The notes under the pieces are model-generated. The model searched no databases. It saw only the letters and a list, made by a program, of their open reading frames with translations, and was not told the DNA's origin. A stretch of 55,358 bases of DNA from Blastococcus sp. MG754426 (GTDB lineage Bacteria > Actinomycetota > Actinomycetes > Mycobacteriales > Geodermatophilaceae), in assembly GCF_021699055.1 (NCBI RefSeq), contig NZ_SSXC01000019.1:1-55358 (forward strand), given 5' to 3'. The position numbers were made by a program, and so were the translations under genes. This document shows positions 1-55,358 of the stretch, in pieces; positions within the stretch are counted from its first letter, which is position 1, and every line of letters begins with the position of its first letter.

Positions 1-51
1 GTCCCACCCCTCGCCCGCGAGGGACGACGGTGCGCCGACGACGGGAGTGAC

Positions 52-3000
52 ATGACCGACCTTCCCGCCCCCGCCACCGCGGCGACCAGCACCAGCGCCG
101 TGCCGCCGGCCGTGCCCTTCTCGGCCGTGCCCGCACCGTCCGGCCTCTACGACCCGGCCAACGACAAGGACGCCTGCGGTGTCGCCTTCGTGGCCGACGC
201 CCGGGGTCGCAAGAGCCGGCGCATCGTGCAGGCCGGCCTGACCGCGCTGCACAACCTCGACCACCGCGGGGCCGCCGGCTCCGAGCCGAACTCCGGTGAC
301 GGCGCCGGGATCCTCACCCAGGTCCCGGACGCGCTGCTGCGCGCCGAGGTCGGCTTCGACCTGCCGCCGCTGGGCGAGTACTCGGTCGGCATCGCGTTCC
401 TGCCCACCGACGAGGCCGAGCGGGCCGCCCGCTACGAGGAGGTCGCCCGTCTCGCCGAGGAGGAGGGGCTCACCGTCCTCGGCTGGCGCGACGTCCCGGT
501 CGACCCCGACGGCGCCGACCTCGGCCCCACGGCCCGGGCGGTCATGCCGCACTTCGCCCAGGTTTTCGTCGCCGAGACGATGGGCGCCCGCGCCGACGAG
601 CGCGCCTTCGGCGGCAACGTCGTCTGCAACGGCGTCACCCGCCTGGAGCGCCGGTCGTTCGTGCTGCGGAAGCGGGCCGAGCGCGCCGCGGTCGACGCGG
701 GCAGCTCCCTGTACATCGCCTCGCTGTCGTCGCGGACGATCACCTACAAGGGGATGCTGACCACCGATCAGCTGCCGCTGTTCTTCCCCGACCTGCGCGA
801 CGAGCGCTACGAGTCGGCGATCGCGCTGGTGCACAGCCGGTTCTCCACCAACACCTTCCCGAGCTGGCCGCTGGCGCACCCGTTCCGGTTCATCGCGCAC
901 AACGGCGAGATCAACACCATCAAGGGCAACCGCAACCGGATGCGCGCCCGCGAGGCCAAGCTCGCCACCGAGCTGTTCGACGGCCCGGCCGGCACCGCCG
1001 CCGAGCTGGGGCTGGACCGCATCTTCCCGGTCACCGCCAGCGACTTCAGCGACTCGGCCACCTTCGACGAGGTGCTCGAGCTGCTGCACCTGTCGGGCCG
1101 TTCGCTGCCGCACGCGGTGCTGATGATGATCCCCGAGGCGTGGGAGAACCACGACGAGATGGACCCGGCCCGGCGGGCCTTCTACCGGTTCCACTCCTCG
1201 ATCATGGAGCCCTGGGACGGGCCGGCCGCCGTCTGCTTCACCGACGGCACGCTGATCGGGGCGGTGCTCGACCGCAACGGCCTGCGCCCGGGCCGCTGGT
1301 GGCACACCCGCGACGACCTGGTGGTCATGGCCAGCGAGGTCGGCGTGCTCGACATCCCGGCCGCCGACGTCGTCGCCAAGGGCCGGCTGCAGCCGGGCCG
1401 CATGTTCCTCGTCGACACCGCGTCGGGGCGGATCGTCTCCGACGAGGAGGTCAAGGGCGCGCTGGCCGCCGAGCACCCGTACGAGGACTGGCTGCACGCC
1501 GGTCTGGTGCACCTGCCGCAGCTGCCCGAGCGCCGCCGCTCGCGCCCCAGCCACGAGTCCGTCGTCCGCCGGCAGATGCTCTTCGGCTACACCGAGGAGG
1601 ACCTGCGCATGCTGGTCACCCCCATGGCGGCCAGCGGCGCCGAGCCGATCGGCTCGATGGGCACCGACACCCCGATCGCGGCGCTGTCGGACCGCTCCCG
1701 GCTGCTCTACGACTACTTCGGGCAGCTGTTCGCCCAGGTGACCAACCCGCCGCTGGACGCCATCCGCGAGGAGCTGGTGACCAGCCTGGGCCGCACCTTC
1801 GGGCCCGAGCAGAACCTGCTCACCGCCACCCCGGCGTCCTGCCGGCAGGTGCACCTGCCGTTCCCGGTCATCGACAACGACGAGCTGGCCAAGATCCTGC
1901 ACATCGACGACGACGGCGACCTGCCCGGGTACGCCGCCGTCCGGATCACCGGTCACTTCGACGTCAACGGCGGCGGCACCGCCCTGGCCGAGGCCGTGGA
2001 GCAGCTGCGCACCAAGGTCTCCAAGGCGATCTCGGCCGGCGCCCGGATCATCGTGCTCTCCGACCGGGACTGCGACGAGCAGCGCGCCCCGATCCCGTCG
2101 CTGCTGATGACCGCCGCGGTGCACCACCACCTGGTGCGGGAGAAGACCCGCATGGAGGTCGGCCTCGTCGTCGAGTCCGGCGACTGCCGCGAGGTGCACC
2201 ACGTCGCGCTGCTGCTGGGCTACGGGGCGGCCGCGGTCAACCCCTACCTGGCGTTCGAGTCGATCGAGGACCTCATCCGCGACGGCCACCTCACCGGCGT
2301 CGAGCCCGCCCAGGCGGTGCGCAACGTGGTGAAGGCGCTGGGCAAGGGCGTCCTCAAGGTGATGAGCAAGATGGGCATCTCGACCGTCGGCTCGTACACG
2401 ATGGCGCAGATCTTCGAGGCCGTCGGGCTGTCCCGCGAGGTCGTCGACGAGTACTTCACCGGCACCTCCGCACCCCTGGGCGGCGTCGGCATCGACGTCC
2501 TGGCCGAGGAGGTGGCCATGCGCCACCGCCGGGCCTACCCGGTGAACCCCACCGAGCGGGCGCACCGCCGGCTGGAGACCGGCGGGGAGTACCAGTGGCG
2601 CCGCGAGGGCGAGGTGCACCTGTTCAACCCCGAGACGGTGTTCCTGCTGCAGCACGCCACCCGGTCGCGGCAGTACGAGGTCTTCGAGAAGTACACGCAG
2701 TCGGTCGACAAGCTGTCCGAGGAGGCCGCCACCCTGCGCGGCCTGTTCACGCTGCGGACCGGGGTCCGCCCGCCCGTCCCGCTCGACGAGGTCGAGCCCG
2801 CGAGCGAGATCGTGAAGCGCTTCAACACCGGCGCGATGAGCTACGGCTCGATCTCGCAGGAGGCGCACGAGACCCTGGCCATCGCGATGAACCGCCTCGG
2901 CGGCCGCTCGAACACCGGCGAGGGCGGTGAGGACCCCGACCGGTTCACGCCCGACCCGAACGGCGACCTGCGCCGCTCGGCGATCAAGCAGGTCGCCTCG

Positions 3001-4728
3001 GGCCGGTTCGGCGTCACCAGCGAGTACCTGGTCAACGCCGACGACATCCAGATCAAGATGGCGCAGGGGGCCAAGCCCGGCGAGGGCGGCCAGCTGCCCG
3101 GCGGCAAGGTCTACCCGTGGGTGGCGCGCACCCGGCACTCGACGCCGGGCGTCGGGCTGATCAGCCCGCCGCCGCACCACGACATCTACTCGATCGAGGA
3201 CCTCAAGCAGCTCATCCACGACCTGAAGAACGCCAACGACCAGGCGCGGGTGCACGTCAAGCTCGTCGCCGAGGTGGGCGTCGGGACGGTCGCGGCGGGC
3301 GTGAGCAAGGCGCACGCCGACGTCGTCCTCATCTCGGGGATGGACGGCGGGACCGGCGCCGCGCCGCTGACCTCGCTCAAGCACGCCGGCTCCCCGTGGG
3401 AGCTCGGGCTGGCCGAGACCCAGCAGACGCTGCTGGCCAACGGGCTGCGCGACCGCATCGTGGTGCAGGTCGACGGGCAGATGAAGACCGGCCGGGACGT
3501 GATCGTCGCGGCGCTGCTCGGGGCCGAGGAGTTCGGTTTCGCGACCGCGCCCCTGGTGGTCTCCGGCTGCGTGATGATGCGGGTGTGCCACCTGGACACC
3601 TGCCCGGTCGGCGTGGCCACGCAGAACCCGGAGCTGCGCAAGCGGTTCACCGGGCGCCCGGAGTTCGTCGTCACCTTCTTCGAGTTCCTCGCCGAGCAGG
3701 TGCGCTCCTACCTGGCCGAGCTGGGCTTCCGCTCCATCGACGAGGCCGTCGGCCACGCCGAGCTGCTCGACACCCGCCAGGCCGTGGACCACTGGAAGGC
3801 GGCGGGCCTGGACCTGGCGCCGGTCCTCGTCGTGCCCGAGCTGCCCGAGGGCGCCCCGCGGCGCGCGGTCCGCACCCAGGACCACGGGCTCGACGTCGCG
3901 CTGGACCAGACCCTGATCCAGCTGTGCGAGGGCGCGCTGCTCGACGCGCGGCCGGTCAGCCTCGAGCTGCCGGTGCGCAACGTCAACCGCACCGTCGGCA
4001 CGATGCTCGGGTCGATGGTCACCCGCCGCTTCGGCGGGGAGGGGCTGCCCGACGGCACCATCGACCTGACCTTCGGCGGGTCGGCCGGCCAGTCCTTCGG
4101 CGCCTTCGTGCCGCGCGGCATCACCATGCGGCTCTTCGGCGACGCCAACGACTACGTCGGCAAGGGCCTCTCCGGCGGGCGGATCGTCGTCCGGCCGTCC
4201 CGGGAGGCGCCCTTCCTCGCCGAGGACAACGTCATCGCGGGCAACGTCATCGGCTACGGCGCGACCGGCGGGGAGATCTTCCTGCGCGGCCGGGTCGGCG
4301 AGCGGTTCTGCGTGCGCAACTCCGGCGCGCTGGCCGTCGTCGAGGGCGTCGGCGACCACGCGCTCGAGTACATGACCGGCGGGCGCGCGGTGATCCTCGG
4401 TGCCACCGGCCGCAACATCGCGGCCGGCATGTCCGGGGGCATCGGCTACGTGCTCGACCTCGCCCGGCACCGGGTGAACCCCGAGATGGTCGACGTCGAG
4501 CCGCTGGACGTCGAGTCCGCGCAGTGGCTGCGCGACGTGCTCGTCCGCTACGCCGCGGACACCGAGTCGACGGTGGCCGGCGCGCTGCTGGCCGACTGGG
4601 GCCGTTGGTCGGAGCGGTTCAGCGTGATCATGCCGCGCGACTACCGGCGCGCCCTGGAGGCCCGGCGGGCCGCCGAGGCCGCCGGGACCGACGTCGACCG
4701 TGCGGTGATGGAGGCGGCACGTGGCTGA
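52..4728 (+). CDS. gltB: Glutamate synthase (NADPH), large alpha subunit
   Basis: GOGAT large subunit: releases ammonia from glutamine and transfers it to 2-oxoglutarate, giving two glutamates, with electrons from GltD. The 1558 aa length is usual. Cys42 in the DKDACGV context is the likely N-terminal nucleophile of the class II amidotransferase domain, implying removal of a propeptide of about 41 residues. The central domain and the FMN-binding TIM-barrel synthase domain follow. Cys1173, Cys1179 and Cys1184 are spaced as the 3Fe-4S ligands. The C-terminus is the Gly-rich beta-helix (GXGXG) domain. The ATG at 52 has a GGGAG Shine-Dalgarno at 43-47. It is the first gene of a gltBD operon. Confidence 0.97.
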
Positions 4729-4781
4729 CGTCGTCGTCCGCAGGTGGAACGAGCAGCAGAGGGAGGCAGCACGTGGCTGAC
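4711..4781 (+). repeat. Near-identical 19-bp direct repeat at the gltB/gltD junction
   Basis: The 19 bases at 4711-4729 and at 4763-4781 differ at one position (GAGGCGGCAC... versus GAGGCAGCAC...) and each ends in GTGGCTGAC. The first copy contains the gltB stop TGA; the second contains the gltD GTG start. A GTG-start frame also opens in the first copy but is not gltD. This looks like a 52-bp displacement of an originally overlapping stop/start junction. Confidence 0.7.
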
Positions 4782-6263
4782 CAGACCGGTTTCCTGAAGT
4801 ACGAGCGCGCGCTGCCGCCGCGCCGGCCCGTGGAGGTCCGCCTCCTGGACTGGAAGGACGTCTACAGCCGTCGGGAGAACGGGGAGGACCCGCTCTTCCC
4901 GACGGCCGCGGTGCGCACCCAGGCCGCTCGCTGCATGGACTGCGGCATCCCGTTCTGCCACCACGCCTGCCCGGTGGCGAACCTGATCCCGGAGTGGAAC
5001 GACCTCGCCCGGCGGGACGACTGGCAGGACGCGATCGAGCGGCTGCACGCCACGAACAACTTCCCGGAGTTCACCGGGAAGCTGTGCCCCGCGCCGTGCG
5101 AGGGCTCCTGCGTGCTGAACCTCCAGGAGTCGCCGGTCACGATCAAGCAGATCGAGTGGGAGATCATCGACCGCGCCTGGGACGAGGGCTGGGTGCAGCC
5201 GCAGTCCGCGGCCGAGCGCACGGGCAAGAAGGTCGCCGTCGTCGGGTCCGGCCCCGCCGGGCTGGCGGCCGCCCAGCAGCTCACCCGCGCCGGGCACGAG
5301 GTCACCGTCTTCGAGCGGGCCGACCGCGTCGGCGGGCTGCTCCGCTACGGGATCCCCGAGTTCAAGATGGAGAAGTCCGTCCTGGACCGCCGGCTGGACC
5401 AGATGCGCGCCGAGGGCACGCGCTTCGTCACCGGTGTCGAGGTCGGCAGCGGGCGGGACGGCGACCCGAGCGTCGAGCAGCTGTGCGCCGACCACGACGC
5501 CGTCGTGCTGGCCATGGGCGCGACCGTGGGCCGCGACCTGCCGGCCCCCGGCCGGGAGCTGGCCGGCATCCACCTGGCCATGGAGTACCTGCCCATGGGC
5601 AACCGGCAGGCGCTCGGTGAGCTGGACGACCCGCCGATCGACGCCCACGGCAAGCACGTGGTGATCATCGGCGGCGGTGACACCGGCGCCGACTGCCTGG
5701 GCACCGCGCACCGGCAGGGCGCGGCCTCGGTGACCCAGCTGGAGATCATGCCGGCGCCGCCGGACCGCCGGGACGAGGCCAGCAACCCGTGGCCCACCTA
5801 CCCGATGGTCATGCGGGTCTCGAGCGCCCACGAGGAGGGCGGCGAGCGGCTCTACTCGGTCAACACCGAGAAGTTCGTCGGTGACGACGCCGGCAACGTG
5901 CGGGCCCTGCTGCTGCACGAGGTGGAGCGGGTCGACGGCCGCTTCCAGAAGGTCGAGGGCACCGAGCGCGAGCTCCCCGCCGACCTGGTCTTCCTCGCCA
6001 TGGGCTTCACGGGGGCCCAGCGCGAGGGCCTGGTCGACGGCCTGGGCGTGGAGGTCGACGGGCGCGGCAACGTGGTCCGCGACGCGGAGTTCATGTCCAC
6101 CGTCCCCGGGGTCTTCGTCGCCGGTGACGTGGGCCGTGGCCAGTCGCTGATCGTGTGGGCCATCGCCGAGGGCCGGGCCGCGGCCGCCGGCGTCGACACC
6201 TGGCTGACGGGGGAGTCCATGCTGCCCCGGCCGGTGACCCCCACGGCGGTCGCGCTGCGCTGA
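4773..6263 (+). CDS. gltD: Glutamate synthase (NADPH), small beta subunit
   Basis: 496-aa flavoprotein partner of GltB that passes electrons from NADPH through FAD and 4Fe-4S clusters to the large subunit. The N-terminal ferredoxin-like region has cysteine motifs (RCMDCGIPFCHHACP, then LCPAPCEGSC). An FAD Rossmann motif follows (VVGSGPAGLAAA), then an NADPH-binding motif (IIGGGDTGADC) and a C-terminal FAD contact (GVFVAGDVGRGQS). The GTG start at 4773 is chosen because GGGAGG (4761-4766) precedes it and it gives the family N-terminus (ADQTGFLKYER). It lies 44 bp after gltB and is presumably co-transcribed. Confidence 0.96.
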   Translation: MADQTGFLKYERALPPRRPVEVRLLDWKDVYSRRENGEDPLFPTAAVRTQAARCMDCGIPFCHHACPVANLIPEWNDLARRDDWQDAIERLHATNNFPEFTGKLCPAPCEGSCVLNLQESPVTIKQIEWEIIDRAWDEGWVQPQSAAERTGKKVAVVGSGPAGLAAAQQLTRAGHEVTVFERADRVGGLLRYGIPEFKMEKSVLDRRLDQMRAEGTRFVTGVEVGSGRDGDPSVEQLCADHDAVVLAMGATVGRDLPAPGRELAGIHLAMEYLPMGNRQALGELDDPPIDAHGKHVVIIGGGDTGADCLGTAHRQGAASVTQLEIMPAPPDRRDEASNPWPTYPMVMRVSSAHEEGGERLYSVNTEKFVGDDAGNVRALLLHEVERVDGRFQKVEGTERELPADLVFLAMGFTGAQREGLVDGLGVEVDGRGNVVRDAEFMSTVPGVFVAGDVGRGQSLIVWAIAEGRAAAAGVDTWLTGESMLPRPVTPTAVALR

Positions 6264-6278
6264 CGTCGCTGTGACACC

Positions 6279-6357
6279 GCGGTCCTCCGGACCGCACCGC
6301 GACCGACCCACCACCTGACGGGGCGGGACCTGCCGACACGCCGGTCCCGCCCCGTCA
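6279..6357 (+). terminator. Two hairpins ending the gltBD operon
   Basis: A 7-bp stem with a 3-nt loop (6279-6295, GCGGTCC/GGACCGC) is followed by a perfect 15-bp stem with a 12-nt loop (arms 6316-6330 and 6343-6357). There is no clear U-tract, as is usual in high-GC actinobacteria. They lie between the gltD stop and the pyk promoter. Confidence 0.7.
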
Positions 6358-6375
6358 CGTAGTTCGTCGTGGCAC

Positions 6376-6381
6376 TAGCGT
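6376..6381 (+). promoter_or_regulatory. -10-like box TAGCGT of pyk
   Basis: TAGCGT ends 7 nt before the pyk ATG at 6389. At that distance the transcript would be leaderless or nearly so. No convincing -35 or Shine-Dalgarno is seen. Confidence 0.4.
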
Positions 6382-6388
6382 TATCCCC

Positions 6389-7804
6389 ATGTCCCGCCGC
6401 GCGAAGATCGTCTGCACCCTCGGTCCGGCCACCAGTTCCGCCGAGCAGGTCACCGCCCTCGTCGAGTCGGGCATGGACGTCGCCCGGCTGAACTTCAGCC
6501 ACGGTGCGCACGAGGACCACGCCGCCGCGTACCACCTGGTGCGCAAGGCCTCCGACAGCACCGGGCGCGCCGTCGCCATCCTGGCCGACCTGCAGGGCCC
6601 CAAGATCCGCCTCGGCACCTTCGCCGACGGGCCGGTCACCTGGGCCACCGGCAGCCAGGTCTGCGTCACCGTCGAGGACGTCGAGGGCACCGCCGAGCGG
6701 GTCTCGACCACCTACAAGGACCTCGCCAACGACGTGCGCGTCGGCGACCGGCTCCTGGTCGACGACGGCAACCTCTCGCTCAGCGTCGTCCGCGTGGAGG
6801 GCCCCGACGTCTTCTGCCTGGTCGTCGAGGGCGGCAAGGTGTCGAACAACAAGGGGCTCTCGCTGCCCGGGGTCTCGGTGAGCGTGCCCGCTCTGTCGGA
6901 CAAGGACGAGCGGGACCTGCGCTTCGCGCTGCACCTGGGCGTGGACTTCATCGCGCTCTCCTTCGTGCGCTCGCCGACCGACGTCGCCCTGGTCCGCGAC
7001 ATCATGCGCCAGGAGGACATCCACGTCCCCGTCATCGCCAAGCTGGAGAAGCCCGAGGCCGTCCGCAACCTCGACGCCATCGTCGAGGCGTTCGACGGCA
7101 TCATGGTCGCCCGCGGCGACCTCGGCGTGGAGCTGGCCCTGGAGCAGGTGCCGCTGGTGCAGAAGCGCGCCATCCAGGCCGCCCGCGAGCGGAACAAGCC
7201 CGTCATCGTGGCCACCCAGATGCTCGAGTCGATGATCACCAACTCGCGGCCGACCCGTGCGGAGGCCTCCGACGTCGCCAACGCAGTCCTCGACGGCGCC
7301 GACGCGGTCATGCTGTCGGGGGAGACCTCGGTGGGGCAGTACCCCATCGGTGCGGTCCGGACGATGGACCGGATCATCGAGGCCGTCGAGAGCGACCACC
7401 TGTGGGTGCCCGAGCTCGCGCGCCGCTCGCGCTCGCGGTCGGGGGCGATCGTGCGTGCTGCCCGGGACATCGGCGAGTCGCTCGACGTGAAGGCGCTGGC
7501 GACCTTCACGCAGACGGGGGAGACGGCCCGCCGGCTGGCCGCCCTGCACCCCCGGCAGCCGCTGCTCGCCTTCACGGTGGACGCCCGCGTCCGCAGCCTG
7601 CTCGCGCTCTCCTGGGGCGTGGAGACCTTCCTGGTGCCCGCGGTCGAGCACACCGACGACATGGTGGCGCAGGTGGACTTCTCCCTGCTGTCGATCGGCC
7701 GCCTGGAGGTGGGCGACCGCGTGGTCGTCGTCGCCGGCAGCCCGCCGAACACCGTCGGCTCCACCAACCTGATCCGGGTGCACGAGGTGGGTACCGACTC
7801 GTGA
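6389..7804 (+). CDS. pyk: Pyruvate kinase
   Basis: 471-aa cytoplasmic glycolytic enzyme making pyruvate and ATP from phosphoenolpyruvate and ADP. The N-terminus RRAKIVCTLGP and NFSHG are typical of the TIM barrel. The beta-barrel B domain is inserted at about residues 70-165. The active-site region IAKLEKPEAV, the metal/substrate loop MVARGDLGVE and ATQMLESMI are all present, followed by the C-terminal domain. The length is normal for actinobacteria. Its stop overlaps the GTG start of the thioesterase gene, so the two are probably co-translated. Confidence 0.97.
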   Translation: MSRRAKIVCTLGPATSSAEQVTALVESGMDVARLNFSHGAHEDHAAAYHLVRKASDSTGRAVAILADLQGPKIRLGTFADGPVTWATGSQVCVTVEDVEGTAERVSTTYKDLANDVRVGDRLLVDDGNLSLSVVRVEGPDVFCLVVEGGKVSNNKGLSLPGVSVSVPALSDKDERDLRFALHLGVDFIALSFVRSPTDVALVRDIMRQEDIHVPVIAKLEKPEAVRNLDAIVEAFDGIMVARGDLGVELALEQVPLVQKRAIQAARERNKPVIVATQMLESMITNSRPTRAEASDVANAVLDGADAVMLSGETSVGQYPIGAVRTMDRIIEAVESDHLWVPELARRSRSRSGAIVRAARDIGESLDVKALATFTQTGETARRLAALHPRQPLLAFTVDARVRSLLALSWGVETFLVPAVEHTDDMVAQVDFSLLSIGRLEVGDRVVVVAGSPPNTVGSTNLIRVHEVGTDS

Positions 7805-8694
7805 GCGAGGTCGCGGGCGAGGTGACCGCCGGCAGCCAGGCGGCCGCCCTCATGACGGTGCTGGACCTCGAGCAGGCCGACACCGACGTCTACGTGGGCC
7901 GGACGCCGCGCAGCCCGTTGCAGCGCATCTTCGGCGGTCAGGTGGCCGGTCAGGCGCTGATGGCGGCCACCCGCACGCTGCCGGAGGACCGCTCGGTGCA
8001 CTCGCTGCACTCCTACTTCCTGCGGCCCGGTGACCCGCACGAGGAGATCCGCTACGCCGTGGACCGGATACGCGACGGGCGCAGCTTCACCACGCGCCGG
8101 GTGGTCGCCTGGCAGCGGCGCAACGGTGCCGATGTCGCGATCTTCTCGCTGACCGCGGACGCGTCGGCGCCGCAGCCGGTGGTCGCCGAGCACACCCGGC
8201 CGATGCCCGAGGTGCCACCGGCGGAGACGCTGCCCACGCTGGCCGAGCTGGTGGCGCCCTACGGCGAGCACGCCTCGGCGGCGCTGGCCATCAGCCGGTC
8301 GGTGGAGCAGCGCCTCATGGAGGACCCCTTCGCCCGCGCGCCGAAGGTCCCGCCGCACACGAAGACCTACGCGTGGATGCGCGTGGCGGGCCGCCTGCCC
8401 GAGCAGCCCGCCGTCCACGCCGCGGCCCTGACGTTCGTCAGCGACCTGACACTGCTGTCGGCGGGGCTGGCCCGGCTCGGCGGCGGCTGGGGCGGCCGGT
8501 ACGTGGGCGCGAGCCTCGACCACGCCGTGTGGTTCCACCAGCCGGTGCAGGCCGACGAGTGGTTCCTCTACGAGACCGACAGCCCGGCGGCGACGGGCGG
8601 CCGGGCGCTCTGCTCCGGCGACATCTGGTCGGCCGACGGCCGGCACGTCGCCACGGTGGTGCAGCAGGGCCTCATCCGCTCGCTGGAGCGCTGA
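7801..8694 (+). CDS. tesB: Acyl-CoA thioesterase II (TesB family)
   Basis: 297-aa double-hotdog thioesterase expected to hydrolyse acyl-CoA to free acid and CoA. The N-terminal hotdog contains IFGGQVAGQAL and HSLHSYFLRPGD. The C-terminal hotdog contains SLDHAVWFHQP, with the family Asp in SLDHA, and ends with GLIRSLER. The GTG at 7801 overlaps the pyk stop (GTGA), and the protein begins about as far upstream of the first hotdog as in family members. Next to pyk this matches the pykA-tesB1 pair of mycobacteria. Substrate chain length cannot be read from the sequence. Confidence 0.92.
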   Translation: MSEVAGEVTAGSQAAALMTVLDLEQADTDVYVGRTPRSPLQRIFGGQVAGQALMAATRTLPEDRSVHSLHSYFLRPGDPHEEIRYAVDRIRDGRSFTTRRVVAWQRRNGADVAIFSLTADASAPQPVVAEHTRPMPEVPPAETLPTLAELVAPYGEHASAALAISRSVEQRLMEDPFARAPKVPPHTKTYAWMRVAGRLPEQPAVHAAALTFVSDLTLLSAGLARLGGGWGGRYVGASLDHAVWFHQPVQADEWFLYETDSPAATGGRALCSGDIWSADGRHVATVVQQGLIRSLER

Positions 8695-8696
8695 GA

Positions 8697-8720
8697 CCCC
8701 GCCGCACCGGTCAGGCGGGG
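8697..8720. terminator. Small hairpin between convergent genes
   Basis: CCCCGCC (8697-8703) pairs with GGCGGGG (8714-8720) around a 10-nt loop. It sits where tesB (+) and the decarboxylase gene (-) converge and overlaps the stop codon of the latter, so it could serve both strands. Confidence 0.45.
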
Positions 8721-10324
8721 CTGTCGGCCTCCTGGGGCTCGCCGGCCGAGGTCTCGTCGGCGGCGACGGGCTCCGGCTCGGCCGCCTGCTCCCGTTCGGC
8801 GCGCTCGCGCTCGGCCCGCTCCCGCTCGGCGGCACGGGCCGCCGCCTGCTCGGCGGCCTGGGCGGCGAAGTCGGCGGCCAGCCAGTCGTGCCCCTCGACG
8901 AGGAGCGCCCAGACCCGCTCGACGTCGGCGCGCGTGGTCGCCGGCGCGCCGATCGCCACGCGCAGGACGGCCTGACCGCGGACGGTCGTGTGGGTCAGGA
9001 AGACCTCGCCGCCGTCGTTCAGCCGGTCGAGCAGGGTCATCGTCGCGACGTCGGCGTCCACCCCGTCCGGCCAGCGCGGCCGCAGGCAGACCAGCGAGAG
9101 CGGGTGCGGCGCGACGACGTCGAACCGCTCGTCGGCCGCGGCCCAGCCGGCGAGCTCCTGGGCCAGGGCGACGTGGCCGCGGACGTGGGCACGCAGCCCC
9201 TCCGCGCCGTACCACCGGAGCACGAACCACAGCTTGAGGGCGCGGAACCGCCGGCCGAGCTCGATCTGCCAGTCGCGGTAGTCGACGACGGCGCCGGCGT
9301 CGGTGGCGGCGTTGCGCAGGTAGTCCGGCAGGATCGCCAGCGCACCGGTGAGCGCCGCGCGGTCGCCGACCCAGAAGAGCGTGGCGTCGAAGCCGGTGAG
9401 CAGCCACTTGTGCGCGTCGGTGGTGTAGCTGTCGGCCCACTCGACGCCGTCCTGCAGCGTGCGCAGCTCCGGGGCGACCGCGCTCACCCCGGCGTAGGCG
9501 GCGTCGACGTGCAGCCAGACGCCGTGGTCCCGGCAGATCGGGCCGATGGCGGCGAGCGGGTCCACCGCCGTGGTCGAGGTGGTGCCGACCGTGGCGCAGA
9601 CCAGCACCGGCCGGTAGCCGCGCGCGACGTCCCGCTCCAGCCGGGCGGCGAGCGCGCCGGGGTTCATGGCGAGGTCGCCGTCGACCTCGACGATGCGGAC
9701 GGCGTCGGTACCCAGCCCGGCGATGCGGACGGCCTTCTCCATGGACGAGTGCGTCTCGCTGGAGACGTACACGGTGGCGCGCTCGGGCTGCACGCCCTGG
9801 CGCACGGTGGCGCCGCCGCCGGCCCGGTGCAGCGCGGCGAGCAGCGCGACCAGGTTGGCCCCGGAGCTGGAGTCCTGGACGACGCCACCGCCGGTGCCGG
9901 TCGAGCGGAACGACGCGGGGAGCCCGAGGAGCCCGGCGAACCAGTCCATGAGGTGCTGCTCGAGCTCGGTGGCGGCGGGGCTGGTCACCCAGGACATGCC
10001 CTGCACGCCGAGGCCCGCGGAGACGAGGTCGCCCAGGACCGAGGGGCCGGAGGTGTTGGCGGGGAAGTAGCCGAAGAAGCCGGGGTGCTGCCAGTGGGTG
10101 ATGCCGGGCAGGACGACCCGGTCGAGGTCGGCCAGCACCGCGGCGAAGGGCTCGCCCTGCTCGGGTGCCTGCTCCGGAAGCGCCGCCCGGACGTCACCGG
10201 GGGAGACCTGCGAGCGCACCGGGAACGTGCCGATGCGCGTCCAGTAGTCGGCGATCCAGTCGACCACCTCGTGGCCGTGCTGCCGGAACTGCTCGGGCGT
10301 CATGTGCGGCGCGGGCTCGGTCAC
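8711..10324 (-). CDS. PLP-dependent amino acid decarboxylase (group II, DDC-like)
   Basis: 537-aa fold-type I PLP enzyme of the aromatic-L-amino-acid/glutamate decarboxylase group. Lys306 in TTDAHKWLLTG is the expected PLP Schiff-base lysine. Asp274 in HVDAAYAGV and His192 in SETHSSMEKA match the cofactor-contacting Asp and stacking His. The N-terminus (HMTPEQFRQHGHEVVDWI) is typical of DDC members. About 50 C-terminal residues form a charged Ala/Glu/Arg tail that is not part of the fold. The start is GTG; an in-frame ATG seven codons inside is also possible. The substrate (Trp, Phe, Tyr or another amino acid) cannot be assigned. Confidence 0.88.
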   Translation of the reverse strand: MTEPAPHMTPEQFRQHGHEVVDWIADYWTRIGTFPVRSQVSPGDVRAALPEQAPEQGEPFAAVLADLDRVVLPGITHWQHPGFFGYFPANTSGPSVLGDLVSAGLGVQGMSWVTSPAATELEQHLMDWFAGLLGLPASFRSTGTGGGVVQDSSSGANLVALLAALHRAGGGATVRQGVQPERATVYVSSETHSSMEKAVRIAGLGTDAVRIVEVDGDLAMNPGALAARLERDVARGYRPVLVCATVGTTSTTAVDPLAAIGPICRDHGVWLHVDAAYAGVSAVAPELRTLQDGVEWADSYTTDAHKWLLTGFDATLFWVGDRAALTGALAILPDYLRNAATDAGAVVDYRDWQIELGRRFRALKLWFVLRWYGAEGLRAHVRGHVALAQELAGWAAADERFDVVAPHPLSLVCLRPRWPDGVDADVATMTLLDRLNDGGEVFLTHTTVRGQAVLRVAIGAPATTRADVERVWALLVEGHDWLAADFAAQAAEQAAARAAERERAERERAEREQAAEPEPVAADETSAGEPQEADSPA

Positions 10325-10392
10325 CAGCCGAGGGTATTGCCCGCGACGGGCGGGCCCCGGAGGGGTCCTCGAGGAGCGGCGGCAACGGCGGG

Positions 10393-10466
10393 TGCCCCCG
10401 GTGCGACTCGAACGCACACTGCGCGGGTTTTGAATCCGCTCCCTCTGCCGATTGGGGTACGGGGGC
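10393..10466 (-). tRNA. tRNA-Leu (anticodon CAA), short variable region
   Basis: A 74-nt cloverleaf on the minus strand. The 7-bp acceptor stem is perfect (GCCCCCG/CGGGGGC), the T-stem is 5 bp (GTGCG/CGCAC) with loop TTCGAGT, and the D-loop keeps the GG pair. The anticodon loop TTCAAAA gives CAA (Leu, UUG codon), and the discriminator is A. The last anticodon-stem pair (31-39) is A-C. The variable region is only 5 nt (GCAGT), whereas tRNA-Leu is normally class II with a long variable arm. No CCA is encoded. It lies between the decarboxylase and the ANTAR regulator. Confidence 0.85.
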
Positions 10467-10527
10467 GTGCCGGGTGGGACCGGCGCCCGAGAAGAGTAGC
10501 GGGGCGGTGCCCGGCGGCCGACGTCGA

Positions 10528-10533
10528 TAGGCT
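10528..10533 (+). promoter_or_regulatory. -10-like box TAGGCT of the ANTAR regulator
   Basis: TAGGCT ends 8 nt before the GTG start at 10542, with no Shine-Dalgarno between, predicting a leaderless mRNA. Confidence 0.4.
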
Positions 10534-10541
10534 GCCGTCCT

Positions 10542-11138
10542 GTGAGCAGCGAGCCGATCCGGGTTCTGATCGCCGAGGACGAGGCACTGATCCGCCTCGA
10601 CCTCAAGGAGATGCTCGAGGAGGAGGGGTACCACGTCGTCGCCGAGGTCGGCGACGGCCAGCAGGCGGTGGAGCGCGCCGAGGAGCTCCGCCCCGACCTG
10701 GTCATCCTCGACATCCAGATGCCGGTGCTGGACGGCCTCTCCGCCGCCGAGCGGATCGCGTCGGCGCGGATCGCGCCGGTCATCGTGCTCACCGCCTTCA
10801 GCCAGCGGGAGCTGGTCGAGCGCGCCCGCGACGCCGGCGCGATGGCCTACCTGGTCAAGCCGTTCTCCAAGAACGACCTCGTCCCGGCCATCGAGGTCGC
10901 GCGGGGCCGGTTCGCCGAGATGACGGCGCTGGACGGGGAGGTCAAGGACCTCCAGGAGCGGCTGGAGACCCGCAAGGTCGTCGAGCGGGCGAAGGGCCGG
11001 CTGATGGCCGACCAGGGCATGACCGAGGCCGAGGCCTTCCGGTGGATCCAGCGGACGGCCATGAACCAGCGGACGAGCATGAAGGCGCTGGCGGAGTCGA
11101 TCCTGGCGGCGACGACGGCCGGCGACGGCACGGCCTGA
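10542..11138 (+). CDS. pdtaR: ANTAR-domain response regulator (PdtaR/Rv1626-like)
   Basis: 198-aa two-domain regulator. Residues 6-120 are a receiver domain with acidic residues EDE near the N-terminus, phospho-acceptor Asp57 (VILDIQM), Thr in VLTAF and Lys in LVKPF. A coiled linker leads to a C-terminal ANTAR RNA-binding domain (KGRLMADQGMTEAEAFRWIQ). In mycobacteria the ortholog is phosphorylated by the kinase PdtaS and acts by antitermination on nascent RNA. No kinase gene is adjacent here. The GTG start is supported by the -10 box just upstream and by family alignment. Confidence 0.93.
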   Translation: MSSEPIRVLIAEDEALIRLDLKEMLEEEGYHVVAEVGDGQQAVERAEELRPDLVILDIQMPVLDGLSAAERIASARIAPVIVLTAFSQRELVERARDAGAMAYLVKPFSKNDLVPAIEVARGRFAEMTALDGEVKDLQERLETRKVVERAKGRLMADQGMTEAEAFRWIQRTAMNQRTSMKALAESILAATTAGDGTA

Positions 11139-11373
11139 CCCCGCTCAGCGCGCCGGGCCGCGCCTGCCGCGCTGCTCCGTCACAGGACGGTCACCCCCCG
11201 TCGTCCTTCGTCCCCGGTGTGAACGTCGAGGTCACGACCTCATCACGGTCCCTCCGCAGCGGGGTGCAACGCCCTGGTCGGCAGCTAGGTTCTGCGCACC
11301 GATCGGCGCCCGGTCGGTGGTCGTCGCGTACGCGCCGGCGCCCGGGCGCACTGATGACACTGGGAGTTGCTTG
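11139..11373 (+). promoter_or_regulatory. Promoter region of the binding-protein gene
   Basis: A 235-bp gap with no gene. It contains a -10-like TAGGTT at 11286-11291 about 80 nt before the ATG, a small inverted repeat GAGGTC-AC-GACCTC at 11228-11241 just upstream of where a -35 would lie (candidate operator), and GGGAG at 11362-11366 seven nt before the start. Confidence 0.4.
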
Positions 11374-12720
11374 ATGCGCACTCGCACTACTGCCCGCAGC
11401 ATCGCCGTCACCGGTGCTGCCCTGCTGGCGCTGACCGCCTGCGGTGGCGGCGACGAGGGTGGCACGTCGGCCGAAGGTGGTGGCGACAGCGGCGGCGGCG
11501 GCGAACGGCAGGTCAACGTCTACGGCACCGACGGCAACATGGGGAACGCCCTGGGGGAGTCGTTCACCACCGAGGGCGCCCTCGCCGGGATGCGGGGCAC
11601 CACGCCGCTCACCGACCTCGGCGACGACTTCACCAACCGGCTGCTCGAGGTCGACCCGAACCTGCAGGACTTCAACTACGCCGGCGAGACCTACGACGCG
11701 ATCATGATCTCCGCGATCGCCGCGCAGCTGGCCGGCAGCACCGACCCGGCCGTCTTCGCGCCCTACATCAACGGCGTCACCTTCGGCGGCGACACCTGCA
11801 CCACCTTCGCCGAGTGCAAGGAGATCGTCGACGGGGGCGGCAACCCCGACTACGACGGCATCTCGGGGCCGCTGGCCTTCACCGAGCCGGGTGAGCCGGC
11901 GGTGGCGAGCTTCGGCATCCTGGAGTTCGGCCAGGACAACGCCATCGACTCCGAGGCCACCGAGTTCGTGCTCGCCGGCGACGAGGCCAACGCGGCCACC
12001 GACGAGGGGCCCGCCCCGGCTGCCCCGGGTGCCACGTCCGACGACCCGCTGGTGATCGGCACGCTGCTGCCGCTCACCGGTAACCTCGCCTTCCTCGGCC
12101 CCCCGGAGGTCGCCGGCGCCCGGCTGGCCGTCCAGGAGATCAACGAGACCGGCGGCGTGCTCGGTCAGCCGGTCCAGCTGGTCGAGGGTGACTCGGGCGA
12201 TGCCTCCACCGACACGGCCTCGCAGACGGTCAACCGGCTGCTGAACGAGAACGTGGACGTCATCGTCGGTGCCGCCTCCTCCGGCGTGAGCCTGACCGTC
12301 ATCGACGCGATCACCCGCGCCGGCGTCGTGCAGATCTCGCCGGCGAACACGTCCGACCAGTTCACCACCTACAACGACAACGGGCTCTACTTCCGGACGG
12401 CTCCGCCGGACACGCTGCAGGCTCGGGCGCTCTCGGACCTGATCATCAACGACGGCAACAACACCGTCGGGATCATGGCCCTGAACGACCCGTACGGCAC
12501 CGGTCTCATGGAGAACACCGTGGAGAACCTGGTCGCTGCGGGTCTGTCGGAGGACAGCATCGAGACGCTGACCTACGACCCGCAGGCGGCGAACTTCGAC
12601 TCCGAGATCCAGCAGATGGTGGAGTTCAACCCGGACGCCATCGTGGTCATCGGCTTCGAGGAGTCGGCCCGCATCATCGAGGGTCTGAACGCCGAGGGCA
12701 TCGGCCCGGCGCGCGACTGA
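11374..12720 (+). CDS. Circularly permuted branched-chain amino acid-type ABC substrate-binding lipoprotein
   Basis: 448-aa predicted lipoprotein. It has a basic N-terminus, a hydrophobic stretch and a lipobox LTAC (Cys23), followed by a Gly/Ser-rich spacer. It belongs to the LivJ-type family (type I periplasmic binding fold), but the order is permuted. Residues 45-190 (starting QVNVYGTDGNMGNALGE, ending ASFGILEFGQDN) are what normally forms the C-terminal part. Residues 191-224 are an Ala/Pro/Glu-rich linker. Residues 225-448 (starting DPLVIGTLLPLTGNLAFLG, including GAASSGVSLTVID and DPYGTG) are the normal N-terminal part, ending at AEGIGPARD exactly where the first segment begins in family members. 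Nothing is missing or duplicated and there is no frameshift. It faces the livHMGF operon tail to tail and presumably feeds it. Confidence 0.9.
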   Translation: MRTRTTARSIAVTGAALLALTACGGGDEGGTSAEGGGDSGGGGERQVNVYGTDGNMGNALGESFTTEGALAGMRGTTPLTDLGDDFTNRLLEVDPNLQDFNYAGETYDAIMISAIAAQLAGSTDPAVFAPYINGVTFGGDTCTTFAECKEIVDGGGNPDYDGISGPLAFTEPGEPAVASFGILEFGQDNAIDSEATEFVLAGDEANAATDEGPAPAAPGATSDDPLVIGTLLPLTGNLAFLGPPEVAGARLAVQEINETGGVLGQPVQLVEGDSGDASTDTASQTVNRLLNENVDVIVGAASSGVSLTVIDAITRAGVVQISPANTSDQFTTYNDNGLYFRTAPPDTLQARALSDLIINDGNNTVGIMALNDPYGTGLMENTVENLVAAGLSEDSIETLTYDPQAANFDSEIQQMVEFNPDAIVVIGFEESARIIEGLNAEGIGPARD

Positions 12721-12727
12721 CCCGGCC

Positions 12728-12786
12728 GGCGGATCGCTGATCCGCCGAGGCCACCAGGGGCCCGGCACCGCACGGTGCCGGGCCCC
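12728..12786 (+). terminator. Two hairpins after the binding-protein gene
   Basis: An 8-bp stem with a 3-nt loop (GGCGGATC/GATCCGCC, 12728-12746) is followed by a near-continuous 14-bp palindromic stem (12757-12786, arms starting GGGGCCCGGCAC). They begin 8 nt after the stop. Confidence 0.7.
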
Positions 12787-12862
12787 TGTGCGTCCGCAGC
12801 GGGCCCGCGCGGACGGCGCACCGCCACGGGGGCCGGGCCGGGCGCGGCCGCGGGACGCCGCA

Positions 12863-12913
12863 GCACGACGACGGCGCCGACCCCCCGACAGGGGGCCGGC
12901 GCCGTCGTCGTGC
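12863..12913 (-). terminator. Long hairpin ending the liv operon
   Basis: Arms 12863-12879 and 12897-12913 form a perfect 17-bp stem. It continues after a mismatch into an inner CCCCC-GACA-GGGGG hairpin. It lies just beyond the livF stop on the minus strand. Confidence 0.7.
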
Positions 12914-12922
12914 CGTCGCGGC

Positions 12923-13837
12923 TCAGTGCGCCTTGGCGAGGGTCCCGAGGTAGAGCTCGATGACCTTGGGGTCGTGCATCAGCGACTCGCCGGTGGCCGT
13001 GTAGGCGTTCCGGCCCTGGTCGAGGACGTAGCCGCGGTCGCAGATCTGCAGGCACCGCCGGGCGTTCTGCTCGACCATGATGATCGAGACGCCGGTCGCG
13101 TTGATCCGCCGGCAGCGGATGAACACCTCGTCCTGGTAGGCGGGGGAGAGCCCGGCCGAGGGCTCGTCGAGGAGCAGCACCGACGGCTCCATCATCAGCG
13201 CGCGCCCCATCGCGACCATCTGGCGCTCACCGCCGGACAGCGAGCCCGCCTTGATCCTGCGGCGCTCCCCGAGCAGGGGGAACAGCTCCGCGACGTAGTC
13301 GAACCGCTGCTTGATCACCTTGGGGCGGAGGTAGGCGCCCATCTCCATGTTCTCCTCGATGGTGAGGGAGGGGAACACGTTGTTGTTCTGCGGCACGTAG
13401 CCCACGCCCAGGGACACCAGCCGGTGCGCGGGCGCGGAGGTGATGTCCTCGCCGCGCAGCGTCACCGAGCCGGACCGGACCGGGATGAGGCCGAAGAGTG
13501 CCTTGAGCAGGGTGGACTTGCCGGCGCCGTTGGGGCCGATGATCCCCACCAGCTCGCCGTCGTTCAGGTAGAAGTCGCACTCGTTGAGGATGTTGACGCC
13601 CGGGAGGTAGCCGGCGACCAGCTGGTCCGCGCGGATCAGCGCGTCTCCGGCCAGCCGGACGTGCTCCTCCCGGGTCGCCGCCCGCTCGGCGGGCGAGAGG
13701 TCGCCGGCCGCCTCGGCCCGGGTGGGGCCGCGCCCGGTGATCGCCGGGTCGTCTCCGTCACCGACCGGGCGGTCGAACTCGTACTCGGGGTCGGTGCTCT
13801 CGCGCGGATCCCTGCCCTGGCTCGGGTCGATGGTCAT
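12923..13837 (-). CDS. livF: Branched-chain amino acid ABC transporter ATP-binding protein LivF
   Basis: 304-aa cytoplasmic ATPase. It has Walker A GPNGAGKST, a Q-loop at VPQNNNVFP, signature LSGGERQ, Walker B VLLLDEPSAGL and a switch region VEQNARR, which is typical of LivF. The ATPase core starts only at about residue 67 (LIRADQLVAGY). The preceding 65 residues are acidic and polar (Asp, Pro, Glu, Arg rich) and absent from ordinary LivF. The ATG overlaps the livG stop by 4 bp, so it is the last gene of livH-livM-livG-livF. The extension might be partly untranslated if a downstream start is used, but no better start with a Shine-Dalgarno is evident. Confidence 0.93.
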   Translation of the reverse strand: MTIDPSQGRDPRESTDPEYEFDRPVGDGDDPAITGRGPTRAEAAGDLSPAERAATREEHVRLAGDALIRADQLVAGYLPGVNILNECDFYLNDGELVGIIGPNGAGKSTLLKALFGLIPVRSGSVTLRGEDITSAPAHRLVSLGVGYVPQNNNVFPSLTIEENMEMGAYLRPKVIKQRFDYVAELFPLLGERRRIKAGSLSGGERQMVAMGRALMMEPSVLLLDEPSAGLSPAYQDEVFIRCRRINATGVSIIMVEQNARRCLQICDRGYVLDQGRNAYTATGESLMHDPKVIELYLGTLAKAH

Positions 13838-14847
13838 CGGTCCGTCCTCTTCTTCTCCCCGCGACCGGGCCGCCCGACGTCATCGGTGCGCTCGTCGTCG
13901 GCGATGCTGGCCTCGGCCTCGGCGAGGACGCGGTCCTCTTCCTCCACGGTCAGCGGCGCGTCGTGGTGCGCGCCGAGGTAGGCGTCCACCACGGCACGGT
14001 TCTGGCTGATCGACTCGGGCGGGCCCTCGGCGATCACCTTGCCCGCCGCCATGACGACCACCCAGTCGCTGATGTCCCTGACGACGTCCATGTCGTGCTC
14101 GACGAAGACCACCGTCATCCCCTGCTCCCGCAGGTCCTTCACGTGCCCGAGCAGGCTCTGGGTCAGCGCCGGGTTCACGCCGGCCATCGGCTCGTCGAGC
14201 ATGACGACCTTCGGGTCGCTCATGAGTGCCCGTGCCATCTCGAGCAGCTTGCGCTGGCCGCCGGACAGCGTGCCCGCGAAGTCGTCCTTCTTGGCGTCGA
14301 GCTTGAACCGGCGCAGCAGCTCCATGGCCTTGTCGGTGTTGGCCTTCTCCTGCGACCGCCAGATCCCCGGCACGAGGGCGCGGAAGAAGCTCTCGCCCTT
14401 CTGCCCCTGGGCGCCGAGCAGCATGTTCTGCAGCACCGTGAGCCGGGACAGCGCCTTCGTCAGCTGGAAGGTGCGGACCACACCGAGCCGGGCGACCTGG
14501 TGCGGGGAGAGCTTCCCGAGCGGCCGGCCGTCGAACGACCAGGTGCCGCCGTCGGGCTGGTCGAACCCGGTGAGCAGGTTGAACAGCGTCGTCTTCCCGG
14601 CCCCGTTCGGGCCGATCAGGCCGGTGATGCCGCCACGCTGGATCTCCAGGTGGTCGACCGAGACGGCCGTCAGGCCGCCGAAGGTCCGGACCACGCCGTC
14701 GACCACGATGGCGGGCTCGGGCTTGGCGACCCCGACCTCCCAGGGCACGTCCCGGAGGGCGGCCTGGGCCAGCCGCTGCGGCGGGGCCCCCGCACCCGTC
14801 GCCGTCGACGCGGCGTGCGCCCCGGTGGGCGTCGGCTCAGCGGGCAT
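13834..14847 (-). CDS. livG: Branched-chain amino acid ABC transporter ATP-binding protein LivG
   Basis: 337-aa ATPase. Walker A is GPNGAGKTT, signature LSGGQRK, Walker B VVMLDEPMAGVNP and the switch His is in FVEHDMDVV. The LivG-specific helical insertion lies between the Q-loop and the signature. The core starts at about residue 46 (PAIVVDGVVRTFGGL), preceded by an Ala/Pro/Thr-rich stretch. A charged C-terminal tail of about 40 residues (Glu/Asp then Arg/Lys) is also longer than usual. The start overlaps the 3' end of livM by 11 bp and the stop overlaps livF, indicating translational coupling. Confidence 0.94.
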   Translation of the reverse strand: MPAEPTPTGAHAASTATGAGAPPQRLAQAALRDVPWEVGVAKPEPAIVVDGVVRTFGGLTAVSVDHLEIQRGGITGLIGPNGAGKTTLFNLLTGFDQPDGGTWSFDGRPLGKLSPHQVARLGVVRTFQLTKALSRLTVLQNMLLGAQGQKGESFFRALVPGIWRSQEKANTDKAMELLRRFKLDAKKDDFAGTLSGGQRKLLEMARALMSDPKVVMLDEPMAGVNPALTQSLLGHVKDLREQGMTVVFVEHDMDVVRDISDWVVVMAAGKVIAEGPPESISQNRAVVDAYLGAHHDAPLTVEEEDRVLAEAEASIADDERTDDVGRPGRGEKKRTDR

Positions 14848-15835
14848 CGAGCATCACCTCTCGTCGGTCACCGAAGATGCCCTGCGGGCGGAAGATCAGC
14901 AGCAGGATGAGCCCGAGCCCGATGAGCACGAACCGGATCTGCGCGACGTCGGTCGCGGACAGCAGGTCCTCCGGGATGACCCCGTTGCCGATCAGGGTAC
15001 GCAGACCGGTGTCCGCGAACTGGATGATGAAGTACAGCAGCATCGCGCCGATGACCGGCCCGAGCACCCGTGCGGCGCCGCCGAGGATCAGCGCTGCGTA
15101 GGCCAGGAACGTGTTGGCGTTCTGGTACTGGTCCGGCGTCGCCGACGCGGTGCCGACCGCGTAGACCATGCCACCCAGGGCGCCCAGGACACCGCCGAGC
15201 ACCAGGGCCTGCATCTTGTAGACGTAGACGTTCTTGCCGAGGGCGCGCACGGCGTCCTCGTCCTCGCGGATCGACTTCACCACCCGGCCCCACGGGCTGC
15301 GGACGAGCAGCCAGACGAGCAGGCAGGCGAGGGCCACGAGCACCCACCCGACGAGGGTGACCCACAGGTCCGCGCCGCTCCAGGTGGTGCCGAGGATCCT
15401 GAACCGCGCGGCCGGGTCCCACGGCGCGAGCGACACGAACGGGTCGCTGAACCCGGAGAGCCCCCGGGTGCCCGCGGTGACGGGCGTGGCGGAGACCGAC
15501 CGGAAGGTGAGCCGGAGCCCTTCCGCGGCGGCGATGGTGGCGATGGCGAGGTAGTCGGCGCGCAGGCGCAGCGTCGGGATGCCCAGCAGCAGGGCGAGCA
15601 CCACGGCGGCGGCGAGACCGATGAGCACGCCCACCCAGAACGGGAGGCCCCACTGGGACACCGAGATCGCGATCCCGTAGCCGCCGAGCAGGGCGAACGC
15701 GATCTGCCCGAAGTTCAGCAGCCCCGTGTAGCCGAACTGGATGTTCAGCCCGATGGCGAGCAGCGCGAAGAAGACGGCCTGGAAGCCGATCCCCGCCTTG
15801 AGTGCGACGGCGAGTGCGTCGAGGAGTTCAGCCAT
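14837..15835 (-). CDS. livM: Branched-chain amino acid ABC transporter permease LivM
   Basis: 332-aa inner membrane permease with about 8-9 hydrophobic segments. The family landmark LNIQFGYTGLLNFGQIAF is near the N-terminus, and the EAA-like cytoplasmic loop GRVVKSIREDEDAVRALGKN contacts the ATPases. It ends with LLLIFRPQGIFG, typical of LivM. The gene lies 3 bp after livH and overlaps livG. Confidence 0.95.
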   Translation of the reverse strand: MAELLDALAVALKAGIGFQAVFFALLAIGLNIQFGYTGLLNFGQIAFALLGGYGIAISVSQWGLPFWVGVLIGLAAAVVLALLLGIPTLRLRADYLAIATIAAAEGLRLTFRSVSATPVTAGTRGLSGFSDPFVSLAPWDPAARFRILGTTWSGADLWVTLVGWVLVALACLLVWLLVRSPWGRVVKSIREDEDAVRALGKNVYVYKMQALVLGGVLGALGGMVYAVGTASATPDQYQNANTFLAYAALILGGAARVLGPVIGAMLLYFIIQFADTGLRTLIGNGVIPEDLLSATDVAQIRFVLIGLGLILLLIFRPQGIFGDRREVMLDAR

Positions 15836-15838
15836 GGC

Positions 15839-17203
15839 TCAACCAATCCGGGCCCGGCTGCCGAGGATGCCCTGCGGCCGCACGATGAGGATGACGATGA
15901 GGAGGAGCAGACCCCCGACGTACTTCATGTCGTTGGGGATGACCAGCGTGGACATCTGCACGAAGACGCCGACCACGATGCTGCCGATGAGGGCGCCGTA
16001 CGCGGTCCCCAGGCCGCCGAGGGTCACGCCGGCGAACATCAGCAGGAGCAGCCGGAAGCCCATGTCCCACTGGACCTCGTCGGAGAGCCCGAGGAGCACG
16101 CCACCGAGCGCGGCGAGGGCGCCGCCGACCATCCAGACCACCAGGATGACGCGGTTCACGTTGATGCCGGAGGAGGCGGCGAGGTCGCGGTTGTCGGAGA
16201 CGGCCCGCATGGCCTTGCCGATCGTGGTCCGCTGCAGCATCACGGCCACGAGCACGAGCACGACCAGCGCGATGATCATGGACGTGAGGTCCTTGTTCGT
16301 CATCGAGAAGGGGCCGTAGTCGACCGTGCGCTGTCCGCGGTAGTCGGCGTAGGCGTTCGAGCGCCCGCCGTACACGATCTGGTACAGGTAGCGCAGCAGC
16401 AGCGACAGCCCGATGGAGATGACCAGCGCCGCCACCAGCCCGGTGCCGCGGCGGCGCAGCGGCCGCCACAGACCCAGTTCGTTGAGGGCGCCGATGCCGG
16501 CACCCACGAGCATCGCCAGCAGCGCGGAGACGATCAGGGGCACGCCCGCACCCACGTTGATGAACCAGGCGACGACGGCGCCGATGGTCACCAGCTCGCC
16601 GTGCGCGAAGTTGACCAGGCCGGTGGTGCCGAAGATCAGCGAGAGCCCGATGGCCGCCATGGCGATGAGGAGGCCGAACCGGAGGCCCGACACCAGGAGC
16701 TCGACCCAGCGGATCGTGCCGCCACCGGCGCCCCGGGTGCCGTCGTCGAGGCCGATGATGACGCCCTGGGTGCGGCCGGCGTCGACGGTGACCGTGCGGC
16801 TGTTGCCGGCGTTGAACTCCACCCCCTCGGGGAGCGCGTCCTCGGGGACGGTCACCGTGTACTCGCCCGGCCCCGGGAGGTCGACGGCGAAGCGGCCGTT
16901 CTCGTCGGTCTCGTCGGTGCCCACCTCGTCGCCGCCGGCGTCGGTGACGACGACCTCGACGTCCTCGAGGGGGCCGCTCAGGCTCGTCCGGAGGGTGCCG
17001 GTGACCTGCTCGGACGCCGCCTGCTCGGCCTGGGCCAAGCCCGGGGTCAGGGTGGCCAGGCCGGCGGTGAACAGCGCGACCAGCAGCAGGCGCAGGACGG
17101 TGACGCCTCTGCGGCGGGCTGCACCGGCCGGCGTCGGAGACCCTCGTCGAACGGGCCTGCTTCGTCGACCGTGCCGGCGGACACGGTCCGTCGGGTGCGT
17201 CAC
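15839..17203 (-). CDS. livH: Branched-chain amino acid ABC transporter permease LivH with N-terminal exported beta-domain
   Basis: 454 aa, about 150 longer than a normal LivH. Residues 1-33 are Arg-rich, and 36-59 form a hydrophobic signal ending in AQA, a likely signal peptidase site. Residues 64-152 look like a carboxypeptidase-regulatory/SpaA-like beta-sandwich (TDENGRFAVDLPGPGEYTVTVP). From about residue 165 the normal permease follows, with ISLIFGTTGLVNFAHGE-type landmarks (here LSLIFGTTGLVNFAHGELV), an EAA-like loop (GKAMRAVSDNRDLAASSGIN) and the end RPQGILG. First gene of the operon. The beta-domain should lie outside the membrane, near where the binding protein docks. Confidence 0.93.
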   Translation of the reverse strand: MTHPTDRVRRHGRRSRPVRRGSPTPAGAARRRGVTVLRLLLVALFTAGLATLTPGLAQAEQAASEQVTGTLRTSLSGPLEDVEVVVTDAGGDEVGTDETDENGRFAVDLPGPGEYTVTVPEDALPEGVEFNAGNSRTVTVDAGRTQGVIIGLDDGTRGAGGGTIRWVELLVSGLRFGLLIAMAAIGLSLIFGTTGLVNFAHGELVTIGAVVAWFINVGAGVPLIVSALLAMLVGAGIGALNELGLWRPLRRRGTGLVAALVISIGLSLLLRYLYQIVYGGRSNAYADYRGQRTVDYGPFSMTNKDLTSMIIALVVLVLVAVMLQRTTIGKAMRAVSDNRDLAASSGINVNRVILVVWMVGGALAALGGVLLGLSDEVQWDMGFRLLLLMFAGVTLGGLGTAYGALIGSIVVGVFVQMSTLVIPNDMKYVGGLLLLIVILIVRPQGILGSRARIG

Positions 17204-17239
17204 TCGACCTCCTCGGCGGATTCGTTGAGGTCGGAACCT

Positions 17240-17245
17240 AACGTA
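17240..17245 (-). promoter_or_regulatory. -10-like box TACGTT upstream of livH
   Basis: On the minus strand TACGTT lies 36 nt before the livH start, in the 153-bp gap between livH and the thioesterase gene. No clear -35 is visible. Confidence 0.3.
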
Positions 17246-17356
17246 GTTCCGGGGTCCTGCCGCCAGAGTGAGCCGAGCTGTGACCTTTCCGCGACACGCC
17301 GTACCGCCCGCGTCACGGCCAGTGGCGCAGCACCGGTCGAGGCGCCGTCCGCCGGG

Positions 17357-17788
17357 TCAGCCCCCGTCGCGGCGGCTGCGGTTCCGCGCGGCCAGGGTCA
17401 TGCAGGTCAGCCGCGCGGTGGCGGTCCGCCGCCCCTCGGCGTCGCTGACGTCGATGAGGAAGGTGGACAGCGAGCGGCCCCGGCGGACCGGCGTGCAGAC
17501 GGCGGTGACCGTGCCGGCGGTCGCGGCGCGCAGGTAGCTCACGTTGAGCTCGACGCCGACCACCTGGTTGTCGGGCCCCGCGCCGAGCGCCGCGGCGACC
17601 GAGCCGATGGTCTCCACGAGCGTGCAGGTCGCGCCGCCGTGCAGCAGGCCGAAGGGCTGCTCGTTGCCGGCGACCGGCATCGTGGCGACGAGCCGGTCGG
17701 GGTCGTAGTCGGTGATCCGGACGCCGAGCTTGTCGTCGAGGGGGCTGCTCATGCCCTCGGGCAGCCAGGCCGGGGGAGGGGTGCTCAC
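17357..17788 (-). CDS. PaaI-family hotdog thioesterase
   Basis: 143-aa single-hotdog protein. The helix motif PFGLLHGGATCTLVETIGS carries the HGG of the PaaI/4HBT-2 family, and later strands (GVELNVSYLRAATAGTVTA) fit the fold. It is expected to hydrolyse an aryl- or acyl-CoA thioester as a homotetramer. The start is GTG. It is divergent from polA, a conserved neighbourhood in actinobacteria. The physiological substrate is unknown. Confidence 0.88.
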   Translation of the reverse strand: MSTPPPAWLPEGMSSPLDDKLGVRITDYDPDRLVATMPVAGNEQPFGLLHGGATCTLVETIGSVAAALGAGPDNQVVGVELNVSYLRAATAGTVTAVCTPVRRGRSLSTFLIDVSDAEGRRTATARLTCMTLAARNRSRRDGG

Positions 17789-17840
17789 CGGGGCACCGTA
17801 GCGGCGTCCCGGGGGCGGCCCGGGTGTCGGTGGGTGCCCC

Positions 17841-17846
17841 TACGAT
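17841..17846 (+). promoter_or_regulatory. -10-like box TACGAT of polA
   Basis: TACGAT ends 8 nt before the polA ATG at 17855, with no Shine-Dalgarno between, predicting a leaderless transcript. Confidence 0.4.
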
Positions 17847-17854
17847 CGGCGGCG

Positions 17855-20605
17855 ATGTCCGCTCCGGTCTCCACCCCCGCGCCCGCCGTCCCCACGACGA
17901 CGGCTCACCCGCCCGCCCAGCGCCCGAGGCTGCTGCTCCTGGACGGGCACTCGCTGGCCTACCGCGCGTTCTTCGCGCTGCCGGTGGAGAACTTCTCGAC
18001 CACGACGGGCCAGCCGACGAACGCCGTCTACGGCTTCACGTCGATGCTGATCAACATCCTGCGGGACGAGCAGCCCACCCACCTCGCCGTCGCCTTCGAC
18101 GTCGGCCGCAAGACCTTCCGCAGCGAGATCTACGCGGAGTACAAGGCCAACCGCGCCGAGAGCCCGACGGACTTCCGCGGGCAGGTGAGCCTGGTCCAGG
18201 AGGTCCTGGGCGCGCTGCGCGTCCCGGTGATCACCGCCGAGGGCTACGAGGCCGACGACGTGATCGCCACGCTCACCGTGCAGGCCGTCGAGCAGGGCAT
18301 GGACGTGCTGATCGCCACCGGCGACCGCGACGCCCTGCAGCTGGTCAACGAGCACGTCACCGTCCTCTACCCGCGCAAGGGCGTCTCGGACATGACGCGC
18401 TTCACGCCGCAGGAGGTCGAGGCCAAGTACGGCCTGTCCCCGGCGCAGTACCCCGATTTCGCTGCCCTCCGGGGGGACCCGAGCGACAACCTGCCCAGCA
18501 TCCCCAGCGTGGGGGAGAAGACCGCCGCGAAGTGGGTGCGCGAGTACGGCTCGCTGGACGCGCTGGTCGACCAGGTCGACACGGTGAAGGGCAAGGTCGG
18601 GGAGAAGCTGCGCGAGCACCTCTCCTCGGTACTGCAGAACCGGCGGCTCACCGAGCTCGACCGGCAGGTGCCGCTGGAGGTGGCGCCGGTGGACCTCGCC
18701 GTCCAGCCGTGGGACCGCAACGAGGTGCACACCCTCTTCGACAACCTGCAGTTCCGCGTCCTGCGCGACCGGCTGTTCGCGACGTTGTCCAGCGCGGAGC
18801 CGGAGGTGGACGGCGGCTTCGAGGTCACCGTCGACGAGGTGGCCGCCGGCGGGCTGGGAGCCTGGCTGGACGCGCACGCCCGCACCGGCCGCACCGGCGT
18901 GATCTTCCGCGGGAGCTGGGGCCGCGGCACCGGCGAGCTCACCGGCCTGGCGCTCGCCGCGGCCGACGACCACACCACCTTCGTCGACCTCGGCCCGGCG
19001 CTCGACGTCGCGGACGAGCAGGCGCTGGCCGCCTGGCTGGCCGACGCCGACCGCCCGAAGGTGGTGCACGAGGTCAAGGGCCCGCTGCTGGCCATCTGGG
19101 CGCGCGGCTGGGAGCTCGCCGGGGTCGTCAGCGACACCGCGCTGGCCGCCTACCTCGCCCTGCCTGGTCAGCGCTCCTTCGACCTCGGCGACCTGGCGGT
19201 CCGCTACCTGCGCCGCGAGCTGAAGGACGCCGCCGAGGAGGAGGCCCAGCTCACCCTGGACGGCCTCGGCCCGTCGGAGGCCGACGTCGCCGCCGAGGCG
19301 GCCAAGGCCGACGTGCTCAAGGCGGTGGCGGTCAACGACCTGTCCGACGCCCTCGAGCAGGTGCTCGGGCAGCGCGGTGGCGGGCACCTGCTCGGCGAGA
19401 TCGAGCTGCCGCTGACCTTCGTGCTCGGCCGGATGGAGCACCGGGGCATCGCCGCCGACCTCGAGTTCCTGCACGAGCTGCAGCGCGAGTTCGCCGAGGG
19501 CGTCGCCGCGGCGGCGGCCGAGTGCTACGCCGTCATCGGCCGCGAGGTGAACCTGGGCTCGCCCAAGCAGCTGCAGATCGTGCTGTTCGACGAACTCGGG
19601 CTGCCGAAGACCAAGAAGAACAAGACCGGCTACACCACCGACGCCGAGGCGCTGACCAACCTGCTCGCGCAGACCGGCCACCCGTTCCTCGAGCACCTGA
19701 TGCGCCACCGCGACGTCACCCGGCTGCGCACGGTCATCGACGGGCTGATCCCCATGGTCGACGACGCCGGCCGCATCCACACCACCTTCCAGCAGACGAT
19801 CGCGGCGACCGGCCGGCTCTCCTCGACCGACCCGAACCTGCAGAACATCCCCATCCGCACCGCCGAGGGGCGGCGGATCCGCCAGGCGTTCGTCGTCGGC
19901 CAGGGCTACGAGTCGCTGATGACGGCCGACTACAGCCAGATCGAGATGCGGATCATGGCGCACCTGTCCGGCGACGCGGGCCTCATCGAGGCGTTCACGT
20001 CGGGGGAGGACCTGCACTCCTTCGTCGCGTCCCGGGCCTTCGACATCCCGATCGAGGAGGTCGACCCGGAGATGCGCCGCCGGATCAAGGCGATGAGCTA
20101 CGGGCTGGCCTACGGGCTCTCCGCCTACGGGTTGTCCCAGCAGCTGCGCATCTCCACCGAGGAGGCGCGGGCGCAGATGCACGCCTACTTCGAGCGCTTC
20201 GGCGGGATCCGCGACTACCTCGACGGGGTCGTCGACGAGGCGCGGCAGACCGGTTTCACCGAGACCACCCTGGGCCGCCGCCGCTACCTGCCCGACCTGA
20301 CCAGCGACAACGGGCAGCGGCGGCAGATGGCCGAGCGCATGGCGCTCAACGCCCCGATCCAGGGCTCCGCCGCCGACGTCATCAAGGTGGCGATGCTCAA
20401 CGTCGAGAAGGCGATCGCGGCCGAGGGGCTGTCGTCCCGGATGCTCCTGCAGGTCCACGACGAGCTCGTGCTCGAGGTGGCGCCGGGGGAGAAGGAGGCC
20501 CTGGAGGCCCTGGTCCGCCGGGAGATGGCCGGCGCCGCGCAGCTCTCGGTGCCGCTGGAGGTCTCCGTCGGCGTCGGCTCGAGCTGGGACGCCGCGGCGC
20601 ACTGA
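17855..20605 (+). CDS. polA: DNA polymerase I
   Basis: 916 aa, used in repair and Okazaki fragment processing. The N-terminal 5'-3' exonuclease domain starts LLLLDGHSLAYRAFFALP, with acidic metal sites in EGYEADDVIATL and GDRDALQLV and the helix-hairpin-helix region GDPSDNLPSIPSVGEKTA. The middle domain (about 325-510) keeps the 3'-5' exonuclease fold but reads TGVIFRGSW where the catalytic Asp-x-Glu should be, so proofreading is probably absent, as in mycobacterial PolA. The polymerase domain has motif A DYSQIEMRIMAHLSGD, O-helix RRRIKAMSYGLAYGLSAYG and motif C QVHDELVLE. ATG at 17855 is preferred because it gives the standard N-terminus. Confidence 0.96.
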   Translation: MSAPVSTPAPAVPTTTAHPPAQRPRLLLLDGHSLAYRAFFALPVENFSTTTGQPTNAVYGFTSMLINILRDEQPTHLAVAFDVGRKTFRSEIYAEYKANRAESPTDFRGQVSLVQEVLGALRVPVITAEGYEADDVIATLTVQAVEQGMDVLIATGDRDALQLVNEHVTVLYPRKGVSDMTRFTPQEVEAKYGLSPAQYPDFAALRGDPSDNLPSIPSVGEKTAAKWVREYGSLDALVDQVDTVKGKVGEKLREHLSSVLQNRRLTELDRQVPLEVAPVDLAVQPWDRNEVHTLFDNLQFRVLRDRLFATLSSAEPEVDGGFEVTVDEVAAGGLGAWLDAHARTGRTGVIFRGSWGRGTGELTGLALAAADDHTTFVDLGPALDVADEQALAAWLADADRPKVVHEVKGPLLAIWARGWELAGVVSDTALAAYLALPGQRSFDLGDLAVRYLRRELKDAAEEEAQLTLDGLGPSEADVAAEAAKADVLKAVAVNDLSDALEQVLGQRGGGHLLGEIELPLTFVLGRMEHRGIAADLEFLHELQREFAEGVAAAAAECYAVIGREVNLGSPKQLQIVLFDELGLPKTKKNKTGYTTDAEALTNLLAQTGHPFLEHLMRHRDVTRLRTVIDGLIPMVDDAGRIHTTFQQTIAATGRLSSTDPNLQNIPIRTAEGRRIRQAFVVGQGYESLMTADYSQIEMRIMAHLSGDAGLIEAFTSGEDLHSFVASRAFDIPIEEVDPEMRRRIKAMSYGLAYGLSAYGLSQQLRISTEEARAQMHAYFERFGGIRDYLDGVVDEARQTGFTETTLGRRRYLPDLTSDNGQRRQMAERMALNAPIQGSAADVIKVAMLNVEKAIAAEGLSSRMLLQVHDELVLEVAPGEKEALEALVRREMAGAAQLSVPLEVSVGVGSSWDAAAH

Positions 20606-20696
20606 CGGCGGGCGCCCGCGTTACGGGCTCTTGTCGATCCCCGGTGGCGGAGGCGCCCGATGTGTCGGGAGCGGCCTCCCGGTCCACACCCGGAGC

Positions 20697-21776
20697 ATGG
20701 GCTCTCCACCCCCGTCCGCTCCGACCCCGCCCGCGGTGCCCGCCTGGCTGGCCCGGTCGTCCGCCGTGGGCGGCCGGCTGCTCGTCCTCGCGGTGCTGCT
20801 CTGGCTGCTCGCCGGCTTCGCGGTCAAGGTGACGCTGCCGCTGGTGGCCGTGCTGATCGCGCTGCTCGTCGCCGGCATCCTGGCGCCGCTGGTGGAGTGG
20901 GCGCACGGCCGCGGGGCGCCGCGCGGGCTGGCCGCCGGCGCCGCGGTGCTGCTGCTGGTCGCCGTCCTGGGTGGCACCCTGCTGGCGCTCGGCACGCGCA
21001 TCGCCGGCCAGCTGCCCCGCCTCCGCGACCAGTTCCAGCAGGTGTCCACCGACCTGTCCCAGCGTTTCGGCGTCGAGTTGCCGGGCTTCGGGTCGGTCGG
21101 GGGTGACGGGGGCGGCTCCGGTGGCGGGACCAGCGCCGGGGACCTGCTGGGACCGGCGCAGGCACTGGCCGAGGTGGTGGTCGCCACCTTCCTCGTCGTG
21201 GCGCTGACCTACCTCTTCCTGCACGGGGGGCCGGGGATCTGGCGCTGGCTGCTCGGGAAGTTCGGCGGCCGGGTGCGCGAGGACGTCGACGCCGCGGGCC
21301 GGGCGGCCTGGACGACCGTCGGTGGCTACGTCCGCGGGCTGACCATCGTGGCCGTCTTCGACGCCGTGGGCATCGGGGTGGGCCTGCTGCTGCTCGGGAT
21401 CCCGCTGGCGCTGACGCTCGCGGTCCTGCAGTTCCTGGCGTCCTACATCCCCACGATCGGCGCCTTCGTCGCCGGGCTCGTCGCCGTCGTGGTCGCCTAC
21501 GCCTCCGACGGGCTCGTCACGGCCGCCCTCGTGCTCGGCCTGGTGGTGGTCGTGCAGCAGCTCGGCAACTCGTTCGTCGAGCCGTACGTCATGCGCAACC
21601 GGCTACCGCTGAACGCCGCGACGGTGCTGGTCGCGGTCACCGTGGGCGGCGTGCTGTGGGGCATCCCGGGGGCGCTGCTGTTCGTCCCGCTCGCCGCGGC
21701 GGTCTCCGCCGCCGCCCACGAGCTGTGGGTGCGGCACGGGTCCCGGCCCGTCGCCGGAGGGTCGACCTCGACCTGA
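20697..21776 (+). CDS. AI-2E family transporter (PerM/YdiK-like membrane protein)
   Basis: 359-aa integral membrane protein with about 8 hydrophobic segments and the family landmark FLASYIPTIGAFVAGLVAV, plus FVEPYVMRNRLPLNAATVLV near the C-terminus. A Gly/Ser-rich loop lies near residues 135-150. The family includes exporters of AI-2 and ion antiporters, so the substrate cannot be assigned. ATG at 20697 is chosen; a TTG 66 bp upstream is open but adds a non-conserved segment. It follows polA by 91 bp. Confidence 0.87.
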   Translation: MGSPPPSAPTPPAVPAWLARSSAVGGRLLVLAVLLWLLAGFAVKVTLPLVAVLIALLVAGILAPLVEWAHGRGAPRGLAAGAAVLLLVAVLGGTLLALGTRIAGQLPRLRDQFQQVSTDLSQRFGVELPGFGSVGGDGGGSGGGTSAGDLLGPAQALAEVVVATFLVVALTYLFLHGGPGIWRWLLGKFGGRVREDVDAAGRAAWTTVGGYVRGLTIVAVFDAVGIGVGLLLLGIPLALTLAVLQFLASYIPTIGAFVAGLVAVVVAYASDGLVTAALVLGLVVVVQQLGNSFVEPYVMRNRLPLNAATVLVAVTVGGVLWGIPGALLFVPLAAAVSAAAHELWVRHGSRPVAGGSTST

Positions 21777-21779
21777 GCT

Positions 21780-22628
21780 TCAGGGTCTGGTGGCGACCAG
21801 GACCAGCGTGCCGGGGACCAGGGCGCCGCGTTCGGGTGACCACTGCCCCCAGTTCTCCGTGCGCCCGGGGGTCCACTCCGGCTCGACCAGGTCCTCGAGC
21901 ACCAGCCCGGCACCGACCACGGCCCGCACCCAGTCGCCGACCGTGCGGTGGTGCTCGACGTAGACGGCGCGCCCGGCGTCGTCGGTCTCCACGTACGGCG
22001 TGCGGTCGAAGTAGGAGGAGGTGATCCGCAGGTCCGCCGGCTCGGGGGAGTCGGGGAACGGCCAGCGCATCGGGTGGTTGACCGAGGCCGCGAACCGGCC
22101 GCCGGGACGCAGCACCCGCGCCACCTCCCGCAGCGCCGTGGCCACGTCGGCGACGAAGGGCAGCCCGCCGAACGCCGAGCTGACGGCGTCGACGGAGGCG
22201 TCGGCCAGCGGGAGCGCCCCGGCGTCGGCCTGGAGCAGCGGTACGGCGATCCCGGTGGTGCGGTTGAGCCCGGCGGCCCGGGCGAGCATCCCGCCGGAGA
22301 GGTCCATGGCCACGACCTCGGCCCCGGCCCGCCGCAGCCAGCGCGCGCAGGGCGCCGAGCCGCAGCCGATCTCCAGCACCCGCCGGCCGGCGACCTCGCC
22401 GAGCAGGTGCGCGTCGGCCTCCCGGAGGCCCTCCGGGCACCACAGGAAGTCGACGTCCCCGAGGTCCGCGCCGTGCTCGGCCAGGTAGGCCGGGGCTGCG
22501 GCGTCCCACCAGCGGCGGTTCGCCCGCGCCGACTCCTCGGTGCCGGCGGCGCGCCGGGCCACCCCGGCCGGAGCGGGGTAGCCGTCGCTGCCGAGGGGCA
22601 GGTCGGGGTCGGGAGGCGGGATGCTCAT
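21780..22628 (-). CDS. Class I SAM-dependent methyltransferase
   Basis: 282 aa. Motif I VLEIGCGSAPCARWL, acidic post-I residue VVAMDLSGGML, motif II region DADAGALPLADASVDAV-like (QADAGALPLADASVDAV) and motif III LREVARVLRPGGRFAASV identify a Methyltransf_11-type enzyme. An N-terminal helical region (NRRWWDAAAPAYLAEHG) is shared by a conserved actinobacterial subgroup. The stop is 4 bp beyond the convergent AI-2E gene. The ATG at 22628 opens the conserved part. The substrate is unknown. Confidence 0.88.
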   Translation of the reverse strand: MSIPPPDPDLPLGSDGYPAPAGVARRAAGTEESARANRRWWDAAAPAYLAEHGADLGDVDFLWCPEGLREADAHLLGEVAGRRVLEIGCGSAPCARWLRRAGAEVVAMDLSGGMLARAAGLNRTTGIAVPLLQADAGALPLADASVDAVSSAFGGLPFVADVATALREVARVLRPGGRFAASVNHPMRWPFPDSPEPADLRITSSYFDRTPYVETDDAGRAVYVEHHRTVGDWVRAVVGAGLVLEDLVEPEWTPGRTENWGQWSPERGALVPGTLVLVATRP

Positions 22629-22680
22629 GACACGCCGATCGTGACACGCCGCCGGCCGGGGACGAGCGGCCGCACCCAGG

Positions 22681-22710
22681 TGGACCGGACGGTCCGGGCG
22701 TCCGTACGAT
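22681..22710 (+). promoter_or_regulatory. Possible rpsA promoter
   Basis: TGGACC (22681-22686) and TACGAT (22705-22710) are separated by 18 bp, resembling a housekeeping -35/-10 pair. The predicted 5' leader to the rpsA ATG is about 130 nt; no riboswitch fold is recognised in it. Confidence 0.4.
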
Positions 22711-22847
22711 GGAGGGGCGCCAGAGGTCTGTCGTGACCTTCCCCACCGGGAATGCCCGCGCCGGTTCTCCCCGCTGTTCCTCCCCGCGACCCGACGGTCG
22801 CGGGTCGTCCTGTCCCTACGCATAAACCGTCCGGAGCAACCAACCAC

Positions 22848-24311
22848 ATGACCTCCACTCAGGTCCGTCCTTCCAGCACCCCCCAGGTCGCCATCAACGA
22901 CATCGGCACCGCCGAGGACTTCCTCGCGGCGATCGACCAGACGATCAAGTACTTCAACGATGGCGACATCGTCGAGGGCGTCATCGTCAAGGTGGACCGG
23001 GACGAGGTGCTGCTGGACATCGGCTACAAGACCGAGGGCGTCATCCCCTCGCGCGAGCTGTCCATCAAGCACGACGTCGACCCCAACGAGGTCGTCAGCG
23101 TCGGCGACGAGGTGGAAGCCCTCGTCCTCCAGAAGGAGGACAAGGAAGGGCGGCTGATCCTCTCCAAGAAGCGTGCGCAGTACGAGCGCGCCTGGGGCAC
23201 GATCGAGGCCAAGAAGGAAGCCGACGAGGTCGTCACCGGCACCGTCATCGAGGTCGTCAAGGGCGGCCTCATCCTCGACATCGGCCTCCGCGGGTTCCTC
23301 CCGGCGTCGCTGGTCGAGATGCGCCGCGTCCGCGACCTGCAGCCCTACGTCGGCCGCGAGCTCGAGGCGAAGATCATCGAGCTCGACAAGAACCGCAACA
23401 ACGTCGTGCTCTCCCGCCGGCAGTGGCTGGAGCAGACCCAGTCCGAGGTCCGCAGCGAGTTCCTCAACAAGCTCGCCAAGGGCCAGGTCCGCAGCGGCGT
23501 CGTCTCCTCGATCGTCAACTTCGGTGCGTTCGTGGACCTGGGCGGCGTCGACGGCCTGGTGCACGTCTCCGAGCTGTCCTGGAAGCACATCGACCACCCG
23601 TCCGAGGTCGTCGAGGTGGGCCAGGAGGTCACCGTCGAGGTCCTCGACGTCGACCTGGACCGCGAGCGGGTCTCCCTGTCGCTGAAGGCGACGCAGGAGG
23701 ACCCGTGGCGCCAGTTCGCCCGCACGCACCAGATCGGTCAGGTCGTGCCGGGCAAGGTCACCAAGCTGGTCCCCTTCGGTGCGTTCGTGCGCGTCGACGA
23801 GGGCATCGAGGGTCTGGTGCACATCTCCGAGCTGGCCGAGCGTCACGTGGAGATCCCGGAACAGGTCGTGCAGGTCGGCGACGAGATCCTGGTCAAGGTC
23901 ATCGACATCGACCTGGACCGCCGCCGGATCTCGCTGTCGCTCAAGCAGGCCAACGAGGGTGTCGTCGGCGACGAGGAGACCTTCGACCCGGCCGCCTACG
24001 GCATGGCCGCGTCCTACGACGAGCAGGGCAACTACATCTACCCCGAGGGCTTCGACGCCGAGACCGGCGAGTGGCTCGAGGGCTACGACGAGGCCCGCGA
24101 GACGTGGGAGCGGCAGTACGCCGAGGCCCAGGCGCGTTACGAGGCGCACCGCAAGCAGATCGCGGCGGCCAAGGAGGCCGACGCCGAGGCGGCGGCCGGC
24201 GGCAGCTACTCCAGCGCCGAGGCGACGCCGGACGCCCCGAGCACGGGTGGCACGCTCGCCAGCGACGAGGCGCTCGCCGCGCTCCGCGCCAAGCTGGCCG
24301 GCGGCGAGTGA
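22848..24311 (+). CDS. rpsA: 30S ribosomal protein S1
   Basis: 487 aa, the shorter actinobacterial form. There are four S1 RNA-binding repeats, at about residues 36-105 ([20 protein letters not shown]), 123-188, 209-277 ([18 protein letters not shown]) and 294-363 ([18 protein letters not shown]), then a variable acidic Ala/Glu/Ser-rich tail. Repeats 3 and 4 are close to the canonical S1 consensus. ATG at 22848 is chosen as it gives the family N-terminus ([20 protein letters not shown]). It is followed by two strong terminators. Confidence 0.97.
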
Positions 24312-24343
24312 CCTGAGGGTCTGACCCGCGCAGCACCGCACGT

Positions 24344-24380
24344 CGGAGGCCCAGGACCGATCACCGGTCCTGGGCCTCCG
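24344..24380 (+). terminator. rpsA terminator
   Basis: A perfect 16-bp stem (arms 24344-24359 and 24365-24380, CGGAGGCCCAGG...) with a 5-nt loop, 33 nt after the rpsA stop. Confidence 0.8.
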
Positions 24381-24415
24381 TCCGTCCCACGGGTCGACCT
24401 GACCCGCCGGGTACG

Positions 24416-24450
24416 ACGAAGGCCCGTGGACGGCGTCCACGGGCCTTCGT
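24416..24450. terminator. Second 16-bp hairpin, probably bidirectional
   Basis: Arms 24416-24431 and 24435-24450 (ACGAAGGCCCGTGGAC and its complement) pair perfectly around a 3-nt loop. It lies between rpsA (+) and the convergent small gene at 24551-24811 (-), 100 nt beyond the latter's stop. Confidence 0.7.
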
Positions 24451-24550
24451 GCGTGCAGGGACCGGGACCGCGCGCTGGGTCCGTACGGAGCGCAGGGCGG
24501 CGCGGGAGAGCCCGGCGGCCTGGTCGTCCTCGCCCTTCCCGGGCGAGGGC

Positions 24551-24811
24551 TCAGAGGCTCAGGATGATGGCGAACGCCGTGCGCGGGCGGCCACCGGAGC
24601 CCGCGAGGAAGCTCCAGGTGTGCCGGCCGGTGGTCGGCGTCGAGAACATCCAGCGCAGCAGCGAGCTGCGGTGGGCGACGGCCGGGCGCTGGAGAGCCAT
24701 GCGCTCGCGGACGGCCGGGATGTCGGCGCAGCGCACGCCCGAGGCGGAGCCGAGCCGGTGCCGGCCGGCGGCGCGGGACGACGGGGACGCGGCGGGCGTG
24801 GAACGGGACAT
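24551..24811 (-). CDS. Small protein of unknown function (86 aa)
   Basis: I do not recognise a family. The product is basic and Ser/Arg-rich in its N-terminal half, then has an ordered-looking C-terminal half with LLRWMFSTPTTGRHTWSFL and the end RTAFAIILSL. It contains a single Cys (Cys28). The ATG at 24811 is preceded by a fair AGAGAGG Shine-Dalgarno about 12 nt away, and it has its own terminator hairpin. The frame is not antisense to any known gene, which favours a real gene. Function is undetermined. Confidence 0.5.
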   Translation of the reverse strand: MSRSTPAASPSSRAAGRHRLGSASGVRCADIPAVRERMALQRPAVAHRSSLLRWMFSTPTTGRHTWSFLAGSGGRPRTAFAIILSL

Positions 24812-24944
24812 GTCTCGGTCTGCCTCTCTGGGCGGGGAAGATCGCCGGGGCAGACGTTAACGGTGGTGCGTGTGTGACTGGAGGGAACGACCCCTGCGTG
24901 TCGGCCGCGTGTTACCTCTCCGTGATCTCCAGTCGGTCGGTCGC

Positions 24945-24950
24945 TACTGT
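24945..24950 (+). promoter_or_regulatory. -10-like box TACTGT of coaE
   Basis: TACTGT ends 6 nt before the coaE GTG at 24957; predicted leaderless. Confidence 0.4.
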
Positions 24951-24956
24951 CCGTGC

Positions 24957-25553
24957 GTGCTGAGGATCGGACTGACCGGCGGGATCGGCTCGGGCAAGAG
25001 CACCGTGTCCGGCTTGCTGGTGGAACGCGGAGCGGTGCTCGTGGACGCCGACCGGATCGCCCGTGAGGTGCTCGCGCCCGGCACCCCTGGGCTCGCCGCT
25101 GTCGTCGAGGAGTTCGGCGAGGGGGTGCGGTCCGCCGACGGTTCCCTGGACCGCGCCGCTCTCGCCGCGGTCGTCTTCTCCGACGACGGTGCGCGGCGTC
25201 GGCTCGACGCGCTGGTCCACCCGCTGGTGCGGCAGCGCTCGGCCGAGCTCGTCGCCGCGGCCCCGGACGACGCCGTGCTCGTCAACGACGTCCCGCTGCT
25301 CGTGGAGACCGGGCAGGCGGGGAGCTACGACCTCGTCGTCGTCGTGGAGGCGGAGCGGGAGACGCGCGTAGCCCGGCTGGTCGCGCGGGGGCTCACCGAG
25401 GCCGACGCCCGTGCCCGGATCGCCGCCCAGGCCACCGACGAGCAGCGTCGGGCGGTCGCGGACGTCGTCCTGGACAACAGCGGAACGCTCGAGCAGCTGG
25501 CCGAGCAGGTCGACCGGCTCTGGGTGGAGCTCGTCGAGCCGGCCCGTGGCTGA
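24957..25553 (+). CDS. coaE: Dephospho-CoA kinase
   Basis: 198-aa P-loop kinase for the last step of coenzyme A synthesis, phosphorylating the 3'-OH of dephospho-CoA. It starts [15 protein letters not shown] (Walker A), then [20 protein letters not shown] and the lid [15 protein letters not shown]. The length equals the single-domain enzyme; the extra C-terminal UPF0157 domain of the mycobacterial protein is absent. GTG at 24957 is chosen because it places the P-loop at the N-terminus and lies just after a -10 box. It follows rpsA as in mycobacteria. Confidence 0.95.
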
Positions 25554-25659
25554 CGCGGCGTCGGCGCGGGGGAGCGGTGGCGCGGCAGGCGACGTGGGCC
25601 GTCGTCGAGGTGACCGGTGACGGCGGTGCTGCACGACCGGGCGCCACCCGGGAACGACG

Positions 25660-25692
25660 GAACCCCAGGCGCCGGCCGGCGTCCTGGGGTTC
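25660..25692 (-). terminator. Terminator of the tRNA-Val(GAC) cluster
   Basis: GAACCCCAGG (25660-25669) pairs with CCTGGGGTTC (25683-25692), with a GCCGGCCGGC-containing loop. It lies 6 nt beyond the 3' end of tRNA-Val on the minus strand. Confidence 0.65.
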
Positions 25693-25698
25693 GTGCGG

Positions 25699-25770
25699 TG
25701 GGCGATACTGGGTTCGAACCAGTGACCTCTTCCGTGTCAAGGAAGCGCGCTACCACTGCGCCAATCGCCC
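25699..25770 (-). tRNA. tRNA-Val (anticodon GAC)
   Basis: A 72-nt cloverleaf: acceptor GGGCGAT/ATCGCCC, D-stem GCGC/GCGC, anticodon loop TTGACAC between CTTCC and GGAAG, T-loop TTCGAAC, discriminator A. No encoded CCA. Last of three minus-strand tRNAs (Gly-Cys-Val in transcription order). Nearly identical to the inverted tRNA-Val(CAC) at 28635. Confidence 0.95.
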
Positions 25771-25827
25771 GATCCGGTCAGCCGACCGGTTCCCTCCTCC
25801 GCGCTCGTGCCCCGCGAGGAAGCGACG

Positions 25828-25898
25828 AGGTGGAGACGGGATTTGAACCCGTGTAGACGGCTTTGCAGGCCGTTGCCTCGCCTCTCGGCCACTCCACC
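25828..25898 (-). tRNA. tRNA-Cys (anticodon GCA)
   Basis: A 71-nt cloverleaf with acceptor GGTGGAG/CTCCACC, anticodon loop CTGCAAA and T-loop TTCAAAT. Discriminator U73 is the cysteine identity base. No encoded CCA. Confidence 0.95.
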
Positions 25899-25939
25899 GC
25901 ACGCGGGCACCAGTCTCTCGACCGGTGCCCGAGGTTCCG

Positions 25940-26012
25940 AGCGGACGACGGGATTCGAACCCGCGACCCTCACCTTGGCAAGGTGATGCTCTACCAGCTG
26001 AGCCACGTCCGC
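25940..26012 (-). tRNA. tRNA-Gly (anticodon GCC)
   Basis: A 73-nt cloverleaf with acceptor GCGGACG/CGTCCGC, D-arm GCTC/GAGC, anticodon loop TTGCCAA between TCACC and GGTGA, T-loop TTCGAAT and discriminator U as expected for glycine. First of the three-tRNA minus-strand cluster. Confidence 0.95.
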
Positions 26013-26107
26013 GTTACGGGGAGAACTCTAGCGGACGTCCTGAGGGGGTGTGCAGGGGGGGTCCCCCCGCCCCCTCCCTGGGGGCGCCGCCGGAGCGTCT
26101 CCGCAGG

Positions 26108-26560
26108 TCAGCGCCCAGGCGAGTCCGGTCCGCCGTTGGACAGGAGGGCGTCGAGCTCCTGGTCGAGCTGCAGCAGCGTCCCCTCCGACCCGGAGGGGAC
26201 GAGCGCCTCGGTGTGCCGGAGGAAGGCGGTGACCGTCGCGCGGGACAGCTCGAAGAGCGCCTCGCCCGACGGGGCGCGCAGGTGCAGGTACAGCAGGTCG
26301 GCCGTCGCACGTGCCGGCCAGACCCGGACGTCGCCGTCGCCCGCCGGGTGCTCGAGCCCGGCCTGGAGCAGCTCGCGGCTGACCAGCCAGGCGATGCCCT
26401 CCTCGCCCTCGCTCTCGTCGGTCTCGCCGAAGGCGATGCGCACGGCGTAGGGGTCGGTCGGGTCGTAGCACAGCAGGGCCGGGACCTCGGTCCACGACCG
26501 CGGGCCGACCAGCTGAAGAGTGATGGGGGAGATGTGGCCCGGGGTCCATCGGCTCGTCAT
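26108..26560 (-). CDS. SsgA-family sporulation/cell division regulator (SsgB-like)
   Basis: 150 aa. It matches the SALP family: YDPTDPYAVRIAF near residue 32, then AWLVSRELLQAGLEHPAGDGDVRVWP, and SGEALFELSRATVTAFLRHTE in the second half. SsgB in Streptomyces recruits FtsZ to sporulation septa together with SsgA, and similar single members occur in other morphologically complex actinomycetes. Orthology to SsgB rather than another SALP is inferred from its being alone here and from its length. It is divergent from an ECF sigma factor gene and downstream of no operon partner. Confidence 0.85.
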   Translation of the reverse strand: MTSRWTPGHISPITLQLVGPRSWTEVPALLCYDPTDPYAVRIAFGETDESEGEEGIAWLVSRELLQAGLEHPAGDGDVRVWPARATADLLYLHLRAPSGEALFELSRATVTAFLRHTEALVPSGSEGTLLQLDQELDALLSNGGPDSPGR

Positions 26561-26687
26561 GACAGTTCCAACGACCGCGGTTGGCAGAAGTGACGTGCTT
26601 CGTGTCGTCCAGTCACACCAGCATCATGCGCCACAGGAGGGGGTTCTGAACCTCGGGAGCGCGTCCTTCCGAATGCCTCGTGTGACC

Positions 26688-27338
26688 ATGGGAGCCGTGA
26701 GCCGACCGGTCCTCCGGCCGGAGGACGGCGTCGGCGACGCCGAGCTCCTCCGGCGCATCCGCGCCGGGGACCGCGACGCCGTCGACGAGCTGTACCAGCG
26801 GTTCCGCGTGCCGGCGTTCGCGCTGGCCCGGCGGATCCTCGCCGACGACGGCCTGGCCGAGGACGTCCTGCAGGAGGTGTTCCTCGGCGTCTGGCGCGAC
26901 CCGGACGCCTACGACCGCGCGCGGGGCAGCTTCTCCTCCTGGCTGCTGGCCGTCGTCCACCACAAGGCGGTCGACGCCGTCCGCCGCGAGGAGTCCCAGC
27001 GCCGGCGGCAGCACCGGGCGGAGGACCAGGCCGTGCTCGAGGGGCCGGTGGCCGCCCGCGACGTCGAGGACGACGCCTGGTCGCGCGTCGTCTCCCAGCA
27101 GGTGCGCTCCGCACTCGGTGAGCTGCCCGACGCCCAGAGGGAGGCGCTCACCTTGGCGTACTACGGCGGTTACACGCAGCGGGAGGTGGCCACGCTGACG
27201 GGGACGCCCCTCGGCACGGTGAAGACGAGGATGCTGGCGGGCATGCGACGGCTCAGGTCGGAGCTCGGCGGGCTCGGTGGCCCGCCCGGGGGCAGGGCGC
27301 CGGAGGGCGGCTCGCCGGTGGACGGGACGGCGCGATGA
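26688..27338 (+). CDS. ECF-type RNA polymerase sigma factor
   Basis: About 216 aa. Sigma region 2 covers GDAELLRRIRAGDRDAVDEL, ARRILADDGLAEDVLQEVF and GSFSSWLLAVVHHKAVDAVR. Region 4 covers LGELPDAQREALTLAYYGG and the helix-turn-helix TQREVATLTGTPLGTVKTRM. It belongs to the SigK/SigL-like group that pairs with RskA anti-sigma factors. The start is uncertain: ATG 26688 or ATG 26673 in frame, neither with a strong Shine-Dalgarno. Its stop overlaps the anti-sigma start (ATGA). It is divergent from the SsgA-like gene. Confidence 0.88.
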   Translation: MGAVSRPVLRPEDGVGDAELLRRIRAGDRDAVDELYQRFRVPAFALARRILADDGLAEDVLQEVFLGVWRDPDAYDRARGSFSSWLLAVVHHKAVDAVRREESQRRRQHRAEDQAVLEGPVAARDVEDDAWSRVVSQQVRSALGELPDAQREALTLAYYGGYTQREVATLTGTPLGTVKTRMLAGMRRLRSELGGLGGPPGGRAPEGGSPVDGTAR

Positions 27339-28117
27339 GCGGCGAGCACCCCTACGACGAGCTCGCGGTCGGCTGGGCCCTGCACGCCCTCGAGCCCGAG
27401 GACGACGCGCGCTTCGCCCGGCACCTGCCCGGCTGCGACCGCTGCGCCCGCACCGTGGCCGAGACGTCCGAGGTCATGGCTGCCATGGCGCGCGACCTGC
27501 CGGCCGCCGAGCCCTCGCCCGCGCTCCGCGACCGGCTCCGCGCCGCGGTGGAGGAGACCGAGCAGCTGCCGCCCCGGGGGGCCGCAGCCCCGGCGCCCCT
27601 CCTCCCGCGCGGGGAGGAGCCGGCGTCGCCCCCGGCGCGGCGGAGGCTGCTGCCGATGGTGCTCGTCGCGGCCGCGGTCGCCTCCGTCGTGGGGCTGGGG
27701 GTGTGGGTCGCCGCGCTCGACCGCGCCCGCGACGACCTGCGTGCCACGGTCGCCGCTCAGGAGCAGGTGGTGGCGGAGCTCCTGCGTCCCGGACGGGCCG
27801 CGATCGCGCCGCTCGCCGACGACGAGCGGCAGGTGGCGACGGTCGTGGCGCGGGACGGCGCGGTCCAGGTGGTCATCGACGGGCTGGCACCCAACGACGC
27901 GTCGTCCTCGACCTACGTGCTGTGGGGGCTCGGCGCCGGTGATCCCGTGGCGCTGGGCACGTTCGACGTCGAGCGTTCGCAGATGGAGGTCGAGAACGTA
28001 GGCTCCGAGGGGACCGGTCTCGACGGCTTCCCGGAGTACGGCATCAGCATCGAGCCCGGTCGGCAGGCTCCGTCGACCCCGACGGAGGTAGTCGCAACCG
28101 GGCAGGTGGCCAGCTGA
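27335..28117 (+). CDS. Membrane anti-sigma factor (zinc finger, RskA-type)
   Basis: 260 aa. The cytoplasmic N-terminal anti-sigma domain has a ZAS signature His30-x3-Cys34-x2-Cys37 (HLPGCDRC). A proline-rich linker leads to one membrane segment (about 106-127), then an extracytoplasmic RskA C-terminal domain (STYVLWGLGAGDPVALGTF). The partner sigma is held until regulated proteolysis of this protein. It is translationally coupled to the sigma gene by a 4-bp overlap. The inducing signal is not visible. Confidence 0.88.
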   Translation: MSGEHPYDELAVGWALHALEPEDDARFARHLPGCDRCARTVAETSEVMAAMARDLPAAEPSPALRDRLRAAVEETEQLPPRGAAAPAPLLPRGEEPASPPARRRLLPMVLVAAAVASVVGLGVWVAALDRARDDLRATVAAQEQVVAELLRPGRAAIAPLADDERQVATVVARDGAVQVVIDGLAPNDASSSTYVLWGLGAGDPVALGTFDVERSQMEVENVGSEGTGLDGFPEYGISIEPGRQAPSTPTEVVATGQVAS

Positions 28118-28143
28118 GCGCGCGAGAGACGACGACGGCACCC

Positions 28144-28608
28144 GTGGGGGGACCACGGCGCCGGCCGGAGACCCCGGCGGAGCGGCGCGCCCGGTTCGAC
28201 GCCGACGAGGTGCACAGCCTGCGCGAGCGCGTCGCCGAGGCCCGCTGGCGCCGGCGGCTGGCGCTGCGCCGCAGCATCGACCACTCCTACCGGGTGGGCG
28301 TGGGCATCGTCGGCGGCCTCGTCGTCGCGCTGGGCCTGATCACCATCCCCCTGCCCGGCCCGGGGTGGCTCACCGTGATCGCCGGTCTCTTCATCCTGGC
28401 CACCGAGTTCACCTGGGCCGAGCGGTTGCTCGCCTTCACCAAGCGCCACGTCGCCCGCTGGACCGCGTGGGTGGGTGCCCAGCGGGTGTGGGTGCGCCTG
28501 CTGATCGGGCTCGCCACGGCGGCCTTCGTGTACGGGATCCTCGTCGTCGGGCTGCACCTGATGGGCGTGCCGGAGTGGGTGCCGGGGTGGGTGCCGCTCT
28601 GGCGATGA
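28144..28608 (+). CDS. Small membrane protein with PGPGW motif (TIGR02611-like)
   Basis: 154 aa. A charged Arg/Glu-rich N-terminal third (likely coiled coil) is followed by a hydrophobic pair with IPLPGPGWLTVIAGLFIL at about residues 66-83, then an amphipathic stretch and a last membrane helix. This motif defines a conserved actinobacterial family of unknown function (PGPGW/TIGR02611). It starts 26 bp after the anti-sigma gene, using GTG, and may be part of that operon. Confidence 0.8.
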   Translation: MGGPRRRPETPAERRARFDADEVHSLRERVAEARWRRRLALRRSIDHSYRVGVGIVGGLVVALGLITIPLPGPGWLTVIAGLFILATEFTWAERLLAFTKRHVARWTAWVGAQRVWVRLLIGLATAAFVYGILVVGLHLMGVPEWVPGWVPLWR

Positions 28609-28634
28609 GCGTCTGGCACAATCGGATGCGCAAC

Positions 28635-28706
28635 GGGCGATTGGCTCAGTGGTAGAGCGCTTCGTTCACACCGAAGAGGTCACTGGTTCGAACCCAGTAT
28701 CGCCCA
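28635..28706 (+). tRNA. tRNA-Val (anticodon CAC)
   Basis: A 72-nt cloverleaf with acceptor GGGCGAT/ATCGCCC, D-stem GCTC/GAGC, anticodon loop TTCACAC between CTTCG and CGAAG, T-loop TTCGAAC and discriminator A. It differs from the inverted tRNA-Val(GAC) at 25699 at only five positions. A weak -10-like CACAAT lies at 28617-28622. Confidence 0.95.
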
Positions 28707-28712
28707 CCGGCA

Positions 28713-28754
28713 CGAGGGCCAGGGAAACCCGGAGACGGGGGAACCTGGCCCTCG
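28713..28754 (+). terminator. tRNA-Val(CAC) terminator
   Basis: An 11-bp stem CGAGGGCCAGG/CCTGGCCCTCG (28713-28723 with 28744-28754) begins 7 nt after the tRNA. Confidence 0.65.
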
Positions 28755-28801
28755 GTGGTTCCCGGCTGCCGCGGCGGCGCGGGGCGGTCGACCGCGGGAC
28801 C

Positions 28802-29194
28802 ATGGTGCCGATGGCCGCCCAGCCCGACCGCGCCGCCCGGCTCCAGCTGGTCCTGGACCGCGACGGGCCGACCTGCGTGTGGTGCGGGCGCCCCTTCTCC
28901 CCGCTGGTCCGCCCCACGACCGAGCACGTCGTGCCCCGGGTCAAGGGCGGGCCGTCGTGGCTGGAGAACGAGGTGGCGGCGTGCGGCCGGTGCAACGGGG
29001 AGCGGGGGCACCGCAGCCCGGTGGAGTGGCTCGAGGAGTGCCGACGCCGGGGGTGGCCGGCCGACGGCGACCGGCTGGGACGCGCCCTGGGCGACCTGGC
29101 CGCGGCGATCGTGCGCACCGGCGGGCAGCGGCGGGCCCGGCCCTACCTCGACGCGCAACTGCGCCGCCTGCGCCGGTCGCACCCGGCGGCCTAG
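28802..29194 (+). CDS. HNH endonuclease domain protein
   Basis: 130 aa. Cys25-x2-Cys28 (CVWC) and Cys61-x2-Cys64 (CGRC) form the structural zinc site. Glu41-His42 in TTEHVVPRVKGG, Asn56 in LENEVAAC and Asn65 after the last Cys form the HNH metal site. Such stand-alone genomic HNH proteins are common in actinobacteria, and no toxin, intein or restriction partner is adjacent, so the role is unknown. ATG at 28802 is chosen because upstream codons run into the tRNA-Val gene. Confidence 0.82.
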   Translation: MVPMAAQPDRAARLQLVLDRDGPTCVWCGRPFSPLVRPTTEHVVPRVKGGPSWLENEVAACGRCNGERGHRSPVEWLEECRRRGWPADGDRLGRALGDLAAAIVRTGGQRRARPYLDAQLRRLRRSHPAA

Positions 29195-29197
29195 GGT
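29192..29197 (+). promoter_or_regulatory. -10-like box TAGGGT containing the HNH stop codon
   Basis: The TAG stop of the HNH gene (29192-29194) forms the first half of TAGGGT, which ends 7 nt before the MOSC gene GTG; predicted leaderless. Confidence 0.4.
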
Positions 29198-29204
29198 CGG
29201 GGCC

Positions 29205-29750
29205 GTGACGACGACCGGGCGCGTGGCGCGGATCTGGGTCTACCCCGTCAAGTCCCTCGGCGGCACGGCGCGGGAGCGGGTGCACCTGCACGCGACGGGG
29301 CCCGAGGGCGACCGCGCCTGGACGGTCGTCGACGCGGAGAGCGGCCACGTCGTGCGCGGCAGGCACGCGCCGGGGCTCGCGGCCGTGGCGCCGTCCGGCG
29401 ACCCGGGGACCGACGCCGGCGCCGTCGCCGCGGCGCTCGGCCGGCCGGTGCGGATCGAGCCGGCGCGGGGTGGGTCGGCGGCCGACGCCGCGCCGGTGCA
29501 CCTGGTCTCCCGGCAGGCCATCGACCGCGCCGCGGCGGGCGACGTCCCCGAGGGCTGCTCGGCCGAGGACCCCCGCGCCAACCTGCTGCTGGACCTGCCC
29601 GACGACGACGAGCGCGCCTGGGTGGGCCGCGAGCTGCGCATCGGGACCGCCCGGCTGGCCGTCGTCCGCACGCCGAAGCACTGCCTGGGCGTGTACGCGG
29701 AGGTGCGGCAGCCCGGGGAGATCGCCGTCGGCGACCCGGTCCTGCTCTAG
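29205..29750 (+). CDS. MOSC domain protein, short form
   Basis: 181 aa. The N-terminal [14 protein letters not shown] is the MOSC N-terminal beta-barrel start and [16 protein letters not shown] follows. The later part has [17 protein letters not shown] and [12 protein letters not shown], the region of the MOSC sulfur-carrying Cys, and ends in a GDPVLL strand. Relatives such as YcbX and mARC handle N-hydroxylated compounds with a molybdenum cofactor. This protein is shorter than those (about 280-370 aa), so cofactor binding is uncertain. Start GTG at 29205. Confidence 0.78.
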
Positions 29751-29753
29751 CGT
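29748..29753 (+). promoter_or_regulatory. -10-like box TAGCGT containing the MOSC stop codon
   Basis: The MOSC TAG stop (29748-29750) starts TAGCGT, which ends 8 nt before the CapA-like ATG at 29762; predicted leaderless. Confidence 0.4.
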
Positions 29754-29761
29754 CGTCGGCC

Positions 29762-30874
29762 ATGCGTCGCTGGTGGGCCGCGGGGGCGGCCGTGCTGCTG
29801 CTGACCGCCTGCGGGGGCGTTCCGGAGCCCCCGGGACCGGCCGGTGCGCCCACCCGGGCCACCGCGTCGCCGGATCCCACCCCGGCACCCGACGGCTTCA
29901 CCGTGGTGGCGACCGGCGACGTCCTGGTGCACCAGGGGCGGGCGCTCACCTCCGGCGCGCTGCGACCCGACGGCTCCTACGACTTCAGCGGGGTGTTCGC
30001 GCCGGTCTCCGGGATCATCGGCGGGGCGGACCTGGCGATCTGCCACCTCGAGACGCCGGTGGCACCCGAGGGCGGGCCGTACCGCGGCTACCCGAGCTTC
30101 AGCGTCCAGCCCGAGATCGTCGACGCGCTCGCGGGCGCCGGGTACGACCTCTGCTCGACGGCGTCGAACCACTCGCTGGACGCCGGCTTCGACGGGCTGA
30201 CCCGCACCGTCGACGCCCTGGAGGGCGCCGGCATCGTGGTCACCGGCACCTACCGCAGCGAGGCGGAGAGCGCGCAGCCGACGGTCGTCGAGGTGGGCGG
30301 CGTCCGGGTGGGCCACGTCGCCGCGACGTTCAGCCTCAACGGCGTGCCGGCGCCCGCCGGGCGGGAGTGGTCGGTCGACGTCACCGCGGTGCCCGACGTC
30401 GCCGGGATGCTGGCCGGGGCGGCGCGGGCGCGGGCGGCGGGGGCCGAGGTCGTGATCGCGAGCCTGCACTGCTGCCGGGAGTACGAGCACGAGCCCACGC
30501 AGGCCCAGGAGGAGGCGGCGCGCGCCCTGCTGGCCTCGCCCGACGTCGACCTGGTGCTCGGCCACCACGCGCACGTGGTGCAGCCCGTCGAGCGGATCGA
30601 CGGCGAGTGGGTCGCCTACGGCCTCGGCAACCACGTCGCCGAGCACGCCACCCGCGGCCACCCGACCGAGGACTCGGTGGCCGCGCGGTTCACCTTCACC
30701 CGCGGGGACGACGGCCGGTTCACCGTCTCGGCGGCCGAGGCCGTGCCCCTGCGCATCGAGTTCGGCGCCGGCGTGCGGGTGGTGCCGGCCGACCCGGTGA
30801 GCCACGTGCGGATCTCCGAGGTCCTCGACCGGCGCGGCGCGGTCGCGGACGGGCTGGAGGTCGTCCGGGACTGA
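29762..30874 (+). CDS. CapA-family lipoprotein (poly-gamma-glutamate synthesis-like phosphoesterase fold)
   Basis: 370 aa. Signal and lipobox LLLTAC (Cys19) anchor it to the outside of the membrane. The PGA_cap domain covers [63 protein letters not shown] and [14 protein letters not shown], the Asp, Asn-His and His sites of the metallophosphoesterase-like fold. CapA itself works with CapBC in poly-gamma-glutamate export; no capBC is nearby, so this is probably a stand-alone cell-wall or polymer enzyme. Substrate unknown. Confidence 0.85.
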
Positions 30875-30887
30875 GCGCCGGGCGCAC

Positions 30888-30893
30888 TAGGCT
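30888..30893 (+). promoter_or_regulatory. -10-like box TAGGCT upstream of thrS
   Basis: TAGGCT lies 52 nt before the thrS ATG, predicting a leader of about 45 nt. No T-box fold fits in that length. Confidence 0.35.
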
Positions 30894-30945
30894 CGGGGCC
30901 GCAGAACGGGCGTCGCACGACACCCGCCGCCTCGATCCCTGGAGC

Positions 30946-32991
30946 ATGCTCGTGTCCACCCAGCCCTCGCCCACCGCCGTCGGACCGATCCGGGTGCCGG
31001 CCGGGACGACGGCGCAGGACGCGCTGAAGGCGGCCGGGGTCCCGATGAAGGGCCCCGACGGCGCGGTCGTCGTCCGGGAGGTCGCCACCGGTGACCTGAA
31101 GGACCTCGCCTGGGCACCGGCGGCCGACGCCGAGGTGGAGGCGGTCGCGGCGTCCAGCGCCGATGGTCGCGCGGTCATCCGGCACTCGGCCGCGCACGTG
31201 CTCGCCCAGGCCGTCCAGGACCTGTTCCCGGGGACGCGGCTGGGCATCGGCCCGCCGGTCGAGAACGGCTTCTACTACGACTTCGACCCCGAGCGGCCGT
31301 TCACCCCCGAGGACCTGCAGGCGCTGGAGAAGCGGATGCAGGAGATCGTCAAGGCCGGCCAGTACTTCTCGCGCCGCGAGATCGACGACGCCGACGCGCA
31401 GGCCGAGCTCGCGCACGAGCCCTACAAGCTCGAGCTGATCGGGCTCAAGGGCGGCGCCTCCGACGCGGCCGAGGGCGCCGACGTCGAGGTCGGCGGCGCG
31501 CAGCTGACCATGTACGACAACCTCGACCCGCGCACCCGCGAGCGGGTCTGGACCGACCTGTGCCGCGGCCCGCACCTGCCGCGCACCTCGAGCATCCCGG
31601 CGTTCAGCCTCACCCGCAGCGCCGCGGCCTACTGGCGGGGCAGCGAGAAGAACCCGCAGCTGCAGCGCGTCTACGGAACCGCCTGGGAGAGCAGGGACGC
31701 GCACAAGGCCTACCTCGAGCACCTGGCCGAGGCCGAGCGCCGCGACCACCGCCGGCTCGGCGTCGAGCTGGACCTGTTCAGCTTCCCCGACGAGATCGGC
31801 TCCGGGCTGGCGGTCTTCCACCCCAAGGGGGGCGTGGTCAAGCGGGAGATGGAGGACTACGTCCGCCGCCGGCACATCGAGGAGGGCTTCGACTACGTCG
31901 GCACCCCGCACATCACCAAGAGCGGGGTCTTCGAGACCTCCGGCCACCTGCCGTACTACGCCGACACGATGTTCCCCGGCATGGAGCTGGAGAACAGCGA
32001 GTACCGGCTCAAGGCCATGAACTGCCCCATGCACAACCTGATCTTCCGGTCCCGCGGGCGGTCCTACCGCGAGCTGCCGCTGCGCTTCTTCGAGTTCGGC
32101 ACCGTCTACCGCTACGAGAAGTCCGGCGTGGTGCACGGCCTGACCCGGGTGCGCGGGCTGACCCAGGACGACTCGCACAGCTACGTCACCCCCGAGCAGG
32201 CACCCGGCGAGATCCGGCACCTGCTGGCCTTCGTCCTGGGCCTGCTGCGCGACTTCGGCCTGGACGAGTACCACCTCGAGCTCTCCACCCGCGGCGACGA
32301 CCCCGAGAAGCAGGGCAAGTTCATCGGGTCGGACGAGGAGTGGGCGGTCGCCACGCAGGTCCTGGCGGAGGCGGCGGAGGAGACCGGGCTCGAGCTCGTC
32401 CCCGACCCCGGCGGCGCAGCCTTCTACGGCCCGAAGATCTCCGTGCAGGCGCGCGACGCCATCGGCCGCACGTGGCAGATGTCGACCATCCAGTACGACT
32501 TCAACCAGCCCGCCCGCTTCGGCCTGGAGTACACGACGCCCGAGGGTGGCCGCGCCCGGCCGGTGATGATCCACTCGGCGAAGTTCGGCTCGATCGAGCG
32601 GTTCTTCGGCGTCCTCACCGAGCACTACGCCGGCGCCTTCCCCGCCTGGCTGGCCCCGGTCCAGGTCGTGGGGATCCCGGTCACCGACGAGCAGGTGCCC
32701 TACCTGGCCGACGTCGCGCTGAGGCTCAGGGCGCGCGGCATCCGGGTGGAGGTCGACGACTCCGACGACCGGATGCAGAAGAAGATCCGCACGGCGTCGA
32801 AGCAGAAGGTGCCCTTCGTGCTCATCGCCGGGGCCACCGACGCCGAGGCCGGCGCGGTCTCCTTCCGCTTCCGCGACGGCAGCCAGGACAACGGGGTGCC
32901 GGTCGACGCCGCCGTCGAGCGGATCGCCGCCTGGATCGCGACCCGCAGCAACGCCGACCCGACGGCGGAGAACGCGGCGGTCCCCGGATGA
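30946..32991 (+). CDS. thrS: Threonyl-tRNA synthetase
   Basis: 681-aa class II synthetase. It has a TGS domain (about 10-70), then the editing domain with His80 and His84 (HSAAH) and a later Cys/His pair ([10 protein letters not shown]). The catalytic domain carries the zinc Cys in [11 protein letters not shown], motif 2 [15 protein letters not shown] and motif 3 [14 protein letters not shown]. The anticodon-binding domain ([20 protein letters not shown]) closes it. ATG at 30946 is used; GTG two codons later is equally possible. Its stop overlaps the HIT gene ATG, the first link of a compact operon through pimA. Confidence 0.96.
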
Positions 32992-33566
32992 GCGAGGACA
33001 ACGCCCCGTACCGGGTGCCGGTCAGCTCGGACGAGGGCGGCCCCGCGACGGTGTTCGAGCACCTGTGGACCCCCTACCGGATGGCCTACATCCGCGGGGA
33101 GGGCAAGCCCACCGGGGCGCACGACTGCCCGTTCTGCGTCATCCCCACCCTCGGCGACGAGGAGGGGCTGGTGGTGGCGCGGGGCACGTCGGTCTTCGCC
33201 GTCCTCAACCTCTACCCGTACAACGCCGGCCACCTGATGCTGGTGCCGTACCGGCACGTGCCGGACTACACCGACCTCACGCCCGGGGAGGTGGCCGAGC
33301 TGGGCGCGTTCACGCAGACGGCGATGCGCGTGGTCCGCGCGGTGAGCGGGGCCCACGGGTTCAACATCGGCATGAACCAGGGGGCCGTGGCGGGGGCCGG
33401 CATCGCCGACCACCTGCACCAGCACGCCGTGCCGCGCTGGGGCGGGGACACCAACTTCATGCCGGTGGTCGGGCTCACCCGGGTGCTGCCGCAGGTGCTG
33501 GGGGAGACCCGGGCGCTGCTCGCCGACGCCTGGGCCGACCACGCCGCACCCGTGGCGGAGGCCTGA
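32988..33566 (+). CDS. HIT-family nucleotide phosphorylase/hydrolase (Rv2613c-like)
   Basis: 192 aa. The histidine triad is at His142-x-His144-x-His146 ([11 protein letters not shown]). A CPFC motif at 47-50 may bind metal. [18 protein letters not shown] is the nucleotide-binding strand region. The mycobacterial neighbour in this position is described as a diadenosine tetraphosphate (Ap4A) phosphorylase, so a role in clearing Ap4A made by synthetases such as ThrS is plausible. It overlaps thrS by 4 bp. Confidence 0.9.
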
Positions 33567-34184
33567 GTGCTCGGCGTCAACGCCCGCCCCGTGGTGGCCA
33601 AGGTGGTCAACCCGCTGGCGGCGCGGCTGGCCCGCGTGGGGGTCACGCCGGACGCGGTGACGGTCACGGGGACGGTCGGCGCGATCGCGGGGGCCGCGGG
33701 GCTGATCGCGACCGGGCACCTGTTCTGGGGCGCCTTCACCGTCACCGTCTTCGTCCTGCTGGACATGCTCGACGGCGCGCTCGCCCGGCTGCGCGGCGGC
33801 GGCTCGGTGTTCGGCGCGGTGCTGGACTCCACCGGCGACCGCGCCGCCGACGCCGCGATCTTCGGCGCCCTGGTCTGGTGGTTCTCCGGCGCCGGCGACA
33901 ACCGGCTGCTGGTGCTGCTCGCGCTGCTCTGCCTGGTGCTGGGGGTGCTCACCTCCTACATCAAGGCGCGCGCCGAGGGGATGGGCCTGGCCTGCGACGT
34001 GGGGGTGGTCGAGCGGACCGAGCGGCTGATCCTCGTGCTGACCGGCACGGGCTTCACCGGGCTGGGCATCCCGTACGCCGTGCACGTGGCGCTGTGGGTG
34101 CTCCTGGCCGGCAGCGCCGTCACGGTGGCCCAGCGGGTGCTGGCGGTCAGGCGGGCCGCCGACGGCCGGCGGATCGACCCGTGA
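33567..34184 (+). CDS. pgsA: Phosphatidylinositol phosphate synthase (CDP-alcohol phosphatidyltransferase)
   Basis: 205-aa membrane enzyme with about six membrane helices. The CDP-alcohol signature is complete: Asp66-x2-Asp69-Gly70-x2-Ala73-Arg74-x8-Gly83-x3-Asp87-x3-Asp91. In actinobacteria this gene, next to the acyltransferase and pimA, makes phosphatidylinositol phosphate from CDP-diacylglycerol and inositol phosphate, the lipid base of PIMs. GTG start directly after the HIT stop. Confidence 0.93.
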   Translation: MLGVNARPVVAKVVNPLAARLARVGVTPDAVTVTGTVGAIAGAAGLIATGHLFWGAFTVTVFVLLDMLDGALARLRGGGSVFGAVLDSTGDRAADAAIFGALVWWFSGAGDNRLLVLLALLCLVLGVLTSYIKARAEGMGLACDVGVVERTERLILVLTGTGFTGLGIPYAVHVALWVLLAGSAVTVAQRVLAVRRAADGRRIDP

Positions 34185-35119
34185 GCGCCGCCCGGCAGCG
34201 GCTCGCGGGCCGGCTCTCCGACGCCGGCTACGCGGCGGGCTGGCGGGCGGTGCGCATGCTGCCGGAGCCGGCCGCGCGGGCGTTGTTCGACCAGGCGGGG
34301 GGATGGGCCGCCGGTCGCGACGGCAGGGGCGTGCGGCAGCTGCGGGCCAACCTGCGGGTGGTCACCGGCGGCCGGCTGACCGAGCCGGAGCTCGCCGAGC
34401 TCACCCGCCGCGCGATGCGCTCCTACGCCCGCTACTGGCAGGAGGCGTTCCGGCTGCCGACGCTGACCGCGCAGCGCATCCGGGCGGACAGCGACGTCCC
34501 CGGGATCGAGCACATCGCCCGCGCCCGCGCCGAGGGGCGGGGCGTGGTCGTCGCCCTGCCGCACAGCGGCAACTGGGATGCCGCCGGCGCCTGGTTCACC
34601 GACTGGCTGGACGGGCCGTTCATGACCGTCGCCGAGCGGCTGCGCCCGGAATCGCTGTACCGGCGCTTCCTCGCGTACCGCGAGGCGCTGGGCTTCCGCG
34701 TGGTGCCGCTCACCGGTGGCGAGCGGCCCAGCTCGGAGGTGCTGCGGGAGTGGCTCGCCGACGGCGGCGTGGCCTGCCTGCTCGTCGACCGCAACCTGGG
34801 CGCCGGTGGGGTCCCGGTCACCTTCTTCGGCCGGCCGGCCACCATGCCCGGCGGTGCGGCGCTGCTCGCCGAGCGCACCGGCGCCGCGCTCCTCCCCGTC
34901 GTCTGCCAGTTCACCCCCGGTGGGTGGCGGATGTGCGTGCACCCCGAGGTGCCGGTGCGGGGCCCCGGCCGGCTGAAGGACCGGGTGTCGACGGCGATGC
35001 AGCAGGTCGCCGACGTGTTCACCGCCGGGATCGCCGAGCGGCCCGAGGACTGGCACATGCTGGGCCGGGTGTGGCCCGACGTCCCCCCGGACCCGCCCCG
35101 CGGGGAGGCGGCGTCCTGA
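34181..35119 (+). CDS. Phosphatidylinositol mannoside acyltransferase (PatA/Rv2611c-like)
   Basis: 312 aa, LpxL/HtrB acyltransferase superfamily. The HX4D catalytic motif is His128-Ser-Gly-Asn-Trp-Asp133 (LPHSGNWDAAG), with VDRNLGAGGVPVTFFGRPA as the downstream substrate motif. In mycobacteria PatA places palmitate on the mannose of PIM1/PIM2 at the cytoplasmic membrane face. It is wedged between pgsA (4-bp overlap) and pimA (1-bp overlap), supporting this role. GTG start. Confidence 0.92.
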   Translation: MSAARQRLAGRLSDAGYAAGWRAVRMLPEPAARALFDQAGGWAAGRDGRGVRQLRANLRVVTGGRLTEPELAELTRRAMRSYARYWQEAFRLPTLTAQRIRADSDVPGIEHIARARAEGRGVVVALPHSGNWDAAGAWFTDWLDGPFMTVAERLRPESLYRRFLAYREALGFRVVPLTGGERPSSEVLREWLADGGVACLLVDRNLGAGGVPVTFFGRPATMPGGAALLAERTGAALLPVVCQFTPGGWRMCVHPEVPVRGPGRLKDRVSTAMQQVADVFTAGIAERPEDWHMLGRVWPDVPPDPPRGEAAS

Positions 35120-36333
35120 TGCGCATCGGCCTGGTCTGCCCCTACCGGTGGGACGTCCCCGGCGGAGTCCAGTACCACGTGCGCGACCTCGCCGGGACGC
35201 TGCGCGGCATGGGGCACCACGTGGAGGTGCTGACCCCGGCCCAGCACGAGGAGTCCGTCACCGACCCCTGGCTCACCTTCGCGGGCCGCACCGTCCCGGT
35301 GCCCTACAACGGCTCGATGGCGAGCCTGCAGTTCGGGCCTGTCTCGGCCGCGCGGGTGCGCCGCTGGCTGCGCGAGGGCCGCTTCGACGTCGTCCACGTG
35401 CACGAGCCGGCCACGCCGTCGGTGTCCCTGCTGGTGTGCATGATCGCCACCGGGCCGATCGTGGCGACCTTCCACGCGGCGACCACGCGGTCCAAGTGGC
35501 TGGCCGCCGTGGGCCCCATGGCCCGGCCGTGGCTGGAGAAGATCAGCGGCCGGATCGCCGTCTCCGACTTCGCCCGGCGGGTGCAGGTCGAGCACCTCGG
35601 CGGGGACGCGGTCATCCTGCCCAACGGGGTGCACGTGCCCTTCTTCGCCGAGGGCCCCGCGCTGCCGGGCTTCGGGCGGGGCAGCGGCGGACCACCGACC
35701 ATCGGGTTCGTCGGCCGCTTCGACGAGCCGCGGAAGGGCCTGCCGGTGCTGCTGCAGGCCATGCGGACCGTCGTCCGGGCGCACCCGGGCACCCGGCTGC
35801 TCATCGCCGGGCGCGGCGACGCCGACCAGCTGTGGTCCATGGTGGGCCCCGACCTCCGGCCGCACGTCACGCTGCTGGGGGAGGTGTCGGAGGCGGACAA
35901 GGCGGCGCTGCTGCGCAGCGTGGACGTGTACTGCGCCCCCAACCTGCTCGGCGAGTCCTTCGGCGTGATCCTCATCGAGGCGATGGCCGCCGGGGCGCCG
36001 GTCGTCGCGAGCGACCTCGACGCCTTCGTCCGGGTGCTGGACGACGGCGCCGCGGGCGTGGTGGTGCGGCGCGACGATCCGGCCGCCCTCGGGCAGGCGC
36101 TGTCGGACCTGCTCGCCGACCCGGGCAGGCGGGCCGAACTGGCCGCGCGCGGCTCCCGGGCAGCCGCCCGCTACGACTGGCAGGTGCTCGCCCGGCGCAT
36201 CCTGGCGGTCTACGAGACCGTGCTCCCGCCGGGGGGCGGCGTGGTCACCGCCGCACCGGACCACGACTTCCCCGGGGTGCCGCCGACGGGCACCGCGGCC
36301 GGACCTCCCCGCATCCGGCGGCCGCGCCGCTAG
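35119..36333 (+). CDS. pimA: Phosphatidylinositol alpha-mannosyltransferase PimA
   Basis: 404-aa GT4 glycosyltransferase that adds the first mannose from GDP-mannose to phosphatidylinositol. The N-terminus [20 protein letters not shown] carries the PimA glycine-rich acceptor loop, followed by [11 protein letters not shown]. The donor-side Rossmann domain has [17 protein letters not shown], and the GT4 E-x7-E motif lies in [15 protein letters not shown]. The C-terminal 40 residues are a Pro/Arg tail. ATG overlaps the previous stop (TGATG). Its TAG stop lies inside a -10-like box for the next gene. Confidence 0.96.
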
Positions 36334-36336
36334 CCT
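36331..36336 (+). promoter_or_regulatory. -10-like box TAGCCT containing the pimA stop codon
   Basis: The pimA TAG stop (36331-36333) starts TAGCCT, which ends 8 nt before the next GTG; predicted leaderless internal promoter. Confidence 0.4.
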
Positions 36337-36344
36337 CGGGGACC

Positions 36345-36896
36345 GTGACGCCCGAGGCCTGGTTGCTGCTCGCCGCCGGAGTGCTGCTGCTCCTGGCGGT
36401 CTGGACCGGGTGGACGCTGGTCCGGCTGCGCCGGCTGGCGGCGCGGGTGGACCGGGCCTGGGCCACGCTGGACGCCCAGCTGCAGCGTCGTGCCGGCCTG
36501 GCCGAGGAGCTGGCCCGGCAGCACCCCGCCGCGCTCGGCGAGGGTGTCCGCGCCCGGCTGGCCGCCGGCGCCGCCGGGGCGCGTGCCGCCCGCGACACCG
36601 GGGACCGCGAACTGGCCGAGAACGCGCTGGGCCACGAGCTGCGGGAGCTGCCCGCGGACCTGCCCGGCGTCCCGGCCGCGCTGCGCACGGACCTGGCCGG
36701 CACCCAGACCCGGGTCGCGCTGGCCCGCCGCTTCTACAACGACGCCGTCCGCGACACGCGGGAGCTGCGCGGCCGCCGCTCGGCCCGCTGGGCGGGCCTG
36801 CACCGCCGGCGCCCGCTGCCGCGCTACTTCGACATCGACGACCGGCTGGGCGGCATCGGGGTCGGCGCCGACGTCGCCGGACGGCGCGCATCCTGA
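36345..36896 (+). CDS. LemA-like membrane-anchored protein of unknown function
   Basis: 183 aa. One N-terminal membrane helix (about 5-27, [18 protein letters not shown]) is followed by a long helical region with heptad character and the LemA-type closing motif [20 protein letters not shown] loosely structured tail follows. LemA relatives form helical bundles outside or at the membrane; function is not known. A similarly placed gene between pimA and pdxS is seen in other actinobacteria, in some as a different family. Start GTG at 36345. Confidence 0.75.
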
Positions 36897-36946
36897 CCGC
36901 CGTAAGGTTGCTCGCAACTCGACCGGGACAGCGAAGGCGGACCTCA

Positions 36947-37861
36947 GTGGCAGAGCACCTCGACCGGATGGACGGCGGGACCGGTACCGGTACCGACCGC
37001 GTCAAGCGCGGCATGGCCGAGCAGCTCAAGGGCGGCGTCATCATGGACGTCGTCACCCCGGAGCAGGCCCGCATCGCCGAGGACGCCGGCGCCGTCGCCG
37101 TCATGGCGCTGGAGCGGGTGCCGGCCGACATCCGGGCCCAGGGCGGGATCGCGCGGATGAGCGACCCCGACATGGTCCAGGGCATCATCGACGCGGTCTC
37201 CATCCCCGTGATGGCCAAGGCCCGCATCGGCCACTTCGTCGAGGCGCAGGTGCTCCAGTCGCTCGGCGTCGACTACATCGACGAGTCCGAGGTGCTCACC
37301 CCCGCGGACGAGGCGCACCACATCGACAAGCACGCGTTCACCGTGCCGTTCGTCTGCGGCGCCACCGACCTCGGCGAGGCGCTGCGGCGGATCTCCGAGG
37401 GCGCGGCGATGATCCGCTCCAAGGGCGAGGCCGGCACCGGCAACGTCGTCGAGGCGACCCGCCACATGCGGGCGCTGCGCGCCGGCATCCGCCGGCTGGC
37501 GACCCTGGACGAGACCGAGCTGTTCGTCGCGGCCAAGGAGCTGCGGGCCCCGCACGACCTGGTCACCGAGGTGGCGCGGCTCGGCAAGCTGCCCGTCGTC
37601 CTCTTCACCGCCGGTGGCATCGCCACGCCCGCCGACGCGGCGATGATGATGCAGCTCGGGGCCGAGGGCGTGTTCGTCGGTTCGGGCATCTTCAAGTCCG
37701 GGGACCCGGCGCAGCGCGCGGCCGCCATCGTGCAGGCCACCACCTTCCACGACGACCCGGACGTGATCGCCAAGGTCTCGCGCGGGCTCGGCGAGCCGAT
37801 GGTGGGGATCGACGTCGCGACGCTCCCGGAGAGCGAGCGGTACGCCACCCGCGGCTGGTGA
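36947..37861 (+). CDS. pdxS: Pyridoxal 5'-phosphate synthase, synthase subunit PdxS
   Basis: 304-aa TIM-barrel enzyme that builds PLP from ribose 5-phosphate, glyceraldehyde 3-phosphate and ammonia from PdxT. Lys91 ([10 protein letters not shown]) is the Schiff-base lysine, Lys159 ([12 protein letters not shown]) the second catalytic lysine and Asp34 (VIMDV) the conserved acid. The GTG at 36947 follows a GAAGGCGG Shine-Dalgarno; an ATG 7 codons in is less well placed. PdxS and PdxT form a 12+12 complex, yet here a membrane-protein gene separates their genes. Confidence 0.96.
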
Positions 37862-38955
37862 GCGTGGACGTCCGGCGGCGCATCGGCGGGCTGGACGTCG
37901 CGCGCGGGCTCGCCGTCCTCGGCATGTTCGCCGCCCACATGCAGGTGGGCGGCGACCTGCACCCGGACCCGCAGACCTGGACGGCGGTGGTCGACGGGCG
38001 CTCGTCGATCCTCTTCGCCACCCTGGCCGGGATCTCGGTGGCGCTGCTCTCCGGGCGCGACCGGCCGCCGGAGGGTCCGGAGCTGAACCGCGTGCGGTTG
38101 CGGATCTTCGTCCGGGCGCTGTGGGTCCTCGCCATCGGGTGGGCGCTGGAGGAGCTGGGCACCTTCGTCGCGGTGATCCTGGGCGTGTACGGGGTGCTCT
38201 TCGTGCTCGTGCTGCCGTTCCTGCGCTGGCCGGTCCGCCGGTTGCTGGTCACCGCGGCGGTCGTCGCCGTCGCCGTCCCGCCGCTGCTCGTCGTCGCCGG
38301 CCAGGTGCTCACCACGCTGGAGGTGGCCGACTCGCTCGCCGCCTCCCTGCTGGTCACCGGCTACTACCCGGCGCTGCTCTGGATCGCCTTCGTGCTGGTC
38401 GGCCTGGCGGTGGGCCGGCTGGACCTGGCCTCTCCCGCGGTGCGCGCGCGGCTCGCCGCGGCCGGTGCGGCGGCCGCCGTGGTCGGCTACGGCCTGGGCT
38501 GGGCGAGCACCCGGCTGCTGGCCGGTGGGGTGCCCTCGCCGGGGCCCGAGGCCGGCTTCACCGCCCCGGGGGTCTTCGACACCGGCTGGCTGACCGGCGC
38601 GGAACCGCACAGCGGGACCACCTTCGAGGTCGTCGGCTCGACCGGCGTCGCCCTCCTCGTGGTGGCCGGGTGCCTGGTGGCCGCCGAGCGGCTGCCGCGG
38701 CTGACCTCCCCGGTGGCGGCCGTGGGGGCGCTGGCGCTCACCGTCTACGCCGCCCACCTCGTGGCGATCCGCGTCCTCATGGCCGTCATGCCCGGCCAGG
38801 TGCAGGGCGCGGTCCTGTGGCTGTGGTTCGCCGCCGCCGCGCTGGCCGGGGCCTGGGCGTGGCGGCGCACGATCGGCCGCGGCCCGCTGGAGTCGCTTGT
38901 CACCTGGACGTCGAGCCGGGCGGCCGGGCTCGCCCCGTCGGCGCCGGCTGTCTAG
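37858..38955 (+). CDS. Multi-spanning membrane protein, HGSNAT/DUF1624-DUF418-like
   Basis: 365 aa with about 9-10 membrane helices. It opens with [22 protein letters not shown], the start shared by heparan-alpha-glucosaminide acetyltransferase-like (DUF1624) and DUF418 proteins, including the Asp-Arg and His residues. A periplasmic loop of about 50 residues lies in the middle ([19 protein letters not shown]). The family is thought to move acyl groups across the membrane, but the substrate here is unknown. The GTG overlaps the pdxS stop (GTGA), so translation is coupled to vitamin B6 synthesis. An alternative GTG lies two codons on. Confidence 0.82.
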
Positions 38956-38964
38956 GCGACGCCG

Positions 38965-38970
38965 TAGCGT
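38965..38970 (+). promoter_or_regulatory. -10-like box TAGCGT of pdxT
   Basis: TAGCGT ends 8 nt before the pdxT GTG at 38979; predicted leaderless start inside the gene array. Confidence 0.4.
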
Positions 38971-38978
38971 GGGCGGCC

Positions 38979-39616
38979 GTGTCCACCGGCCCCACCCGCC
39001 CCGTCGTCGGGGTGCTGGCCCTCCAGGGCGACGTCCGCGAGCACGTCGCCGCGCTGCAGGCGGGGGGCGCCGAGGCCCGGCAGGTGCGCCGCCCCGAGGA
39101 GCTGGCCGCCGTCGACGGGATCGTCCTCCCCGGCGGCGAGTCGACCACCATGGCGAAGCTGGCCGCCCGGTGGGGGCTGCTCGAGCCGCTCCGGGACGCC
39201 GTCCGCGCCGGGCTGCCCGCCTACGGCAGCTGCGCCGGGATGATCCTGCTCGCCGACCGGCTGCTGGACGCGCCGCCGGGCCAGGAGACCGTCGGCGGGC
39301 TGGACGTCACGGTGCGCCGGAACGCCTTCGGCCGCCAGGTCGACTCCTTCGAGACCCGGGTCGAGCTCGACGGCCTGGCCGGCGGGCCGCTGCACGCCGT
39401 CTTCATCCGCGCCCCGTGGGTCGAGGAGGCCGGGCCGGGGGTGCAGGTCCTCGGCCGGGTCGTCGGCGGACCGGCCGACGGTAGGATCGTCGCGGTCCGC
39501 CAGGGGGACGTGGTGGCCACCAGCTTCCACCCCGAGCTGACCGGGGACCGCCGGGTGCACGCGCTGTTCGTCGACATCGTGCGCCGTCACCTGGCCGACG
39601 CAGAGAGGGGAGAGCC

Positions 39617-39620
<4 letters not shown>
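38979..39620 (+). CDS. pdxT: Pyridoxal 5'-phosphate synthase, glutaminase subunit PdxT
   Basis: 213-aa class I glutamine amidotransferase that supplies ammonia to PdxS. The triad is Cys85 ([12 protein letters not shown]), His184 and Glu186 (TSFHPEL). [12 protein letters not shown] at the N-terminus and PGGESTTM at 51-58 are PdxT signatures. The GTG stop/start overlap with yebC couples it downstream. Confidence 0.96.
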
Positions 39621-40378
<758 letters not shown>

Positions 40379-40380
40379 AA

Positions 40381-40437
40381 GGACCCCCGTCCTCCTCACC
40401 CCTCGCTGCGCTCGGGGCGCGCCTCTGGACGGGGGCC
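40381..40437 (+). terminator. Nested hairpin between yebC and ruvC
   Basis: CCCCCGTCC (40384-40392) pairs with GGACGGGGG (40427-40435), with a second hairpin nested inside (CCCC at 40399-40402 with GGGG at 40414-40417, around CTCGCTGCGCTC). It starts 3 nt after the yebC stop. Confidence 0.55.
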
Positions 40438-40488
40438 GTTCCAGTACGTCACCGGGCGTGTTGGCGGGGTCCGGTCGGGGAGCGGGGT

Positions 40489-40494
40489 TAGCCT
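40489..40494 (+). promoter_or_regulatory. -10-like box TAGCCT of ruvC
   Basis: TAGCCT lies 36 nt before the ruvC ATG, after the yebC terminator, so ruvCAB probably has its own promoter. Confidence 0.4.
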
Positions 40495-40530
40495 CGGTCG
40501 AACACCAGTTCGGCTGACGGGAGCGTGACC

Positions 40531-41100
40531 ATGCGGGTGCTCGGCATCGACCCGGGCCTCACCCGGTGCGGGTGGGGGGTGGTCGACGGGCGCCCCGGCG
40601 CGCGGCCGACGGCGGTCGGCGTCGGCGTGGTGCGCACGCTGGCGGAGCTGGACCTGGAGCTGCGGCTGCTGGAGCTGCACACCGCGGTCGCCGCGCTGCT
40701 GCGCGAGCACCGCCCCGACGTGGTCGCGATCGAGCGGGTGTTCACCCAGAACAACAAGGGCACCGCCACGGGCACCGCGCAGGCGGCCGGGGTGGCCGCG
40801 CTGGCCGCGGCCCAGGCCGACCGGCCGGTCGCCTGGCACACGCCCAGCGAGGTCAAGGCGGCCATCTCCGGCAACGGCCGCGCGGACAAGGAGCAGGTCA
40901 CCCTCATGGTCACCCGGGTCCTCGGGCTCGCCGCCGCCCCCAAGCCGGCCGACGCCGCCGACGCCCTCGCCCTCGCGGTCTGCCACGCCTGGCGCGGGCC
41001 GGCGCAGCAGCGGCTGCGCACGGCGGCGATCGCCGGCGGGATCGGCGCGCCGGTGCGCAGCACCACGCTGCCGCGGTGGACGGGGGTGGCGGCCCGATGA
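40531..41100 (+). CDS. ruvC: Holliday junction endodeoxyribonuclease RuvC
   Basis: 189-aa RNase H-fold resolvase. The four catalytic acids are present: Asp7 ([11 protein letters not shown]), Glu68 (AIERVF), and Asp141 and Asp144 (PADAADALA). [14 protein letters not shown] is the family loop after Glu68. ATG at 40531 is preferred over GTG at 40525 because GGGAG (40519-40523) is 7 nt before the ATG. First gene of ruvCAB; its stop overlaps ruvA. Confidence 0.96.
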
Positions 41101-41735
41101 TCGCCAGCGTCAGCGGGCGGGTCGCCGCGGTCTCCCCGGACGGCGCCGTCGTCGAGGTGGGCGGCATCGGCCTCGCGGTGCAGTGCACCCCGGGCACGAT
41201 CGCCCGCCTGCAGGTGGGGGAGTCCGCCCGGCTGGCGACCACCCTCGTGGTGCGCGAGGACTCGCTCACCCTCTACGGCTTCGCCGACGACGACGAGCGC
41301 CAGCTGTTCGAGCTGCTGCAGACCGCCAACGGCGTCGGCCCGCGCCTGGCCCAGGCGGTGCTGGCCATCCACCCGCCGCGGGAGGTCCGCCGGGCCGTCT
41401 CGACGGCCGACGTCAAGGCGCTGATGCAGGTGCCCGGCATCGGCAAGAAGGGCGCCGAGCGGCTGATCCTCGAGCTGCGCGACCGGCTGGGCTCCACCAC
41501 CACCGACACCTCCCTCGACGTGCCCGCGCCCGCGGGGCTGCCGTCGGTGACGCCGGTGGCGCCCTGGCGCGACCAGCTCACCAGCGCGCTGGTCGGCCTC
41601 GGCTGGAGCGGCAAGGAGGCCGAGACCGCGGTCGGCCAGCTCGCCCCCGTGGCCGACGAGCAGATCGCCGCGACCGGCAGCGTGGAGGTCGCGGTGCTGC
41701 TCCGGCGCGCTCTCCAGCTGCTGGGCAGGTCGTGA
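41097..41735 (+). CDS. ruvA: Holliday junction DNA-binding protein RuvA
   Basis: 212 aa. Domain I is an OB fold ([20 protein letters not shown]). Domain II has two helix-hairpin-helix motifs ([14 protein letters not shown] and [16 protein letters not shown]), which hold the four-way junction. After a linker, domain III (about 155-212, [16 protein letters not shown]) contacts RuvB. Overlaps ruvC and ruvB by 4 bp each. Confidence 0.96.
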
Positions 41736-42856
41736 GCGCCCCGTTCGACCGGTCCCTGACCGGTGACCTGGCCGCCGACGTGACGCCGGAGTGGCCGGTG
41801 TCGCCGCAGGCCGGCGACGAGGAGCGGGTCGTCGAGTCGGCGCTGCGGCCGCACTCGCTGGACGACTTCATCGGCCAGCCCAAGGTGGCCCGCCAGCTCG
41901 CCCTGGTCCTCGAGGGCGCCAAGCGGCGCGGCCGCACCCCCGACCACGTGCTCCTGTCGGGGCCGCCCGGGCTCGGCAAGACCAGCCTCGCGCTGATCAT
42001 CGGCTCCGAGCTCGGCACCTCGGTGAAGATCACCAGCGGCCCGGCGATCGAGCGCTCCGGCGACCTCGCGGCGATGCTCTCGAACCTCGCGCCCGGTGAC
42101 GTCCTGTTCATCGACGAGATCCACCGCATCGCCCGGCCCGCCGAGGAGCTGCTCTACATGGCGATGGAGGACTTCCGCGTCGACGTCGTGGTGGGCAAGG
42201 GGCCCGGGGCGACGGCGATCCCCCTGGAGATCAACCCGTTCACCCTCGTCGGGGCCACCACCCGTGCCGGGCTGCTGACCGGCCCGCTCCGCGACCGGTT
42301 CGGCTTCGTCGGGCAGATGGAGTTCTACGAGCCGGCCGAGCTGCAGCGGGTGCTCGCCCGCAGCGCCGCCCTGCTCGGCGTGGAGCTCACCGACGAGGGG
42401 TCGGCCGAGATCGCCGGACGGTCCCGCGGCACCCCGCGCATCGCCAACCGGCTGCTGCGCCGGGTCCGCGACTACGCCGAGGTGGAGGCCGACGGCCGCG
42501 TCACGCGCCAGGTCGCCGAGGCCGCGCTGGCGCTCTACGACGTCGACCACCTGGGGCTGGACCGCCTCGACCGCGCCGTCCTCGAGGCGCTCGTGGGCAA
42601 GTTCGGCGGCGGGCCGGTCGGCGTCGCCACCCTCGCCGTGGCCGTGGGCGAGGAGCCGCACACCGTCGAGGAGGTGTGCGAGCCGTTCCTCGTGCGCGCC
42701 GGGCTGCTGGCGCGCACCCCGCGCGGGCGGGTCGCGACCGAGGCCGCCTGGGAGCACCTGGGGCGGCCGGTGCCGCGCGGCGGGGTCCCCCTCGGCCGGG
42801 TCACAGCAGACCCACAGGTACCGGGGTCGTCGTCAGACACCCTCTTCGACGCCTAG
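41732..42856 (+). CDS. ruvB: Holliday junction branch migration ATPase RuvB
   Basis: 374-aa AAA+ motor. Walker [10 protein letters not shown], Walker [10 protein letters not shown], sensor 1 LVGATTRAG, arginine finger region PLRDRFG and sensor 2 [15 protein letters not shown] are present, followed by the winged-helix domain. It starts with GTG overlapping the ruvA stop. Its TAG stop forms the start of a -10-like hexamer for the yajC-sec operon. Confidence 0.97.
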
Positions 42857-42859
42857 ACT
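42854..42859 (+). promoter_or_regulatory. -10-like box TAGACT containing the ruvB stop codon
   Basis: The ruvB TAG stop (42854-42856) starts TAGACT. If used, it gives a leader of about 135 nt before yajC; no known riboswitch is recognised in that leader. Confidence 0.35.
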
Positions 42860-43001
42860 CCGGAGCGCTGGCGCGCAACTCGCAGGCCGGGCCGTGCGCG
42901 TCCCGCCTGGTCGCCGCGCGCACGGCACCCGATGCACCCGAGCGGTCCCGTCCCGGACCGCACCACCGCGAGGCCTGTCGCGGAAGAGAGGCACACCTGT
43001 C

Positions 43002-43313
43002 GTGGAGTACTTCCCGCTGATCATGCTGGCCCTGCTGGCCGTCGTGCTGTTCGTGCTGCCGGCCCGGCAGCGCAAGCGCATGCAGGAGCAGCACGCCGCG
43101 CTGCAGGCCTCCCTCGAGATCGGCACCCCGGTGATGACCACCAGCGGCATGCACGGCACCGTGGCCGCGCTGGGTGACACGACGCTGGACCTGGAGATCG
43201 CCCCCGGCGTGGTGGTCACCTTCGCCCGGCAGGCGATCCTCGAGGTGCGCCGCCCGGCCGGTGCCGCGCCGTCCGACGGGGGCAGCGCGCGCCCCGCCGA
43301 CGGCACCGTCTGA
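43002..43313 (+). CDS. yajC: Sec translocase accessory protein YajC
   Basis: 103-aa membrane protein. One N-terminal helix (YFPLIMLALLAVVLFVLPA), then the YajC signature RKRMQEQHAALQASLEIGT and GMHGTVAALGDTTLDLEIAPG. It associates with SecDF in the Sec holo-translocon. GTG at 43002 follows AGAGAGG; upstream in-frame codons are not conserved. 14 bp before secD. Confidence 0.93.
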   Translation: MEYFPLIMLALLAVVLFVLPARQRKRMQEQHAALQASLEIGTPVMTTSGMHGTVAALGDTTLDLEIAPGVVVTFARQAILEVRRPAGAAPSDGGSARPADGTV

Positions 43314-43327
43314 CCCGGAGGAGCTCC

Positions 43328-44929
43328 GTGGCCAACCGCACGCTCCCGGCGGGGCGATACTTCGCCGCGTTCGTGCTCATCGTCGCCGTGCTGTACGGGC
43401 TGGTGTTCTTCACCGGCGACACCCGCACCCCTCAGCTCGGTCTCGACCTGCGCGGCGGCACCACGGTCACCCTGACCGCCCAGACCCCCGGCGGCCAGGC
43501 GCCGGCCCCGGAGGACCTGGAGCTGGCCCGCCAGATCATCGAGCAGCGCGTCAACGGCCTCGGCGTCGCCGAGGCCGAGGTGGTCACCGAGGGCGACAGC
43601 AACATCGTCATCTCCGTCCCCGGGGACGACGGCGAGCAGGCCCGCCAGCTCGGCGCGACCGCGCAGCTGCGGTTCCGGCCGGTGGTCCAGGGCCCGGCGC
43701 CGGCGGTCCCGGCGGAGGAGGACCCGGCCGCCGAGGACCCCGCCGCAGAGGACCCGGCCGCCGAGGCCCCGGCCGCCGAGGGGGCCGACGGCGCCGTGGC
43801 CGAGCCGGCCCTGCCCGACCCCGACGCACCCCCGGTCACGCAGGAGGAGGCGGCGGCCGAGTTCGCCACCCTCACCTGCGAGGCGGACAACATCACCGGC
43901 GACACCGCGCGGCCCGAGGACTTCGTGGCCGCCTGCAGCGAGGACGGCACCGCCAAGTACCTGCTCGGCCCCACGATCATCGAGGGCACCGAGATCGACG
44001 ACGCCAACGCCGGCACCGAGCCCTCGGACGGCAGCTGGGTCGTGCTGCTGGACTTCCAGTCCGACGGCCTGTCCACGTGGGCCGCCTACACCACCGCCAA
44101 CGTCGGCTCGCCCGTCGCCTTCACGCTGGACGGGCGGGTCATCTCGGCGCCCACCATCAACAGCGCGATCACGACGAACCCGACGACGATCACCGGTCAG
44201 TTCGACCAGGAGTCGGCCACGGAGCTGGCCAACCAGCTGCGCTACGGCGCCCTGCCGCTGACCTTCACCCAGGCCACGGCGCAGTCGATCTCCACCGAGC
44301 TCGGCGAGGAGCAGCTCCAGGCCGGGCTGATCGCCGGCGCCATCGGCATCGCCCTGGTGTTCGTGTACGCCCTGCTCTACTACCGGCTGCTCGGCCTGGT
44401 GATGATCGCCAGCCTCGTGCTCTCGGCGGTCGTGGTCTACGCCTGCCTGATCCTGCTGGGCCGGGAGATCGGGTTCACCCTGAGCCTCGCCGGCATCGCC
44501 GGGTTCATCGTGTCGATCGGCATCACCGCCGACTCCTTCGTCGTCTACTTCGAGCGGCTCAAGGACGAGATCCGGGAGGGCCGGTCGCTGCGCTCCGCCG
44601 TCCCGCGGGCCTGGGTGCGCGCACGGCGCACGATCCTGTCGGCGGACGCGGTCAGCTTCCTGGCCGCGGCGATCCTGTACGTCCTGGCGATCGGCGACGT
44701 GAAGGGCTTCGCCTTCACCCTCGGCATGTCCACCGTCCTGGACCTGGTCGTCGTCTTCCTCTTCACCCACCCGCTGATGGCCGTGCTGTCGCGGTTCAAG
44801 GGCTTCGGCCGGAACCGCTTCTCCGGGCTGGGCCGGGTGGAGCACACCCGCCGGCCCGGGGCGCAGGCGCCGTCCGGGGAACTCGTCGGGGCCGCCGCGG
44901 GCGGCCGCCAGGACAGGAGCACCTCATGA
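43328..44929 (+). CDS. secD: Protein translocase subunit SecD
   Basis: 533 aa. The first membrane helix (about 12-29) is followed by the P1 base LGLDLRGGTTVTLTA and a large extracytoplasmic domain. An Ala/Asp/Glu/Pro-rich insert with three DPAAE repeats lies at about 127-156. The C-terminal five-helix RND-type bundle (AGIAGFIVSIGITADSFVVY) carries the proton-pathway Asp. GTG start after GGAGGAG; stop overlaps secF ATG. SecD uses the proton gradient to finish protein export with SecF. Confidence 0.95.
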   Translation: MANRTLPAGRYFAAFVLIVAVLYGLVFFTGDTRTPQLGLDLRGGTTVTLTAQTPGGQAPAPEDLELARQIIEQRVNGLGVAEAEVVTEGDSNIVISVPGDDGEQARQLGATAQLRFRPVVQGPAPAVPAEEDPAAEDPAAEDPAAEAPAAEGADGAVAEPALPDPDAPPVTQEEAAAEFATLTCEADNITGDTARPEDFVAACSEDGTAKYLLGPTIIEGTEIDDANAGTEPSDGSWVVLLDFQSDGLSTWAAYTTANVGSPVAFTLDGRVISAPTINSAITTNPTTITGQFDQESATELANQLRYGALPLTFTQATAQSISTELGEEQLQAGLIAGAIGIALVFVYALLYYRLLGLVMIASLVLSAVVVYACLILLGREIGFTLSLAGIAGFIVSIGITADSFVVYFERLKDEIREGRSLRSAVPRAWVRARRTILSADAVSFLAAAILYVLAIGDVKGFAFTLGMSTVLDLVVVFLFTHPLMAVLSRFKGFGRNRFSGLGRVEHTRRPGAQAPSGELVGAAAGGRQDRSTS

Positions 44930-46260
44930 CCCGCCCCACGGACCCGGCGGAGCCGACGCCCGCGGATCAGCCGGTGGGCACCGGCGAGGAGGCGCTCGCC
45001 GACGCGGGCCTGCCGCAGGACCCGGCCGGTGACGAGACCGCCCCGCCCTCGGCGCCCCGGGCCGGTCGCGGGGGCCTGGCGCACCGGCTCTACAACGGGG
45101 AGGCGGGGCTCGACGTCGTCGGCCGGAGCCGGCTGATCTACAAGATCACCGCGATCGTGGTGCTGCTCTGCGTCGTCACGATCGTCTTCCGGGGCTTCAA
45201 CTTCGGCATCGACTTCGAGGGCGGGAACAGCTTCCGGCTGCCCGGGTCCCAGGAGCAGCTGGCCGACGCGCGGGCCGCGGCCGAGGACGCCGGCGCCCAG
45301 GTGGCGACGGCGCAGATCGTCGGCGGGGACACCCTGCTCATCCGCACCGAGCAGCTCGACAACGAGGCCGAGCGGGCCGTGGTGGAGAGCCTGGCCGACG
45401 CGGTCGGCATCGAGCCCGCGCAGGTGAGCCCGGAGTCGGTCAGCGCCGACTGGGGACAGGACATCACCGACCAGGCGCTCGTCGCGCTCGCGGTGTTCCT
45501 CGTGGCGGTCGTGCTCTTCCTGGCCGTGCGGTTCCAGCCGAAGATGGCGGTGGGCGCCATGGCCGCGCTCGCGCACGACATCGTGATCACCGCCGGCGTG
45601 TACTCGCTGATCGGTTTCGAGGTGACCCCGTCGACGGTGATCGGCTTCCTCACCATCCTCGGGTTCTCCCTCTACGACACCGTGGTGGTGTTCGACAAGG
45701 TCGACGAGAACACCCGCGACCTGGGGACCAGCGCGCGGATGACCTGGGGCGAGGCGGCCAACCTCGCCGTCAACCAGACGTTGATGCGGTCGATCAACAC
45801 GTCGGTCATCGCGCTGCTCCCGGTCGCCGGCCTGCTCTTCGTGGGCGCCGGGCTGCTGGGCGTCGGCACCCTCAAGGACCTGGCGCTCGTGCTCTTCGTG
45901 GGCCTCGCGGCCGGCACGTACTCCTCGATCGTCCTCGCGACGCCGATCGTCGCCGACCTCAAGGAGCGGGAGCCCGAGGTGCAGGCGCTGCGCCGGCGGG
46001 TGCTGGCCCGGCGCTCCTCGGCGGCCCGCACCGGCGGTGCCGCCGCGCCGAGCGGGCCGGTGGCGAGCGCCCGGCGGCGCCGGCCCTCCGGCGGGGTGGC
46101 CGTGGCCGACCTGCCCCGGAGCGTGCCCGCGGACGTCGTGGTGGAGTCGCCGGCGTCGGTGCGCCCGGACGGGCCGCGGGGCGCCTCGGCTGCGCCGCGG
46201 CCGGGTGCCCGGCCGCAGCGCCCGGGCACCGGCCGCCCGTCGGGCAAGCGCCGCCGGTGA
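44926..46260 (+). CDS. secF: Protein translocase subunit SecF
   Basis: 444 aa. An N-terminal acidic/proline tail of about 60 residues precedes helix 1 (ITAIVVLLCVVTIVFRGFN), then FGIDFEGGNSF in the periplasmic domain and the RND bundle (SLYDTVVVFDKVDENTRD, NQTLMRSINTSVIAL). The last 100 residues are a basic Arg/Pro/Ala tail ending KRRR, likely cytoplasmic. It overlaps secD and apt by 4 bp each. Confidence 0.95.
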   Translation: MTRPTDPAEPTPADQPVGTGEEALADAGLPQDPAGDETAPPSAPRAGRGGLAHRLYNGEAGLDVVGRSRLIYKITAIVVLLCVVTIVFRGFNFGIDFEGGNSFRLPGSQEQLADARAAAEDAGAQVATAQIVGGDTLLIRTEQLDNEAERAVVESLADAVGIEPAQVSPESVSADWGQDITDQALVALAVFLVAVVLFLAVRFQPKMAVGAMAALAHDIVITAGVYSLIGFEVTPSTVIGFLTILGFSLYDTVVVFDKVDENTRDLGTSARMTWGEAANLAVNQTLMRSINTSVIALLPVAGLLFVGAGLLGVGTLKDLALVLFVGLAAGTYSSIVLATPIVADLKEREPEVQALRRRVLARRSSAARTGGAAAPSGPVASARRRRPSGGVAVADLPRSVPADVVVESPASVRPDGPRGASAAPRPGARPQRPGTGRPSGKRRR

Positions 46261-46844
46261 GCGCGGCGGCCGCGGAGCTCCCGCTCGACCAGCTCATCGC
46301 CTCGCTCACCGTCGACGTCCCCGACCACCCCGAACCGGGGATCGTTTTCCGGGACCTCACCCCGGTCTTCGCCGACGGCGCCGCCTTCCGGCGGATGGTC
46401 GCCGGGCTGGCCACCCCGGGGGCGTCGGACCCGCGGACGGCGGCGCTGGCCGCCCGCGGCGCCGGCGATCGGCCGTTCGACGTCGTCGCCGGGGTGGAGG
46501 CGCGCGGGTTCCTGCTCGCCGCGGCCGTCGCGCTGGACGCCGGCGTCGGTGTGGTGCCGGTGCGCAAGGCGGGCAAGCTGCCGCGTGAGCGGGTCTCGGC
46601 CGACTACACGCTGGAGTACGGCACCGCGACGCTGGAGCTGCACGCGGACTCCGTCCGGCCCGGCCAGCGGGTGCTGCTCGTCGACGACGTGCTCGCCACC
46701 GGCGGCACGCTCGGGGCGGCCGTCGCGCTGGTGGAGCAGCTCGGCGGCGTGGTCGCCGGCATCTCGGTGGTCGTCGAGCTCGCCGCGCTCGGTGGCCGCC
46801 AGCTGCTGGCACCCCACACCGTGCACGCCCTCTGGGCCACCTGA
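46257..46844 (+). CDS. apt: Adenine phosphoribosyltransferase
   Basis: 195-aa purine salvage enzyme making AMP from adenine and [21 protein letters not shown] is the N-terminal Apt signature, [15 protein letters not shown] follows, and [17 protein letters not shown] is the PRPP-binding motif. A position in the secDF-apt-relA array is standard in actinobacteria and links purine salvage with (p)ppGpp metabolism. GTG start. Confidence 0.95.
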
Positions 46845-46893
46845 CGGGGGGAGATCACGCCCGCGGGCACGGCGGGGCCTGGCGCGCTCCCGC

Positions 46894-46899
46894 TAGCAT
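46894..46899 (+). promoter_or_regulatory. -10-like box TAGCAT of relA
   Basis: TAGCAT overlaps the upstream in-frame ATG at 46898. A transcript from this box would begin beyond that ATG, which argues for the GTG at 46937 as the true start. Confidence 0.4.
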
Positions 46900-46936
46900 G
46901 GTGAGGGTCCCCCCTCTGCCAGCCGCAGGAGTCGCC

Positions 46937-49381
46937 GTGGCCTCCGACGTAGCCGCCGACGCGGCTGCCGCGCGGGCCGAAGCAGCCGCCGGCGGGGCCG
47001 TCGCCGATGCCGTGACCGAACCGCCCGTGCGCAGCCCGCTGCCCGAGCGGCCGGCGGTCCGCCGTCCCGACGACGTCGGCCCCGAGCCCGACGCCGAGCC
47101 GGGCATCCCGCGCCGGCGCGTCCGCGACCGGCTCGCCCGCCGGATCGTCGCCGGCCAGCGCAGCGGTCTGGTCCGCCCGGTCCTGGAGCCGCTGGCCGCC
47201 CTGCACCGGCAGAGCCACCCGAAGGCCGACCTGGCGCTGCTGCAGCGGGCCTACGACGTCGCCGAGACGGCGCACAGCAGCCAGAAGCGCAAGAGCGGCG
47301 ACCCGTACATCACCCACCCGCTCGCCGTCGCCACCATCCTCGCCGGCCTGGGCATGGACACGACGACGCTGATCGCGGCCCTGCTGCACGACACGGTCGA
47401 GGACACCGGCGTCACCCTGGAGACCATCACCACCGACTTCGGGTCGGAGGTCGCCCACCTCGTCGACGGCGTCACGAAGATCGACAAGGTCAAGCTGGGC
47501 GACGCCGCCCAGGCCGAGACGATCCGCAAGATGATCGTCGCGATGTCCCGCGACCCGCGGGTGCTGGTCATCAAGCTCGCCGACCGGCTGCACAACATGC
47601 GCACGCTGCGCTTCCTCCCGCCGGAGAAGCAGGAGAAGAAGGCGCGCGAGACGCTGGAGATCCTCGCCCCGCTGGCCCACCGGCTGGGCATGAACACGAT
47701 CAAGTGGGAGCTGGAGGACCTCGCGTTCGCCACGCTCTACCCCAAGCGCTACGACGAGATCGTGCGGCTGGTGGCCGAGCGGGCGCCGTCGCGGGACACC
47801 TACCTCGCCGAGGTCACCGCGTCGGTGACCGAGCAGCTTCGGGCGGCGAAGATCGAGGCCGTCGTCACGGGGCGGCCCAAGCACTACTACTCGATCTACC
47901 AGAAGATGATCGTCCGCGGCCGGGACTTCACCGACATCTGGGACCTCGTCGGCATCCGCATCCTGGTCGACTCGGTGCGCGACTGCTACGCGGCGCTGGG
48001 CATCATGCACGCCCACTGGCAGCCGGTGCCCGGCCGCTTCAAGGACTTCGTGGCCATGCCGAAGTTCAACATGTACCAGTCGCTGCACACGACGGTCATC
48101 GGGCCGCAGGGCAAGCCGGTCGAGCTGCAGATCCGCACCCACGACATGCACCGGACCGCCGAGTACGGCATCGCGGCGCACTGGAAGTACAAGGAGAAGG
48201 CCCGCGCCGGCGGCAAGCCCGCGGCGGGGGAGAGCGGTGCGCCGCCCAAGGCGGGCTCGGCCGACGACATGCTGTGGCTCCGCCAGCTGCTGGACTGGCA
48301 GCGCGAGGCCCAGGAGCCCGGCGAGTTCCTCGAGACCCTGCGCTACGACCTCGGGCCGCAGGAGGTGTTCGTCTTCACGCCCAAGGGCGACGTGATGAGC
48401 CTCCCCGGGGGTGCCACGCCGGTGGACTTCGCGTTCGCGGTGCACACCGAGGTCGGCTACCGGACCATCGGCGCGCGGGTGAACGGCTCGCTGGTCTCGC
48501 TGGACAGCAAGCTCAACAACGGCGACGTCGTGGAGATCTTCACCTCCAAGTCGCCCACCGCCGGCCCCTCGAAGGACTGGCTGACCTTCGTCGGCTCCTC
48601 CCGCGCGCGGACGAAGATCCGCCAGTGGTTCACCAAGGAGCGCCGCGAGGACGCGGTCGACGCCGGCAAGGAGGCGCTGACCCGCGCGATGCGCAAGGCG
48701 GGCCTGCCGCTGCAGCGGCTGCTCGGGGGCGAGGCGCTCTCGACGCTGGCCAAGGACCTGCGGTTCGCCGACGTCACCGCCCTGTACGCCGCGGTGGGGG
48801 AGAACCAGCTGTCGGCCGCCTCGGTGGTCGAGAAGCTCATCGCCGCCCTGGGTGGCAGCGAGGGCGCGGCGGAGGACATCGCCGAGACCGCGATCCCGAC
48901 CCGCCGCCCGGTGGCGCGGCGCCCGGCGCGGGGCGACCCGGGGATCATCGTCCACGGCATGACCGACGTCTGGGCCAAGCTCGCCAAGTGCTGCACCCCG
49001 GTGCCCGGCGACGACGTGCTCGGCTTCGTGACCCGCGGCGGGGGCGTCAGCGTGCACCGGACCGACTGCACCAACGCCGGCGACCTGCGCAGCAAGCCTG
49101 AACGTCTGGTCGAGGTCGAGTGGGCCTCGTCGCCGGGGTCGGTCTTCCTGGTGGCCATCCAGGTGGAGGCCCTCGACCGGCACCGCCTGCTCTCCGACGT
49201 CACCAAGGCGCTGGCCGACGAGCGGGTGAACATCCTGTCGGCGTCGGTGCAGACCAGCCGCGACCGCGTGGCGATCAGCCGGTTCACCTTCGAGCTCGCC
49301 GACCCGGCCCACCTGGGCGCGGTGCTGCAGACGGTGCGCAACGTCGACGGCGTCTTCGACGTCGAGCGCGTGACGGCCTGA
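46937..49381 (+). CDS. relA: Bifunctional (p)ppGpp synthetase/hydrolase (Rel)
   Basis: 814 aa with the start at GTG 46937, which has AGGAG 5 nt upstream; the ATG at 46898 would add 13 residues but lies inside a -10-like box. A variable Ala/Pro N-terminus leads to the HD hydrolase domain ([38 protein letters not shown]), so hydrolase residues are intact. The synthetase follows ([43 protein letters not shown]), then TGS ([19 protein letters not shown]), the zinc-finger region ([11 protein letters not shown]) and a C-terminal ACT domain. It synthesises and degrades the stringent alarmone on ribosomes. Confidence 0.96.
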
Positions 49382-49423
49382 GCCGGCGCGACGCCGCGTC
49401 GCCGGACCGCGTTGCCCCTCCGT

Positions 49424-49440
49424 GATCAGGTCACCTGATC
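49424..49440. repeat. 17-bp perfect palindrome
   Basis: GATCAGGT-C-ACCTGATC, a perfect inverted repeat with a single central base, 42 nt after the relA stop and immediately before the terminator. Possible protein-binding site or part of the termination structure. Confidence 0.6.
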
Positions 49441-49444
49441 GCGA

Positions 49445-49482
49445 GGGGTCCTGGCTCACCTCTGACGGTGAGCCAGGACCCC
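49445..49482. terminator. Bidirectional terminator between relA and ppiB
   Basis: A perfect 16-bp stem (49445-49460 with 49467-49482) and a 6-nt loop between convergent genes. A further copy of the right arm's GGTGAGCCAGGA lies at 49487-49498 and could compete for the left arm. Confidence 0.8.
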
Positions 49483-49507
49483 TGCAGGTGAGCCAGGAGG
49501 TCCGCCG

Positions 49508-50347
49508 TCAACCGACGACGGATGCGTCCTCGATGGTGACCGGGATGTTCGGGGCGCCGTCGCCGGGCCCCTCCGCGCCCTGGACCCCGCCGGCGGCGAC
49601 CGCGTCCAGCACGCCCAGGCCGGCCTCGTCGACCGTGCCGACCACCGTGTACTCCGGGGGCAGCTCGGTGTCGACGAAGGTCAGGAAGAACTGGCCGCCG
49701 GTGCTGTTCGGCGCCGCGGTCTTGGCCATGGCCACGGTCCCGCGGGGGTAGGTCGTGTCCGGCGTGACCTCCTCGGCGTACTTGTAGCTGGGCCCGCCGG
49801 AGCCGGTGCCGGTCGGGTCGCCGCACTGCAGCACGCCGAAGGTCTCGGCATCGACCAGCCGGTGGCAGGGCGTGCCGTCGTAGAAGCCCTGCTCGGTGAG
49901 GTAGACGAAGCTGGCCGCGGCGCAGGGGGCCTGCGCCCGGTCCAGCGTGAGGGTGACGTCGCCCTGGTTCGTGCTCATGAGGACGGTGGCGGTGCCCTGG
50001 GTGGGGGTGGCCTCCGGGTTCGGCGGGGTGCCCACGTCGGTCAGGTTGGTGTTCCCGGACTCGTCGGGCAGGTACTCGCAGGTCACCGTGCCGTCCGCGT
50101 TGGTGGTGCGCGCCGCCGACGAGGTGGCCGCGGGCGTCGTCGGCTCGGCCGCCAGGTCGTCGGTCGGGTCGTCCCCGCCGAACACGCCCGTGACGAGCAG
50201 GGCGACCCCGGCGACCACGACGACGGCGAGCGCGGCGAGCAGCAGCCCGAGGTTGCGGCGGCGCTTCTTCGCCTGCTCGGCACGGCGCTCCAGCTGGCGC
50301 TGCAGGTGACGCTGCGCGGCTTCCCGGCGCTGCTTGTTCGTGGGCAC
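49508..50347 (-). CDS. ppiB: Membrane-anchored cyclophilin-type peptidyl-prolyl isomerase
   Basis: 279 aa. The N-terminus PTNKQRREAAQRHLQRQLER is a charged coiled coil matching mycobacterial PpiB (Rv2582). One membrane helix (about 33-53) and a Thr/Ala/Pro-rich linker follow, then an extracytoplasmic cyclophilin domain with GFYDGTPCHRLV, GGQFFLTFVDTELPPEYTVVG and paired cysteines. The Arg of HRL is kept while other active-site positions diverge from human CypA. GTG at 50347 is chosen over upstream codons because it opens the conserved coiled coil. Confidence 0.92.
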   Translation of the reverse strand: MPTNKQRREAAQRHLQRQLERRAEQAKKRRRNLGLLLAALAVVVVAGVALLVTGVFGGDDPTDDLAAEPTTPAATSSAARTTNADGTVTCEYLPDESGNTNLTDVGTPPNPEATPTQGTATVLMSTNQGDVTLTLDRAQAPCAAASFVYLTEQGFYDGTPCHRLVDAETFGVLQCGDPTGTGSGGPSYKYAEEVTPDTTYPRGTVAMAKTAAPNSTGGQFFLTFVDTELPPEYTVVGTVDEAGLGVLDAVAAGGVQGAEGPGDGAPNIPVTIEDASVVG

Positions 50348-50480
50348 GGGGGCGGACTCCTCGGGCGGACGGGGCTCGGTCGGCGGCCGCGGCGGCGGGC
50401 GGCGGCGCTGGTCGGGGAGGGAGTCTAGGTGGCGGGACTGGGCGTTCCCTGGCAGCGCCGGAAGCCCGTGCGCCCCCGCG

Positions 50481-50486
50481 TAACCT
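50481..50486 (+). promoter_or_regulatory. -10-like box TAACCT of the MBL gene
   Basis: TAACCT ends 6 nt before the GTG at 50493; predicted leaderless. It lies in the divergent region with ppiB, for which a minus-strand TAGACT (50422-50427) is a candidate -10. Confidence 0.4.
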
Positions 50487-50492
50487 GCACGG

Positions 50493-51176
50493 GTGCTCAT
50501 CCGCTCGTTCCCCGCCGGCGCGTTCGGCACCAACTGCTACGCCGTGGCGTCCGGACCGGGCCAGGAGTGCGTCGTCGTCGACCCGGGCATGGACGCCGTC
50601 GAGCCCCTCGCCCGGATGCTCGCCGAGGACGGCCTCAAGCCCGTCGCCGTCGTGCTCACCCACGGCCACCTGGACCACACCTTCTCGGTGCTGCCGGTGT
50701 GCGACGGCTACGACATCCCCGCCTACCTGCACCCCCGGGACTCCGGGATGCTCTCGGACCCGGCCCGGTGGCACGGACCCCAGCTGGCCCCGCTGATCAC
50801 CGGCGTCCGGCTGCCCGACCCCGCCGACGTGCTGCCGCTGGACGACGGCGCGGTGCTCTCGCTCGCCGGCGTCGACCTCACCGTGCGGCACGCGCCCGGG
50901 CACACCCAGGGCTCGGTGGTCTTCGAGCTCGACCTCGGCGAGGCGCCCGGCCTGCTCGCCGGTGACGTCCTCTTCGCCGGCTCCGTGGGCCGGGTGGACC
51001 TGCCCGGCGGCTCGTGGGACGCGATGCTCTCGTCGCTGCGCGACGTCGTCCTGCCGCTGGACGACCAGACGGTCGTGCTGCCGGGGCACGGTCCGGCGAC
51101 GACGATCGGCCGCGAGCGGGCGACCAACCCCTACCTGGCCGAGGCGGCCGCCGCGCCGAAGGGCCGGGGGCTGTGA
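50493..51176 (+). CDS. Metallo-beta-lactamase fold hydrolase (glyoxalase II-like)
   Basis: 227 aa. The dinuclear metal motif is His57-x-His59-x-Asp61-His62 (LTHGHLDH), with His in [10 protein letters not shown], Asp in [14 protein letters not shown] and His in [31 protein letters not shown] is the N-terminal strand pair of the family. Closest role by motif is hydroxyacylglutathione-hydrolase-like, but actinobacteria use mycothiol, so the thioester substrate is unclear. Position before hisS matches Rv2581c. Stop overlaps hisS. Confidence 0.9.
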
Positions 51177-52435
51177 CCGGCCTGACCGCCCCGAAGGGCA
51201 CCTTCGACACCCTCCCGCCGGACTCCGCCCGATTCCTGGCCGTCCGCGACACGCTGACCGCACCCCTGCGGCGGGCCGGCTACGGCTACGTCGAGACCCC
51301 GGTGTTCGAGGAGACCGCCGTCTTCTCCCGCGGTGTCGGTGAGTCCACCGACGTCGTGACGAAGGAGATGTACACGTTCACCGACCGCGGCGGGCGCTCG
51401 CTGACCCTGCGCCCCGAGCTCACCGCCGGCTTGATGCGGGCCTTCATCGAGCACCGCCTGCACGGCGGGGCGCTGCCGGTGAAGCTCTGGACCGTCGGCA
51501 CGGCGTTCCGCTACGAGCGGCCGCAGGCGGGCCGGTACCGCCACTTCACCCAGGTGGACATGGAGGCGCTCGGCGTCGACGACCCGGCGCTGGACGCCGA
51601 GGTGGTGGCGCTGGGGGTGCAGGGGTTCCGCGATCTCGGGCTGACCGACTTCGAGCTGCTGCTCACCTCGCTGGGCGACGCCACCTGCCGGCCGCAGTAC
51701 CGGGAGCTGCTGGTCGCCTACCTCGAGAAGCTCGACCTGGACGAGGAGACCCGCCGCCGGGCCGCCATCAACCCGCTGCGGGTGCTCGACGACAAGCGGC
51801 CCGAGGTGCAGGCCCAGCTCGACGACGCCCCGCTGATGGTCGACCACCTGTCGGACTCGACCAAGGCGCACTACGACGCCGTCCGCCAGCACCTGACCGA
51901 CCTCGGCGTGACGTGGACCGAGGCGCCGAAGCTGGTGCGCGGCCTGGACTACTACACGAAGACGACGTTCGAGTTCGTGCACTCCGGGCTGGGCGCGCAG
52001 TCGGCGATCGGCGGCGGGGGGCGCTACGACGGGCTGTCCGCGGCGCTGGGCGGGCCCGACGTCTCCGGCATCGGCTACGCCGTCGGGGTGGACCGCACGC
52101 TGCTCGCCGTCCAGGCCGAGGGGCTGGACCTCGGCGCGGTCGCCGGGGTGCAGGCCTTCGTGGTCCCGCTGGGCGCCGAGGCCAAGCGGGTGGCGGTCCG
52201 CCTGGTGGGGCAGCTGCGGCAGGCCGGCGTCGCCGCCGACACCGTGTACGGCGACCGCGGGCTCAAGGGCGCGATGAAGGCCGCCGACCGCTCCGGCGCC
52301 ACGCACGTCGTCGTCGTGGGGGAGCGGGACCTGGCCGACGGGGTCGGCCAGCTCAAGGACATGCGCACCGGCGAGCAGGTGGCCGTCCCCGTGGGCGAGC
52401 TGTTCGACCGGGTGCGTGCGAGTGTGGAGGAGTGA
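51173..52435 (+). CDS. hisS: Histidyl-tRNA synthetase
   Basis: 420-aa class II synthetase. Motif 1 region [21 protein letters not shown], motif 2 [15 protein letters not shown] followed by [18 protein letters not shown], histidine loop [13 protein letters not shown] and motif 3 [12 protein letters not shown] are present. The anticodon-binding domain ([17 protein letters not shown]) is at the C-terminus. GTG start overlaps the MBL stop. Confidence 0.97.
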
Positions 52436-52443
52436 GCACTTCG

Positions 52444-53427
52444 ATGGAGCAGCGACCGCTCGGGAAGACCGGGGCCGACGTCAGCGTGATCGGGCTGGGC
52501 ACGTGGCAGCTCGGCGGTGACTGGGGCGACGTCGACGAGGACACCGCCGCCGAGGTGCTCGACGCCGCGCTGGACGCCGGCGTGACCCTGCTGGACACCG
52601 CCGACGTCTACGGCGACGGCCGTTCCGAGGAGCGGATCCGCAAGGCGCTCGCGCCGCGCGCCGACCGGCCGTTCGTGGCGACGAAGGCCGGCCGGCGCGC
52701 CGACCCCTTCGAGGCCGCGCAGTACACCCCGGAGAACCTGCGTGCCTGGGTCGACCGGTCGCGCCGCAACCTCGGCGTGGACACCCTGGACCTGGTGCAG
52801 CTGCACTGCCCGCCGACCGCCGTCTACTCCGACCAGCGGGTCTACGACACCCTCGACGGGTTCGTCGCGGACGGCTCGATCGCCGCCTACGGCGTCTCGG
52901 TGGAGACCGTGGCCGAGGGGCTGACCGCCCTGCAGCACGAGGGCGTGGCCACCATCCAGGTCATCCTCAACATCTTCCGGCGCAAGCCGCTGGAGGAGCT
53001 GCTGCCCGCCGCGGCCGCCGCCGGGGTGGGTGTGCTGGCCCGCGTGCCGCTGGCCAGCGGGCTGCTGACCGGCAAGTACGACGAGTCGACGACCTTCCCG
53101 GCCGACGACCACCGGAACTTCAACCGCAACGGCGAGGCCTTCGACGTCGGCGAGACCTTCGCCGGCGTGCCGTTCGACGTCGGCGTCGCCGCGGCCCGCG
53201 AGGTCGCCGAGATCGCCGGCGACGCGGTGCCCACCGCGGCGTTCGCGCTGCGCTGGGTCATCGACCAGCCCGGCGTCACCACCGTCATCCCGGGGGCGCG
53301 GAACGTCACCCAGGTCCGCGGCAACGTCGCGGCCGCCACGATGGCGCCGCTCTCGGACGCCCAGCTCGCCGACCTCGAGCGGGTGTACGACGAGCGCATC
53401 CGCGCCCACGTGCACGACCGCTGGTAA
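52444..53427 (+). CDS. Aldo/keto reductase
   Basis: 327-aa NADPH-dependent TIM-barrel oxidoreductase. The catalytic tetrad is visible as Asp and Tyr ([15 protein letters not shown]), Lys (FVATKAG) and His ([10 protein letters not shown]). The cofactor segment [15 protein letters not shown] is near the C-terminus. The substrate cannot be inferred. ATG at 52444 is used with GGAGGAG 11 nt upstream; a GTG at 52432 overlapping the hisS stop is the alternative. Confidence 0.9.
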
Positions 53428-53456
53428 CGCCCCCTCCTCTCTCGAAAGGCACCACC

Positions 53457-55232
53457 GTGCTCCGCACCCACGACGCCGGAACGCTGCGCGCGTCCGACGC
53501 CGGCACCACCGTCACCCTCGCCGGCTGGGTGGCCCGCCGCCGCGACCACGGCGGGGTGGTCTTCCTCGACCTGCGCGACGCCTCCGGGTACGTGCAGGTC
53601 GTCGTCCGCGAGGAGGAGGCCCACCACCTGCGCAACGAGTACTGCGTGCTCGTCACCGGTGAGGTGCGGCGCCGCCCCGAGGGCAACGAGAACCCCGAGC
53701 TGCCCACCGGCGACGTCGAGGTCGCCACCTCCGAGCTGCGGGTCCTCTCGTCGTCGGCGCCGCTGCCGTTCCCCATCGAGACCGACCAGGCGGCGTCCGA
53801 CGACGTCCGCTACAGGTACCGCTACCTCGACCTCCGCCGGCAGGGTCCGGCGAAGGCGATCCGGCTGCGGTCGGAGGTCAGCCGGATCGCGCGCGGGGTG
53901 ATGGCCGGGCACGGGTTCACCGAGGTGGAGACGCCGAACCTCACCCGCTCCACCCCCGAGGGTGCGCGGGACTTCCTCGTGCCCGTGCGCCTGCAGCAGG
54001 GGAAGTGGTACGCGCTGCCGCAGTCCCCGCAGCTGTTCAAGCAGCTGCTGATGATCGGCGGCCTGGAGCGGTACTACCAGATCGCCCGCTGCTTCCGGGA
54101 CGAGGACTTCCGCGCGGACCGGCAGCCGGAGTTCACCCAGCTGGACTTCGAGATGAGCTTCGTCGAGCGCGACGACGTGCTGGCGGTCGCCGAGGACGTC
54201 GTGCGGGCGCTGTGGCGGGAGCTGGCCTCCTACGAGATCCCCGAGATCCCGCGGATGACCTACCGCGAGGCGATGGACCGGTTCGGCTCGGACAAGCCCG
54301 ACCTCCGGTTCGGCATCGAGCTCACCGAGCTGACCTCCTACTTCGCCGGGACGCCGTTCCGGGTGTTCCAGGCGCCCTACGTCGGCGCGGTCGTCATGCC
54401 CGGCGGCGGATCGCAGCCGCGGCGGGCGTTCGACGCCTGGCAGGACTGGGCCAAGTCGCGCGGCGCCCGCGGGCTGGCCTACGTGACGATCGCCGAGGAC
54501 GGCACCCTGGGCGGACCGGTCGCCAAGAACATCTCCGAGGAGGAACGGGCCGGGCTGGTCGAGGCCGTGGGGGCCGAGCCGGGGGACTGCGTGTTCTTCG
54601 CCGCCGGTGCCCGCCGCTCCTCGCAGGAGCTGCTCGGCGCGGCGCGCAACGAGATCGCCAGGCGGCTGGAGCTGATCGAGCCGGGCAGCTGGTCGTTCCT
54701 CTTCGTCGTCGACTTCCCGATGTTCGAGGAGACCGAGGACGGCGACTGGACCTTCATGCACCACCCGTTCACCTCGCCCACCCCCGAGTGGCGCGACCGG
54801 TTCGCCGAGGACAAGGGCGCGGCGCTGTCCGACGCCTACGACATGGTGATCAACGGCAACGAGGTGATGAGCGGCTCGGTCCGCATCCACGACGCCGAGC
54901 TGCAGGAGCGGGTGTTCGAGACCCTCGGCATGTCCCGCGAGGAGGCCCGGGAGCGGTTCGGCTTCTTCCTCGAGGCGTTCGCCTACGGCCCGCCGCCGCA
55001 CGCGGGGGCGGCGCTGGGCTGGGACCGGCTCTCGGCGCTGCTGTCGGGGGTGGAGTCGATCCGCGAGGTGATCGCGTTCCCCAAGACCGGCGCCGGCTTC
55101 GACCCGCTCACCGGCGCGCCGACGCCGATCACCGAGGCGCAGCGCAAGGAGGCCGGCATCGACGCGAAGCCGGAGGAGCCGGCGCTCCCCGGCGAGCCGG
55201 GTGCGCCCGGCCCGTCCGACCCGACGAAGTAA
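53457..55232 (+). CDS. aspS: Aspartyl-tRNA synthetase (probably non-discriminating, Asp/Asn)
   Basis: 591-aa bacterial-type class II synthetase. The N-terminal OB anticodon domain has [19 protein letters not shown], with His31 in the RRDHGG motif. The catalytic domain has the flipping loop [14 protein letters not shown], motif 2 [18 protein letters not shown] and motif 3 [13 protein letters not shown], and the bacterial GAD insertion lies between (about 290-410). His31 is the residue linked to non-discriminating enzymes that also charge tRNA-Asn, which needs GatCAB for conversion to Asn. GTG start, 29 bp after the previous gene. A Pro/Ala/Glu-rich tail closes it. Confidence 0.96.
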
Positions 55233-55288
55233 CCGTTCGCCCGGCCGGCCCGGCCGACGGGCCGGCACGGGTAGGTGACGCCGGGGTG

Positions 55289-55325
55289 GTCGCGCTCTGC
55301 CCACGGGGGGTGGGCAGACCGCGAC
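55289..55325 (+). terminator. aspS terminator
   Basis: GTCGCG and CTGCCCAC (55289-55294, 55297-55304) pair with GTGGGCAG and CGCGAC (55310-55317, 55320-55325) across a 2x2 internal loop. An additional GC hairpin (CCGGCCC/GGGCCGG) lies closer to the aspS stop. Confidence 0.6.
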
Positions 55326-55358
55326 TGCCCGGGTGGGTACCCGCCGGGGTGGTGGGTC

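Follow-up and report, generated by a model that had tools for sequence, protein, structure and literature searches.

The closest described counterparts of the protein analysed here are LivJ and LivK of E. coli, which belong to the same family by profile (Peripla_BP_6, PF13458), with livFGMH genes adjoining. In the available text on LivJ (PMC13103812), domain-1 comprises residues 121-248 and 329-344, the normal mature N-terminus lies in domain-2, and S79 and T102 hold the ligand carboxylate while E226 holds its ammonium. A natural permutation is already on record for TpMglB-2 (Tp0684) from Treponema pallidum, another type I binding protein with a lipid tether. As far as its accessible description goes (PMC4990184), this protein belongs to a glucose-binding family, carries the first three strands of the N-lobe at its C-terminus instead and was assigned to a proposed class of its own (Type Ic or Cluster Bc); the same order occurs in treponemes and in Gram-positive relatives of that family, and a link with tethering has already been suggested. 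Among other proteins, saposin/swaposin and DNA methyltransferases are examples for which duplication, fusion and loss of the outer parts are the proposed route in the accessible part of PMC3320104.

The window, i.e., the whole 55,358-nucleotide stretch of Blastococcus sp. MG754426 DNA analysed here, contains a LivJ-type lipoprotein gene in which the two parts of the fold appear in reversed order. Relative to LivJ and LivK, as described in the available text, the protein differs in this order, in its lipid anchor and in its new chain ends, which correspond to LivJ 218/219 in the other lobe. It is also distinct from Type Ic/Cluster Bc as far as that class is described in print, since it is a Peripla_BP_6 protein cut at LivJ 218/219, in the other lobe. 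Compared with what the accessible text states for saposin/swaposin and the DNA methyltransferases, no intermediate was found here, and a signal peptide and lipobox have been kept ahead of the new start. The initial annotation, which proposed the permutation, knew of no such case in this transporter class. This stands insofar as no permuted LivJ-type binding protein was found in the open-licence literature; TpMglB-2 is the one naturally permuted binding protein found there, so permutation of a type I lipoprotein as such is already in print, at least in the part of PMC4990184 that is accessible.

Gene layout and neighbourhood

The layout of the gene and its neighbours is given in Table 1. The regulator upstream, for which we assume the name pdtaR, is the upstream neighbour at permuted and normal-order loci alike, as judged by synteny. 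Beyond livH lies polA (17855-20605, forward strand; start set from its first residues), and in several further families of actinobacteria the regulator, liv genes and polA likewise adjoin one another. Positions 12721-12800, where the binding-protein gene and livF converge, can form two strong GC-rich hairpins (-61 kcal/mol, z -5.2), which probably serve as a terminator common to both genes.

Table 1. Features of the permuted binding-protein gene and the adjacent genes in the window
Feature	Position	Strand	Basis
pdtaR-like response regulator with ANTAR domain	10542..11138	+	Pfam Response_reg and ANTAR; synteny
Permuted LivJ/Peripla_BP_6-type lipoprotein gene, 448 aa	11374..12720	+	Translation, profile order
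Signal peptide and lipobox LTAC, Cys23	11374..11442	+	Translation; lipobox judged by eye
Gly/Ser-rich spacer, residues 24-44	11443..11505	+	Translation
Segment A, residues 45-190, family C-terminal part moved to the front	11506..11943	+	Profile 217-370 of 375
Linker, residues 191-224, old C-terminus to old mature N-terminus	11944..12045	+	Translation, linker comparison
Segment B, residues 225-448, family N-terminal part moved to the end	12046..12717	+	Peripla_BP_6 2-211/343; profile 1-220/375
livF-type ATPase, convergent with binding-protein gene	12923..13837	-	Pfam ABC_tran; synteny
livG-type ATPase	13834..14847	-	Pfam ABC_tran and BCA_ABC_TP_C
livM-type permease	14837..15835	-	Pfam BPD_transp_2
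livH-type permease, extra N-terminal CarboxypepD_reg-like domain	15839..17203	-	Pfam BPD_transp_2 170-438, CarboxypepD_reg 66-150

Exchanged order of the two fold parts

A Pfam search aligned residues 226-439 of the window protein with positions 2-211 of the 343 in Peripla_BP_6 (E 3.7e-35); the score of 122.6 bits, against a curated cut-off of 31.7, bears out the assignment to the LivJ-type family. Segment A searched alone matched only the last part of ANF_receptor (positions 233-350 of 353) and only weakly (E 0.041), under the curated cut-off. A family-specific profile of 375 positions, built from 18 normal-order relatives, matched along the window protein in the order 217-370 (196 bits) and then 1-220 (366 bits). 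Thus, when the segments are searched separately, B is recovered by Pfam, whereas A stays below the Pfam cut-off and is clear on the 18-relative profile; residues 45-190 match the end of the family and 225-448 its start, as had been claimed.

Exchanging the segments (B+A) produced a single match to Peripla_BP_6, spanning positions 2-313 of 343 (E 7.6e-38), and one to ANF_receptor spanning 6-350 of 353 (E 2.1e-21). The normal-order coverage of Peripla_BP_6, which the native chain lacks, is therefore reached once the segments are exchanged. The gain in score is modest (from 122.6 to 131.5 bits) because the Pfam profile is weak at the C-terminal end of this family. B+A gives one nearly full-length match, nothing large is missing or doubled, and the exchange of the two fold parts has cost the protein no large piece; that the segment ends join directly in family order agrees with the profile coordinates and with the normal-order relatives, which mostly occupy the same locus. 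Two other Peripla_BP_6 proteins in the same genome have the normal order (profile 2-342 and 1-339). At the level of sequence profiles, the window protein is confirmed as a natural circular permutation of a Peripla_BP_6/LivJ-type lipoprotein.

Distribution and change in place

The same order was sought in related genomes and is present in many independent ones. Among 35 same-family relatives, 27 matched the permuted query collinearly over nearly its full length, and the other 8 gave no match or only weak ones. In an order-wide sample of 397 genomes, 180 matched with an E value of at most 1e-30; among the matches listed, the collinear permuted form occurred in 67 genomes of the window's family, Geodermatophilaceae (f1), in another 67 belonging to a second family (f16) and in a single f13 genome, and at least 8 Geodermatophilaceae genomes in this sample had no match. 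From 108 named loci, 80 were kept. Of these, 54 are permuted (L032-L085), including those of Blastococcus, Modestobacter, Geodermatophilus and Klenkia, and 26 have the normal order (L086-L111), including those of Mycolicibacterium, Pseudonocardia, Gordonia, Hoyosella and Microbispora; for the latter, identity in segment B is 57-65%. The permuted order is kept in most sampled Geodermatophilaceae, and it is a family-wide trait and not a unique one.

The regulator upstream together with a convergent livF downstream was found at 49 of the 54 permuted loci (three of the exceptions have short flanks) and at 20 of the 26 normal-order loci. In 36 chosen loci, permuted and normal-order genes alike are accompanied by livF, livG, livM and livH in this sequence, in many cases with polA next. 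Because permuted and normal genes lie mostly between the same regulator and livF, the normal-order gene occupying this locus in other Actinomycetota, it can be concluded that the gene was permuted in place, and the shared flanking order means that only the inside of the gene differs. Departures from this arrangement were also observed. On four f16 stretches (L254-L256, L258), the permuted gene stands without liv neighbours and is strongly diverged (branch length 1.24); a separate role is possible for it. Genome G355 also keeps a normal-order copy, located at the liv locus (L257), and the permuted gene in such a case is an extra copy, acquired via transfer or an old duplication. Within Blastococcus, segment B of the window protein is 97-98% identical to that of L004/L005, while segment A is only 77-78% identical to the same loci and is nearest to L013 (88%), whose segment B is only 76% identical. 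These differing histories of the two halves suggest recombination between them.

Two cut sites and the number of origins

After removal of duplicates by their last 60 residues, 92 distinct permuted ORFs fall into two types. In type I (78 of 92; 70 from f1 and f13, 8 from f16), the first segment starts at profile positions 214-222 and the second ends at 217-221. In type II (14 of 92), the start lies at 231-240 and the end at 240-242, i.e., about 20 residues further on, so that the proteins begin near LEGMKGT and end near VYGTDGNMGNALGENFDAGE. Type II proteins belong to other parts of Actinomycetota: they come from an Acidimicrobiales MAG (L085), from 11 of 296 genomes of G706's class and from 2 of 66 of G496's class. 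In L085, the frame is apparently shifted late in segment A, which appears to reflect an assembly error or a decaying gene. Another type II protein, L195 (G985; stretch L260), is very diverged (branch 2.08), and the stretch fetched for it has no liv genes. In LivJ numbering, type I proteins are cut at 218/219 and type II proteins at about 237-239; the stretch between these sites presumably consists of one strand and one helix.

A tree was calculated from 92 rows (30 permuted, 62 normal-order) thinned at 80% identity, with the cut-site columns removed and L002, L153 and L231 left out of the main alignment; the group names were given once the tree had been inspected. It needs four changes among three states, the same number as was required by quick-method trees calculated for each segment on its own after L195 and L144 had been omitted. 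The type II row L156 is sister to normal-order L199 (support 99/93), the remaining nine type II rows form one clade (98/93), and the clade with the type I rows also holds nine normal-order rows (100/99). The approximately unbiased (AU) test rejected a single clade of all permuted rows (p 3.9e-6) and of all type II rows (p 0.0035), rejected types I and II without L156 marginally (p 0.0415) and did not reject type I (p 0.497). When LivJ and LivK are used to root the tree, its deepest branches have the normal order, the outgroup branches themselves being very long. If normal order is the starting state, the simplest account requires three or more gains; the permutation thus probably arose at least three times in the subfamily, with the third origin resting on one lineage of two genomes (L156, L157), and type I may have one or two origins. 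L156 was considered as a chimera and rejected as such, for both of its segments are nearest to normal-order relatives (its sister L157 aside).

Ligand site and tether

The positions of LivJ S79, T102, Y150, Y202 and E226 are occupied by S, T, Y, F and D, respectively, in 92 of 92 permuted ORFs, so that S79 and T102 are kept while Y202 is read as Phe and E226 as Asp. The same is largely true of the normal-order relatives, with F at the Y202 position in 93 of 93 and D at the E226 position in 91 of 93. The residue at the A100 position is not fixed, Ala being present in 83 of the 92 permuted ORFs. In the window protein, the contact positions are Asp53 (LivJ Glu226) in segment A and Ser303, Thr326, Tyr374 and Phe428 in segment B; the Asp53 assignment follows the GPEG/GTDG motif and the alignment to 3ipc, while one LivJ alignment places Gly54, not Asp53, opposite Glu226. 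As the LivJ ligand contacts are split over both segments, the site would use both ends of the chain. Simple counting against eight relatives gave dN/dS values of 0.27-0.84 in A and 0.03-0.30 in B, all below 1. The protein would be the amino-acid receptor for the adjacent LivFGMH.

Both cuts lie in lobe 2 of LivJ (about 219-239), which is domain-1 in the available text of PMC13103812. The lipid tether should consequently move from lobe 1 to lobe 2, and, as mapped onto LivJ, the anchor would hold lobe 2 instead of lobe 1. This is in line with the earlier proposal that the tether attaches in the other half of the protein and that the new ends lie mid-fold. The CarboxypepD_reg-like domain of LivH (residues 66-150) precedes the membrane part. 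It was present at all 85 loci at which the frame reaches far enough upstream (86 loci have a LivH match); being common to permuted and normal loci, it was rejected as a special partner of the permutation. A broader scenario, in which lobe 2 was re-cut at least three times through selection for re-tethering that alters docking to LivH with its extra N-terminal domain, is offered only tentatively.

Proposed explanation and its alternatives

With good confidence, the gene can be regarded as encoding the tethered amino-acid-binding protein of the adjacent LivFGMH importer, its fold circularly permuted in place. The chain is predicted to fold into the usual two-lobed clamp, in which the ligand ammonium would be held by Asp53 of the first segment and the carboxylate by Ser303 and Thr326 of the second, and the new ends in lobe 2 would place the anchor there and not on lobe 1. 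The most likely route appears to be a tandem duplication with fusion of the copies: the first would have retained the signal peptide and C-terminal part, the second the spacer and N-terminal part, and the rest would have been lost; at least three such changes would have occurred in the subfamily, at two cut sites flanking one stretch of about 20 residues. The median spacer from the Cys to the fold is 17 residues in f1/f13, 10.5 in f16 and 15 in type II, compared with 42 in normal order, and the linker, counted from profile position 360 to 1, has 34-53 residues. The linker beside segment B was compared with 18 Mycobacteriales-type spacers using 200 shuffles. In f1/f13 (15 of 70 sequences tested), none of the 200 shuffles reached the score, whereas 31 of 200 did in f16 and 128 of 200 in type II, so that no likeness was shown there. 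The claim that the linker connects the former C-terminal tail with the former N-terminal spacer is thus supported for the window's group and not for the other two. For the window's lineage, this likeness agrees with duplication and fusion but does not prove it. A six-frame scan of 10.4-18.5 kb for remnants of a duplicated copy recovered the two segments already described and a single match at chance level, and no ORF with three profile stretches was found. The duplication route put forward in the initial annotation is therefore plausible, whereas its intermediate was not found.

Fission of the gene in two and re-fusion of the halves in the other order would explain the product without tandem duplication; it is one of the two standard models in the accessible part of PMC3320104, and it gains from the missing duplicated intermediate. 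Yet no split genes came to notice at the examined loci, the linker of the window's group resembles the normal N-terminal spacer, and the signal peptides are alike by eye, which makes this a rather doubtful alternative to duplication and fusion. It is also conceivable that a single ancient permutation was followed by a slight shift of the cut site and a return to normal order in some lineages. The cut sites are, after all, only about 20 residues apart, a type I clade is not rejected, and types I and II without L156 are rejected only marginally. However, the one-clade tests for all permuted rows and for all type II rows, the normal-order deepest branches (read with the long outgroup branches in mind) and the further rearrangements that reversion demands render this history unlikely.

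Two further explanations concern the gene itself. The permuted protein might have left the importer and taken another role, for example as a receptor. Such a change would suit the four f16 stretches without liv neighbours, as well as three g71 genomes that have normal-order matches too, with the G355 copy at the liv locus. Nonetheless, it is quite improbable given that the permuted gene lies at the liv locus in Geodermatophilaceae, that the next best match to the query in the window's genome is only 28% identical and that the ligand positions are unchanged. Collapse of two tandem normal-order genes into one during assembly could be imagined because the window's genome is a draft of 224 contigs. 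The permuted order is kept across many independent assemblies, some of them single-contig (G021, G008, G017), so misassembly, which the initial annotation had named as a possible refutation, has a negligible chance of being the explanation.

Significance

Profile annotation catches only part of such a protein, as Pfam reports the second part of the window protein alone above the cut-off. Permuted and normal-order proteins form natural pairs that are about 60% identical and mostly share the same locus, with the same transporter genes beside them, and the change seems recurrent at two nearby sites. Such pairs allow the effects of tether position and export order on folding, docking and transport to be tested. 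They also make it possible to test directly whether permutation is an adaptation to tethering, as has been suggested for TpMglB-2.
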